Part shown: piece after piece, positions 1 to 53,082 of the stretch
How positions within the stretch are numbered: position 1 is the first letter of the stretch
Layout of the letters: every line of letters begins with the position of its first letter
Assembly: GCF_008124715.1 (NCBI RefSeq)
Contig: NZ_VNHO01000016.1
Coordinates: 1-53,082 of the forward strand
Length of the DNA stretch: 53,082 bases
Direction of reading: 5' to 3'
From: Thermosediminibacter litoriperuensis
GTDB lineage: Bacteria > Bacillota > Thermosediminibacteria > Thermosediminibacterales > Thermosediminibacteraceae
The notes under the pieces: model-generated
Told to the model about the DNA's origin: nothing
The model's input: only the letters and a program-made list of their open reading frames with translations
The model's database searches: none
Position numbers and translations under genes: made by a program

Positions 1-262
<262 letters not shown>

Positions 263-315
263 TTACTGTCGCATTTAATTTTACAATTAACCAAGTAAAT
301 TCATAATATAAAAGA

Positions 316-347
316 GTCTATACCTCTCATTTTTGAGAGGTATAGAC
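316..347 (+). other. Perfect 14-bp hairpin directly upstream of the first TRAP gene
   Basis: GTCTATACCTCTCA (316-329) and its exact inverted copy (334-347) flank a TTTT loop. The Shine-Dalgarno sequence of dctM (AAGGAGG, 353-359) follows 5 nt later. There is no T-tract after the stem on the plus strand, so it does not look like a finished intrinsic terminator. It may be a transcript-stabilising 5' hairpin, a translational control element, or a relic of an excised element. Confidence 0.6.
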
Positions 348-369
348 TTGTCAAGGAGGTAAGAAATTA

Positions 370-1656
370 GTGGCCATACTTATCATTTTTATTGTTATGT
401 TTTTTTTCATGTTTCTCGGATTGGATATCTTCATATCCATGGCAATTGCAGGAAGCACATATCTACTTGCCACTGGCAATGGCCCGTTGACTATGATATC
501 AAATAACATGATAAACGGTGTGTCTAATGTATCATTACTAGCAATTCCGTTTTTTGTTCTTGCAGGAGAATTGATGAACATATCAGGTATGACAGACAAA
601 CTTTTAGATTTTTCGCTTTTCTTTATTGGAAGAGTTAAAGGAGCTCTTGCGCATGCCTGCATTTTTGTTAATGCTATTTTTTCTTTAGTTTCTGGTTCTG
701 GGCCTGCCGATGCTGCAGCGATTTCCCCTATATTGTTACCTAAAATGAAGGAAGAAGGTTATCCTGAAGATTTCTCTGCAGCATGTAATGCTGCAGGAGC
801 TGTGTTAGGGCCAATTATACCACCAGGTATACCAATGGTGTTTTTAGGGCTGATTACAAATTTGTCTATAGGTCGGTTGTTTCTTGGTGCCATGATTCCT
901 GGCATATTAATGGCCGTTTTTATGTCGCTTATCGTAGCCCTTAAAGTACGAAATATGAAGTTAAAACCCCATGAAAGCAAAATGTCATGGGAAGGATTTT
1001 TGAAAGTTCTTCGCGATTCATGGCTCCCGTTGCTTGCACCAGTTATTATTTTCGTGGGTGTTTTTACAGGAATGGCTACCGTCACCGAAGTTGCAATTCT
1101 TGCCACAGCGTACGTGCTATTTATCGGCATCTTTGTCTATAGAAAAATCACCTTAAAGGGTTTCTTCCAAGCGTTTAAAAATACTGCTTTGTTTTCTGCT
1201 TCCATCATGGCCCTCTTTGCGGTGGCTGGAATATTTTCCTACATGATTGCGGTTGAGCAGCTTGGAATGCAGATCGTCCAGCTGATAAATCAGTATCACA
1301 TATCGCCTTTAATGTTCCTGTTCTTGTGCAATGTACTGTTTTTGTTCTTAGGTATGATTATGGATGCAACCCCTGCGATGCTAATATTTGGGCCGTTGCT
1401 TCTTCCTATCGCAACTAGGATGGGCATAGATCCTATACATTTTGGTACGGTAATGATTTGTAACCTTATGATAGGTTTAATTACGCCGCCGGTAGGAGCG
1501 TTGTTATTCTTGCTATCGAAGATTTCAGGCCTTCCGTTTGAACGTGTGACGAAGGCATCCCTTCCCTTCGCTATAGCATTACTAATAGTACAGGCTCTAA
1601 TTACGGTATTTCCAGGGCTGGTCACATACCTCCCGAATCTAGTGTTTGGAGGGTGA
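370..1656 (+). CDS. dctM: TRAP transporter large permease, DctM family
   Basis: A 428-residue multi-span membrane protein of the TRAP-T large subunit family, which couples solute uptake to a sodium or proton gradient. The GTG start at 370 is set by AAGGAGG at 353-359. Family marks are the early LAIPFFVLAGELM segment, the SGSGPADAAAISPILLP loop, GAVLGPIIPPGIPM, and the C-terminal LMIGLITPPVGALLF. It is followed 4 nt later by the small subunit; the usual order is small then large, and no DctP binding protein is visible here. DctP may lie beyond the insertion sequence on the left. Substrate is not shown by sequence; the amino-sugar genes downstream make an amino sugar or related acid plausible (inference). 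Confidence 0.93.
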   Translation: MAILIIFIVMFFFMFLGLDIFISMAIAGSTYLLATGNGPLTMISNNMINGVSNVSLLAIPFFVLAGELMNISGMTDKLLDFSLFFIGRVKGALAHACIFVNAIFSLVSGSGPADAAAISPILLPKMKEEGYPEDFSAACNAAGAVLGPIIPPGIPMVFLGLITNLSIGRLFLGAMIPGILMAVFMSLIVALKVRNMKLKPHESKMSWEGFLKVLRDSWLPLLAPVIIFVGVFTGMATVTEVAILATAYVLFIGIFVYRKITLKGFFQAFKNTALFSASIMALFAVAGIFSYMIAVEQLGMQIVQLINQYHISPLMFLFLCNVLFLFLGMIMDATPAMLIFGPLLLPIATRMGIDPIHFGTVMICNLMIGLITPPVGALLFLLSKISGLPFERVTKASLPFAIALLIVQALITVFPGLVTYLPNLVFGG

Positions 1657-1660
1657 TAGA

Positions 1661-2125
1661 ATGAAAAAGATATTAGATAAGATAGCGGATTTTCTTGCAA
1701 ATATCTCTACTGTGTTTTTTATTGTGATCTTTCTTATAAACATGTTAGAAATATTTAGCAGAACCTTTTTTAATCATTCTTTTCTATGGGTATCGGATGT
1801 AACTGTTATTTGTGTGGTGTGGATGATTTTCCTTTCAATGGCTGTAGCAGTTTATCACAAAGAACATTTGGTAATGGATTTTATAGTAAATAAAATGCCG
1901 AAAGAAATACAACGAGGATTGGGTATTGCTCTTAATATCATCAGTATTATATTCTTCCTGATGCTTTTCCAGACAGGCATACAAACTGCTGCAACTAAAA
2001 AGGCCCTTCTTTTCCCATCTATTATGGTGTCGCAAATATGGTCTTATTCGGCCATGCCTGTATTTGCAATTTTATCAGCAATTTTCATGATACCGCGGCT
2101 AATCAGTTCGTTAAAAAATAATTAA
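1661..2125 (+). CDS. dctQ: TRAP transporter small permease, DctQ family
   Basis: A 154-residue protein with four predicted membrane spans, the TRAP small subunit that pairs with DctM. ATG 1661 is preferred over the in-frame TTG at 1646, because GGAGG at 1648-1652 is its ribosome site and spacing is normal. The first span is followed by the LEIFSRTFFNHSFLWVSDVT stretch, typical of DctQ, and then by the second span, which includes VVWMIFLSMAVAVYHKEHL. It lies 4 nt after dctM, so the two are certainly co-transcribed. The gene order (M before Q) is inverted compared with most DctPQM operons, including the second TRAP set in this window. Confidence 0.9.
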   Translation: MKKILDKIADFLANISTVFFIVIFLINMLEIFSRTFFNHSFLWVSDVTVICVVWMIFLSMAVAVYHKEHLVMDFIVNKMPKEIQRGLGIALNIISIIFFLMLFQTGIQTAATKKALLFPSIMVSQIWSYSAMPVFAILSAIFMIPRLISSLKNN

Positions 2126-2297
2126 AAAGGCAAAAATTGGGGAATTTCCTCTTGCATACTAAACGCTAGAATGTATGGAGGTGAAAGCATATCAGAAAAA
2201 AGTATATTTAGAAGTCTTAAGAAGATAAAAAAGCTATTATCAAAGAGAATGTAGCTATTTTGAGAGATTCACTTTTGGAGATAGGAGGTATATTTTT

Positions 2298-3053
2298 ATG
2301 GATAAAAAAGTGGAGTATTATAAAATAGTTAATGAATTGCTCGAATCCATTCTAAAAGATGAAAAAGAATCCATTGAAAAAGCTGCTGAAGTATTGGCAA
2401 AAGCTATAATGGAAGATAGGTTAATTCATGTAGTAGGTACTGGTGGCCATTCTAATATGGGGGCTGAGGAGCTCTTTTGGAGAGCGGGAGGATTAGTGCC
2501 GATTAATCCTTTATTAGATGCTGGAATTTCATTAAGTAACGGAGCAAAGCACTCAAATATCATGGAAAGAACTCCCGGTTACGGTTTAGCTGTAATGAAA
2601 AGTTATGATTTTACACCGGGAGATCCCATAATAATTGTTAACGCTTACGGAATAAACGCAATGACTATCGATATCGCAATGGAAGCAAAAAGGATGGGAT
2701 TAACTACAATAGGTATTACATCCACGTCTTTTGCTAAAATGTTACCAAAAGACCATCCGGCCAGACATGAAAGCGGCAAAAATCTTTATGAAATCGTTGA
2801 TATATTTATAGATTGTCATTTGCCATTAGGTGACGCAGTAATTAAATTTGATGATTTTGAACAAAAAGTCGCACCAACCTCAACTTTAGTAAATACTTTT
2901 ACTTTGAACTTACTTGTGGTAGAGACTGTAAATCAACTGTTGAAAAAAGGAGTTAAACCGCCCGTTTGGGTAAGCGCCAATATGCCAGGTGGCGATGAGG
3001 CGAACAAAGAATATGAAAAGAAGTATTTTGGTAGAATTAAACATTTAAGATAA
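2298..3053 (+). CDS. SIS-domain protein, UPF0309-like
   Basis: A 251-residue cytosolic protein with a sugar isomerase (SIS) fold. An N-terminal helix (about residues 1-40) precedes the phosphosugar-binding motif HVVGTGGHSNMGAEEL and later IGITSTSF; the C-terminal part has VNTFTLNLLVVETVNQLL. Length and order match the UPF0309 group of SIS proteins. ATG 2298 follows GGAGG at 2285-2289. Such proteins bind phosphosugars, either as isomerases or as sensors. Its place between a TRAP pair and NagB/NagA-like genes suggests amino-sugar or amino-acid-sugar metabolism, but the substrate is unknown. The preceding 172 nt hold only a possible 27-codon frame (2171-2254) with no ribosome site. Confidence 0.85.
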   Translation: MDKKVEYYKIVNELLESILKDEKESIEKAAEVLAKAIMEDRLIHVVGTGGHSNMGAEELFWRAGGLVPINPLLDAGISLSNGAKHSNIMERTPGYGLAVMKSYDFTPGDPIIIVNAYGINAMTIDIAMEAKRMGLTTIGITSTSFAKMLPKDHPARHESGKNLYEIVDIFIDCHLPLGDAVIKFDDFEQKVAPTSTLVNTFTLNLLVVETVNQLLKKGVKPPVWVSANMPGGDEANKEYEKKYFGRIKHLR

Positions 3054-3151
3054 TCTTACAAAGTGAACAAATCTCATCATGTTTATCCTTTTACAAATTG
3101 TGACCAATATGGGTTAAGTCCATATAATTTTGTAAAAAAGAGAATAAAAAA

Positions 3152-3235
3152 ATTGAGCCACCTCATCCCTCCCTCCGGTTAGATTAAAGATAGCCAAAAC
3201 AAAAATCTAACTGGAGGGATGAGAAATAGCTCAAT
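3152..3235. repeat. Imperfect 84-bp inverted repeat (MITE-like or IS remnant)
   Basis: The left arm carries ATTGAGC, CTCATCCCTCC and GTTAGAT; the right arm carries ATCTAAC, GGAGGGATGAG and GCTCAAT. These three blocks are exact inverse complements in the same order, separated by short mismatched bulges, with about 20 nt of loop. The ends start and finish with the same heptamer inverted, as in a miniature transposable element or fused ends of a deleted IS. No T-tract follows, so a terminator is less likely. Confidence 0.6.
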
Positions 3236-3341
3236 ATAATATTACTTTGATTCTGAAATATTCCACCACACTAATTCTATGGCAGTTGTGTGGAATTTAG
3301 CAAATTTAAGTTAAGCTTTTCCTTGAATATGGGAGGTGTTA

Positions 3342-4127
3342 ATGATGAATAACATATTTACATGTAAATCGGATAATTTGTTGATTAATATATATGAAAA
3401 CCGTAGAAAAATGGGTCGTGCAGCTGCCATAGATACTGCGTCTAAAATAAAAGAGCTTCAATCTCAACAGGATGAAATAAACATGGTATTTGCAGCGGCG
3501 CCGTCCCAGAACGAGTTTTTGGAAGAGCTTACGAATATCCAGGGAATTCAATGGGACAGGATAAATGCGTTCCATCTGGATGAATACATCGGCCTTCCGG
3601 AGGACGCACCTCAAAGATTTGGCAGGTATTTACATGACCGGATTTTTTCTAAAGTGCCTTTCAAATCCGTAAATTACTTAAACGGCAATGCGGAAGATAT
3701 ACAGGCGGAATGTGAACGCTACGGAAAACTCTTAAAAGATAACCCCATAGACATAGCCTGCATAGGCATAGGCGAAAACGGCCATATCGCTTTCAACGAC
3801 CCGCATGTGGCTGATTTTAACGACAGATTTCTTGTGAAAAAAGTCGACCTTGACCTGAAATGTCGGATGCAACAAGTCAATGATGGTTGCTTTACTAAGC
3901 TCGAAGATGTTCCGGAATATGCCCTTACTATGACGGTGCCGGCCATATTTTCAGCGAGATTTATATTTTGTATTGTGCCGGGCAAAAACAAAGCCGCTGC
4001 AGTGAAGTCAGCAGTTAAAGGCCCGATATCGGAGGAATGTCCTGCCTCTATTTTGAGAAGGCACCCCAATGCCGTGTTGTATCTGGATAAAGATTCGGCA
4101 TCTGATTTGGATAAAACAAAAGGCTGA
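3342..4127 (+). CDS. Glucosamine-6-phosphate deaminase-like protein (NagB family)
   Basis: About 261 residues of the NagB/6-phosphogluconolactonase superfamily. NagB converts glucosamine 6-phosphate to fructose 6-phosphate and ammonia in the cytosol. The motif FHLDEYIGLP carries the catalytic acid/base region, and GIGENGHIAFNDP matches the second active-site loop. Compared with E. coli NagB (NDGHIAFNEP) the Asp before Gly-His is Asn and the Glu is Asp, and the N-terminal phosphate loop reads AAAPSQNEFL rather than the usual GLPTGSTP, so substrate may differ. GGGAGG at 3331-3336 serves ATG 3342 or 3345. It is followed 18 nt later by nagA, the preceding step of N-acetylglucosamine catabolism. 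Confidence 0.8.
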   Translation: MMNNIFTCKSDNLLINIYENRRKMGRAAAIDTASKIKELQSQQDEINMVFAAAPSQNEFLEELTNIQGIQWDRINAFHLDEYIGLPEDAPQRFGRYLHDRIFSKVPFKSVNYLNGNAEDIQAECERYGKLLKDNPIDIACIGIGENGHIAFNDPHVADFNDRFLVKKVDLDLKCRMQQVNDGCFTKLEDVPEYALTMTVPAIFSARFIFCIVPGKNKAAAVKSAVKGPISEECPASILRRHPNAVLYLDKDSASDLDKTKG

Positions 4128-4145
4128 TATTGTGAGGTGATGACA

Positions 4146-5354
4146 ATGAAACTGCTCATTAAAAACGGAAATATCCTTACTCCCTTCCGGCAGATTACGG
4201 GGGGCGGGTTGTTAATAGAAAATGGCGTGATATCTGAAGTGCTCGAAGCAAAAGGAGATGTACAAAGGGCGGAATCAAACCTTCTGGCCTCCCAAGAAGA
4301 CAGTAAAATTATTGATGCCAGCGGAAACTATATTGCTCCTGGATTTATAGATATCCACACCCACGGCGCTGGCGGCCACGACTTCATGGATGGCACTGTG
4401 GAAGCTATCCTTGAAGCCGCCAGGTCCCACATGAGACACGGAACTACTTCTTTGGTGCCCACTACCTTGACCAGTTCGCTGGAGGACCTGTTTAGAACGC
4501 TGGACAACTTTAAAAAAGCTAAAGAGGATTACGACGGTCCAGAGCTTCTAGGTCTTCACCTGGAAGGTCCCTATTTTTCTATGGAACAGCGAGGAGCCCA
4601 GGATCCTAGATTCATAAAAGATCCGGATAGGAAAGAATACACAAAAATTCTTGATTATTCAAGGGATATCATCCGCTGGACTGTGGCGCCAGAACTTAAA
4701 GGTGCTCTTGAGATGGGGCGGGAGCTTAAAAGCCGGGGTGTGCTCCCGTCAATAGGGCATAGCAACGCAATTTACGAGGAGGTTCAAAGAGCTTTTGAAA
4801 ACGGTTTTACGCATGTGACCCATCTTTATTCCGGCATGTCAATGGTGCGAAGAATTAACGCTTACCGCTATGCCGGGGTGGTGGAAAGTGTTTTTCTAAT
4901 AGACGAGATGACTGTTGAGATAATAGCCGACGGCAAACACCTGCCTCAGAGCCTGCTTCAACTTATATACAAAATCAAAGGGCCAGAACGAATATGCCTT
5001 GTCACCGACTCCATGCGGGCGGCGGGTATGCCCGACGGTGAGTATATTCTCGGAAGCTTAAAGAGCGGACAACAGGTCATAGTTGAAGAAGGAGTGGCCA
5101 AGCTTCCGGACCGTAGTGCTTTTGCCGGCAGCGTAGCCACCGCCGACAGGCTTGTAAAAACAATGGTAGAAATCGCTAGTGTTCCCCTCATTGATGCCGT
5201 AAAAATGATGACCAGTACTCCGGCACGGATAATCGGAGTAGCCGATCGTAAAGGTGTTCTTGCTCCGGGAAAAGATGCGGATATTGTAATTTTTGATGAG
5301 AGTATAAATGTTAAAACCGTTATAACGAAGGGAGTCGTCCGGTTTATAAATTAA
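4146..5354 (+). CDS. nagA: N-acetylglucosamine-6-phosphate deacetylase
   Basis: A 402-residue amidohydrolase that removes acetate from N-acetylglucosamine 6-phosphate, feeding NagB. The metal-site motif DIHTHGAGGHDFMDG, the catalytic-metal Glu in LHLEGPYF, the histidines of IGHSNA and THLYSGMS, and the catalytic Asp of LVTDSMRAAG are all present. A C-terminal beta segment (GKDADIVIFDE) closes the typical amidohydrolase frame. ATG 4146 is chosen because GAGGTGAT at 4134-4141 overlaps the earlier possible starts. It is the last gene of the first cluster and ends before an intrinsic terminator. Function is secure at family level; the sugar epimer (Glc or Gal) is not determined by the sequence. 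Confidence 0.9.
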   Translation: MKLLIKNGNILTPFRQITGGGLLIENGVISEVLEAKGDVQRAESNLLASQEDSKIIDASGNYIAPGFIDIHTHGAGGHDFMDGTVEAILEAARSHMRHGTTSLVPTTLTSSLEDLFRTLDNFKKAKEDYDGPELLGLHLEGPYFSMEQRGAQDPRFIKDPDRKEYTKILDYSRDIIRWTVAPELKGALEMGRELKSRGVLPSIGHSNAIYEEVQRAFENGFTHVTHLYSGMSMVRRINAYRYAGVVESVFLIDEMTVEIIADGKHLPQSLLQLIYKIKGPERICLVTDSMRAAGMPDGEYILGSLKSGQQVIVEEGVAKLPDRSAFAGSVATADRLVKTMVEIASVPLIDAVKMMTSTPARIIGVADRKGVLAPGKDADIVIFDESINVKTVITKGVVRFIN

Positions 5355-5426
5355 CTGCTTTTAGCTATTTTGCAACTTTTACGACTACTGTTGTGGCAAC
5401 ATTGAGATTTGATTCTTTTAATGTTA

Positions 5427-5469
5427 ATGCCCTCATGACCTTTATAAAACGGCTATGAGGGCATTTTTC
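5427..5469 (+). terminator. Intrinsic terminator after nagA
   Basis: ATGCCCTCAT at 5427-5436 pairs exactly with ATGAGGGCAT at 5455-5464, followed by TTTTCT. It closes the amino-sugar cluster before the ROK regulator. Confidence 0.85.
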
Positions 5470-5544
5470 TGTATGAAACAAAGACTCTTGAAAAAAATTT
5501 ATTAATTAGCAGGAATTAAAAAAGTTTAAGTCGAATAATATAAA

Positions 5545-5558
5545 AAGTTAATTAACTT
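5545..5558. promoter_or_regulatory. 14-bp palindrome upstream of ROK regulator (operator candidate)
   Basis: AAGTTAATTAACTT is a perfect palindrome lying about 50 nt before the ROK regulator start, with a related half site (TAAGTTAA) at 5562-5569. ROK repressors bind A/T-rich palindromes, so this is a reasonable autoregulatory site. The assignment is by position and symmetry only. Confidence 0.4.
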
Positions 5559-5609
5559 AAATAAGTTAAAAATCAAAGGAATATATACTACCCATTTAAG
5601 GTGGTCGAG

Positions 5610-6878
5610 ATGTCGAAAGGACCGGGGAATAGTAAATACGTTAAAAAAATTAATAGAATGACAGTTTTGAATTTAATTAAACAGCATGAAGTTATATCCC
5701 GGCAGGAATTGGCGAAGATAACAGGACTTACTCCTCCGGCTATTACGGGAATAATCCGTGAACTGCTGGAAATAGGGTTGGTAAAAGAAGTAGGGTTGGC
5801 CAAATCCCGGGGCGGCAGGAGACCTGTTAAGCTGAAATTCAATCCTGAAGCGGGTTACGTCATAGGTATTGAGGTAACGCGCTTTGAGACTTCTATAGGC
5901 ATAGCAGATTTAAAAAATGATCCCACTGAAATCAATACAATTGATCTCGATATGACAGATCCTGACGCGGGAATTTCGCTGTTAGCAGATACCATAAAGC
6001 ATATTTTAGACCAGGGGGTTAAGGAGGGAAAGAATTTTCTGGGGGTTGGGGTGGCCTTTCCCGGGCTTTTGAACGTCAAAGAGGGAATAGTTAAACGTTC
6101 GATAAACCTGGGTCCTAAATGGAAGGGTTATCCGGTTAAAGAAGCTATTGAAAAGCAAGTGGGCCTCCCCGTTTTTGTAGAGAATAACTCCAATGCTTCC
6201 GCTCTTGCCGAAAGATGGTTTGGAGGGGCTGTAGCTTACAAAGACCTGGTGTATGTTAACTTTGGTGAAGGCATCAGTGCTGGGATAATAATGGACGACC
6301 GCATTTTACAGGGATTTCAGGGTCATGCCGGAGAAATCGGCCATATTGTCATGGTAGAGGACGGACCGCTATGCAATTGTGGCAACCGTGGATGCCTCGA
6401 GAGCATTTGCGGTATACCGGCCCTTTTGAGAAAAGTCAATTCTGAGCTGCTGCTTATAAAGGACGGTGACCCGTTAAAGAAAATCTGGAAGATCAAAGGG
6501 AAAGTCGGGGCTGACGATATTATAAAATGTGCTTCAAAAGAAGGCTCATATGCCTATGAACTTTTAAAGCAAATGGCAAGATATGTTGGCCTTGCGATAG
6601 CAGACGTAGTAAATCTTTACAATCCTGAAGCGGTTTTTATCGGCGGTAAAATGGCAAAAGCTGCGGAAATTTTTATGGACGTAATAAATAAAACAGTTCA
6701 CACCCATGCTTTCCCGGAAATAGCAATGTCCACTTCAATAAAGGTTTCTTCTCTTGGAAAAAATTCTGGCGTTATCGGAGCCTGTGCTCTGGCATTGAGG
6801 GAACTTTTTAAATCAAGTTCAGATATAGTGGATTATATTCAATCGAATACTTCTAAGCAGGAGAAAGGAGGAAATTAA
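5610..6878 (+). CDS. ROK family transcriptional regulator (NagC/XylR type)
   Basis: About 422 residues: an N-terminal winged helix (ISRQELAKITGLTPPAITGI, about residues 30-50) and a ROK sugar-kinase-like domain. The latter has the phosphate loop segment VGVAFPGL, NNSNASALAE, and the zinc-binding ROK signature CNCGNRGCLE with GHAGEIGH before it. The zinc Cys/His set is intact. ATG 5610 is favoured over GTG 5601 because AAGGTGG at 5598-5604 is its ribosome site. It sits between the amino-sugar genes and the hexuronate TRAP operon, pointing into the latter, so it may control either. Ligand is unknown; ROK repressors usually sense a sugar or sugar phosphate. Confidence 0.9.
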   Translation: MSKGPGNSKYVKKINRMTVLNLIKQHEVISRQELAKITGLTPPAITGIIRELLEIGLVKEVGLAKSRGGRRPVKLKFNPEAGYVIGIEVTRFETSIGIADLKNDPTEINTIDLDMTDPDAGISLLADTIKHILDQGVKEGKNFLGVGVAFPGLLNVKEGIVKRSINLGPKWKGYPVKEAIEKQVGLPVFVENNSNASALAERWFGGAVAYKDLVYVNFGEGISAGIIMDDRILQGFQGHAGEIGHIVMVEDGPLCNCGNRGCLESICGIPALLRKVNSELLLIKDGDPLKKIWKIKGKVGADDIIKCASKEGSYAYELLKQMARYVGLAIADVVNLYNPEAVFIGGKMAKAAEIFMDVINKTVHTHAFPEIAMSTSIKVSSLGKNSGVIGACALALRELFKSSSDIVDYIQSNTSKQEKGGN

Positions 6879-7003
6879 TTTACCCGGTTAACCTGATTTT
6901 ATTCGAGAAAAGGGGGTGAGGAATTTAATTTAAAAGTTAGCTTCATAAAAAACATCTTAATTTAAACGAATGAATTAAGGTAATTTAGGGAGGGTCTTTA
7001 GGA

Positions 7004-8035
7004 ATGTCTCGATTTTTATGGAAAAGAATCACTTTTTTCGCATGTCTGACTTTGCTGGTATTTATCTTCGCGGGATGCGGGCAAAAATCTGAAAGTTCCA
7101 GCAACCAGCAGCCTCAGGAACAAGGTAAACCCCAACTGGTTCTGAAACTTGCGGAAAATCAGCCGGAAGATTATCCAACAACTATTGGAGACAAGGAATT
7201 TGCACGAATTGTAGAAGAGAAAACCAATGGTAGGATCAAGATTGAGGTTTATGCTGGTGGTCAACTCGGTGACGAAAAGAGCGTTATAGAAGCGGTTCAA
7301 ATGGGTGGAATCGATTTTGCCAGAGTCAACGCTCAGCCCTTATCTGATTTTGCCAAGCCTCTAAGGGTTCTTTCACTGCCATACCTGTTCGATAATGAAG
7401 AACATCTGTGGAAAGTCCTGGACGGTCAGATTGGTGAAGAACTTTTAGACACTCTTAAAGAAGCCAACATGATTGGCCTTGCTTATTATGACTCGGGGGC
7501 CAGGAGCTTTTACAACAACAAGCGGGAAGTAAAGACTCCGGCAGATCTCAAAGGCCTCAAAATCAGAGTGCAGCAGTCTGAGCTGATGGTATCTCTTGTA
7601 GAAGCTCTTGGAGCTTCGGCAACTCCTATGCCTTACGGTGAAGTATACAGCGCCCTCCAGACTGGAGTCATCGATGGAGCCGAAAATAATTGGCCCAGCT
7701 ATTATTCAACATCTCACTATGAAGTTGCCAAGTATTACACATTGGATAACCATACAAGAACTCCGGAAGTAGTAATTGCTTCTAAAGCACTGTGGGACAA
7801 ATTAAGCGATGAGGATAAAAAGATAATAAAAGAAGCTGCAAGAGCTTCCGAAGAAGTTCAGAAAAAAGCATGGAAGGAATATGAGCAAAGAGCTATAGAG
7901 GCAGTCAAAGCTAAAGGAAATATTATTACGGAAGTAACAGATCTGAAACCTTGGCAGGATGCAGTTAAACCTTTATACGATAAATTTGGAGCCGAATACA
8001 AGGACTTAATAGAAAGGATAAAAGCCGCAAAATAA
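7004..8035 (+). CDS. dctP: TRAP transporter solute-binding lipoprotein, DctP family
   Basis: 343 residues with a lipoprotein signal: basic start, hydrophobic stretch, and lipobox FAGC giving a lipid-anchored Cys at about residue 25. A short Ser/Gln-rich linker follows. The mature part has DctP hallmarks: the conserved Arg segment GARSFYNNKREV, LKGLKIRVQQSELM, and TGVIDGAENNWPSYY. It captures the substrate outside the membrane and delivers it to the DctQM pair that follows. ATG 7004 is preceded by GGGAGGG at 6988-6994. Adjacent uronate genes suggest a hexuronate ligand, consistent with DctP proteins binding carboxylate groups through the conserved Arg (inference). Confidence 0.93.
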   Translation: MSRFLWKRITFFACLTLLVFIFAGCGQKSESSSNQQPQEQGKPQLVLKLAENQPEDYPTTIGDKEFARIVEEKTNGRIKIEVYAGGQLGDEKSVIEAVQMGGIDFARVNAQPLSDFAKPLRVLSLPYLFDNEEHLWKVLDGQIGEELLDTLKEANMIGLAYYDSGARSFYNNKREVKTPADLKGLKIRVQQSELMVSLVEALGASATPMPYGEVYSALQTGVIDGAENNWPSYYSTSHYEVAKYYTLDNHTRTPEVVIASKALWDKLSDEDKKIIKEAARASEEVQKKAWKEYEQRAIEAVKAKGNIITEVTDLKPWQDAVKPLYDKFGAEYKDLIERIKAAK

Positions 8036-8094
8036 ATCTTTAAAGGCGGGAGGGATTAAATTCCCTCTCGCTCAAGAGAAAAGGAGGGGAGTAA

Positions 8095-8574
8095 GTGCTC
8101 AAAAAGCTGGAAAGGTATTTTAATTTCTTTGTAGAGACTTTAAGTATGAGTCTTCTGATTATGATGACTTTGATAGTTAGTTGGGTGGTATTCTCCAGGT
8201 ATTTTCTTCATAAAACACCTGCGTGGGGCGAAGAAGCTTCGTTGCTTTGTATGGTATGGTTCGGCTTTTTAAGTATGGCTATTGGGGTTAGGGATAATCT
8301 CCATCTAAGCATAACGATCTTGGACCAGTATTTATCGGATAAAACAAAGAATAATCTGAATTGGATAAGTCGGGTGCTTATATTGGGCTTTGCTCTATTC
8401 ATGATAAAAGAAGGCATCAGAATGAGTCAAGTAGCTACAGGTAACTATATGCCCGGCCTCAAGCTTAATTCAGCGTTCCTATATGCGGTGATACCTATAT
8501 CCGGCGTTGCGATGATTTACTATATTATTTCGGCATCGATTAGTGAAATAAAGAGGAAGGAGGTTACCCGGTGA
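8095..8574 (+). CDS. dctQ: TRAP transporter small permease, DctQ family
   Basis: 159 residues with four membrane spans. The region WVVFSRYFLHKTPAWGEEAS and LCMVWFGFLSMAIGVRDNLH match the DctQ family. The GTG start at 8095 follows AAGGAGGGG at 8081-8089. Its end overlaps the DctM start by 4 nt (GTGA), so translation is coupled. Together with the neighbouring binding protein and large permease it forms a complete TRAP system in the conventional P-Q-M order, unlike the first set in this window. Confidence 0.92.
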   Translation: MLKKLERYFNFFVETLSMSLLIMMTLIVSWVVFSRYFLHKTPAWGEEASLLCMVWFGFLSMAIGVRDNLHLSITILDQYLSDKTKNNLNWISRVLILGFALFMIKEGIRMSQVATGNYMPGLKLNSAFLYAVIPISGVAMIYYIISASISEIKRKEVTR

Positions 8575-9863
8575 ATACATCAGCTATCACATTACTGCTT
8601 GGCAGTTTTGCAGGTCTCATTTTACTGAGAGTGCCTATAGCATTTTCTTTAGGGATTTCTGCAGTAATTACAGCTGCATATTTGAATGTTCCCCTTGCTA
8701 TGTTAGCCCAGGCGATGGTGCGGGGTATTAACTCCTTCTCGCTCCTTGCAATACCGTTTTTTATCCTGGCAGGAGAAATAATGGGTGAAGGAGGAATTTC
8801 CCAAAGGTTAATTAACTTTTCAAATGTAATAGTGGGTAGAATAAGGGGTGGCCTCGCTCTAGTAAACGTTCTCGCTAGTATGTTTTTCGGAGGAATTTCC
8901 GGCTCATCCGTTGCCGATACCTCCTCCATCGGGTCTATTTTAATACCCATGATGAAGAAAAAAGGATATGACGTCGATTATTCAGTAGCGGTAACAATTA
9001 CCGGTTCCACTCAGGGAATTTTGATTCCACCAAGTCATAATATGATCATATACTCGCTGGTGGCCGGTGGTGTATCGGTGGGTAGATTATTTCTTGCCGG
9101 TATGATCCCGGGTATCGTCCTGGGCCTTGCCCTCATGCTTCTTTCTTACGTGATCGCCGTAAAAAGAGGGTATCCCGCGGGAGAACCGGTGTCGTTAAAG
9201 GACGCATTATCAGCCACAAAAGATGCGGCACTCGGCCTTTTCACAGCGGTAATAGTCGTGGGAGGCGTAATTACCGGGTTTTATACCGCCACAGAGGCCG
9301 CAGCTGTAGCAGCGGTATACGCGTTTATTGTCACGTTTTTTATCTATAGAGATATACCTATATCAAAAATGACCCATATTTTGATGAAAAGTTTAAAAAC
9401 CCTTGCAATTGTTATGGCTTTAATTGCGGCTTCTAACGCTTTTGGCTGGATGCTGGCATATCTGAAAGTGCCTGCTCTGGCTACTAAAGCTCTGTTGTCC
9501 ATTTCAAGCAATAGATATGTGGTTTTATTTATAATAAATGTTTTATTACTTTTCCTGGGTTGCATTATGGATATGGCTCCTCTCATCTTAATTACTACTC
9601 CCATATTGCTGCCCGTTGCAGTTCAACTAGGTGTGGATCCGGTGCACTTTGGGATAATAATGATGCTGAATCTTGCTATAGGGCTTCTCACTCCTCCAGT
9701 AGGAAGTACACTTTTTGTAGGATGTGCTATAGGTAACATATCCATTGAAAAATTATCTAGAACTATGATTCCTTTTTATCTTACAATGGTAGCTGTATTA
9801 ATGCTTATAACTTATATTCCGCAAATAGTTATGTTTATGCCGAATCTCCTGATGGGCAAATAA
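8571..9863 (+). CDS. dctM: TRAP transporter large permease, DctM family
   Basis: 430 residues, about twelve hydrophobic segments. Family motifs include SFSLLAIPFFILAGEIMGEG, the GGISGSSVADTSSIGSILIP loop, the proline-containing GILIPPSHNMI, and LNLAIGLLTPPVGSTLF near the end. It is the ion-coupled transport subunit that works with DctQ and DctP. GTG 8571 overlaps the dctQ stop; GGAGG at 8558-8562 is its ribosome site. Position in front of uronate-degrading enzymes supports galacturonate or glucuronate as cargo (inference). Confidence 0.94.
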   Translation: MNTSAITLLLGSFAGLILLRVPIAFSLGISAVITAAYLNVPLAMLAQAMVRGINSFSLLAIPFFILAGEIMGEGGISQRLINFSNVIVGRIRGGLALVNVLASMFFGGISGSSVADTSSIGSILIPMMKKKGYDVDYSVAVTITGSTQGILIPPSHNMIIYSLVAGGVSVGRLFLAGMIPGIVLGLALMLLSYVIAVKRGYPAGEPVSLKDALSATKDAALGLFTAVIVVGGVITGFYTATEAAAVAAVYAFIVTFFIYRDIPISKMTHILMKSLKTLAIVMALIAASNAFGWMLAYLKVPALATKALLSISSNRYVVLFIINVLLLFLGCIMDMAPLILITTPILLPVAVQLGVDPVHFGIIMMLNLAIGLLTPPVGSTLFVGCAIGNISIEKLSRTMIPFYLTMVAVLMLITYIPQIVMFMPNLLMGK

Positions 9864-9883
9864 CAGCGTAAGAAGGTGATTTT

Positions 9884-10969
9884 TTGGTTTGGTCGAAACA
9901 GGAATTTGACACTAAAGTTGCAAGGATTCGAAACTTTATGGCCAAAGAAGATATTGATGGCATATTAATTACAACACAGGTCACTTTTAAGTGGCTGACA
10001 GGTGCCAGGCCTTACGTTAACGTCAGCAGTGAAAAATCATGTGCGGACCTGCTGGTTACTAAAAGCGGGGTTTATTTGGTAGCCAACAATATCGAGGCGA
10101 AAAGGCTTGTAGAAGAGGAGTTAAACGGTATTTTTCTCGAAAAAATTAAATATCCATGGTGGGAGCCTTTCCAGCTCCAGAGCTTATTAAATGAAATTGT
10201 AACAAGTAAGAAGGTTTTTACGGATAAGGAATTGGGAGACAAATTCGCAAGGTTAAGATGGGATCTTTTACCGGAAGAACAGGAGAGATTTTATGATACG
10301 GCAAAATGTGTTGCGGACATTTTAGAAAAGGTGGCTTACTACTTTAAACCGGGAGACAGCGAACAGGATGTAGCGAGTTTAGTAAAAGAAATTTCGGTCG
10401 ATTATGACGTAAATCCCGTAGTTAATCTGGTAGCAGCGGACGACAGGGCATTTAAATATCGCCATCCACTTCCTACAGAGAAAAAAATAGAGAAATATGC
10501 ATTGATTGCCATTTCCGGGGAAAAACATGGTCTTGTTGCGTCTGCCACCCGGCTTGTACATTTTGGAACAGTTCCCGCGGAATTAAAGAAAAGGCACGAA
10601 GCGGTTCTTCTGATCGATGCTGCTTTTATAACTTCGACATTACCCGGGGTTAAAGTTAAAGAGATTTTCATTAGGGGGCAAAAAGCCTATGAAGCTGCGG
10701 GTTATCCTGAAGAATGGAAAAACCACCATCAGGGCGGTATGGCCGGATACAACTCCAGAGAATTCAGGGCAACCCCATACTGCGAAGAGACAGTAAAAGA
10801 AGGTCAAGTTTTCGCATGGAATCCCACGATTGCCGGAGTCAAATCTGAAGATACAATCCTGGTCAAGAGAGATGGGCCTGAGATTTTAACAGTATCGGAT
10901 AATTTTCCGGTAAAAGAAGTGAAATATGGGGAATTTTTTATTAAAAGACCCGATATCTTAATTAGGTGA
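9884..10969 (+). CDS. M24 (pita-bread) family protein with metal ligands mostly lost
   Basis: 361 residues: an N-terminal creatinase-like domain (about 1-130) and a C-terminal pita-bread domain. Typical M24 peptidases hold two metals with Asp, Asp, His, Glu, Glu. Here the segment corresponding to the two Asp positions reads LIAISG and VASATR, so both are replaced. The next region keeps a His (HHQGG). The usual EP motif is WNP, so the first Glu is gone, and the last Glu remains in KSEDTIL. A metal-dependent peptidase activity is therefore unlikely; creatinase is a known metal-free relative. TTG 9884 follows AAGGTG at 9873-9878. It sits between the TRAP genes and iolB-like gene in the uronate operon, so a role in uronate or conjugate processing is possible but unproven. 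Confidence 0.75.
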   Translation: MVWSKQEFDTKVARIRNFMAKEDIDGILITTQVTFKWLTGARPYVNVSSEKSCADLLVTKSGVYLVANNIEAKRLVEEELNGIFLEKIKYPWWEPFQLQSLLNEIVTSKKVFTDKELGDKFARLRWDLLPEEQERFYDTAKCVADILEKVAYYFKPGDSEQDVASLVKEISVDYDVNPVVNLVAADDRAFKYRHPLPTEKKIEKYALIAISGEKHGLVASATRLVHFGTVPAELKKRHEAVLLIDAAFITSTLPGVKVKEIFIRGQKAYEAAGYPEEWKNHHQGGMAGYNSREFRATPYCEETVKEGQVFAWNPTIAGVKSEDTILVKRDGPEILTVSDNFPVKEVKYGEFFIKRPDILIR

Positions 10970-11016
10970 TAAAATATTTAGCAATTTTATCAATAATCGT
11001 ATTGGAGGGAATTAAG

Positions 11017-11826
11017 TTGTCCAATTTTTTTCCTTTTGATGAACAGAAAGGGTATAGAGAAATAGTCAAGATCGGAGACGTTACCCGATACACGGGCTTC
11101 AGCCTTTTAACTCTGGAGCAGGGGGAAAGCTTTAGAGGCGAAACCGGGGGAAAAGAAACGGTACTGATAATTTTATCGGGAAGCTGTAACGTGAGGGCCG
11201 GAGAGGAATTTTTTGAAGACCTCGGCAAGAGGGAAAATGTTTTTTCAGGAAAGGCTACCGCAGTATACGTTCCTATAAACAGCAATTACGAAATACAAGA
11301 AATCGCAGGTAAGAAGCTGGAAATAGCCGTTGTTTCGGCCCTGGCGGAGAAGCAATATGCTCCTTTTGTAATAAGGCCGGAAGATGTCGTAGTAAATCAC
11401 CGGGGAACTGCCGGTTACCAGAGGGAAGTTCATGATATCGTTGTGGAGAATGCCGAGGGGAAAGTAGATCGAATAGTAGTGGGTGAAACCTTCTCATACC
11501 CGGGACAGTGGTCCAGCTATCCCTCTCACAAACACGATAAGTTCGACCCGCCCGTCGAAACGGAGATGGAAGAAATATATCACTTTAAGGTTTTCCCAAA
11601 AGAGGGCTTCGGCGTCCAGGTAATATACAACGATGAGTTGTCATTGAGAGAGGCGTACATGGTTAAAGACGGTGATACAGTAGTTATCAATGAGGGCTAT
11701 CATCCGGTGGCGGCGGCGCCGGGATTTAAGGTTTACTACCTCTGGTTAATGGCGGGACCGTACGGACGCAAGCTAACGCCTAAAGATGATCCGAAGCTGG
11801 TTAGTGCTTTAAAGAACAGTAATTAA
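11017..11826 (+). CDS. IolB/KduI-family uronate isomerase-like protein
   Basis: 269 residues from TTG 11017, chosen because GGAGGG at 11004-11009 sits 7 nt upstream and the length then equals that of IolB. Two cupin-like halves are expected. The metal-binding motif is visible as WSSYPSHKHD, EMEEIYHF and NEGYHPV, supplying His, Glu and His ligands. IolB isomerises 5-deoxy-glucuronate in inositol breakdown, and KduI isomerises 5-keto-4-deoxyuronate. No other inositol gene is present; all neighbours act on hexuronates. Since no UxaC is visible, this protein might carry out the uronate-to-ketouronate step (inference). Confidence 0.82.
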   Translation: MSNFFPFDEQKGYREIVKIGDVTRYTGFSLLTLEQGESFRGETGGKETVLIILSGSCNVRAGEEFFEDLGKRENVFSGKATAVYVPINSNYEIQEIAGKKLEIAVVSALAEKQYAPFVIRPEDVVVNHRGTAGYQREVHDIVVENAEGKVDRIVVGETFSYPGQWSSYPSHKHDKFDPPVETEMEEIYHFKVFPKEGFGVQVIYNDELSLREAYMVKDGDTVVINEGYHPVAAAPGFKVYYLWLMAGPYGRKLTPKDDPKLVSALKNSN

Positions 11827-11846
11827 AATCTTGGGGGGAAGGGCCT

Positions 11847-13382
11847 ATGGTAAAACTCAACAAGCAATTATTAAAGGGGAACTTTGAATTTCCTGCCGGC
11901 TTACAGGTTCAGGAATTCCCCGAGGATTTGCCCGAAAAGGTTATTCAGTTCGGAGAAGGAAACTTCCTAAGGGCTTTCGTGGACTGGATGTTTCACCGGA
12001 TGAACAAAAACAAGCTGTTTAACGGCCGCGTTGTGGTGGTTCAGCCCATACCCGAAGGCCTCGTGGAAAAACTCAACGAACAGGACGGACTTTACACCCT
12101 GATACTGAGAGGGCTCAAAGACGGCGAGCCTACAGAGGTAAAGGAAATAATAAGTTCCGTGAGTCGCGGTATCAATCCTTACACTCAGTGGGATGAATTC
12201 TTAAAGTGTGCAGAAAACCCCGATATAGAATTTGTAATATCAAATACTACCGAAGCCGGTATATCGTACGACAAAAACGACAGCCTTGATAAAAAGCCCC
12301 CGGTATCTTTTCCTGGAAAACTTGTGGCTTACCTCTATCACAGATTTAAGTACTTTGACGGAGATCCCGCAAGAGGGATGGTCATAATTCCGTGTGAACT
12401 TATCGATAGAAACGGCGACAACTTGAAGAGAATTGTCCTCCAGCTTTCCGACGACTGGAATTTGCCCGAGGAATTCAAGACATGGATAAAAGAACACAAC
12501 ACCTTCCTGAATACCCTGGTTGACCGGGTGGTTACCGGATATCCAAAGGATGAAATAACGGGAATTCTGGCAAAATTGGGTTATGAGGACGAACTGGTAG
12601 ACACCGGGGAACTATTCCACCTCTGGGTTATAGAAGGACCGCAGGAACTTTCCGAAAGACTTCCCTTTACTAAAGTGGGCCTTAATGTAATATGGACCGA
12701 CGACATGACTCCGTACAGAACCCGCAAGGTCCGGATCTTGAATGGTGCCCACACTTCGTCGGTTCCGGCGGCGTTCCTGTACGGCCTTGAAACCGTAGGC
12801 GAAATGATGGAACATAAAGTGATGGGCGAATACGTAAGGCAGATCATATATGACGAAATAATTCCATCCATTGACCTGGATGAAAAAATGCTCACCGAGT
12901 TCGCCGATTCGGTGGTGGAGCGATTCCGCAATCCGTTTATAAAACACTATCTCATAAGCATACTTCTCAATTCCTCTTCCAAGTTCAAAACACGAGTCCT
13001 GCCCTCTATAATTGAATATCAGAAGCGGTTCGGCAGATTGCCCGAAAAACTCACCTTTTCCATGGCGGCGCTGATAGCGGTATATAAAGACGGCAGGGTA
13101 GAGGGAACATCTATGAGAGCCCGGAGGGAAAAGGGTGAATTTATCATGAAGGACGACCTGCCGGTGCTGGAATTCTTCGAAAAGACGTGGGAAAAATACG
13201 ACGGCAGCCGCGAATCGGCCCATGAAGTGGCAAGGACGGTTCTGAGCAATGCGGATATTTGGGAAGAGGATCTGAACGGGGTGCCGGGTTTAACCGAAAA
13301 GGTAGGAGACTATCTATACCAGATAACCTCCCGCGGCATAAAACAAACCGTGGATCGGCTGGTGAAGGGAGGCGTTCAATGA
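11847..13382 (+). CDS. uxaB: Tagaturonate reductase (altronate oxidoreductase)
   Basis: 511 residues of the mannitol/altronate dehydrogenase family. It reduces tagaturonate to altronate with NADH in the hexuronate pathway. The N-terminal nucleotide loop QFGEGNFLRAFVDWM, the RILNGAHTSS motif and KTRVLPSI match UxaB. ATG 11847 follows a G-rich ribosome site at 11833-11843. The stop codon (13380-13382) abuts the uxaA start with no gap. A close relative, fructuronate reductase UxuB, cannot be fully excluded, but the next gene is altronate dehydratase, which supports UxaB. Confidence 0.92.
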   Translation: MVKLNKQLLKGNFEFPAGLQVQEFPEDLPEKVIQFGEGNFLRAFVDWMFHRMNKNKLFNGRVVVVQPIPEGLVEKLNEQDGLYTLILRGLKDGEPTEVKEIISSVSRGINPYTQWDEFLKCAENPDIEFVISNTTEAGISYDKNDSLDKKPPVSFPGKLVAYLYHRFKYFDGDPARGMVIIPCELIDRNGDNLKRIVLQLSDDWNLPEEFKTWIKEHNTFLNTLVDRVVTGYPKDEITGILAKLGYEDELVDTGELFHLWVIEGPQELSERLPFTKVGLNVIWTDDMTPYRTRKVRILNGAHTSSVPAAFLYGLETVGEMMEHKVMGEYVRQIIYDEIIPSIDLDEKMLTEFADSVVERFRNPFIKHYLISILLNSSSKFKTRVLPSIIEYQKRFGRLPEKLTFSMAALIAVYKDGRVEGTSMRARREKGEFIMKDDLPVLEFFEKTWEKYDGSRESAHEVARTVLSNADIWEEDLNGVPGLTEKVGDYLYQITSRGIKQTVDRLVKGGVQ

Positions 13383-14870
13383 ATGCGCGCCTTAATAATC
13401 CACGCCAACGACAATGTGGCAGTGGCTCTTGACAATATAAAAAAGGGGGAGACCCTGACTTTTGGGTCTTCCTCCATTATTGCCCTTGAAGATATCGACA
13501 AAGGTCATAAGATAGCTTTAAGGGATATAAAGAAAGGTGAGAATGTAATAAAATACGGTTTTCCCATCGGCCACGCCACTTGTGACATAAAGGCCGGAGA
13601 ATGGGTGCACTCGCACAATTTAAAAACGAATTTAGGTGAAATCCTGGAGTATGAATATCACCCCCAACAGGTGAATTTTAACCCCGTTCAATGCGATAAA
13701 ACCTTCAATGGATACCGCAGGAAAAGCGGTAGAGTAGGGGTAAGAAACGAGATATGGATTATTCCCACCGTAAGCTGTGTGAACAGGAACGCCGAACTTA
13801 TTGCCCGGCGGGCGATAGAAGAGTTTAAAGGTGTACACGGTATAGACGGCATATACGAGTTTAAACACCCTTATGGATGTTCGCAGCTTGGTAGCGACCA
13901 GCTCAATACCCAGAAAATCCTAGCCGATCTGGTGAATCACCCCAACGCCGGAGGAGTGCTGGTGCTGGGTTTAGGCTGCGAAAATAACAATATAGAAGAG
14001 TTTAAAAAGGTACTGGGCGATTACGATCCCGGAAGGGTGAAATTCCTTGTAGCCCAGGAAGTAGAAGATGAAATAGAGGTCGGAGTTAAACTCATAGGAG
14101 AACTGGTGGAATATGCTTCTCAATTTAAGAGAGAAGAATGCCCGCTTTCGGAACTGGTGATAGGACTTAAGTGCGGCGGATCCGACGGCTTTTCGGGAAT
14201 TACAGCCAATCCGCTGGTAGGAGCCTTTTCTGATAAACTCATCGCCTGCGGAGGCAGCACGGTGCTCACCGAGGTGCCGGAGATGTTCGGCGCAGAGACG
14301 ATTCTCATGAACAGGGCAAAAAATAGAGAAGTCTTTGAAAAGATAGTAAAGCTCATAAATGATTTTAAGGAATACTTTATGGGGTACAACCAGCCCATAT
14401 ACGAAAACCCATCTCCGGGCAACAAAAAGGGAGGCATAACCACCCTTGAGGAGAAATCACTGGGGTGTACCCAGAAGGGCGGTTCCAGCCAGGTAGTGGA
14501 TGTTCTGGAATACGGAGATACGGTAAAAGAAAAAGGGCTGATTCTCCTGAGCGGTCCCGGCAACGACATGGTGGCGTCCACCGCGCTGGCGGCGGCGGGC
14601 TGCCAGATAATTCTGTTTACTACCGGCCGCGGGACACCGCTGGGCACCGCAGTGCCTACTGTGAAAATAGCTACCAACAGCGAGGTTTTTAATAAAAAAC
14701 CCCACTGGATGGATTTTGATGCGGGGAGACTTCTTTCAGGCGAAACTATGGAAAAGCTGGCGGAAGAACTTTTAGAGTATGTTATAAAAGTGGCCTCGGG
14801 AATGCCCACTAAATCGGAAATAATGGGATTCAGGGAAATTGCGATATTTAAAAACGGTGTTACTCTGTAA
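13383..14870 (+). CDS. uxaA: Altronate dehydratase
   Basis: 495 residues. An N-terminal SAF domain (about 1-95, with SHNLKTN at its end) is fused to the UxaA C-terminal catalytic domain, as in the full-length family. The enzyme dehydrates altronate to 2-keto-3-deoxygluconate (KDG) and usually needs iron. Cys-rich motifs PTVSCVNRNAE, HPYGCSQLG, GLGCENN, KCGGSDGFSG and LGCTQKGG are likely metal or substrate contacts. ATG 13383 follows the uxaB stop directly; GGAGG inside uxaB at 13369-13373 provides the ribosome site. Confidence 0.95.
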   Translation: MRALIIHANDNVAVALDNIKKGETLTFGSSSIIALEDIDKGHKIALRDIKKGENVIKYGFPIGHATCDIKAGEWVHSHNLKTNLGEILEYEYHPQQVNFNPVQCDKTFNGYRRKSGRVGVRNEIWIIPTVSCVNRNAELIARRAIEEFKGVHGIDGIYEFKHPYGCSQLGSDQLNTQKILADLVNHPNAGGVLVLGLGCENNNIEEFKKVLGDYDPGRVKFLVAQEVEDEIEVGVKLIGELVEYASQFKREECPLSELVIGLKCGGSDGFSGITANPLVGAFSDKLIACGGSTVLTEVPEMFGAETILMNRAKNREVFEKIVKLINDFKEYFMGYNQPIYENPSPGNKKGGITTLEEKSLGCTQKGGSSQVVDVLEYGDTVKEKGLILLSGPGNDMVASTALAAAGCQIILFTTGRGTPLGTAVPTVKIATNSEVFNKKPHWMDFDAGRLLSGETMEKLAEELLEYVIKVASGMPTKSEIMGFREIAIFKNGVTL

Positions 14871-14889
14871 AATAAAAAGAGGTGATAAT

Positions 14890-16434
14890 TTGAGCAACGG
14901 CTGGGAGGAATTTTGTAAAAAAGTTGTTTCGGGCGATTTTACCTTAACAGAATTGAAGAGAGAAGCCGAATTCCACTTTAACACCTATAAGGTTTATCCC
15001 GAATCTATTAACGTTTTAGCAGGCTGCACCCTCTTTATGGCCAGGGTGAATGATCAGAAAAAGCTGGTAATTATAAAGGATGAACCTTCCCGGATTTTTG
15101 ATGATTTTACCGGTGAAAAAATTTTTGCACTAAATGGTAAGGAGATAAAGGTGGCATCACTAAATCATGATAATGCAATAGTTCTTCGAAGGTGGTTCCC
15201 CTTTACTGCCCCAGTGACCTTTGGGAAGGAAGGCATGAGCATAGGGCTTGGAGACAGGCTGGGAATAGCATCACCGGGGCATCTGCGTCTCATAAGAAAT
15301 ACGAAGGTAAGACCGGTTTTGGCCCAGCAGTCCGTAAGGGAGCTGAATTTAACCGGCAGGACTTACGAAGACGTACTTGACGCCGCCTCCTGGGCGGTGT
15401 TTCAAGAAGGATACCGGTCGGGTTTTTCAGCCGATGGCGATCATTTAAAGACCGAATCCGAGGTAAAAATGGTCTTGGATCTGGGGTTTACCATGATAAC
15501 TTTGGACTGTTCGGAAAAGATCAACAATACAGCCACTTTTATGCCGAAAGATCAAATTGAAACTGAGTACCAAAAATTGCCCGGAGAATACCGGAAAGCG
15601 CTTGAGGTTAGTTACCTCGGGAAGGAATTTTCGTTACGGGATTTAGTAATAACTTTTGATAAAGAATCTCTTCAAAAAATTGCAGTGGTTTACGGCGAAG
15701 CGCTAACTTTTATCAAACATATCTATTTAAATGTAATAAGACCCGCCGGTAAAAAAGTGGACTTTGAGGTTTCAATCGATGAAACCATAACTCCTACCAC
15801 ACCACAGGCGCATTTTTTCGTGGCGTCAGAGCTTGAGAAAATGGGAGTGGAGGTCACGAGTCTTGCCCCCAGGTTTTGCGGCGAGTTCCAGAAGGGTATC
15901 GACTATATTGGCGACCTGGAGCAATTTGAAAGAGAGTTCAAGATACACGCAGCGATTGCCGATTATTTCGGCTACCGGTTGAGTATACATTCGGGCAGCG
16001 ACAAGTTCAAGGTTTTTCCCATTATAGGCCGGTATACAGGGGGCAGGGTTCATGTCAAAACCGCAGGAACAAACTGGCTCGAGGCTTTAAAGGTCATTGC
16101 CCGGAAAGAACCGGAGCTCTTCAGGGAAATTTATAAATTTGCAGTTAGTCACTTTAACGAAGCTAAAAAATATTATCACGTTACCGCTGATTGGACCACC
16201 GTTCCTGATGTGAGTAAAATGACCGATGAAGATCTACCACAGGTTCTAGGCCAGAACGATGTCCGTCAGGTATTGCATATAACTTACGGCTTGATATTGA
16301 CTTCAAAGGATGAAAAGGGTAAGTATCTTTTTAGAGACGCTATATATAATATATTAAACAGCCATGAAGAGGATTATTATAAAGTATTAGGAGAACATCT
16401 GGAGAAACATTTGAGTCTGCTTGGTGCCAGATGA
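14890..16434 (+). CDS. uxaE: Tagaturonate epimerase (UxaE family)
   Basis: 514 residues from TTG 14890, set by GAGGTGAT at 14879-14886. It matches the UxaE family first recognised in Thermotoga hexuronate clusters, which interconverts tagaturonate and fructuronate so that glucuronate can enter the altronate branch. Seen segments include SGFSADGDHLKTESEVKMV, ITLDCSEKINNTAT, FEVSIDETITPTTPQAHFFV, and HSGSDKFKVFPIIGRYTGG; conserved Asp, Glu and His in these segments are probable metal ligands. It is the reason a mannonate branch (UxuA/UxuB) is not needed in this cluster. Assigned from remembered family sequence and context. Confidence 0.85.
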   Translation: MSNGWEEFCKKVVSGDFTLTELKREAEFHFNTYKVYPESINVLAGCTLFMARVNDQKKLVIIKDEPSRIFDDFTGEKIFALNGKEIKVASLNHDNAIVLRRWFPFTAPVTFGKEGMSIGLGDRLGIASPGHLRLIRNTKVRPVLAQQSVRELNLTGRTYEDVLDAASWAVFQEGYRSGFSADGDHLKTESEVKMVLDLGFTMITLDCSEKINNTATFMPKDQIETEYQKLPGEYRKALEVSYLGKEFSLRDLVITFDKESLQKIAVVYGEALTFIKHIYLNVIRPAGKKVDFEVSIDETITPTTPQAHFFVASELEKMGVEVTSLAPRFCGEFQKGIDYIGDLEQFEREFKIHAAIADYFGYRLSIHSGSDKFKVFPIIGRYTGGRVHVKTAGTNWLEALKVIARKEPELFREIYKFAVSHFNEAKKYYHVTADWTTVPDVSKMTDEDLPQVLGQNDVRQVLHITYGLILTSKDEKGKYLFRDAIYNILNSHEEDYYKVLGEHLEKHLSLLGAR

Positions 16435-16473
16435 GAGTTAAAATATGAGGTAACAAAACATGAGGAGGAAATC

Positions 16474-17247
16474 ATGCAGGGGGAGAACACCGTCCAGTCT
16501 ATTGAAAGGGCAATGAGGATATTAGAGGAGCTGGCGGGAGAAAAAGACGGCATTGGCGTTACAGATCTCTCCTGTCGGGTGCAGCTTCATAAGAGTACCG
16601 TTCACCGTATTCTAAATACACTGCTGCGGCTGGGATATGTAGAGCAAAACCTATACAGTGAAAAATATCGGCTGGGAACAAAGCTGCTGTACCTGGGAGG
16701 GGCCATCCTGGACCGTATGGACATCAGGAGGGAGTCCCACGAGCTATTAAAACAACTTGCCGAAGAAGTAAACGAAACGGTTCACCTGGTAATACCCGAT
16801 AACGACAAAGCACTGTATGTCGATAAAATTGACAGCAATAGGACAATACGAATGTATTCCCAGATCGGCCGCCGCGCTCCTTTGCATGCATCGGCGGTAG
16901 GAAAGGCTATACTGGCCTTTTCTACGCCGGATTATGTGGAAAAGATTATTAACAACGGCCTGGAACGGTATACCAAGAACACTATAGTTGATCCCGATAA
17001 ACTGATTGAGCATTTAAAAGAAATAAGGGTCCGGGGCTACGCAGTAGACGATGAAGAGAACGAGGAAGGTATCAGATGCGTGGGGGCTCCTGTATTCGAT
17101 TACACCGGTAAGGTTATTGCCGCCGTAAGCATATCGGGGTCCACTGTAACAATTCCTCCTGAGAGGGTTCCTGAACTGGCATCGAAAGTACTGGACTGCG
17201 CCCGGATAATATCCCGGAAGATGGGCTGGAGAGCCGGGGAAATGTGA
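16474..17247 (+). CDS. kdgR: IclR family regulator, KdgR-like
   Basis: 257 residues. The winged helix spans about residues 8-70 with the recognition region VQLHKSTVHRILNTL, followed by YRLGTKLLYLG and the IclR effector domain (RRAPLHASAVGKAILAF, IRCVGAPVFDYTGKVIAAVS). KdgR proteins repress pectin and hexuronate genes and respond to KDG. ATG 16474 follows GAGGAGG at 16461-16467. The gene lies between uxaE and the KDPG aldolase gene, and a KdgR-like operator sits just downstream at 17325-17347. Gene name is by family and context rather than direct proof. Confidence 0.85.
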   Translation: MQGENTVQSIERAMRILEELAGEKDGIGVTDLSCRVQLHKSTVHRILNTLLRLGYVEQNLYSEKYRLGTKLLYLGGAILDRMDIRRESHELLKQLAEEVNETVHLVIPDNDKALYVDKIDSNRTIRMYSQIGRRAPLHASAVGKAILAFSTPDYVEKIINNGLERYTKNTIVDPDKLIEHLKEIRVRGYAVDDEENEEGIRCVGAPVFDYTGKVIAAVSISGSTVTIPPERVPELASKVLDCARIISRKMGWRAGEM

Positions 17248-17324
17248 TTCGATATAGAGTTAAAAAAATTAATTATCCCGAAGAAGGATTTTTGCGTTTC
17301 CGTGGCGAAATATTTTTTAGCAAG

Positions 17325-17347
17325 ATTATGAAACAGTGTTTCATAAT
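17325..17347. promoter_or_regulatory. KdgR-like operator palindrome
   Basis: ATTATGAAAC and GTTTCATAAT (17325-17334, 17338-17347) are exact inverted arms around AGT. The core TGAAA-N5-TTTCA closely resembles the KdgR box of enterobacteria. It lies 22 nt before the KDPG aldolase start and 78 nt after the IclR-family regulator, the expected place for local control of the KDPG aldolase-KDG kinase pair. Confidence 0.75.
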
Positions 17348-17368
17348 GAGAAACAAGGAGGGCTGTCC

Positions 17369-18016
17369 GTGGACAGATTCGAGGTAGTGCGAAGAATCAT
17401 TGACTGCGGCGTGGTAGCCGTCGTCAGAGCCGAGACGCCAGAGCAGGCCTTAAAAATCGCAGAAGCTGTTAAGGCCGGCGGAATCGACGCCATCGAAATA
17501 ACGATGACCGTGCCGGGAGCGCTGGACGTTATTAAAGAGCTTTCCAGGGCATACTCGAACGGTGAGATCGTCATCGGGGCAGGTACAGTGCTGGATGCCG
17601 AAACGGCCAGAGCCGCTATGCTGGCCGGCGCTGAGTTTTTTGTAAGCCCCAGCTTTGATCCGGATATGGTTCGGCTCTGCAACCGTTACCGCAAGGTAAC
17701 CATGCCGGGGGCTATGTCGGTAAGGGAAATCGTGGAAGTAATGGAATCCGGCGCCGATTTCGTGAAGCTGTTTCCGGGAAGCGCCTTTGGCCCCTCTTTC
17801 GTAAAGGCTATACTGGCTCCGCTGCCCCAGGCGCCCTTGGTGCCCACCGGCGGAGTCAGCCTTGAAAATGTAGGCGAGTGGATAAAGGCAGGGTGCCTGG
17901 CGGTGGGCGTGGGAGGCGAGCTCACCAAAGGAGCAAAGCGCGGTGACTTTGCTCAGGTTGAGGAGACGGCAAGGAAATTTGTCGAAGCCGTAAGGCAGGC
18001 AAGAAATCAAGAGTGA
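17369..18016 (+). CDS. eda: 2-keto-3-deoxy-6-phosphogluconate (KDPG) aldolase
   Basis: 215 residues from GTG 17369, which follows AAGGAGGG at 17355-17362. A class I TIM-barrel aldolase: the Schiff-base Lys is in DFVKLFPG (about residue 133) and the catalytic Glu in AIEITM (about 43). It cleaves KDPG to pyruvate and glyceraldehyde 3-phosphate. It could also act on KHG, as many homologues do. The next gene, 13 nt away, encodes the KDG kinase that makes its substrate. The operator palindrome immediately upstream implies control by KdgR. Confidence 0.95.
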   Translation: MDRFEVVRRIIDCGVVAVVRAETPEQALKIAEAVKAGGIDAIEITMTVPGALDVIKELSRAYSNGEIVIGAGTVLDAETARAAMLAGAEFFVSPSFDPDMVRLCNRYRKVTMPGAMSVREIVEVMESGADFVKLFPGSAFGPSFVKAILAPLPQAPLVPTGGVSLENVGEWIKAGCLAVGVGGELTKGAKRGDFAQVEETARKFVEAVRQARNQE

Positions 18017-18029
18017 GGAGGCGATATTT

Positions 18030-19055
18030 ATGGCGAACAAAGTAGTCACTTTCGGAGAGATAATGATGCGTCTTACTCCACCGAATTATCTGAGGATAGT
18101 GCAGGCCGAATCCTTCGACGTAACCTACGGAGGCGGCGAGGCCAATGTTGCCGTGTCCCTGGCCAACTACGGTGAGGAGGCCTATTTTGTGACAAAGGTG
18201 CCCGACAATCCGGTGGGCCAGGCGGCGGTGAATCATCTCAGACGCTACGGGGTGCGGACCGATTATGTGGTCAGGGGTGGAGAACGACTCGGCATATACT
18301 TTAATGAAATAGGGGCATCCCAACGTCCGTCGTTGGTGGTTTACGACAGAAAGTACTCGGCCATATCGGGGGCCAAACCCGAAGAATTTGACTGGGAACG
18401 GATCCTCATTGGAGCCCGGTGGTTCCACTTTACCGGTATAACGCCGGCCTTAGGGGACAACTTGGCCCAGGCCTGCCTCGACGCGGTGAAAACCGCGAAG
18501 AAGCTAGGGGTCACTGTGAGCTGCGACCTGAACTACAGGAAGAAATTATGGTCACCGGAGAAGGCCAGAGAAGTAATGACGGCTTTAATGGAGTATGTGG
18601 ACGTTGCTATAGGCAACGAAGAAGACGCCGAAAAGGTCTTTGGCATAAAGGCTGCATCTTCCGATGTGACAAAGGGTGTGTTGAACGAAGAAGGGTACCG
18701 GGAAGTGGCCAGCCAGCTATTAGAAAAGTTTTCCCTGAAAGGAGTAGCAATAACACTGAGGGAGAGCTTTTCAGCTTTTGATAACGGATGGTCTGGTCTT
18801 TATTACGACGGAAAGGAATTTTACAAGTCCAGGAGGTATGAGATCCATATCGTGGACCGGGTAGGGGGTGGCGACGCTTTTGCCGGTGGGCTTATCTACG
18901 CCCTCGTGAACGGCTATTCCCCGCAGGACGCGGTGGAATTTGCAGCGGCTGCTTCCTGCCTGAAGCACAGCATAGTAGGCGACTTCAACCACGTGACGCT
19001 GAGCGAAGTAAAAAACCTGATGAAGGGCGATGCATCCGGAAGGGTGCAGAGGTGA
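18030..19055 (+). CDS. kdgK: 2-keto-3-deoxygluconate kinase
   Basis: 341 residues, PfkB/ribokinase fold. It phosphorylates KDG with ATP, making the KDPG used by the preceding aldolase. The N-terminal sugar-binding motif YGGGEANVAVSLANYG, DLNYRKKLW and the catalytic C-terminal motif DRVGGGDAFAGGLIYAL (with the base Asp) are intact. ATG 18030 follows GAGGAGG at 18015-18021. It ends before an intrinsic terminator, so the pair eda-kdgK is a transcriptional unit or the tail of the whole uronate operon. Confidence 0.94.
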   Translation: MANKVVTFGEIMMRLTPPNYLRIVQAESFDVTYGGGEANVAVSLANYGEEAYFVTKVPDNPVGQAAVNHLRRYGVRTDYVVRGGERLGIYFNEIGASQRPSLVVYDRKYSAISGAKPEEFDWERILIGARWFHFTGITPALGDNLAQACLDAVKTAKKLGVTVSCDLNYRKKLWSPEKAREVMTALMEYVDVAIGNEEDAEKVFGIKAASSDVTKGVLNEEGYREVASQLLEKFSLKGVAITLRESFSAFDNGWSGLYYDGKEFYKSRRYEIHIVDRVGGGDAFAGGLIYALVNGYSPQDAVEFAAAASCLKHSIVGDFNHVTLSEVKNLMKGDASGRVQR

Positions 19056-19083
19056 AAGTTTTCCCCCTGAGTTTTACTGAAAA

Positions 19084-19109
19084 GCCTGCTTATTGCAGGC
19101 GATTTTTTT
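19084..19109 (+). terminator. Intrinsic terminator after kdgK
   Basis: GCCTGC (19084-19089) pairs with GCAGGC (19095-19100) over a TTATT loop, followed by GATTTTTTT. It separates the KDG kinase gene from the FAH-family gene. Confidence 0.85.
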
Positions 19110-19132
19110 AAATATCGTTGGAGGAGGAACAT

Positions 19133-19891
19133 ATGATGGCTAAGTTCGTGCGTTTTGATTCCGGACGGGGAGCCGCATACGGGGTGCTGGAAGGGGATAA
19201 GGTTTTCCCGGTGAGCGGCAGTATATTCGGAAACTGGGAAAAGTCCGATTATGGATATCATGTCGAGGAAGTAAAACTTCTTGCGCCCTGCGAACCCACC
19301 AAAGTTGTGTGCGTTGGCACCAATTACCGGGAAGTCATTGAGAAAAAAGGAGAAGCTGCGCCGGAAGAGCCGGTGATATTCTTAAAACCGTCTACTTCGG
19401 TTATAGGTCCGGAAGAGGCCATTGTCATACCTCCAGAAGTAAAAGAGCTGAATTTCGAGGTCGAGCTGGTGGTGGTGATAAAAGACAGGGCCAGGTGTGT
19501 CTCGCCGGAAGAAGCGAGAGACTACATACTCGGATACACCTGCGGCAACGATGTCACGGCGAAAGATTTCATGGAAAAGGGAAAGCCCTGGACCAGGGCT
19601 AAGGGTTACGATACCTTCATGCCAGTGGGCCCCTGTATAGCCACCGGTATCGACGGGGACAACCTGGCTATAAGGATGTACCATAACGGAAAGCTGGTAC
19701 AGGACAGCAACACTTCCGACATGATATTCGGCGTCGCAAAAATCGTGTCCTTTGTATCGCATATAATGACCCTGAATCCGGGGGACCTGATCAGCACCGG
19801 CACTCCGCCGGGAAAGGGTGTCCTCAATCCCGGCGATATTGTGGAAGCTGAAATCGAGGGAATAGGCAGGTTGAAGAATTATGTAAAATGA
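19133..19891 (+). CDS. Fumarylacetoacetate hydrolase (FAH) family protein
   Basis: About 252 residues; ATG 19133 or 19136 behind GGAGGAGG at 19120-19127. The FAH fold is seen in VVCVGTNYREVIEKKG, FLKPSTSVIGPEEAIVIP, the metal Glu pair in LNFEVELVVV, GYTCGNDVTAKDF, and the end LNPGDLISTGTPPGKGVLNP. Members hydrolyse or isomerise 2-keto acids with a divalent metal (acylpyruvases, oxaloacetate decarboxylases, 2-keto-3-deoxy sugar acid enzymes). Location after the KDG genes suggests a 2-keto-3-deoxy acid, but a terminator stands between them. Substrate cannot be set from sequence. Confidence 0.85.
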   Translation: MMAKFVRFDSGRGAAYGVLEGDKVFPVSGSIFGNWEKSDYGYHVEEVKLLAPCEPTKVVCVGTNYREVIEKKGEAAPEEPVIFLKPSTSVIGPEEAIVIPPEVKELNFEVELVVVIKDRARCVSPEEARDYILGYTCGNDVTAKDFMEKGKPWTRAKGYDTFMPVGPCIATGIDGDNLAIRMYHNGKLVQDSNTSDMIFGVAKIVSFVSHIMTLNPGDLISTGTPPGKGVLNPGDIVEAEIEGIGRLKNYVK

Positions 19892-19893
19892 AC

Positions 19894-19930
19894 GGGGTAT
19901 CCTTATGCTTTGGGGGATGCCCCTTTTTTA
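19894..19930 (+). terminator. Intrinsic terminator after the FAH-family gene
   Basis: GGGGTATCC (19894-19902) pairs with GGATGCCCC (19915-19923) with one G-U pair, followed by seven T. It lies between convergent genes. Confidence 0.85.
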
Positions 19931-19945
19931 AAATTAAATTTCTTT

Positions 19946-21202
19946 TTATTTCGCACGTATTACTCTTCCTTCTTTCAGCCCTGGCAGTTGGGGATTGAGT
20001 ATGACCAGGTCTCCTTTTTTCAATCCAGTTTCTATGACCACATGGCTGTCATTTTCAAAACCAGTTTTTACCGGACGAACTTTCGCCCTTCCGCTCTCCA
20101 CCACCCATACGGCGTCACCATTTTCGTAGGGGAACAGTGCGGTTTTAGGCACGGCCAGCACGCCTTCCCTTTTATCCGTGGTAAATTCCACATCAAGCAC
20201 GGTGCCCGGGATTAATTGCAGGTTTTCGGCAACCAGGGGTTTTACGGTAACCTTGACACGCTGTTCTTCGAGGCCCAGGGCTGATATCTTTTCCACGGCG
20301 GTGGGAGCGATCTTTTCTACAGCTCCATCGAAAATGAGATTTTCGCCCTTTCTTTCATGAATCAATTTCACCTTCATCCCTTCTGCGATATCCAGCGCCG
20401 AGTCAGCCGGGACGAAAACCTCCACGAGGTATTCGCCCCTTTGAAAAATTTTCATCAGTCTGGAGCCGGGATTCACAACATCGCCCTGTCTGACGGTAAG
20501 GTCTGCCACGATTCCGTCTACGGGTGAAGTAATCCTGCACCTTTCAATCCTGTACTTGAGCAGGTCGATCTGGGATTGTAAAGCTTCGGCTCGCCCAGCA
20601 TAATACTGGAGGGATTCGCCGGTGGGATTGCGGGATTCATAAAGGAGCTTTAAAGCTTCCTGCTGCCGCTGGAGGTTGAGTTTCGCCTTTTCCAGCATAT
20701 TTCTGGCATCTTCATATTCCTTCAAGGTGACAGCGCCTTCGCTGTACAGTTTTTCCATTCTATTGAAATCTTCCTCAAAAGCTTTCAGGTCATGCTGGGC
20801 CTGCTCGACCAGCAATTCCTGACTTTTTATTTCCGACTCCAGGGGTTTCTGGAAAGCTCTGGCCTCTTCGCCCCGGAGGCTTTTTAATTGAGCCTGCAAT
20901 TGCTTTAATTGAAACTCCAGTTCTTTTGAGTTCAGGACGGCCAGTATATCCCCTGCTTTTACCTGCTGGCCTTCTTCTACAGCCAGATCAACTATTTCGC
21001 CCGCTTGAAGGCTGTATACGGAATACTCCGCTGCAGGAATTACTTTGCCCTCTTCCTTAAAAGTTCTAGTTAAGGTCGCCGGCTGGACTTCCATGACTTT
21101 GGCTTCGAGGCCCCGGCTGTTTTGGTAGAAAACTAATCCGGCGATGGTGATGAATACTATTGAAGCTATTATCATCTTTATTTTTTTCTTCACGGTCCTC
21201 AC
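19946..21202 (-). CDS. Membrane fusion/adaptor protein of an ABC exporter (HlyD/MacA-like)
   Basis: 418 residues with one N-terminal membrane anchor (IIASIVFITIAGLVFY). After it come a lipoyl/barrel half (LQAGEIVDLAVEEGQQVKAG), a long coiled-coil hairpin (about 95-200), the returning lipoyl segment CRITSPVDGIVADL, and beta-barrel and membrane-proximal parts. This is the periplasmic-adaptor architecture, used in Firmicutes for the outer face of the membrane. GTG 21202 is used with a weak GAAAGGA site. It is the third gene of a leftward ATPase-permease-adaptor operon, 18 nt after the permease. Cargo (peptide, drug or lipoprotein) is unknown. Confidence 0.88.
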   Translation of the reverse strand: MRTVKKKIKMIIASIVFITIAGLVFYQNSRGLEAKVMEVQPATLTRTFKEEGKVIPAAEYSVYSLQAGEIVDLAVEEGQQVKAGDILAVLNSKELEFQLKQLQAQLKSLRGEEARAFQKPLESEIKSQELLVEQAQHDLKAFEEDFNRMEKLYSEGAVTLKEYEDARNMLEKAKLNLQRQQEALKLLYESRNPTGESLQYYAGRAEALQSQIDLLKYRIERCRITSPVDGIVADLTVRQGDVVNPGSRLMKIFQRGEYLVEVFVPADSALDIAEGMKVKLIHERKGENLIFDGAVEKIAPTAVEKISALGLEEQRVKVTVKPLVAENLQLIPGTVLDVEFTTDKREGVLAVPKTALFPYENGDAVWVVESGRAKVRPVKTGFENDSHVVIETGLKKGDLVILNPQLPGLKEGRVIRAK

Positions 21203-21220
21203 CGCTTTCCTTTCATCTAT

Positions 21221-23584
21221 TTATTCCCTTGCTTTAAGGACTTCCACCGGATTCAAACTCCTGACCTTCCGCGCCGCAGCTTTCTGGGCAATCCATATTG
21301 AAAACGCGGTAACTGCAAAGGAAAGAATAAGTGAAGAGAATGTCAGGCTATCCGGCATGGTAAACATATCACTGCTCACAACCCGCGACAGGCCGGCCAT
21401 CATTAACTTTGAGGCCGGTATACCCGCTATCAGGGCCGGCAATCCAATGCACCATTGCTCGAAGGTTACCACCGACACCACTTCCTCCTGCGTCATGCCG
21501 AGTACCATCATTGATGCCAATTCCCGGCTCCGCTCCGACATCGAAATAACCGAGGAGCTGTAAATGATGGCAAAACCAATTAATACTCCGATAAGGGCGT
21601 ATATATAAAGCATGCTGCCGTAAGAGGCCATCATTTCTTTGAATCTGTTGAGCCTCTGGCTCCGTTCGTCGATGGAACTTATGTACTCGCTACTCATATA
21701 TTTCTGCCGGAGGGGATCGATCGCCTCTTGATCGACCCTCAGCATGATCGATGTGACCAGACCCTTATGGTTTAAAAATTCCTGCAGAGCTCCTAATTCC
21801 ATATAAGCGTTTACTCCCACATACTGGGGGATTATTCCGACAACCTCCAGGACACCCTCCTTTTCGCCGGTTTTCATCGGGCTTTCCACCGTCAGCTTTG
21901 TACCTACTCCTGCGTTCAGCAGTTCTGACAGCCTTTCCGAAAGCAGAATGCCGTTTTTTGGGGGTGCGATTTTATTATATTTTTTGTCCAGTATGTTATA
22001 AAGCCGTCCATCGCGGGGGAGTCCCAGCACCACCGTATCTTTCTTCAGCCAACGGTTTTTTAAAGTGACAGGGACCTCGGCCATGGGCTCCGCATAGCTC
22101 ACTCCGGGATGGGCTTCAAGTTCCCGGAGCGCTTTTTTCTGATCAAGAGGCCTAGCCAGGGTAATCTTTACATCATAGACCTCCACTTTTTCATACTGGT
22201 CGAAAAGCATCTTCTGTGTCACATCGTTCGCCGACCATGTGAAGGTCGTGATGGTAAAGCAGAACAGGATGCCAAGAAATATAAAGAGGCTGCGCCCCGT
22301 GTTCCGGGAGAGATTCCGGACGGCCATCATGCCCTGGACGTTGAGGGTCTTCCATAGGAAGCCTATCTTTTCCAAAAATATTCTCCTGCCCCGGATGGGA
22401 GCCGGAGGCCGTATGGCTTCGGCGGGTTCCAGGGCAAGAACCTTCTTGCAACCTTGATAACCTGCGATCAGAGAAAAGGAAAGGGAAAGTAAAACACCCA
22501 ACAGGATCAGAGACGGTGAGAATCTCCCTCTAAAACCGGGCAGGTTAAAGAATTCCTGGTACATCGATGTCAGAGGATAAGAAAGAACAGCGCCGAGTAT
22601 ACTGCCGGTAAGGCCTCCTGTAAGGCCGATCGTCAGCGCGTAGGACATGTAGTGAAATAGGATTTCTCCGGAAGTAAAACCCTCCGCCTTCAAAATGCCT
22701 ATCTGCCCCCTTTGCAGTTCTATCAGCCTCTTAAGGGTAATATATAAAATCATCCCTGCGACGGAGAGGAACATTACGGGCATAGCCTTCGATATGGATT
22801 CCAAACTTTTCAGTTCCAGGTCCAGAAGCATATGGCTCATCTGTTCCGCGCGGGGTATTATGCTTTTCACGCCGTAGGGCTTCAGGCTGTTTTCCAGTTC
22901 TTCTTTGACTTTTTCATAGTCGGCTCCCGGTTTTAAGGTGAATACCAGTTCATTGAAATATTTTTCATCGGGAAACAGCTTTTCAATTGCTTTTATGGGA
23001 ATAAAAGCGATACCAAAGGTTTCCGGGGAAGGATATACGTCCTCTGGAGTGCGGAGGGTGTATACGAATTCCGGGCTGTTCCCGACGCCGGTTACGGTGA
23101 GCGTTCTCACCTTGCCGCCCGCAATTATTTCAATTTTGCTATTCAGGTCGAGATTGTTGGCTTCGGAGAACTTATTGTCTATCCATACGTTCATGGAATC
23201 ATCATCGAGGGGCCTGCCTCGGATGAGGAGCACCCCGTTTACCGGGTTTGCCATGCCGGGGTCGACGGAAACCAGGCGCAGGTAAACGTTCTCTCTGGTT
23301 CCCGGCTTCAGGACAATTACTTCCTTCACCAGGCGGCCCTGGATTTCCTTTATGCCATCGATGCGTTCCAGATTTTTTACTTCGTTCTGGGGTATGGCCT
23401 GCACTTTTATAAAGCCGTCGGCAAAATTCTGCTCTTCATAAAACTTCTGCTGAGAAGCCCGCAAACTTCCCACCACCGTGGAAAACGCCGTAAAAACCAG
23501 CAGCCCCATAACTATGACCACGGTGCAGGCAATGTACGAACCTTTATTCTCTTTCAAATCCCTTATCATCTTTTGCCACAGCAT
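21221..23584 (-). CDS. ABC transporter permease, FtsX/MacB type, large duplicated form
   Basis: About 787 residues. An N-terminal membrane span (SYIACTVVIVMGLLVFTAFS) is followed by an extracytoplasmic domain (about 45-250), three spans near 265-375, a second extracytoplasmic domain (about 430-640), and three final spans (SLNPVEVLKARE at the end). The double FtsX arrangement means one chain supplies the whole membrane part. ATG 23584 overlaps the ATPase stop by one base (TGATG); a GTG 3 nt earlier is an alternative. Domain order and neighbours point to a mechanotransmission-type ABC exporter. Confidence 0.9.
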   Translation of the reverse strand: MLWQKMIRDLKENKGSYIACTVVIVMGLLVFTAFSTVVGSLRASQQKFYEEQNFADGFIKVQAIPQNEVKNLERIDGIKEIQGRLVKEVIVLKPGTRENVYLRLVSVDPGMANPVNGVLLIRGRPLDDDSMNVWIDNKFSEANNLDLNSKIEIIAGGKVRTLTVTGVGNSPEFVYTLRTPEDVYPSPETFGIAFIPIKAIEKLFPDEKYFNELVFTLKPGADYEKVKEELENSLKPYGVKSIIPRAEQMSHMLLDLELKSLESISKAMPVMFLSVAGMILYITLKRLIELQRGQIGILKAEGFTSGEILFHYMSYALTIGLTGGLTGSILGAVLSYPLTSMYQEFFNLPGFRGRFSPSLILLGVLLSLSFSLIAGYQGCKKVLALEPAEAIRPPAPIRGRRIFLEKIGFLWKTLNVQGMMAVRNLSRNTGRSLFIFLGILFCFTITTFTWSANDVTQKMLFDQYEKVEVYDVKITLARPLDQKKALRELEAHPGVSYAEPMAEVPVTLKNRWLKKDTVVLGLPRDGRLYNILDKKYNKIAPPKNGILLSERLSELLNAGVGTKLTVESPMKTGEKEGVLEVVGIIPQYVGVNAYMELGALQEFLNHKGLVTSIMLRVDQEAIDPLRQKYMSSEYISSIDERSQRLNRFKEMMASYGSMLYIYALIGVLIGFAIIYSSSVISMSERSRELASMMVLGMTQEEVVSVVTFEQWCIGLPALIAGIPASKLMMAGLSRVVSSDMFTMPDSLTFSSLILSFAVTAFSIWIAQKAAARKVRSLNPVEVLKARE

Positions 23585-24288
23585 CACCAGGTCACCTTTT
23601 CCGGCGGCAGCGGATTTTCGTTCTCCACGATTCTGTCAAGCCTTCCATCTTTTAGGTAAAACACCCGGTGGGCCATCTGCGCTATGGCCGTGTTGTGGGT
23701 GATTATAATCACCGTTTTGGAATACGTATCGCAAAAATCCTTAAGTAGTTTGAGAACCTGAATGCTTGTTTTATAGTCCAGGGCTCCGGTGGGTTCGTCG
23801 CACAGCAGCATCCGCGGGTTCTTGACCATGGCTCGAGCTATGGCTACCCGCTGCTGCTCTCCCCCGGATAACTGGGAGGGAAAATGGTCTGCCCGGTCTG
23901 TTAGTCCCACCTTATTCAGCATCTCCTCGGCGGAAAGGGGGTTTTGGGCAATCTGTACCGAAAGAAGGACATTCTCTAAAGCAGTCAGGTTGGGCAGCAG
24001 GTTGTAAAATTGAAAAACAAATCCCACCTCGTTTCGGCGGTACAAAGTCAATTGCTTTGCATTGGCGCTGTGGAGAGGTGTGCCCATGTAATACAGTTCG
24101 CCACCGCTTGGCTTATCCATTCCCCCCATTATATTGAGCAGGGTGCTCTTACCGGATCCGCTGGGCCCGAGGACCACTACCAGTTCCCCTTCCATAACTT
24201 CAAAGCTGACTCCCCTCAAAGCTTCAACTGTAACTTCTCCCATTTTGTATACCTTGCTCAAATTTCTGGCCACTATTATGGTATTCAA
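23584..24288 (-). CDS. ABC transporter ATP-binding protein, LolD/MacB type
   Basis: 234 residues. Walker [11 protein letters not shown]-loop [18 protein letters not shown], signature [14 protein letters not shown], Walker [12 protein letters not shown] and switch-region THN are all intact, so it should hydrolyse ATP. The TTG start at 24288 is supported by AAGGAGG eight bases upstream. First gene of the leftward export operon, translationally coupled to the FtsX-type permease. The short A/T-rich region at 24289-24543 is shared with the divergent GNAT gene and should contain both promoters. Confidence 0.93.
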
Positions 24289-24543
24289 ACGACACCCCTC
24301 CTTCCTCTCGTTTTAGGGCGAGGTCGTCAATATTAAAATGATCAAAATGTTATGATATTTTCATTATAGTCGAGTTAAAAGAAAAGTGCAAACGAAAATA
24401 GCTATAATGCAAAAACAAAAATAAATCTACCTGGAGAAAAGAAGGACATTACCCTTGTTTTATAGAATATTGCACTGATGGTGTGCACTTTTGTATCCTG
24501 TATGGGCCAATGATCAGATTTGAGAAAATGGGAGGGCATTGAA

Positions 24544-25452
24544 ATGCAGATTTATTCATTCAAAGAACTTGCGGAGCCCGCGAAAAAGCAACTTTATAAT
24601 CATGTAATAAAAAGCGGCCGGAACCATTACATAGAAACATATGAAGAAATGCTTCAAAATTACGGCGGCGTTCTTTTTAATTTCGGTGAAAGCCATTTCT
24701 CCCTCTGGGAAGGTAGTAAAATTATCGGAGCTATGGGTTGTATAACCAGAGAAGTTGCTCATAGTGGAGAAGCTTTTATAACCGGCATAAATATAGACTA
24801 TACAGGAATGTATGCTGATTGCTTTAAAATACTCGTAGAAAAATGCGAGCGTTACTGTATTTCAAAAAGGGCTAAAAAGATCACACTGGGCATAACTCCG
24901 GACCAGGAGTTTTTAAGGCCGTATATTGAATCCTTCGGGTACGGGCAGACCCACAGATTCCTCGTTATGAAATACTGCGGTTACCCGGATGTCTCGACAC
25001 AAAACGATATTTCCGGGGAAATATTTTTTGAAACACTGTCGAATGAAAACAAAGGCCGGTTCCGGGAAATTCACAATGAGGCTTTTCGCGGTTCTCCCAA
25101 CAATGCAGTTCTTACCTGGGAAGATATGAATCAGATGGTCGAAGCCAGTAAGGGCTGTCCCGGATTAAAAGGACTTTGCTTTTACAAAGGCAGGCCGGCC
25201 GGAATTTATGACTTAAAACTGAAGAATGAAATTGGATGGATTGATACCATAGGTGTCCACCCGGATTTTCAGGGTCTGGGAATAGGTAAGGCTCTCCTCA
25301 AGAAAAGCGTTGACATCCTTCGCGCCGCCGGTGCCGGAGAAATAAGGCTTTTTGTAATAGACATCAACCATAGGGCTTATAGACTATATAAAAAATTCGG
25401 ATTTAAAGACGAAGGTGTGAGATCGCTGTGGTTTCAGAAGATTCCTTCATAA
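24544..25452 (+). CDS. GNAT family N-acetyltransferase, probably two tandem GNAT halves
   Basis: 302 residues from ATG 24544 behind GGAGGG at 24531-24536. The C-terminal half has the acetyl-CoA site: IDTIGVHPDFQGLGIGKALL and then INHRAYRLYKKFGFKDEG, a classic GNAT motif A and motif B. The N-terminal half (about 1-150) has a related arrangement (GAMGCITREVAHSGEAFITG) but lacks a clear Q/RxxGxG/A loop, so it is probably a degenerate acetyltransferase half. The acceptor is unknown. It is a single-gene unit, ending at a strong bidirectional hairpin. Confidence 0.85.
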   Translation: MQIYSFKELAEPAKKQLYNHVIKSGRNHYIETYEEMLQNYGGVLFNFGESHFSLWEGSKIIGAMGCITREVAHSGEAFITGINIDYTGMYADCFKILVEKCERYCISKRAKKITLGITPDQEFLRPYIESFGYGQTHRFLVMKYCGYPDVSTQNDISGEIFFETLSNENKGRFREIHNEAFRGSPNNAVLTWEDMNQMVEASKGCPGLKGLCFYKGRPAGIYDLKLKNEIGWIDTIGVHPDFQGLGIGKALLKKSVDILRAAGAGEIRLFVIDINHRAYRLYKKFGFKDEGVRSLWFQKIPS

Positions 25453-25456
25453 AAAA

Positions 25457-25495
25457 GCAAGAGGGCTGCTGAAATTTTTTCAGCAGCCCTCTTGC
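25457..25495. terminator. Bidirectional intrinsic terminator
   Basis: An exact 18-bp inverted repeat (25457-25474, 25478-25495) sits between convergent genes. On the minus strand it is followed by TTTTTT, so it best terminates the leftward small gene, and it can also stop the GNAT transcript. Confidence 0.85.
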
Positions 25496-25497
25496 CG

Positions 25498-25863
25498 TTA
25501 TCTAAATATTCTGCGTCTCCTGCGCAGCAGTTCAAATATTAAAAGGGCGAATATAAGCGATCTAAACGGCCTCCTGCGGCCAAACTGCTGAGTCTCGACT
25601 TCGGCTGAATACCATGACGGGGACCAACAGGACATGACCTCGTCAGCCCAGCGCTCCAGCATTTCACGGGTGGGGCAGGGGTATCTCCAGGGATCGTCGT
25701 ACCTGTCGCATACCATGCGCACGTGAGGCATAATTTCCATGCACAATGGATCGAACATCGACATCATTTCCGCTTCGATCATGTCGTAGGTATAGTGGCC
25801 GTGTTTATGATCGTAGTAATCGGCGCAGTCTTTGTAGTCGTGGCAGTCTTTGTAATCGGTCAT
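25498..25863 (-). CDS. Small hypothetical protein, Asp/His/Cys-rich N-terminus and Arg-rich tail
   Basis: 121 residues, not recognised. ATG 25863 follows GGAGG. The first 25 residues repeat DYKDC (DYKDCHDYKDCADYYDHKHG), giving a dense cluster of Asp, His, Cys and Tyr that could bind metal. The middle is Met/Cys/Trp-rich (MSCWSPSWYS). The end combines a hydrophobic segment (SLIFALLIFELL) with RRRRRIFR, suggesting membrane association. A spore coat or surface role is possible, but nothing in the neighbourhood proves it. Confidence 0.65.
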   Translation of the reverse strand: MTDYKDCHDYKDCADYYDHKHGHYTYDMIEAEMMSMFDPLCMEIMPHVRMVCDRYDDPWRYPCPTREMLERWADEVMSCWSPSWYSAEVETQQFGRRRPFRSLIFALLIFELLRRRRRIFR

Positions 25864-25972
25864 CTATTAAAACCTCCTTTCTTTCTTTTAAGTCTAATAT
25901 AATTATATTAACTTTTACCTCGAGAAGTTCCGTCGAGTTCGGACCAGGATAGTTCACCCAAGGTGTTCACAG

Positions 25973-25997
25973 CAAAAAAAATACCCCGTTACGGGGT
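25973..25997 (-). terminator. Intrinsic terminator for the leftward 77-residue gene
   Basis: ACCCCGT (25983-25989) and ACGGGGT (25991-25997) form a tight stem; on the minus strand it is followed by a run of eight T. It lies 36 nt past the stop of the gene at 26033-26266. Confidence 0.75.
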
Positions 25998-26032
25998 GCC
26001 TCATTTTTATAAGATCCATCAATGGCTGAGGC

Positions 26033-26266
26033 TCAACCCTTTTTCCTGGCGGTCAGAAAGTATTCGCCTGCATGACCTCCATGGGGCTGGTAGTCGAAAC
26101 CGTGATTTCTTAACTCATCTACTATTCGGTCAGCCTGGTGAGCGTCAGCGGCTTCAATGCGAATAATAACCTCTTCCCCGGGATTTACGGACTTTAATCT
26201 ACGCCTAAAAGCATTTATGTCGTAATCGTTGATCTCCTGCCCCAGGTTAATGTAAATTTCCGCCAT
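26033..26266 (-). CDS. Small conserved-looking hypothetical protein
   Basis: 77 residues, not recognised. ATG 26266 is chosen over the ATG at 26281, because that one overlaps the ribosome site GGAGGG. The chain MAEIYINLGQEINDYDINAF is followed by alternating beta strands and helices (EEVIIRIEAADAHQADRIVD, ELRNHGFDYQPHGG), consistent with a small ferredoxin-like or TusA-like alpha/beta fold. No Cys is present, so a sulfur carrier role is unlikely. It lies downstream of the Sec peroxiredoxin, on the same strand. Confidence 0.65.
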   Translation of the reverse strand: MAEIYINLGQEINDYDINAFRRRLKSVNPGEEVIIRIEAADAHQADRIVDELRNHGFDYQPHGGHAGEYFLTARKKG

Positions 26267-26316
26267 AATAACCCTCCTCATCTATTATATAAAATAGTAT
26301 ACCCGCATTCCCGGGG

Positions 26317-26907
26317 CTAAACCCGTCCCACATTATGCCATTCACGGGAGATCCCTTTGTCACCCGGCTGCCAGTTGGCTGGTGCGCCAAGACCGGTTTT
26401 TTCCGTAAACTGCAGGGCCTGGAAGATCCGGATCAATTCGTATATGTTCCTGCCGACCGGTCCCGGATAGACTGAGTAGTACTCGATGATCCCCGAGGGA
26501 TTTATTATAAATGTAGCCCTGGGAGCCGTACCCTCCATTACATCAAGTACCCCGTACATCCTGCTTATTTTGTGGTTTCGATCGGATATAAGAGGGTACT
26601 GTACCTTCCGGGCCGAAGGTGAAATCTCAGCGAAAACTTTGTGGGCGTAAATGCTGTCGGTACTGATGGCCAGCACTTCGACGCCCAGGCGCCTGAATTG
26701 GTCGTAAGAAGCGGCCACGGCCGCAAGTTCTGTAGGTCACACGAAGGTGAAGTCCGAAGAGTAAAAGAAAAGCATTACCCACTGGCCTCTGTAGTCGGAA
26801 AGTCTTACCGTAATACGATTCCCCCTGCAGTAAGCCTGGGCCTCAAAATCAGGGGCCGGATCTCCCCGCTGCAGGCAGTGCTTCGAGGTGTATAGGGCAC
26901 TTTCCAT
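26317..26907 (-). CDS. prxU: Selenocysteine peroxiredoxin (in-frame UGA read as Sec)
   Basis: 196 residues if the UGA at 26739-26737 is decoded as selenocysteine. ATG 26907 follows GAGAGGAGTGAG. The frame is open from 26907 to the UGA and on to a TAA at 26317. The sequence around it, SDFTFV-Sec-PTEL, places Sec (residue 57) exactly at the peroxidatic Cys of AhpC-type peroxiredoxins. The Thr of PTEL and the catalytic Arg (TAPRATFIINPSG) are intact. A hairpin lies immediately downstream (SECIS-like). The usual resolving-Cys motif VCPANW reads GAPANW, so the C-terminal resolving Cys is absent; Cys11 and Cys27 are the only cysteines. It reduces peroxides; a related enzyme, PrxU, is known from Eubacterium acidaminophilum. 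Confidence 0.93.
26707..26731 (-). promoter_or_regulatory. Bacterial SECIS-like hairpin in prxU
   Basis: On the minus strand, five nt after the UGA codon, AGAA pairs with TTCT and GCGGC with GCCGC, closing a CGUG tetraloop; a CTT bulge lies on the 5' side. The loop falls about 18-21 nt after UGA, within the range required for SelB-dependent Sec insertion in bacteria. The sequence also codes for PTELAAVAAS. Confidence 0.8.
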
Positions 26908-26974
26908 TATCTCACTCCTCTCTCATTCTTAATAATATGATTTCAAGAGAGGCTGGGTGATAGACCGACAAGAC

Positions 26975-27012
26975 AAAGCCCCGGTTGCCTCAAAGGCTTA
27001 AACCGGGGCTTT
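26975..27012. terminator. Terminator-like hairpin between superoxide reductase and peroxiredoxin genes
   Basis: AAAGCCCCGGTT (26975-26986) pairs exactly with AACCGGGGCTTT (27001-27012). The T-rich tail is better on the plus strand (ATTTTTTA) than on the minus strand, where the upstream gene ends at 27018. It may act in both directions or only lower read-through into prxU. Confidence 0.65.
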
Positions 27013-27017
27013 ATTTT

Positions 27018-27416
27018 TTACTCTTCAAAATCGATCCGCAGCGAATTTTCCCAGAGGCCGTGGATGTTGCAGTAGCTCAGAGCCATCAATGTGCCTGGTT
27101 TTTCGAGAACCACGCTGGTATGCACGCAGGGGTTACACTTGGCTGAACCTTTATTAGGCCCTTCCACGGATTCGGCGTGGGCTTCAAACTGGTAAGTCCC
27201 CAGATGAATCGTGAATTTTTCTCCGTCGGGCTGATAAAAGAGTTTTATCCACCTGATGTGGTGTTCCGTTGTGTTCGGGTGGGGAATTTCCTTGCCTACG
27301 CAGAGGTGGACGTCAACGGGTTGGCCTTTCTTTACAGGTTCATTAACCTCTATGACGGGGACGTGCTTTTCTTTCTTCCAGTCGTCTTTCTGAAGATGAT
27401 TGGCTAAGGACTCCAT
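27018..27416 (-). CDS. sor: Superoxide reductase (neelaredoxin, single-iron class)
   Basis: 132 residues. It reduces superoxide to hydrogen peroxide without releasing oxygen, the strategy of anaerobes. The iron ligands are visible: Glu16 and His18 in EKHVPVIE, His46 and His52 in IPHPNTTEHH, and Cys116 and His119 in YCNIHGLW. There is no N-terminal desulforedoxin iron domain. An additional CNPC pair (94-97) is not part of the iron site. ATG 27416 follows AAGGGGGAAC. It is upstream of the Sec peroxiredoxin, which would destroy the peroxide formed, and has its own palindromic operator candidate upstream. Confidence 0.94.
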   Translation of the reverse strand: MESLANHLQKDDWKKEKHVPVIEVNEPVKKGQPVDVHLCVGKEIPHPNTTEHHIRWIKLFYQPDGEKFTIHLGTYQFEAHAESVEGPNKGSAKCNPCVHTSVVLEKPGTLMALSYCNIHGLWENSLRIDFEE

Positions 27417-27431
27417 ATATGTTCCCCCTTT

Positions 27432-27458
27432 TATTAATAATAATACTTATTACTAATA
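27432..27458. promoter_or_regulatory. Operator candidate upstream of superoxide reductase
   Basis: Arms TATTAATAATAA (27432-27443) and TTATTACTAATA (27447-27458) are inverted repeats with one mismatch around TAC, 16 nt before the start codon of sor. The A/T-rich symmetry is of Fur/PerR type, though it does not match a strict PerR box. An oxidative-stress or metal regulator is plausible. Confidence 0.5.
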
Positions 27459-27580
27459 ATATATTCTCCAAATTGGTCTGAATTCCTGCCTGGAATGTTG
27501 TAAAATTATTTTATTATTATAATAGTCTTTGTGATTTAGTAAAATATATGCCAATACTTAAATACAAGGGTTTTATTTTT

Positions 27581-27665
27581 ATGGAAATTAAAACTCTGGA
27601 TGGGTTGCCCTAAATGCCGGACCCTGGAAAATATGACCAGAAAGGTGCCGGAATGGGGTTATTGA
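27581..27665 (+). pseudogene. Remnant of a small thioredoxin-like (redox-active disulfide) protein
   Basis: ATG 27581 starts MEIKTL; after an apparent frame change the next frame reads GCPKCRTLENMTRK and soon stops. The combined pattern matches the start of the 80-residue thioredoxin-fold proteins with a GCPKC active site that begin MKIEVLG. Nothing recognisable follows. The rest of the 27417-27960 interval is A/T-rich and apart from the operator shows only short open stretches. Confidence 0.4.
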
Positions 27666-27960
27666 GATAATTCGCTGCCTCCGTGTTGAAACAAAAGCAA
27701 GGAAAATATAGAAAAGCATAGAATATATTAAAAAACAGTATAGGACAGCTGTAAGGGCAGACCGGTGCGCATTTATCGGTGATTTACCGGATTCCTTTTA
27801 TTGGCTTTTCCATTTTTTTAAGAAAGTAAAAAACGACATATTTCGAGATTTATCAACAATTTTACCCCGCAAAATGGGAATTAAATAAAAAAATAGAGGA
27901 AATTAGAAAAAAATATCGAATAAGAATACAGGACATGAGTTTATTAATGAGGGAGTATTT

Positions 27961-28479
27961 ATGGACAAAAGCTTAAGGAAGCCGGTTGCAGTAATGGTCG
28001 CATTGGCGATTCCCGTTCTTGTTTTCGCCCTGCTCGCCCTGGCGATGGGTGCGGACGTAAGAGCGATTCTGGTACCTTTCTTGCTTGCAATGATTTTAAC
28101 TGGCTTTTTAAGCTTCGGGGGATACAGAGTTTTTATAAGACCTCTGAACGTGCTTGCCGAATCGGTGCGGCAGTTCATTAACGGCGTTACGACGAGTTTA
28201 TCTAAACTGAGTAAAAGTACGGGCTTTTTTGGTTTTATTTACGGACCCGTCCACGACTCCTTGGTACATATAAACCTAGTTTACATCATAAACGGTACAC
28301 CGGGGCAAAATTACGCATACAGGCAGTGGTTCCAGGAGGCGATGAAGGGCAATGTATACGTTTCCAAGCCCTACGTCTCCACCACCGGAGAGCTGTGCAT
28401 GGCGGTTTCAGTTCCTGTAAAAAGCGAGAAGGGTCAAGTGATCGGCGTGCTTGCCGCCGACATCAATTTAAGCTTATAA
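27961..28479 (+). CDS. Membrane protein with an isolated Cache/PDC-type sensor domain
   Basis: 172 residues with two N-terminal membrane spans (VAVMVALAIPVLVFALLALA and AILVPFLLAMILTGFLSF). They are followed by a domain whose end reads YAYRQWFQEAMKGNVYVSKP, then STTGELCMAVSVPVKSEKGQ and VIGVLAADINLSL, the hallmark of the membrane-distal half of dCache/PDC sensors. There is no HAMP, kinase, GGDEF or chemotaxis output domain: the chain stops right after the sensor. ATG 27961 follows GAGGGAG. It ends 15 nt before deoC, so it is in an operon with it. It may bind a small ligand or be a truncated chemoreceptor. Confidence 0.75.
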   Translation: MDKSLRKPVAVMVALAIPVLVFALLALAMGADVRAILVPFLLAMILTGFLSFGGYRVFIRPLNVLAESVRQFINGVTTSLSKLSKSTGFFGFIYGPVHDSLVHINLVYIINGTPGQNYAYRQWFQEAMKGNVYVSKPYVSTTGELCMAVSVPVKSEKGQVIGVLAADINLSL

Positions 28480-28494
28480 AAAGGGGAGATTTCT

Positions 28495-29166
28495 GTGGTT
28501 ACAAGAGAACAGCTGGCGAGGCTCATAGACCATACGCTACTGAAGCCCACGGCGACGCTGGAGGACATCGACAGGCTCTGCGGAGAAGCAAAGGATTACG
28601 GTTTTTACCTGGTCTGCGTGAACCCGTGCTACGTCGGTTATGCAGTCGAGAGGCTGGAGGGAAGTGATGTAAAGGTCGGGGCGACGGTGGGATTTCCGCT
28701 GGGAGCGGCGTTGCCTGAGGTCAAGGCCTACGAGGCCCGAAAAGCCGTGGAATCCGGTGCGTCGGAAGTAGACATGGTTATGAACATAGGCTTTTTGAAG
28801 AGCGGGGACTATTATGCAGTAAGAGAAGATATCGAAGGTGTGGTCAGGGCGGTAAAGGAAGTCAATCCCGAAGCCATAGTAAAAGTTATTCTCGAAATGT
28901 GCTATTTGACAGAGAGCGAAAAGGTTACGGCCCTAAAACTCTGCCAGGAGGCAAAAGCCGATTTTGTGAAGACATCCACTGGATTCGGCTCCGGCGGTGC
29001 GACGGTCGAGGACGTCCGGCTCATGGCAAAAATGGTTGGAGATACTATGGGAGTAAAGGCCTCCGGGGGGATAAGGGACCTGAAAACCGCCCTCCAGATG
29101 ATCGAAGCCGGTGCTAACAGGATAGGCACCAGCTCCGGAGTGGCCATTATAGAAGAGCTAAAGTAA
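28495..29166 (+). CDS. deoC: Deoxyribose-phosphate aldolase
   Basis: 223 residues, class I TIM-barrel aldolase. It cleaves 2-deoxyribose 5-phosphate to acetaldehyde and glyceraldehyde 3-phosphate in nucleoside catabolism. The Schiff-base Lys159 lies in DFVKTSTGF, the relay Lys188 in GVKASGG and Asp93 in EVDMVMNIG. GTG 28495 follows AAGGGGAGA. No other nucleoside catabolic gene is next to it; the partner is the upstream sensor protein. Confidence 0.95.
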   Translation: MVTREQLARLIDHTLLKPTATLEDIDRLCGEAKDYGFYLVCVNPCYVGYAVERLEGSDVKVGATVGFPLGAALPEVKAYEARKAVESGASEVDMVMNIGFLKSGDYYAVREDIEGVVRAVKEVNPEAIVKVILEMCYLTESEKVTALKLCQEAKADFVKTSTGFGSGGATVEDVRLMAKMVGDTMGVKASGGIRDLKTALQMIEAGANRIGTSSGVAIIEELK

Positions 29167-29175
29167 AAAGGCTTC

Positions 29176-29200
29176 AAGCGCCCGGTATAAACGGGCGCTT
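29176..29200. terminator. Bidirectional terminator after deoC
   Basis: AAGCGCCCG (29176-29184) pairs with CGGGCGCTT (29192-29200) between convergent genes. The minus-strand side has GAAGCCTTTTTA following it, giving a better T-tract for the leftward gene. Confidence 0.7.
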
Positions 29201-29203
29201 TAA

Positions 29204-29764
29204 TCATTGGGGGAGTGCTGTGTTAGCCTGTTCGATTTGCGCCAGCACATCCCCGCACCTGGTTATCGAGTCGAATATCTTACCTATCGCCTGGCTCTGA
29301 AGGAGTGCACTCTGAGCCTGGGCCATAGCCGAGATGGCTTGCTGCATTGCCTGAACCACCTGCATATCGGTAGCCACCTGCTGCTCGTGACACTGTTTTT
29401 CCATCTGCTCAAGGGTCTGCCTGTACTGTTTTGCATTGACCTGCAGATTGGAAAACCCCATCCGGGCCGCCTGCTGTAGCTGCTGGGCAGCGTTAAATAT
29501 GCTTTCCAGGCGCCGGGAATCCATGATATTCGTAGAAGCCTGGTTCAAGGTACTCTGTATCTGCTGTTCCGTGGTCATATGTTGCTCCCTGGCCAGGTCG
29601 CATATACACTGGATATCCTGGGCAAACTGCTTATGCTGGTTGTTCTGATAAGTATCGGGCTGCAGCCGCTGTTCATTGAATACCTGATTGATTCTTTGAG
29701 CCGTTTCAGTTTCCAGCCTTTTATCGACTTCTGTCATAAACGTTCTTCCCTTATCGTCAGGCAT
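29204..29764 (-). CDS. Gln-rich coiled-coil hypothetical protein
   Basis: 186 residues, not recognised. ATG 29764 follows GGGGGAGG. The chain is almost wholly helical, rich in Gln and Ala (INQVFNEQRLQPDTYQNNQH, AQQLQQAARMGFSNLQVNAK, QVVQAMQQAISAMAQAQSAL), with four widely spaced Cys. No signal peptide or membrane span is seen. Glutamine-rich helical proteins of this size occur in spore-forming Clostridia as uncharacterised or spore-associated proteins; the role is open. Confidence 0.7.
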   Translation of the reverse strand: MPDDKGRTFMTEVDKRLETETAQRINQVFNEQRLQPDTYQNNQHKQFAQDIQCICDLAREQHMTTEQQIQSTLNQASTNIMDSRRLESIFNAAQQLQQAARMGFSNLQVNAKQYRQTLEQMEKQCHEQQVATDMQVVQAMQQAISAMAQAQSALLQSQAIGKIFDSITRCGDVLAQIEQANTALPQ

Positions 29765-29903
29765 AATTTTCCTCCCCCTGCTGGAATGCGAGTTAATTGC
29801 AAGTTTATTTTTTCCTTTTTTGGCCGAAGTGATGCGGCGTATAGCCGGCGAAAAGAAGGAAACAATAAGAGTGGTAAAAAATCAGGAGGAGGGAATTGGA
29901 TAT

Positions 29904-30386
29904 ATGGCTAAAACTGTAATTGGAGTGTTCGAAAACCGTGAACAGGCGGAAAAAGCGGTAAATGAAATGAGGGATTCGGGTTTTGATACCAATGAAATAT
30001 CCATCGTCGCAAAAGGCGGGCAGAGGGGCGAAAGAAACGGCGATAACGGAGCCATGGGTATGGACACCGTCGCCGACGGAACCACCACCGGAGGCGTTCT
30101 GGGCGGTCTGGCCGGGCTGGCGGTCGGTGCGGGAGCACTGGCAATTCCCGGCCTCGGCCCGATCATAGCTGCCGGACCGATAGCCGGACTCCTTTCCGGC
30201 GCCGCCACGGGAGGTATTGCCGGCGGTCTGATCGACTGGGGCATTCCCGAAGAGAGAGGACGCTACTACGAAGAAGAGGTGAAGAGGGGTAAGATCCTGG
30301 CCGCCGTGAGGACCCACGACCAGAAGGTGGAAAGAGCAGCCGATGTCATGAGGCGAAACGGCGCCAGAGACGTAGAAACCCACTGA
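29904..30386 (+). CDS. YflT/general stress protein 17M-type protein
   Basis: 160 residues from ATG 29904 behind AGGAGGAGGG. The N-terminal part TVIGVFENREQAEKAVNEMR and DTNEISIVAK is the heat-induced stress domain (general stress protein 17M). The middle is a long Gly/Ala-rich hydrophobic stretch (GGVLGGLAGLAVGAGALAIP, then GPIIAAGPIAGLLSGAATGG) that could insert in or associate with membranes. The C-terminus folds back to a ferredoxin-like half (KRGKILAAVRTHDQKVERAA). Role in stress is inferred from family name only. Confidence 0.8.
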   Translation: MAKTVIGVFENREQAEKAVNEMRDSGFDTNEISIVAKGGQRGERNGDNGAMGMDTVADGTTTGGVLGGLAGLAVGAGALAIPGLGPIIAAGPIAGLLSGAATGGIAGGLIDWGIPEERGRYYEEEVKRGKILAAVRTHDQKVERAADVMRRNGARDVETH

Positions 30387-30394
30387 CACAGTCT

Positions 30395-30434
30395 ACGGGG
30401 AAGAATGATAAAAGAATTCTTCCCCGTGTTTTCT
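30395..30434 (+). terminator. Intrinsic terminator after the stress protein gene
   Basis: ACGGGGAAGAAT (30395-30406) pairs exactly with ATTCTTCCCCGT (30416-30427), followed by GTTTTCTT. Confidence 0.85.
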
Positions 30435-30509
30435 TAGTATGATATAATTAAATCAGTAATGTTGTACAACATTTTTCTACCGGCCGATTTCAAAAAAGTA
30501 TACAATAAA

Positions 30510-30521
30510 TGTAAATTTACA
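30510..30521. promoter_or_regulatory. 12-bp palindrome upstream of rpoN
   Basis: TGTAAATTTACA is a perfect palindrome, 77 nt before the rpoN start. It lies in an A/T-rich promoter region that also contains TATAAT at 30556-30561. Function as an operator is conjecture. Confidence 0.35.
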
Positions 30522-30597
30522 AAAAAGGTAAGATTAATGTTTTTGTCGAATATATTATAATATCCAGGATTTTTAAGGGCTTTGGGGGGCTCGAATT

Positions 30598-31989
30598 ATG
30601 CAGATGAATTACAGTCTCACCCTTTCGCAGACCCAGAAACTGCTGATGACCCCGGAACTGAGACAAGCCATAACCATTCTGCAGCTGTCCAGCGTGGAAT
30701 TGTACGAATATATTGAACAGGAACTTTTGAACAACCCGCTGCTGGACAAAGAAGAAGATGACTATTCGGGCGAAGAAATGAAGGTTGAGACCAGGGAAAA
30801 GGACAAGGATACTCTCGACTGGGAGGAGTATCTGCAAGAGTGCTTCGATCTGGATTTTTTAAGGTATCCCAGAGAGGTAAGGGAAGAGGAGAGCAGCTTT
30901 GAGAACTTCGTTTCGGCCGCGCCTACGCTACAGGAGCACCTGGTGATGCAGCTGCGCCTGGCACCGGTATCGAAGAAGGCTTTCAAAATAGGGGAGTTCC
31001 TGATCGGTAATCTGGATAAAAACGGTTATCTGGCGGTTGGGGTGGACGAAGCGGCAAAAATCCTAAAGGTTTCCGAAAAAGAGGTCGAAGAAGTCCTCAA
31101 AGTCATTCAGTCCTTCGATCCCCCCGGGATTGGAGCGAGAGATCTCAAGGAATGCCTTTTAATCCAGGTCGAACAAAAGGGTATAGAACACCCGAAGCTG
31201 CGAGCCCTCATAGAGAACCACCTTAAGGACCTGGCGGAGGCGAAATATACAAAAATAGCCGAGAAACTGAATATATCGCTGTCGAGGGTGCAGGAACTCA
31301 AGGACATCGTGCTCACTCTGGACCCGAAACCGGCCAGGAATTTCTCTTCGGTGAACGAAACCCAATATATCATCCCGGATGCGGTTATCGAAAGAGTGGG
31401 CAGCGAGTACGTGATTATAATGAACGATTCGGTAGCGCCCAGGCTTTCAATCAACTCCTATTACAGGTCTTTGCTGCTGTCAGAGGACAAGGAATCTCTC
31501 GCTTCCAAGTTCCTGACCCGCAAGCTGGAATCGGCCCTCTGGCTCATAAAGAGCATAGAGCAGCGGCGAATAACCCTGTACAAAGTTATAAGAGCTATAA
31601 TCGATGTACAAAGGGAGTTTCTCGATTACGGCATTTCGGGCCTGAAACCCCTCACGTTGAAGCAGATCGCTGATAAAATCGGAGTCCATGAGTCTACGGT
31701 CAGCAGGGCGATAAACGGCAAGTACGTCCAGACGCCCCGCGGAGTGTTCGAGCTGAAATTCTTCTTTAAAAACGGGCTTGAAAATGTCAACGGATCGACC
31801 ACGTCCTCAGAAACCATCAAAAAGATGATGAAAGAAATGATATCCCGGGAAGATCCTTATAACCCCCTCAGCGACCAGAAGATCTCTGACGACCTGAAGA
31901 AAAAGGGAATAATCATCTCGAGGAGAACGGTGGCCAAGTACAGGGAGGAACTGGGAATACCCTCTTCCGCCAAGAGAAAAAGGTATTAA
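30598..31989 (+). CDS. rpoN: RNA polymerase sigma-54 factor
   Basis: 463 residues. Region I is the Gln/Leu-rich activator-contact segment (LSQTQKLLMTPELRQAITIL), region II is acidic, and the core-binding region and HTH (GVHESTVSRAINGKYVQTPR) follow. It ends with the RpoN box SRRTVAKYREELGIP, which reads the -24 element. All parts are present. The gene is monocistronic and directly precedes the glycolytic operon. The only Fis-type HTH in the window is an orphan remnant at 48342-48563. Confidence 0.97.
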   Translation: MQMNYSLTLSQTQKLLMTPELRQAITILQLSSVELYEYIEQELLNNPLLDKEEDDYSGEEMKVETREKDKDTLDWEEYLQECFDLDFLRYPREVREEESSFENFVSAAPTLQEHLVMQLRLAPVSKKAFKIGEFLIGNLDKNGYLAVGVDEAAKILKVSEKEVEEVLKVIQSFDPPGIGARDLKECLLIQVEQKGIEHPKLRALIENHLKDLAEAKYTKIAEKLNISLSRVQELKDIVLTLDPKPARNFSSVNETQYIIPDAVIERVGSEYVIIMNDSVAPRLSINSYYRSLLLSEDKESLASKFLTRKLESALWLIKSIEQRRITLYKVIRAIIDVQREFLDYGISGLKPLTLKQIADKIGVHESTVSRAINGKYVQTPRGVFELKFFFKNGLENVNGSTTSSETIKKMMKEMISREDPYNPLSDQKISDDLKKKGIIISRRTVAKYREELGIPSSAKRKRY

Positions 31990-32028
31990 AATTTACCGCC
32001 AAAGGCAGGAATTTGACGGGATTTGTGG

Positions 32029-32034
32029 TATAAT
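32029..32034 (+). promoter_or_regulatory. -10 element of the glycolytic operon promoter (candidate)
   Basis: TATAAT at 32029-32034 lies 45 nt before the CggR operator. The -35 is not clear: TTGACG at 32013 is too close, but it would fit the alternative -10 TATAAA at 32034 with 15 nt spacing. The main start is expected near 32041-32046. Confidence 0.5.
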
Positions 32035-32078
32035 ATAAATAAGGATCTCTAGTCATTTCTGTTTTTTTTTAGTTGAAT

Positions 32079-32114
32079 CGGGACAAAAAAAATAACATAG
32101 GGACAAAATTAGTC
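32079..32114 (+). promoter_or_regulatory. CggR double operator
   Basis: CGGGAC at 32079-32084, six bases, AATA, four bases, then AGGGAC at 32099-32104, six bases, AGTC. This fits the Bacillus subtilis CggR operator architecture (CGGGAC-N6-TGTC repeated after N4) in spacing and in the GGGAC cores; the TGTC halves are degenerate. The operator lies downstream of the likely start point, as for the roadblock mode described for CggR. The regulator gene lies in the same operon. Confidence 0.8.
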
Positions 32115-32116
32115 CC

Positions 32117-33316
<1,200 letters not shown>

Positions 33317-33348
33317 AGCAAAATAGCCCATTTCCGGGCTATTTTGCT
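33317..33348 (+). other. 13-bp intercistronic hairpin between gap and cggR
   Basis: AGCAAAATAGCCC and GGGCTATTTTGCT (33317-33329, 33336-33348) form a perfect stem with a 6-nt loop just before the cggR ribosome site (33350-33357). No T-tract follows. It could limit 3' decay of the gap message or lower cggR translation, giving high gap and low regulator, as processing does in Bacillus. Confidence 0.6.
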
Positions 33349-33364
33349 GAAAAGGAGACATCCC

Positions 33365-34405
33365 ATGGAAGAGATTGCGGGTATTTTAAAAAAGATTGTG
33401 CCCGAAATGGCGCAGATCGTTGAACAGAGATTTGACATTCTGCGAAATATATATTACAACCAGCCCATAGGCCGCAGGGCCCTATCTGCGGTGCTCTCCC
33501 TGCCGGAAAGGCCCCTCAGGACCGAAGTAAAACGCCTGGAGGAGCTGGGGCTTCTGGAGATTGACCCTAAGGGCATGAGGGTGTCTCGTGAGGGAGAGCA
33601 GGTAATCGCCCGGCTGGAAAATTTCGTGTATTTCCTGAGGGGCCTAAGTTTTATAGCCGAAAGAATAAAGGAAAAATTTGACTGCGAGGACGTGCTTATT
33701 ATTCCCGGAGATTCCGACAGGGACGAGACCGTTAAGAAGCAGCTGGGCAGGGAAGCCGCCGCTTATTTGAGGTCGTGCCTGAAGAGCGGCGACGTCATCG
33801 CCGTGACCGGCGGAACTACTATGGCTCAGGTTCCTAAGGGGATGCCCCACCTCACAGGATATGAGGACGTGATGGTGGTACCGGCCAGGGGAGGTTTGGG
33901 CGAGAGGGTGGAACTGCAGGCCAACACCATAGCGGCGGAACTTGCCGGCAGGCTGGGAGCCCAGTACAGGTTGCTGTACGTGCCCGATAATCTGGGGCCG
34001 GAGGCAATGGAGTCCATTGTTAACGAGCCGGGGATAAGAGAGGTCATCTCACTCATACGCAGGGCCGACATAGTGGTTCACGGCATAGGGGGTGCGGAGG
34101 AAATGGCCCGCCGGCGGGGCCTTTCCGAAGACGTAATCCGGCAGATACTGAAAAACGGCGCGGTGGCCGAGGCTTTCGGCTTTTACTTCGACCGTGAAGG
34201 CCGGATAGTATACACTACCACCAGCGTGGGCCTCAGTGTAAAGGACCTGAAGAACATCCGGAAGGTGATCGCGATAGCCGGGGGCAGCGGCAAGGCTCCG
34301 GCCATACGGGCTTTTTTAAAATACCACCGGCCCACGGTTCTCATAACCGATGAGGGTGCCGCAAGAAAACTTCTCGAGATAGAGGGAGGCGAGATGCATG
34401 AATAA
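33365..34405 (+). CDS. cggR: Central glycolytic genes regulator (SorC/CggR family)
   Basis: 346 residues from ATG 33365 behind AAAAGGAGA. The N-terminal winged helix ([20 protein letters not shown]) is followed by the sugar-binding domain: [16 protein letters not shown], the [20 protein letters not shown] segment, [19 protein letters not shown], and [13 protein letters not shown]. It represses the glycolytic operon and responds to fructose-1,6-bisphosphate in Bacillus. The gene overlaps pgk by 8 nt. The matching operator is in the operon leader. Confidence 0.92.
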
Positions 34406-35582
34406 GAAGACCGTAGAGGATTTTGACGTGATGGGCAAGAGAGTGCTGGTCCGGGTGGATTTCAATGTCCCTATGGACGACCAGGGCAATATAACCGATG
34501 ATACCCGCATAAGGGCGGCCCTACCCACCATAGAATACCTCGTAAACCGCAAAGCCAAAGTAATCCTGGCCTCTCACCTGGGAAGGCCTAAGGGTAAGTT
34601 CAATCCAAAGTACAGCCTTGCCCCGGTGGCCAGGAGGCTCTCCGAGTTGCTAGGGAGAGAGGTAATTATGGCGGAAGACTGCATAGGGGAAAAAGTGGAA
34701 AAGGCTGCAGCCTTAATGAAACCCGGGGATGTGATGCTGCTGGAAAACGTCCGTTTCTATGCAGAGGAAGAGGCCAACGACAGGGGATTCGCCGAAAAGC
34801 TCGCAAGGCTGGCTGACATCTACATAAACGACGCCTTCGGCACCGCCCACAGGGCCCATGCCTCCACAGCGGGAGTAGCGGAATTTTTGCCCGCCGGTGC
34901 GGGGTTCCTTATGAAGAAGGAAATCGAGACCATGGGCAGGGCTCTGGAAAACCCCGAGAGGCCCTTTGCAGCCATCCTCGGAGGGGCCAAGGTGAGCGAT
35001 AAAATAGGGGTAATCAAAAACTTGCTGGGCAAAGTGGACTACCTGCTGATAGGCGGCGGCATGGCCTTTACCTTCCTGAAGAGCATGGGGTATAATATCG
35101 GTAGGTCCCTTCTTGAGGAGGACAAGGTAGAACTGGCCGCATCCCTTCTTGAAGAAGCACGTAAAAAGGGCGTGAAAGTGCTGCTGCCCGAAGACGTGGT
35201 GGTTGCTCCGGAGATCAAAGAAGGGGTTGGGTACAGGACGGTGCCGGTCAGCGAAATACCCGGTGACATGATAGGCGTAGATATTGGAGAAGTCACCCGC
35301 GACAGATTCGCCGGGGTCATAAAGAAGGCCAGGACGGTGGTGTGGAACGGTCCGATGGGGGTGTTTGAAATAAGGGCTTTCGCTGAAGGCACTCTGGCTG
35401 TAGCCCGCGCCATGGCGGAGTCCGGTGCGGTAACCATAGTGGGCGGCGGTGATTCGGCGGCCGCGGTGGAACAGTTGGGCTTCGCCAATGCCATGACCCA
35501 TATTTCCACCGGCGGTGGCGCTTCCCTGGAATTCCTGGAAGGCAGGGAACTGCCGGGCGTAGCGGTTTTAAATGACAAGTAG
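34398..35582 (+). CDS. pgk: Phosphoglycerate kinase
   Basis: 394 residues. Substrate Arg and Asp motifs [12 protein letters not shown] and ASHLGRPKG, the hinge [15 protein letters not shown], and the ADP-site motifs [10 protein letters not shown] and [14 protein letters not shown] are present. It makes ATP from 1,3-bisphosphoglycerate. ATG 34398 overlaps the cggR end; GGGAGGCGAG at 34383-34392 inside cggR is the ribosome site. Length is standard for bacteria; there is no fusion to tpi as in Thermotoga. Confidence 0.97.
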
Positions 35583-35597
35583 TGGCATCTGTGCCGC

Positions 35598-35661
35598 GTC
35601 CCGCTCTCAGCGCATCCTGCGCTTCGGCCCGGCTTCACTTGTTCTCGCCAAGAGCGGCGAC
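35598..35661 (+). other. GC-rich folded element between pgk and tpi
   Basis: Outer arms GTC-CCGCTCT (35598-35607) and AGAGCGG-C-GAC (35651-35661) enclose an inner perfect hairpin AGCGCA/TGCGCT (35609-35623). The 170-nt spacer 35583-35752 is far longer than other gaps of the operon and has no reading frame of note. It may be a processing or regulatory RNA structure, or a small repeat. Confidence 0.45.
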
Positions 35662-35752
35662 GGCCTCACTAAACGGTGCCTTTGGCTCTTACACTGTTAT
35701 AAAGGATAATTTGGCAGTGAAATGGTTTAGTAAAAATCGGGGGTGAATAATT

Positions 35753-36511
35753 ATGTCCAGGACGCCGCTTTTTGCAGGTAACTGGAAGATGCATAAAAAC
35801 GTTGCAGAAACCCTGGAATTCCTGGAAGCCTTTCTCCCCATGGCGAAGAACGTTTCCGGGGAAATAGCTTTGTGCCCTCCCTTCACCAGCCTCTGGGCAG
35901 CGGCCGAAAGGCTGAAAGGTTCAGGCCTGAAAATCGGCGCCCAGAATATGCACTGGGAGGACAAAGGCGCCTTTACCGGGGAAATCTCCCCGGCGATGCT
36001 CAAGGAAATACCCTGCGATTACGTGATAATAGGCCATTCGGAGCGCCGCCAGCATTTTGCCGAGACCGATGAGACCGTCAACAGGAAGGTAAAGTCGGCG
36101 CTGAAATACGCCATCACCCCGATCATTTGCGTTGGCGAGAGCCTGGAGCAGAGGGAAAAGGGGCAGACGCTTTCCGTCGTTCTAAGCCAGGTAGAAAAGG
36201 CCCTGGAAGGGGTCGATATTCATGACGGGAACGAGCTGGTTTTTGCCTACGAACCCATCTGGGCTATAGGTACCGGAAAAGTGGCCATGCCTTCCGACGC
36301 TCAGGAGGTTATAGGAGCCCTCAGAAAGAAGCTTTCCGAACTTTACAGTGTTCAGGTGTCTAAGAACACCAGGATTTTATACGGCGGCAGCGTGAAGCCC
36401 GAAAATATAAGGGACCTCATGGCCGAGCCGGATATCGACGGCGCCCTTGTGGGCGGCGCCAGCCTCGATGCTGATACTTTTTACAGGATAGCCGCATACG
36501 ATCAGAGTTAG
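35753..36511 (+). CDS. tpiA: Triosephosphate isomerase
   Basis: 252 residues, TIM barrel. Catalytic Lys12 in GNWKMHK, His in IIGHSERRQHF, Glu in FAYEPIWAIGTG, and the phosphate loop LYGGSVKPEN and LVGGASLDA. It interconverts dihydroxyacetone phosphate and glyceraldehyde 3-phosphate. ATG 35753 follows GGGGGTGA at 35738-35745. The stop TAG at 36509-36511 overlaps the ribosome site of gpmI. Confidence 0.97.
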   Translation: MSRTPLFAGNWKMHKNVAETLEFLEAFLPMAKNVSGEIALCPPFTSLWAAAERLKGSGLKIGAQNMHWEDKGAFTGEISPAMLKEIPCDYVIIGHSERRQHFAETDETVNRKVKSALKYAITPIICVGESLEQREKGQTLSVVLSQVEKALEGVDIHDGNELVFAYEPIWAIGTGKVAMPSDAQEVIGALRKKLSELYSVQVSKNTRILYGGSVKPENIRDLMAEPDIDGALVGGASLDADTFYRIAAYDQS

Positions 36512-36523
36512 GAGATGAAGGCA

Positions 36524-38068
36524 GTGTCAAAAAAACCGCTTTTGCTAATGGTTCTTGATGGCTGGGGGATCAACGGAAGGCTCGAAGGTAATGCCATACT
36601 GAGCGCCAGAACCCCCAATTTCGACCGTCTTATAAGGCATTATCCCAATACGGTTTTGGAATCCAGCGGGCTGGCCGTGGGACTTCCCGCGGGGCAGATG
36701 GGAAACTCCGAGGTCGGACATCTAAACCTGGGTGCGGGTCGCATTGTTTATCAAGAATTTACCCGCATCAGCGAAGACATAAAGAGCGGGAGATTTTTTG
36801 AAAACGAGGAGCTCGTCGAAGCCGTAAGGCGCGCCCGCGAGGGTGGGAAAGCCCTGCACCTCATGGGCCTTTTGTCCGACGGCGGAGTCCACAGCCACAT
36901 AGATCACCTGATAGCTCTTTTAAAACTCAGCCGGAAAGAGGGGCTGGATAAGGTTTACGTACACGCCTTTCTCGACGGCAGGGATGTCCCGCCCGCCAAT
37001 GCCGCAGTGTACATCGAAAGGCTCGAGAAAGAGATGGCCCAAATAGGCGTAGGGCGGATAGCCACCATCGCCGGGAGATATTACGCCATGGATAGGGACC
37101 GGCGCTGGGAGCGGACGGAAAAGGCCTACAACGCCATGGTTTTGGGGGAAGGCCTCCGGGCTGAAAGTGCCGTGGAAGCCCTGGAAGAAGCCTACAAAAG
37201 GGGTGAGACCGACGAGTTCGTCATCCCCACCGTGATAACAGACGCCGAAGGGAAACCCGCGGGTACCGTGGAAGCAGGGGATTCCATAATATTTTTCAAC
37301 TTTAGGCCCGACAGGGCTAGGCAGCTGACGTACGCCTTCTGTGTAGAGGATTTCAAAGGATTCAGCCGCCGGAAGGGGTTCATTCCGGTCCATTACGTTT
37401 GCATGACCCAGTACGACGAGAAGGTGAAAGACGCAAGAATAGCTTATAAACCCCAGTCGTTGAAGAACATCTTTGCTGAGGTTATATCCAACGCCGGTTT
37501 AAAGCAGTTCCGCATAGCGGAAACCGAAAAGTACGCCCACGTTACGTTTTTCTTCAACGGCGGGGTGGAAAAACCTTTCCCCGGTGAGGACCGGCTGCTG
37601 ATCCCATCGCCCAAAGTGCCCACCTACGATATGAAGCCGGAGATGAGCGCTTACGAAGTTACCGGCGAAGTGATAAAAAAGATAAACGAAGGTATATACG
37701 ATGTAATAATAATGAACTACGCCAACCCGGACATGGTTGGGCATACAGGGGTTTTTGAGGCCGCCGTGAAAGCCATAGAAACCGTTGACGAATGTATCGG
37801 CCGGGTGGTGGAAGCCGTGCAGAAGAAGAACGGCATAGTAATTATAACCGGCGACCACGGCAATGCCGAGAAGATGGTGGATTACGAGACGGGGGAAGCT
37901 CATACGGCCCATACCAGCGACCCGGTGCCCTTTATCTTGATAAGTGACCGGAGTTACAGGCTCCGCCCGGGAATCCTGGCGGATGTGGCACCTACCATGC
38001 TGGAACTCCTCGGCATAGAAAAGCCCGCGGAGATGACGGGCCGGTCGCTGATAGAAGAAAGGCTTTAG
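36524..38068 (+). CDS. gpmI: 2,3-bisphosphoglycerate-independent phosphoglycerate mutase
   Basis: 514 residues from GTG 36524; an ATG at 36515 abuts GGAG directly and leaves no room for initiation, whereas the GTG has 9-nt spacing and gives the normal start MSKKP. The metal/phosphoserine motifs LDGWG, GNSEVGHLNLGAG (nucleophile Ser), LDGRDVPP, GRYYAMDRD, FNFRPDRARQL, and ITGDHGNAEKM are all present. It turns 3- into 2-phosphoglycerate with manganese. Alkaline-phosphatase superfamily, cytosolic. Confidence 0.95.
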   Translation: MSKKPLLLMVLDGWGINGRLEGNAILSARTPNFDRLIRHYPNTVLESSGLAVGLPAGQMGNSEVGHLNLGAGRIVYQEFTRISEDIKSGRFFENEELVEAVRRAREGGKALHLMGLLSDGGVHSHIDHLIALLKLSRKEGLDKVYVHAFLDGRDVPPANAAVYIERLEKEMAQIGVGRIATIAGRYYAMDRDRRWERTEKAYNAMVLGEGLRAESAVEALEEAYKRGETDEFVIPTVITDAEGKPAGTVEAGDSIIFFNFRPDRARQLTYAFCVEDFKGFSRRKGFIPVHYVCMTQYDEKVKDARIAYKPQSLKNIFAEVISNAGLKQFRIAETEKYAHVTFFFNGGVEKPFPGEDRLLIPSPKVPTYDMKPEMSAYEVTGEVIKKINEGIYDVIIMNYANPDMVGHTGVFEAAVKAIETVDECIGRVVEAVQKKNGIVIITGDHGNAEKMVDYETGEAHTAHTSDPVPFILISDRSYRLRPGILADVAPTMLELLGIEKPAEMTGRSLIEERL

Positions 38069-38090
38069 AAAATTGCGAGGGGTGGTATAG

Positions 38091-39380
<1,290 letters not shown>

Positions 39381-39385
39381 GACTA

Positions 39386-39410
39386 GAGCTCCCCGCACTC
39401 AGGGGAGCTC
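39386..39410 (+). terminator. Terminator after eno
   Basis: GAGCTCCCC (39386-39394) pairs exactly with GGGGAGCTC (39402-39410). The following GTATTTACTGTTTT is only moderately T-rich, so termination may be partial. Confidence 0.7.
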
Positions 39411-39483
39411 GTATTTACTGTTTTCGCCGTTGCATAAACGAGATTTTGTGAGGTAGAATAAATTTGAAGGGAGGTTAAAAAAT

Positions 39484-39909
39484 ATGGAAATAGACCTTGA
39501 AAAAATCGATATCCTCCGGGAGAGAACCGGCTGCACCTACCGCAGGGCTAAAGAAGCGTTGGAAGCCGCGGGAGGCGACGTGGTAAAAGCGCTCATTATC
39601 CTTGAAGAGGACGAAAAAGAGGGATTTAAACTGGGGGACCTTGGAACAAGAGGCAGCATGCTCCTAGAGAAAATAAAAGAACTTATACGGAAGGGTAACG
39701 TAACCCGCCTGCGCATAAAACATGGCGACCGCGTGCTCCTTGAAATCCCGGTTACCGTCGGAGCCATAGGAGCCATACTGGCGCCGTATCTTGCCGCCAT
39801 AGGTGTAATAGCCGCCCTGGTAACCCGGTGCACGATACAGATCGAGAAGGAAAACGGCGAGAAAGAAGAGATAGTCTTCGATACCAGACCCTCCGATAAA
39901 GACTCCTAG
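39484..39909 (+). CDS. UBA/TS-N plus DUF4342 protein
   Basis: 141 residues. The N-terminal 45 residues (LRERTGCTYRRAKEALEAAG, then GDVVKALIILEE) form a UBA/TS-N-like three-helix domain as in elongation factor Ts. The rest is DUF4342, with a membrane-like stretch (AIGAILAPYLAAIGVIAALV). ATG 39484 follows GGGAGG. No function is established; the domain pairing is a common one in clostridia. Confidence 0.8.
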   Translation: MEIDLEKIDILRERTGCTYRRAKEALEAAGGDVVKALIILEEDEKEGFKLGDLGTRGSMLLEKIKELIRKGNVTRLRIKHGDRVLLEIPVTVGAIGAILAPYLAAIGVIAALVTRCTIQIEKENGEKEEIVFDTRPSDKDS

Positions 39910-40041
39910 TGTATTTCGAGGCCCTTCTCTTTTGGAGAAGAGCTTCATTTTTATTTTACCGCATTAGGGTGTGCGAATATTGAGTTTTTAGGCATATTGT
40001 GATAAAATAACATTCGTTAATTTATAAAGGGGGTGCATTGG

Positions 40042-40278
40042 ATGCAGGGTCTTCGCATAGTGCTCACTGTGGTATACATTCTGGTGTGCATAGGACTCAT
40101 AGCTGCGGTCCTTTTACAGTCGGGTAAGAGCGCCGGACTTTCAGGAACAATCGCCGGCGGTGCCGAGACTTTCTTTGGCAAGAAAAAGGGTATTGACGAT
40201 AAACTGGCCAAATTAACTGAAGTTTTGGCTATTGCCTTCCTGGCATTGTCCATCTTAATGATGGTAGCCATAAAATAA
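40042..40278 (+). CDS. secG: Preprotein translocase subunit SecG
   Basis: 78 residues from ATG 40042 behind AAGGGGGTG. Two membrane spans ([20 protein letters not shown], then [10 protein letters not shown] near the end) flank the conserved [11 protein letters not shown] and [12 protein letters not shown] loop. It aids SecYEG-mediated export. secG commonly follows eno in Firmicutes, so the neighbourhood agrees. Confidence 0.93.
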
Positions 40279-40300
40279 TCTACTTTTTGGAGGGAGACTG

Positions 40301-42307
40301 ATGGAAAACTTAATAGTGTTAGCGCCTGTCTCGGGCTTACTCGCACTCCTGTTCGCATTTATGCTCGCCATGAGGGTTGTCAAGAGCCCTGCGGGTAACG
40401 AGCGCATGCGCGAAATATCCGACGCTATACACGAAGGCGCCATGGCTTTCCTCTTCAGGGAATATAAAACCCTGGCGATATTCGTCGTCGTAATGTTCCT
40501 GATCATAGGCACATTCATAAACTGGCAGACAGCCATTAGCTACATAACCGGGTCGGTGGCCTCGGTTCTGGCGGGATTTATCGGTATGAGCGTTGCCACC
40601 AGGGCCAACGTGAGGACCACCAACGCAGCCAGGGAAGGGCAGAACAAGGCCCTTTCAATAGCCTTTTCAGGCGGCGCCGTTATGGGAATGTCGGTGGTAG
40701 GCCTGGGGCTTCTAGGCCTCGGAATACTATACTTCCTGTTCGGCGACCCGTCGGATGTTAAAAGCTTTGACGTTATTAACGGGTTCGCCCTCGGAGCCAG
40801 CTCCATAGCCCTGTTTGCCAGGGTCGGCGGAGGTATATACACCAAAGCTGCCGACGTCGGTGCCGACCTGGTCGGCAAGGTGGAAGCCGGTATACCCGAA
40901 GACGACCCGAGGAATCCGGCGGTAATAGCCGACAACGTGGGCGACAACGTTGGTGACGTGGCCGGTATGGGGGCCGACCTTTTCGAATCCTACGTGGGTT
41001 CTATAGTGTCCGGTATGGCCATCGGCGCCGTGGCCGCCAGCACCGTAACCGGGCAACCCTACGGTATCAAGGGCATCATCTTTCCCTTGCTCGTGGCGGC
41101 GGCGGGAATTATCAGCTCCATTATCGGCACCCTGTTCGTGAGGACCGGTGAGGGGTCCGATCCCCAGAAAGCTCTCAGAAACGGGAGCTTTGCCAGCGGC
41201 ATCCTCGTGATACTGGCCACCCTCTTCCTCAGCATATACTTCCTGCAGGAAATAAATGCTTTTTATGCGACGACTTCCGGTATCGTGGTGGGTATTATTA
41301 TAGGAACGTTAACCGAGTACTACACGTCTTCCAGCTACAGACCCGTGAAAGAAATCGCAAAAGCGTCACAGACCGGCCCGGCCACCAACATCATAACGGG
41401 CCTGGCCGTGGGAATGAAAAGTACCGCTCTGCCGGTGCTGTTTATAGCCCTGGCGGTGATTATAGCCTATAAATTCGCCGGCCTTTACGGCATAGCTCTC
41501 GCGGCAATCGGTATGTTGTCTACTACGGGCATGACCGTGGCGGTGGATGCCTACGGGCCCATAGCCGACAACGCCGGTGGTATTGCCGAAATGGCCGAAC
41601 TCGACCCGTCGGTCAGGAAGATCACCGACAAGCTGGATGCGGTCGGGAATACCACGGCGGCTATGGGCAAGGGGTTCGCCATCGGCTCCGCAGCGCTGAC
41701 GGCACTGGCGCTGTTTTCGGCATACACTACAGCCGCTGGGTTGAAAGAGGGTATAAACCTCCTGCGGGCCGACGTTATAGTTGGTCTTTTCATCGGCGGC
41801 ATGCTGCCTTACCTGTTCTCCGCGATGACCATGGAAGCCGTGGGTAAAGCGGCCTACCAGATGATCGAAGAGGTTCGCAGGCAGTTCAGGGAAATCCCGG
41901 GCATAATGGAAGAAAAAGCAAAACCCGATTACGCCAGGTGCGTCGACATCAGTACAAGGGCGGCCCTCAGGGAAATGATAATTCCCGGCCTTATGGCCGT
42001 TGCCGCACCCTTGGCCATCGGTCTGATTTTCGGCAGGGAAGCTCTCGGCGGGCTTCTGGCCGGCGCTCTGGTAACCGGCGTGATGATAGCGATTCAGATG
42101 GCCAACTCTGGCGGTGCCTGGGATAACGCCAAAAAGTATATCGAAGAGGGGAATTACGGCGGCAAGGGTACACCCACCCACGCGGCGGCCGTTGTGGGTG
42201 ATACCGTGGGCGACCCCTTCAAAGACACTTCGGGCCCGTCCCTCAACATACTGATAAAGCTCATGACCATCGTAGCCCTGGTGTTCGCGCCGCTGTTCAT
42301 GAAGTAA
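40301..42307 (+). CDS. hppA: Membrane-bound pyrophosphatase (K+-dependent type)
   Basis: 668 residues, about sixteen spans. Pyrophosphate-site loops: [54 protein letters not shown], and the C-terminal [34 protein letters not shown]. The residue after GNTT is Ala ([10 protein letters not shown]), where K+-independent enzymes have Lys, so the enzyme should need potassium. It pumps Na+ or H+ using pyrophosphate; the ion is not settled by eye. ATG 40301 follows GGAGGGAG. Pyrophosphatases are fluoride-sensitive, which fits the CrcB gene that follows. Confidence 0.95.
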
Positions 42308-42312
42308 TCCTG

Positions 42313-42354
42313 AAAAAGACTCCTGTGAGGATTTTCCTCACAGGAGTCTTTTTT
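42313..42354 (+). terminator. Strong intrinsic terminator after hppA
   Basis: A 19-bp perfect stem (42313-42331 with 42335-42353) around TTT, the downstream arm ending in the T-run. Confidence 0.95.
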
Positions 42355-42532
42355 AAAAGCCGACAGGTGATTTTGTAGTTTACCGTATTTTTTGTCCAGA
42401 AGGTTGCCAAGGTGATGATCCGGGGCTTCCGGGGAATGCTGGCTGACCTGCGATATATGCCATCATCCCACGATGGGATGCCACTCTATCTTTGAGGGAA
42501 GGATGTCACAGACACCAGAAAGGAGTAATCGA
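42355..42532 (+). other. Leader region of crcB, no riboswitch recognised
   Basis: 178 nt. A hairpin CATCCCA-CGA-TGGGATG lies at 42465-42481, and GATGAT (42414-42419) can pair with ATCATC just before it (42462-42467). A GGTGATG at 42411-42417 recalls the start of the fluoride aptamer, but the downstream core does not fit. One frame is open across most of it except for one TGA and gives no known protein. Confidence 0.4.
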
Positions 42533-42937
42533 ATGGAGAAGAAATTGATTTACCTGTATATTACCTTGGGTGGAGCTGCAGGAGCCCTATCACGGTATAT
42601 GCTATCGGTATGGTTAAATGATAGGATTGGTACTGCATTTCCTATCGGGACCCTCGTTGTGAATATACTGGGTTCGTTTTTGCTGGGGATAATCTATTCG
42701 CTTTCAATGCAGTTCACTATACCGGTAGCGATAGTTCGATCTCTGGTAATGGTAGGGTTTTTAGGGGCTTTTACTACTTTTTCTACTTTTTCACTGGAAA
42801 CGCTTCTTCTGATACACGAAGGTAGTTTTGCCCTGGCTTTCTTAAATGTGCTGACAAACCTCCTAGGAGGTTTTGGGGCGGTTTTTTTGGGAATTAGTGC
42901 GACGAATCTAATTAATACGATGAGAGGGTTGGTATAA
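42533..42937 (+). CDS. crcB: Fluoride channel CrcB (Fluc)
   Basis: 134 residues with four spans, the normal size of a dual-topology Fluc monomer. Motifs GGAAGALSRYMLS, GTLVVNILGSFLLGI (with the pore Asn) and GFLGAFTTFSTFSLE (the Phe/Thr/Ser pore lining) are intact. It lets fluoride leave the cell and protects enolase and pyrophosphatase. ATG 42533 follows AAAGGAG at 42519-42525. Overlap-like spacing (1 nt) to the DUF190 gene shows co-translation. Confidence 0.95.
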   Translation: MEKKLIYLYITLGGAAGALSRYMLSVWLNDRIGTAFPIGTLVVNILGSFLLGIIYSLSMQFTIPVAIVRSLVMVGFLGAFTTFSTFSLETLLLIHEGSFALAFLNVLTNLLGGFGAVFLGISATNLINTMRGLV

Positions 42938-42938
42938 C

Positions 42939-43316
42939 ATGAATATAACGGGGCCCGCCAGGCGTATTAGAATCTATATAGGCGAAAATGATCAGTATAA
43001 TGGCATGCCTCTGTATCATGCTATAGTGCTTAAAGCCAGGGAATTGGGAATGGCCGGCGTTACGGTGGTAAGAGGCATAGAGGGATTCGGCGCCAACAGC
43101 CGTATTCATACAGCCCGTATTCTTGTGCTTTCCAGCGATCTTCCGATTGTAATCGATATAGTCGACAGGGCAGACAGGACAGAAAAACTCCTTCCATTTC
43201 TAAATGAAACCGTTAAAGAAGGACTAGTAACAATTGAGAATGTGGAAGTTATAAAATACGTGAAAAATGAAGAAATAGGGGGAAAAAAATCTTTACCCAC
43301 TCCCCCACCAGAGTAA
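42939..43316 (+). CDS. DUF190 protein, CrcB-associated
   Basis: 125 residues with a PII-like ferredoxin fold as in DUF190: RRIRIYIGENDQYNGMPLYH, AIVLKARELGMAGVTVVRGI, EGFGANSRIHTARI and LPIVIDIVD. ATG 42939 starts 1 nt after the crcB stop. DUF190 genes are often linked to crcB, and a signalling or gating role has been suggested from fold and context only. The C-terminal extension (GGKKSLPTPPPE) is unusual and likely disordered. Confidence 0.88.
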   Translation: MNITGPARRIRIYIGENDQYNGMPLYHAIVLKARELGMAGVTVVRGIEGFGANSRIHTARILVLSSDLPIVIDIVDRADRTEKLLPFLNETVKEGLVTIENVEVIKYVKNEEIGGKKSLPTPPPE

Positions 43317-43338
43317 CCTCAGTTGCTATATCATGCTG

Positions 43339-43367
43339 TTGCAATAAATGTAAAAAAAATATATAAT
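43339..43367 (+). promoter_or_regulatory. Sigma-A promoter of the fluoride-switch transcript
   Basis: TTGCAA (43339-43344), 17 bp, TATAAT (43362-43367). Transcription should start near 43374, about 12 nt before the aptamer. Confidence 0.8.
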
Positions 43368-43385
43368 ATATATCGCATAAATAAA

Positions 43386-43468
43386 AAGGTGATGGAGCTC
43401 ACCGAAACTGCCTTTCAGGCTAATAGCTCCTGCAATATCGCCGGATATTGTAGGAGCTTAATTTTTTC
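43386..43468 (+). promoter_or_regulatory. Fluoride riboswitch (crcB motif) with intrinsic terminator
   Basis: The aptamer begins AGGTGATGGAGCTCACC (43387-43403): GGUG pairs with CACC. It continues with GAAACTGCC, a short loop, AGGC, and TAATAGCTCCTGC at 43421-43433. These match the fluoride (crcB) motif order GGNGAUGG, UUCNCC-like, AACCGCC and GAU-CUCCU. GGAGC (43394-43398) can pair with GCTCC (43426-43430) as the pseudoknot. The same GCTCC lies in the 5' arm of a 15-bp terminator hairpin (43425-43439 with 43444-43458) followed by TAATTTTTT. Fluoride binding should therefore prevent termination and switch the downstream genes on. Confidence 0.9.
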
Positions 43469-43482
43469 GGAGAGGTGAAAAA

Positions 43483-43562
43483 ATGATGTCGGCATTTCGA
43501 CCGCGCAAAAGAGCAGCTGATTAAATACTTAAACGAGATAAAAAAGATCGGAAAAGCTAAAG
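43483..43562 (+). pseudogene. Frameshifted small reading frame directly behind the riboswitch
   Basis: GAGAGGTG leads to ATG 43483, which gives only MMSAFRPRKRAAD. One base off, the same stretch reads AFDRAKEQLIKYLNEIKKIG followed by KAKEW, a plausible amphipathic helix. A one-base insertion in the TTT at 43494-43496 would explain this. The original product is unknown. Confidence 0.4.
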
Positions 43563-43563
43563 A

Positions 43564-43785
43564 ATGGAAAAAACCTTTACGGAGTATTATAATTATCTTG
43601 AAGAAAAAATTATAGAAACCGCCGGCGATATAATGAAACTGGTAAGAGAGGCTGCTGAGCTGAAAAATTCAGGAGAAGGACGTATAAAGAGCAGGCTGGG
43701 AGAACTGGAGTCCCTTTTACAGAGGCTCAATAAAATCGAAGGTAGTATAAGACAATTGAAAGACCACCTGGAAGGGGTTGCGTAA
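43564..43785 (+). CDS. Small coiled-coil protein of the MoxR operon
   Basis: 73 residues, all predicted helix: MEKTFTEYYNYLEEKIIETA, then AELKNSGEGRIKSRLGELES and LLQRLNKIEGSIRQLKDHLE. No known family. ATG 43564 has only a weak ribosome site (GGAAAAG). It ends 1 nt before the MoxR start and is thus co-transcribed. A small helical partner of the ATPase is possible. Confidence 0.65.
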   Translation: MEKTFTEYYNYLEEKIIETAGDIMKLVREAAELKNSGEGRIKSRLGELESLLQRLNKIEGSIRQLKDHLEGVA

Positions 43786-43786
43786 A

Positions 43787-44731
43787 ATGGATGCGGTTGA
43801 GTTTTCTCGAAAGATAGTTACTGTCGAGGATAATATCGGAAAAGCGGTTGTAGGTAAAGATCAGGTTGTCGAATTGGTGCTGACGGCGCTTCTGGCCGGC
43901 GGACATGTGCTGCTGGAGGATGTGCCGGGAGTGGGCAAAACTCTGATGGCCAAGGCTCTGGCTAGGTCATTGAACCTGGATTTCAGGAGGATTCAGTTTA
44001 CGCCTGATCTTTTGCCGGCGGATGTGCTGGGCGTGAATATCTACAGTCAGAAGACCGGAGAGTTTGTGTTCAACCCCGGGCCAATAATGACCAATATCCT
44101 CCTCGCCGACGAAATAAACAGGGCCACCCCCAGGACCCAGTCCAGCCTTCTTGAAGCTATGGAGGAGAGGCAGTTCACCGTGGACGGGGTCACCAGGCGG
44201 CTCAAGGAACCCTTTTTGGTGCTCGCCACTCAAAACCCCGTGGAAATGGAAGGCACCTTTCCCCTGCCCGAAGCCCAGCTGGACAGGTTTTTGATGAGGG
44301 TAAAACTAGGTTATCCGCACCTGGAGGAAGAAAGGTCCATACTTCATCGTTTCGGGACGGGAAGTCCCCTGGAAGAGATAAAACCCGTTTTAAATGCCGA
44401 AGAAATACTCGCAATGAGGGAGCAGGTTAAGAGCGTCAACGTAGATGAAAGCGTAGAAAACTATATGCTTACTGTTATTAGGGAGACGAGAAACCATCCG
44501 GCGGTAAAACTGGGAGCCAGTCCCCGAGCTTCACTGCTGCTTTATAAATGTGCAAAGGCCTTTGCGGCCGTCAAAGGCAGAGATTACGTGATACCGGATG
44601 ACATCAAACACCTGGCGGGTCCCGTGCTGAGCCACAGATTGATCCTCAATTATGAGAGCCAGCTAAAGAGTTACAGGCCCGAGGACGTGATAACCGACAT
44701 CCTGGAAAAAACACCGGTTCCCGTTGAATAA
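43787..44731 (+). CDS. MoxR-family AAA+ ATPase
   Basis: 314 residues. Walker A EDVPGVGKT, Walker B ILLADEINRATPRTQSSLLE, sensor LATQNPVEMEGTFPLPEAQL and C-terminal lid (LGASPRASLLLYKCAKAFAA). MoxR AAA+ proteins act with VWA or DUF58 partners as chaperones for assembly or metal insertion. ATG 43787 is used; an earlier TTG at 43778 overlaps the preceding gene. The next gene is the usual DUF58 partner. Confidence 0.93.
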   Translation: MDAVEFSRKIVTVEDNIGKAVVGKDQVVELVLTALLAGGHVLLEDVPGVGKTLMAKALARSLNLDFRRIQFTPDLLPADVLGVNIYSQKTGEFVFNPGPIMTNILLADEINRATPRTQSSLLEAMEERQFTVDGVTRRLKEPFLVLATQNPVEMEGTFPLPEAQLDRFLMRVKLGYPHLEEERSILHRFGTGSPLEEIKPVLNAEEILAMREQVKSVNVDESVENYMLTVIRETRNHPAVKLGASPRASLLLYKCAKAFAAVKGRDYVIPDDIKHLAGPVLSHRLILNYESQLKSYRPEDVITDILEKTPVPVE

Positions 44732-44751
44732 ACACCGGGGATGAAAAAATC

Positions 44752-45921
44752 ATGCAGGTATTAGTGCTTGTTGCAGCGGTGACCGCCGCTCTCGGGATAT
44801 CGTATTTTTGGAGCGCATTTAGTGTTAAAGGGCTGGAATTCAATCACCGGTTTGAGAAAGAGCGGGTGTTTTTCGGTGATACGGTAAATTACATACAGGA
44901 ATTAACAAATGTCAAAATCCTTCCGCTTCCCTGGATAAGGGTAGATACCGAGGTGCCTGCGGCAATAGAATTTTTGAAAGGAAATTTAGCCCCCCACCAC
45001 AGGGCTGATAAGAAAATCTTGAGCGGGCTGTATTCACTATTATGGTACCAGAAAGTGCGGAGAAAATATCCGGTTTATTGCCGTAACCGCGGAATTTTCG
45101 CCTTGGGACCCGGGATTTTAAGTACGGGAGACGTGTTTGGTTTCTTCAATAAAGAAAAATCCCTGGGTTCCACTGCCAGGCTGATAGTATATCCCCGGAT
45201 AGTCGACGTTGCAGTGGTAGAAGGCAGGCCGGACATCACCCTTTCGGGTGTCAGCGGCCGCAAAACGCTTTTAACAGATCCTTTTTACTTTACCGGCACA
45301 AGAGACTATGTGCCGGGAGATCCGCCGAAAGATGTGGAATGGAAGTCCACGGCTAAACTTGAAAGGCTCAGGGTGAAAGTTTACGACTCCAGCTTCACAA
45401 AGAAGATTTGCATACTGCTAGATGTGAACACCTTTGAAATCGCCTGGGAAGGAATCGATCCCGAACTGTCGGAATTCCTGGTAATGCTGGCGGCGTCAAT
45501 TTCCAAGAGAGCCCTGGATCAGGGCTGCCAGGTGATGCTTGCCAGCAACGGAAGGATGATTTCCCCCGATAAGGATACCGATTTAATAACGTTAATACCT
45601 TACGGTTCGGGTTCGATGCACCTGAGGACGATCCTGGAGTGTCTTGCCCGCCTTTCAAATTACAGCATATTCAAAATGGAAGAAATGATGCCCGGAACCC
45701 TGGGAATGTTAAAAAAAGGCAGCAAGGTAATATACATAACCGGCAGCTGGGGCAAGAACGGTGAAAAGGTCGTTAAATTGCTGCAAAAAATGGGGATGGA
45801 TGTGGCCCTGGTTCTGGCAGGAAGAAAGAACGCAGAGCTAAAAGGGCCCGAAGGTGTCCTCACGTATCATGCGTTCGGGGAGGAAGTATGGCGTGAAATT
45901 TCCCTCATCCGATTGGTATAG
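44752..45921 (+). CDS. DUF58 domain protein (MoxR partner)
   Basis: 389 residues. One N-terminal membrane segment (VLVAAVTAALGISYFWSAF; only one span instead of the usual two is clear), a beta-rich region, and then the diagnostic DUF58 motif RDYVPGDPPKDVEWKSTAKL at about 183-202, followed by a von Willebrand-like fold (KICILLDVNTFE). The VWA-like Asp is present. It is anchored at the membrane and presumed to act with MoxR. ATG 44752 has no strong ribosome site. Confidence 0.9.
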   Translation: MQVLVLVAAVTAALGISYFWSAFSVKGLEFNHRFEKERVFFGDTVNYIQELTNVKILPLPWIRVDTEVPAAIEFLKGNLAPHHRADKKILSGLYSLLWYQKVRRKYPVYCRNRGIFALGPGILSTGDVFGFFNKEKSLGSTARLIVYPRIVDVAVVEGRPDITLSGVSGRKTLLTDPFYFTGTRDYVPGDPPKDVEWKSTAKLERLRVKVYDSSFTKKICILLDVNTFEIAWEGIDPELSEFLVMLAASISKRALDQGCQVMLASNGRMISPDKDTDLITLIPYGSGSMHLRTILECLARLSNYSIFKMEEMMPGTLGMLKKGSKVIYITGSWGKNGEKVVKLLQKMGMDVALVLAGRKNAELKGPEGVLTYHAFGEEVWREISLIRLV

Positions 45922-47188
45922 GGTATTGAAAATAATACTTTTTTACGGTGTCAACTGTTTATTCGCCCTCATTGTGCTGTCGGTATTTAGGCAGTACGCT
46001 CCTGAAGGCGTGCTTTTGCCGGCCTATGAAGTCTTATTATGGCTTTTAGCAGGGCTTCTTTTTAATACCGCTTATTACAGGTTCGAGAGTCTCAAAAAAC
46101 CGCTTTTCATATCGGTGCTGGTCTTAATAACGGTCTTAAAAATCGGCTCCGGTTATTACGAACTGGTTGTCGCTTTTTTTTGCTTCATCCTCGGAGCGGG
46201 GCAGGGCAGCTGGGTGCCGCGCCATTACGAGCTGATGGCAGGGATCAGGCAGTATACACTTTTAATTCTTTTGTGCCTCCTTTTTTATAAAGACCAAGGA
46301 AAAACCGGTGAACTGCTTTTGCTGCTTACCAGTTATATTTTAATTTCGCTCATAGCGCTCTCCACCTATAATATGGAGACCCTTTCTTCCCGGATCTCTA
46401 AGAAAAGATGGCTGCTAACGACACTTATTATTTCCTTATCGGCGGTGCTTATTAGTCTGCTTTTTGTGGAATTTGTAGACCCGGCCTATGTTTCAGCTTT
46501 CTTTAGCCTCTTAAAGGGCATTTATTTCGCTCTGATAGATATTGTGTTGAAGATACTAACTCCCTTGATGGCCCCGATTGTTAGCACCCTGAGTTTTATT
46601 ATTTCAGCCCTCTTAAAACGCTCGCGGATCAGGGGGTTTCAAGCCGGATCAGGAGAAGCGGGTGAACGAGGTGCTCCGTATGAATATGAAGAATACGTCA
46701 TGCCGGAAGGTCTGGAAATTATTTTAAAAATAGCCGGTTTTATACTCGTCATACTAGTATTTGCAACACTTATCCTGATAGTGCTTAAAAAGTACACCCC
46801 TTCTGATAAAAAAGACTTTGCGGAAGACGAAAGAGAACCGGTATTCAAACCCGGATCTATTAAAAACAGTCTTTTGCAGCTGATTTTAAAGGCTGGCAGG
46901 GTATTGAATTCTTATACGAGAATTGCCTACGGGGATTCACTCACTGGAAAAATAAGGAGAATTTATGTGCAGATCCTCAAAGAAGCAGCGAAAAGGGGAT
47001 ATTATAGAAATTCCTCCGAGACGCCCCTCGAATACATGCCCCGGCTAAAAAAGGCGTTTGAAGATGCCGGGGGTTTTGTAGAGAGAATTACGCTGCTTTA
47101 CCAAAGGGCCAGGTACTTTCCCGGTTCCGTATCCCCTTCTGATGTGGAAGAAATGAAAAAATTAGTTAAGTCCCTGCTTTCTAAATAA
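45893..47188 (+). CDS. Membrane protein with C-terminal DUF4129
   Basis: 431 residues from GTG 45893, which has GGGGAGGAAG 6 nt upstream and overlaps the DUF58 gene by 29 nt. About seven spans occupy residues 1-220 and one more about 285-305. The end (GKIRRIYVQILKEAAKRGYY, TPLEYMPRLKKAFEDAG, VERITLLYQRARYFPG) is the DUF4129 domain, normally fused to or next to a transglutaminase-like domain. No transglutaminase motif is present here. This completes a MoxR-DUF58-DUF4129 set. Confidence 0.8.
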   Translation: MKFPSSDWYRVLKIILFYGVNCLFALIVLSVFRQYAPEGVLLPAYEVLLWLLAGLLFNTAYYRFESLKKPLFISVLVLITVLKIGSGYYELVVAFFCFILGAGQGSWVPRHYELMAGIRQYTLLILLCLLFYKDQGKTGELLLLLTSYILISLIALSTYNMETLSSRISKKRWLLTTLIISLSAVLISLLFVEFVDPAYVSAFFSLLKGIYFALIDIVLKILTPLMAPIVSTLSFIISALLKRSRIRGFQAGSGEAGERGAPYEYEEYVMPEGLEIILKIAGFILVILVFATLILIVLKKYTPSDKKDFAEDEREPVFKPGSIKNSLLQLILKAGRVLNSYTRIAYGDSLTGKIRRIYVQILKEAAKRGYYRNSSETPLEYMPRLKKAFEDAGGFVERITLLYQRARYFPGSVSPSDVEEMKKLVKSLLSK

Positions 47189-47226
47189 ATCCAATAAAAT
47201 AAACAATGCGTTAGGAGGTTTCCTGT

Positions 47227-48345
47227 ATGAAGATTTACGACCTGCCCACCCCGGTATTCCTGGTAGACCTGGATATCCTGGAGAGGAACATCAGGGAAGC
47301 GGCAGAACTCGCCCGCGATTACGGCAAACGCCTCTGGCCCATGGTCAAGACCCATAAGAGCACCGAAATAGCCGAGATGCAGAAGGCCGCCGGTGCCGAA
47401 GGTTTCCTGGTGGGGACTCTGCTGGAAGCGGAAAGGCTCGTAGAAAAAGGTTTTACCGATATCATGCTGGCATACCCGGTGGCGGGAAGGGAGAACCTGA
47501 AGAGGGTTGTCCGGTTAGCCCAAAAGGCGCGCATCATTCTGAGCATAGATTGTGTGGAAGTTGCGAGGGAGATTACTTCCGCCCTTGAGGAGAACGGTAT
47601 CCAGCTTGAATACCTCATGATAATAGACAGCGGTCTTCGGAGGTTTGGAGTCCTGCCGGAAGATGCGGTCGGGCTTGCGCGGGATTTGGCCGCCTTCCAA
47701 GCCCTGAAGCTGGCCGGCATTGCAACCCACCCCGGCCATGTTTACGGCGCTAGCGAGTCCGAAGAAGTGGATGAAATAGCGCGCCAGGAAGCAGGTGCCC
47801 TGAAAACTGCCGCCGGTATTCTCGAAAAGGAAGGCTTTAAGGTCGAGATCGTTGCTGCAGGTAGCACACCTACTTTCCGCCATGCCGTGAAGGACGAGAG
47901 GATAAACGTGCTCAGGCCCGGAAACTACGTGTTTTACGACTGCATCCAGGCAGCCCTGGGAGTAGCTCCCCTTGAAAAGTGTTCTTTCACCGTAATGGGC
48001 ACTGTAATCTCCAAGCCGAGACCAAAAAACCTGATCATCGATGTGGGCAGCAAGTGCCTAGGCCTTGACCGGGGAGCCCACGGCATTTCGCTGGTGAAGG
48101 GTTTCGGTGCTGTTGCAGGTCATCCCGAACTGACTTTAGTCAGCCTGTCGGAGGAAGTGGCCAAGGTGGAGGTCGAAGGGGAAACGTCGTTGAGGGTAGG
48201 GGACCGGGTGCGGATAATCCCCAATCACGCATGCGCCGCCTGCAACATGACCAGCTACCTGGTGGGCTGCAGGGGTGAAGAAGTGGAGAAAATAATTGAA
48301 GTGGATATGAGGAACGGCACGTGGAAACCTGAAGTTTTTATTTAA
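47227..48345 (+). CDS. D-threonine aldolase/D-serine dehydratase-like PLP enzyme
   Basis: 372 residues with the alanine-racemase fold. The PLP Lys is in PMVKTHKST (Lys41), with the barrel motifs MIIDSGLRRFGV and ATHPGHVYG. The C-terminal metal site NHACAACNM supplies His and Cys as in metal-dependent D-threonine aldolase and D-serine dehydratase. It probably cleaves or dehydrates a D-3-hydroxy amino acid. ATG 47227 follows GGAGG at 47215-47219. It is separated from the DUF4129 gene by 38 nt without a terminator. Confidence 0.85.
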   Translation: MKIYDLPTPVFLVDLDILERNIREAAELARDYGKRLWPMVKTHKSTEIAEMQKAAGAEGFLVGTLLEAERLVEKGFTDIMLAYPVAGRENLKRVVRLAQKARIILSIDCVEVAREITSALEENGIQLEYLMIIDSGLRRFGVLPEDAVGLARDLAAFQALKLAGIATHPGHVYGASESEEVDEIARQEAGALKTAAGILEKEGFKVEIVAAGSTPTFRHAVKDERINVLRPGNYVFYDCIQAALGVAPLEKCSFTVMGTVISKPRPKNLIIDVGSKCLGLDRGAHGISLVKGFGAVAGHPELTLVSLSEEVAKVEVEGETSLRVGDRVRIIPNHACAACNMTSYLVGCRGEEVEKIIEVDMRNGTWKPEVFI

Positions 48346-48563
48346 TTAAAATACTTTTTTATCCTGCGCTGCAGGGCAAACCGGCTTATACCCAGAAGCT
48401 CTGCGGCTTTTGTTATATTCCACTGGGTCCTTTCAAGGGCGTCTTTTATATGCCGGCAGTTAAGGGAATCATAGATCCTGAAACGTACCAGGCCGTCTGA
48501 AAGTTCGTGAGGTCTTGAGAAAAAGATGTTTTGAATACTGTATACATATTCAAAACGGTACAA
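48342..48563 (-). pseudogene. Orphan Fis-type HTH, remnant of a sigma-54 activator
   Basis: The last 35 codons read IKDALERTQWNITKAAELLG and then ISRFALQRRIKKYFN, the C-terminal Fis/HTH_8 domain of sigma-54-dependent activators. The upstream part (FEYVYSIQNIFFSRPHELSD) is not an AAA+ domain. The open frame starts only at a TTG at 48563 without a ribosome site and is limited upstream by a stop. It is best seen as a gene fragment, although a free small HTH protein cannot be ruled out. It overlaps the end of the upstream convergent gene by 4 nt. Confidence 0.6.
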
Positions 48564-48645
48564 CCAAAAGAAGGGTTCCGTAATCTTTTAGCGAATTATT
48601 AAATAAATATATTAGTGCAATTATTCACAAGAAAAGAGGGCTGTT

Positions 48646-48984
48646 ATGGGGGTCGTACCCGAACATGAGATTATCGTAACAGGCTATGCGAGGCTCCCCG
48701 ATGAAACCACCGCGCAGAAGCTGTATACCGTGGTAGGAGTTACCCTATTGATCGATGCCGGGACTTCGATCATAAAGGATGCGGATATTACCCTGGCGAC
48801 AACGGTGGCCAAGGACTTTTTCAGAAGGGTGGTGGTTGGGGGAAATATGGAAAAATTCGAGAGCATATTGAGAGTATTTGAAAACCAGTACTGGGGAACA
48901 GCTAAAAAATCAATTATTACAGCCCTAAAAATATGTTATTTGAAGTATAAGGAATATCTAAAAAGCGAAAATCGTAAAAATTAA
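48646..48984 (+). CDS. DUF3870 protein
   Basis: 112 residues. The chain HEIIVTGYARLPDETTAQKL, VVGVTLLIDAGTSIIKDADI and TLATTVAKDFFRRVVVGGN fits DUF3870, a small family found in anaerobes near amino-acid and CoA metabolism. ATG 48646 follows a weak AGAGGGCTG. The conserved VTGYARLP start and the DADITLAT core are intact. No activity is known. Confidence 0.8.
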   Translation: MGVVPEHEIIVTGYARLPDETTAQKLYTVVGVTLLIDAGTSIIKDADITLATTVAKDFFRRVVVGGNMEKFESILRVFENQYWGTAKKSIITALKICYLKYKEYLKSENRKN

Positions 48985-49045
48985 TATGGGTTAGGCCATT
49001 TATCTGCGGCGGTGAAAAGACCTTTCACTGGAAAAGCAGGTAATG

Positions 49046-49089
49046 TGCGGCCGTAGGTGGCGTTTTGTGCCACTGCGGCCGCATTTTTG
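49046..49089 (+). terminator. Terminator after the DUF3870 gene
   Basis: TGCGGCC (49046-49052) with GGCCGCA (49077-49083), and inside it GTGGC with GCCAC, followed by TTTTTGTTTT. Confidence 0.85.
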
Positions 49090-49128
49090 TTTTACTTTTA
49101 CATGAATATATTTCACGGGGTGATAAAG

Positions 49129-50628
49129 ATGAAAGCATCTAGTGAAAGGCTTCGTTTGAGAAGCCTCGAGGCCAAAATCATGACGGCCGAAGAGGCTGCA
49201 TCCCTCATCAAAGACGGTATGATCGTCGGTACGAGCGGCTTTACGCCGTCCGGGTACCCCAAGGAGGTCCCGATGGCCTTGGCGAAACGGGCCGAGAAGG
49301 AAAATATCAGGATAACTCTATATACCGGCGCCTCGGTAGGTGATGAACTGGACGGAATTCTTGCCAGGGCCGGCGCCATAGCCAAGAGAATGCCTTACCA
49401 GACCAATGACAGTATCAGAAAAGGCATCAATTCGGGCGAGATTGAGTTTGTGGACCTTCACCTGAGCCATATGGCTCAAATGATCAGGTGCGCTTTTCTG
49501 GGTAAGCTCGATGTGGCCGTAATCGAGGCCGTGGCCATTAGGGAAGACGGCGGCATAGTACCGGCCACCTCGGTGGGCAACAGCCCCGTTTTCGTAGAGA
49601 TGGCCGAAAAGGTAATAGTTGAGCTGAATGAGAGCCAACCCCTGGAACTGGAGGGAATGCACGATATATATACGCCGGAAAATCCTCCACACCGCAAACC
49701 GATACCCATTACCAGGACTGATGATAGGATAGGCACCACTTATATACCCTGCAATCCTGAAAAGATTGCTGCGATAGTCCTGACCAACAGGAAGGACAGT
49801 GTCAGACCCCTTGCTCCTGTTAACGAGTGTTCGCGAAAAATTTCCCAGCACCTTATCGAATTCCTGGACCATGAAGTTAAACGGGGCAGGCTTCCCAAAA
49901 AGCTGCTGCCGCTGCAATCGGGCGTAGGCAATATAGCCAACGCGGTGCTGAAAGGCCTTGTAGACTCGCCCTTTGAAGGACTTGAGTTTTATTCGGAGGT
50001 CATCCAGGATGCAGTGTTCGACCTGCTGGACAGCGGCAAGATGACCATAGCGTCTGGCACCTCGGTGACTCCTTCGGAAGAAGGGCTTGAGCGATTCTAT
50101 AAAAATATAAATTTCTACAGGGACAGGATCATACTAAGACCTCAGGAGATAAGCAACAATCCCGAGGTCATCCGCCGCCTGGGAATCATAGCCATGAACA
50201 CCGCCGTAGAGGTGGACATATACGGACATGTAAATTCCACCCATATAATGGGTACCAGCATGATAAACGGCATAGGAGGTTCTGGAGACTTCGCTAGAAA
50301 CGCCTATATGTCCATTTTCGCTACCCCGTCCACCGCCAAAAACGGTGCAATTTCCTGTATAGTTCCCAAGGTATCCCACGTGGATCACACCGAGCACGAC
50401 GTAATGGTGGTGGTTACCGAACAGGGCCTGGCGGACCTCAGAGGACTGAGTCCCAGGGAAAGGGCCAGGGAAATCATACAAAAATGTGCTCATCCTGACT
50501 ACAGGGATGCCCTCATGGAATATTACAAAAAAGCGATGGATATGACGGGTTCCGCCCATACACCGCATATACTCGAGGAAGCATTCTCCTGGCACATAAA
50601 CTTTCTGCGGAAGGGGAGGATGATATAA
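49129..50628 (+). CDS. Acetyl-CoA hydrolase/CoA-transferase family (succinate:acetate type)
   Basis: 499 residues from ATG 49129 behind GGGGTGAT. Two CoA-transferase domains; GFTPSGYPKEVPMALAKRA, LPLQSGVGNIANAVLKGL, and the catalytic Glu290 in EFYSEVIQD. Later IYGHVNSTHIMG, GSGDFARNAY and VVTEQGLADLRGLSPRERA fit the Cat1/AarC group, which moves CoA between succinate, acetate or propionate. Together with the transporter and methylmalonyl-CoA mutase that follow, it likely handles succinyl-CoA or propionyl-CoA. Confidence 0.9.
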   Translation: MKASSERLRLRSLEAKIMTAEEAASLIKDGMIVGTSGFTPSGYPKEVPMALAKRAEKENIRITLYTGASVGDELDGILARAGAIAKRMPYQTNDSIRKGINSGEIEFVDLHLSHMAQMIRCAFLGKLDVAVIEAVAIREDGGIVPATSVGNSPVFVEMAEKVIVELNESQPLELEGMHDIYTPENPPHRKPIPITRTDDRIGTTYIPCNPEKIAAIVLTNRKDSVRPLAPVNECSRKISQHLIEFLDHEVKRGRLPKKLLPLQSGVGNIANAVLKGLVDSPFEGLEFYSEVIQDAVFDLLDSGKMTIASGTSVTPSEEGLERFYKNINFYRDRIILRPQEISNNPEVIRRLGIIAMNTAVEVDIYGHVNSTHIMGTSMINGIGGSGDFARNAYMSIFATPSTAKNGAISCIVPKVSHVDHTEHDVMVVVTEQGLADLRGLSPRERAREIIQKCAHPDYRDALMEYYKKAMDMTGSAHTPHILEEAFSWHINFLRKGRMI

Positions 50629-50669
50629 AAGACCTTTATACCACCAAAAATTTTCAGGGAGGGATAAAA

Positions 50670-51830
50670 TTGGATGCATTTATCAGGAGCGTAATGGGGA
50701 ACAAATTCTTCATCCTGTTCGTGGCTACCGCTCTCGGCCTGATGATTGGAAGAGTAAAGATCAAAGGTATTAGCCTGGAGACCTCAGGCGCCCTTTTCGT
50801 GGGCCTTGTCTTTGGGGCTTTAGGCTACAAGATCGATAATGTGCTCTTCACCTTCAGTCTGGTGCTGTTCGTTTCGGCCGTGGGACTGCTGGCAGCCAAG
50901 GACATAGGAAAGGTCATAAAACTTTACGGACTGAAATTCGTAATGCTGGGGATAATAATCACCTTTTCCGGAGCCTTCGCCACTTACATCCTCACTTTGC
51001 TTCACCAGGGAAGTCTGGACCCCTACCTCGTATCGGGAACCTACACCGGAGCCCTCACCAGTTCGCCGGGCCTTGCCGCGGCGCTGGAGGCCACAAAGAA
51101 CAACCCGAATATAACCATAGGGCACGCCGTGGCATACCCCTTCGGCGTACTGCTGGTGATACTCTTCGTGCATCTGGCCCCGATCATTTTCAGAATAGAC
51201 GTTAAGAAAGAACTTGAAAAATACAGGATGGAAATGAAGCAGGGGGAAACCACCGAGAAGGCCAAAGGTGCGCCGGCTAATGAGAAGTTCAACCTGCTGA
51301 GCTACACCATAGTCCTTGCCCTGGGTATCATCATAGGCAACATTCCGATAAAAATACCAGGCATAGCGACACCTATAAAACTGGAAACCACCGGTGGAGT
51401 TCTGATCTCCGCGCTACTTTTGGGCTATTTAGGAAAGATAGGGCCGTTGAGCACCCGCATGTCCAAAGAAGTGCTGGCCACTTTTAGAGAACTGGGCCTG
51501 GCCTTCTTCCTTGCTATCGTTGGTATCGAGAGCGGCGCCGGCGTTGTGGAAGTGGTGAAGCAGTCCGGCGTCAGCCTGATGATAATCGGGTTTTTAGCGG
51601 GGGTTTTCGCCGAACTGGTCGGATTCCTGATTGGCAGGTATGTTTGGAAGATAAACTGGATACTCCTGGTCGGTGCCATATGCGGTGGTATGACCAGCAC
51701 GCCGGGTCTCGGAGCGGCCATCGACGCCACCGGTACCGACGAGGTTGCCACCGGTTACGGCGCGACCTATCCGATGGCACTTCTCTTCATGGTAATATGG
51801 ACCATACTGCTCCATACGATACTCGGGTGA
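50670..51830 (+). CDS. AspT/YidE-type membrane transporter without TrkA-C domain
   Basis: 386 residues, about ten spans in two repeats. Each repeat has a re-entrant motif: GALTSSPGLAAALEAT in the first and GGMTSTPGLGAAIDATG in the second, the hallmark of the aspartate:alanine exchanger family. The usual central cytoplasmic TrkA-C domains are missing; only a short charged linker (KKELEKYRMEMKQGETTEKA) joins the halves. TTG 50670 follows GGGAGGG. Its place between a CoA-transferase and methylmalonyl-CoA mutase suggests a dicarboxylate substrate such as succinate (inference). Confidence 0.88.
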   Translation: MDAFIRSVMGNKFFILFVATALGLMIGRVKIKGISLETSGALFVGLVFGALGYKIDNVLFTFSLVLFVSAVGLLAAKDIGKVIKLYGLKFVMLGIIITFSGAFATYILTLLHQGSLDPYLVSGTYTGALTSSPGLAAALEATKNNPNITIGHAVAYPFGVLLVILFVHLAPIIFRIDVKKELEKYRMEMKQGETTEKAKGAPANEKFNLLSYTIVLALGIIIGNIPIKIPGIATPIKLETTGGVLISALLLGYLGKIGPLSTRMSKEVLATFRELGLAFFLAIVGIESGAGVVEVVKQSGVSLMIIGFLAGVFAELVGFLIGRYVWKINWILLVGAICGGMTSTPGLGAAIDATGTDEVATGYGATYPMALLFMVIWTILLHTILG

Positions 51831-52080
51831 TTTAGTCAAAATTCCCCGCTGGACCGTTACAGCCCGCGCCGTCAATTTCAGCGGTTGATTTATACCGTTT
51901 ACCCCGGGGCTTTTCAGGTTTTCCCGGCATCCTGATTGCAACACTGAAGACTTCCGGCTGTATTGCTATGACCCACTTCGCCCGCTCCGGACAAATTTGC
52001 CGTCGGTCGTTTCGGGGTGCCGGGCATTTTTCTAAATCTCATTTTTCTAAAAAATCTTATAAAATGGAGGTATCGGTAAG
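51831..52080 (+). other. GC-rich 250-nt intergenic region before the mutase
   Basis: No reading frame of note. CCCGGCATCC (51923-51932) is matched by GGGTGCCGGG (52015-52024) with one G-U pair, and ATTTTT follows the second arm, so this could be a long-range terminator or a folded leader. Short internal arms CCGCTG and CAGCGG lie near 51857-51895. No cobalamin riboswitch core is recognisable. TATAAA at 52059 and GGAGGT at 52066 precede the mutase start. Confidence 0.45.
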
Positions 52081-53082
52081 GTGTTTGACAAGGAATCCCT
52101 CAAAAAACTGGAACAGGAAAAGACGAGATGGGAAAGCACAACAGTAGAAAAAGTCATAAAAAAGACCCCTGAGAGGTATGAAAAATTCTACACAGGCTCC
52201 AATATTGAAGTGGACCGCGTATATACACCATTAGATGTACAGGAAATCGACTACATGAAAGACCTGGGCTTTCCCGGTGAATACCCCTTTACCAGGGGAA
52301 TTCAGCCCACAATGTACAGGGGCCGCTTCTGGACCATGAGGCAGTATGCGGGCTTCGGCACCGCGGAAGAATCCAACGAAAGATACAAGTTTTTGCTGTC
52401 CCAGGGACAGACGGGCCTGAGCGTAGCTTTCGACCTGCCCACCCAGATTGGCTACGACTCCGACCACCCCATGGCTCAGGGTGAAGTTGGCAAAGTCGGG
52501 GTAGCCATCGACTCGCTGAAAGACATGGAAATACTGTTTGACGGCATACCCCTGGACCAGGTCAGCACATCCATGACCATAAACGCTCCTGCTGCGATAC
52601 TTCTTGCCATGTATATAGCCGTAGCGGAAAAACAGGGAGTGAGCGCTGACAAACTATCGGGGACCATCCAGAACGACATACTGAAAGAATACGTAGCCAG
52701 GGGCACCTACATATTCCCGCCGGAGCCCTCTATGAGGCTCATAACCGACATTTTTGAATTCTGCTCCAAGAACGTGCCCAAATGGAACACCATAAGCATA
52801 AGCGGCTACCACATAAGAGAAGCGGGAGCCACAGCGGTACAGGAAGTGGCCTTCACACTGGCCAACGGCATAGCCTACGTAGAAGCCGCCATAAAAGCCG
52901 GCCTTGACGTAGACAACTTTGCCCCGAGACTTTCCTTCTTCTTCAACGCCCACAACGACCTGCTGGAAGAAGTGGCCAAATTCAGGGCTGCGAGGAGACT
53001 GTGGGCACGGATAATGAAAGAACGCTTCAAAGCCAAAGACCCGAGGTCCATGATGCTGCGCTTCCACACCCAGACCGGGGGG
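52081..53082 (+). CDS. mutA: Methylmalonyl-CoA mutase large subunit, N-terminal part (cut by window edge)
   Basis: GTG 52081, behind GGAGGT at 52066-52071, opens a frame that stays open to the window end (334 codons). The start [13 protein letters not shown] leads into the barrel: [97 protein letters not shown]. These are the CoA-channel and active-site (Tyr in MYRG, His in GYH) motifs of the alpha/MutB chain. It isomerises succinyl-CoA and methylmalonyl-CoA with adenosylcobalamin; whether the B12 domain is fused or separate is not seen. Confidence 0.95.

Follow-up and report, generated by a model that had tools for sequence, protein, structure and literature searches.

The window analysed here is a stretch of 53,082 nucleotides from Thermosediminibacter litoriperuensis. 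When its DNA is translated, a peroxiredoxin frame on the minus strand is open from start to stop across one UGA only (Table 1). GAGGAG, a ribosome-binding-like sequence, is found just 5' of the ATG. A first-pass annotation of this DNA had proposed a selenocysteine (Sec) peroxiredoxin read through the UGA, and translation returned exactly the strand, the coordinates, the UGA position and the length that it gave. It also anticipated that only a truncated product would be called. The open reading frame listing (table 11) indeed contains a 133-residue frame at 26317-26718, beginning at a GTG past the UGA, and this is all that a table-11 caller would report from the gene.

Table 1. Features of the Sec-peroxiredoxin locus, in window positions.
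Feature	Position	Strand	Details
Sec-peroxiredoxin gene	26317..26907	minus	ATG at 26907, TAG at 26319-26317; 196 residues, Sec57
In-frame UGA	26737..26739	minus	Peroxidatic position of the PxxxTxxC motif; aligned with the invariant Cys of Cys homologues
Predicted SECIS hairpin	26707..26731	minus	Inner stem, loop CGUG, weaker outer stem AGAA/UUCU; synonymous-site covariation
Desulfoferrodoxin gene	27018..27416	minus	Superoxide-reductase type; upstream neighbour; PF01880, 3.3e-31

The upstream neighbour encodes a desulfoferrodoxin. Since H2O2 is the product of superoxide reduction, the two genes may plausibly act together in oxidative stress, a putative functional link. An operon was considered and rejected, since the pairing is not conserved (no desulfoferrodoxin relative was found beside the homologues at the loci examined) and a hairpin lies between the genes. 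This hairpin, recognized by eye, is GC-rich and followed by a T-rich tail; it was not listed by the terminator scan. When long frames linked by a single UGA were scanned for, no convincing case of another selenoprotein gene, as judged by eye, emerged elsewhere in the window. A fluoride riboswitch (RF01734, 53 bits) is present at 43379-43439 on the plus strand.

The read-through protein contains the AhpC-TSA domain at residues 15-143 (PF00578, 3.6e-38) and the 1-cysPrx_C domain at residues 164-186, and also matches the Redoxin domain. When the protein is aligned with homologues, the UGA coincides with the peroxidatic cysteine (FTFV-U-PTE), within an AhpC-TSA domain that is full, in agreement with the position assigned to Sec in the first-pass annotation. 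An in-frame UGA opposite the catalytic Cys of homologues is one mark of a bacterial selenoprotein. The motif of Sec-peroxiredoxins has been given as T/SxxU, in the form PxxxTxxU (PMC13188914), and the window protein combines TxxU with the AhpC-TSA domain. Its residue at the Pro position of PxxxTxxU is S (SSDFTFVU); near relatives have A, G, S or P there. An AlphaFold2 model of the read-through protein, built with the proteins of the window and of related loci as input, has a mean pLDDT of 89, and the nearest solved structures are AhpC and Prx1/Prx2, with TM values of about 0.87-0.89. The minus-strand gene is confirmed as one for an AhpC/Prx1-type peroxiredoxin, in which the apparent stop is predicted to encode Sec.

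The C-terminal resolving cysteine that defines typical 2-Cys peroxiredoxins is absent from the window protein, which has LGAPANW where others have VCPANW in the alignment. The same position, read by eye, is without cysteine in all 40 of the other Sec sequences. The protein is best described as a 1-Sec enzyme because this residue is missing. In PrxU of Eubacterium acidaminophilum, the second cysteine is reportedly replaced by Ala, according to the 2001 paper of Sohling et al. Peroxiredoxins with non-peroxidase roles exist, and the lost resolving cysteine would also suit a protein that receives Sec and acts as a redox sensor or chaperone instead of a peroxide scavenger. Against such a role, the active-site motif keeps its Thr, the conserved Arg residues are likewise retained, and the product of the upstream desulfoferrodoxin gene would make H2O2. 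A sensor or chaperone is accordingly improbable.

Many relatives have the same UGA. Scanning genome contigs brought up four close relatives with 56-65% identity (from Bacillales UBA6259, Bacillota DeMMO6_24 and two Neobacillus), and all carry TGA at the peroxidatic codon. A search for homologues also covered about 400 genomes of the phylum. Among the matches listed, all those down to an E value of 2.9e-46 have the in-frame TGA and those lacking it occur only below; every match of at least 49% identity has UGA at the peroxidatic site. In total, 41 collected sequences, the window's included, have UGA at this codon. In a maximum-likelihood tree of 68 sequences, the window protein belongs to a 15-member Sec clade (support 100/98). 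Apart from it stands a second Sec clade of 26 sequences, also supported at 100/98, referred to here as the PrxU clade.

The first-pass annotation had pointed to a SECIS-like hairpin 5 nt past the UGA, and it is there that the outer stem starts. The inner stem comprises 5 bp (26724-26720/26715-26711) and closes a 4-nt loop at 26719-26716; the spacing from UGA to loop is 17 nt and the MFE is -9.1 to -9.7 kcal/mol. The bSECIS model of a 2026 review (PMC13188914) describes a loop of 3-9 nt with G within the first two loop places, mostly an N1-N2 pair around G[G/U], a stem of 4-16 bp, a distance of 16-37 nt from the UGA and an MFE of -7.5 or lower. The window hairpin agrees with it in loop, flanking pair, stem, spacing and MFE. 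Its folding energy is not unusual, being equalled or bettered by 28 of 200 shuffles, and of 83 Cys homologues, 25 have a broadly similar hairpin 3' of the Cys codon.

Covariation was assessed in the 35 UGA homologues with GU at the equivalent place, the six others without GU there being left out. The bases flanking the loop GU (+18 and +21, counted from the UGA) are C-G in six sequences, A-U in 22 and G-C in seven, with no mismatch; Watson-Crick pairing is therefore complete (35/35), against 16.3 expected under independence. At +15 and +24, 34 of the 35 sequences have a standard pair. The tree requires a minimum of five changes for +18/+21 and of eight for +15/+24. In the window, each of +15, +18 and +24 falls on the third base of an Ala codon, and +21 on that of a Val codon. 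As these are synonymous positions, the protein does not dictate them. Restricted to the clade of the window, the analysis gives a covariation score of 0.395, compared with 0.147 for shuffled data; none of 500 shuffles reaches it, and the score collapses when the stem partner is slid. This covariation at synonymous sites is strong evidence, drawn from sequence comparison, that the hairpin would serve as a SECIS element, while energy alone is weak evidence. A limited literature search on contacts between SelB and the SECIS loop found nothing.

A nonsense mutation cutting short an ordinary cysteine peroxiredoxin has to be weighed here, as UGA is formally a stop and the 133-residue downstream frame could begin at its GTG. 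Such a pseudogene is, however, difficult to reconcile with a single interruption exactly on the peroxidatic codon, repeated throughout the window's clade (15 of 15 sequences) and again in the separate PrxU clade, or with a hairpin covarying at synonymous sites. The protein past the UGA is fully conserved in the alignment, and it is this conservation together with that of the UGA that refutes decay, leaving it a negligible probability.

The host assembly (2.34 Mb, 98.9% complete) contains the genes for Sec incorporation that the first-pass annotation had predicted, all above curated cut-offs in profile searches. selA (614 bits, cut-off 268) is directly upstream of selB (377.5 bits, cut-off 242), and selC, the tRNA-Sec with anticodon UCA, is just downstream of selB (79.2 bits, gathering 47). 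selD (390 bits, cut-off 125) is located apart from these three. The complete set marks the organism as a bacterial selenoprotein host and disposes of the concern that Sec machinery might be missing. The host selD has an in-frame UGA of its own, and we take it to be the known Sec-containing SelD type. A sequencing or assembly error turning TGC or TGT into TGA, conceivable only as a general possibility, is refuted by TGA at the same codon in independent genomes, sits badly with the complete machinery and is hardly credible.

With a probability of about 0.96, the locus is read here as encoding a selenoprotein, a 1-Sec peroxiredoxin, with SECIS/SelB-driven insertion of Sec57 and predicted peroxide reduction. 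SelA and SelD would make Sec-tRNA(Sec), and host SelB would bind the hairpin past the UGA and deliver it. The ribosome would then put Sec57 at the UGA and complete the protein. Within the Prx1/AhpC fold, where the conserved Pro, Thr and Arg accompany it, Sec57 is predicted to reduce H2O2 or organic peroxides and to be converted to a selenenic acid. Reduction of this acid would need an outside thiol, because there is no C-terminal resolving cysteine. Thioredoxin is the most likely candidate since a thioredoxin reductase gene is found in the genome (417 bits, cut-off 343). The protein's own Cys11 or Cys27 would be less likely reductants. The window protein and those of loci L002-L005, L123, L124 and L128 have an N-terminal Cys, whereas those of L103, L122, L125, L126 and L130 lack one, start codons being uncertain. 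Cys11 was rejected as a general resolving residue, as an N-terminal Cys is not clade-wide; at most it might be accessory.

Sec peroxiredoxins are an established family, represented by PrxU of E. acidaminophilum (reference 83 of PMC13188914), and 12 of them, with five Cys-to-Sec events, were counted in 2006 (PMC1794560). The class has been known since 2001 (Sohling et al., doi 10.1515/BC.2001.123), and the window gene is a further member, from a different clade than PrxU. It shares with PrxU the Sec at the peroxidatic Cys and a Prx1/AhpC-type fold, but lacks the VWKxW-like C-terminal tail and the 3-residue insertion of the PrxU clade. Against the equivalog model NF040737 (peroxi_PrxU, NCBIfam), the window protein scores 191 bits, under the cut-off of 270, so its exact function is not guaranteed by the family. 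Six scored members of its clade, itself included, reach 159-191 bits, whereas four of the PrxU clade reach 342-405. With AhpC and typical 2-Cys peroxiredoxins (TIGR03137, PF00578) it has the fold and active-site residues in common, but bears Sec for Cys and lacks the resolving Cys of VCPANW. It resembles 1-Cys peroxiredoxins of the Prx6 type in the missing C-terminal resolving cysteine and the predicted outside reductant, yet its best matches in sequence and fold are Prx1/AhpC types.

Both clades are represented in the genus. The one other congeneric genome searched has the PrxU-clade type (L105), and the window's genome has only the other; this split suggests horizontal transfer or differential loss. 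Genome G367 has both types (L129 and a second match), so that they can coexist as paralogues. A subgroup of the PrxU clade (L110, L111, L112, L132, L134, L140-L146) is extended at the N-terminus by about 37 residues, which carry a conserved EFKxGCxRP-like motif whose Cys could, judging from the sequence, be an alternative resolving residue. The node bearing on a single Sec origin for both clades has support of 32/76. It is a tentative and somewhat doubtful idea that the window's clade forms a separate subfamily with its own Sec origin or its own reductant, missed by curated models; if so, its members may be reported as truncated proteins. A limited literature search found no paper naming this clade.

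The missing resolving cysteine and the distinction from the curated PrxU family go beyond the first-pass annotation. The reading given here corrects an annotation that could otherwise appear as a truncated protein, and brings out a well-supported clade of Sec-peroxiredoxins in Bacillota scoring below the curated PrxU cut-off. The covariation of the hairpin at synonymous sites offers clean computational evidence for a SECIS element within coding sequence.
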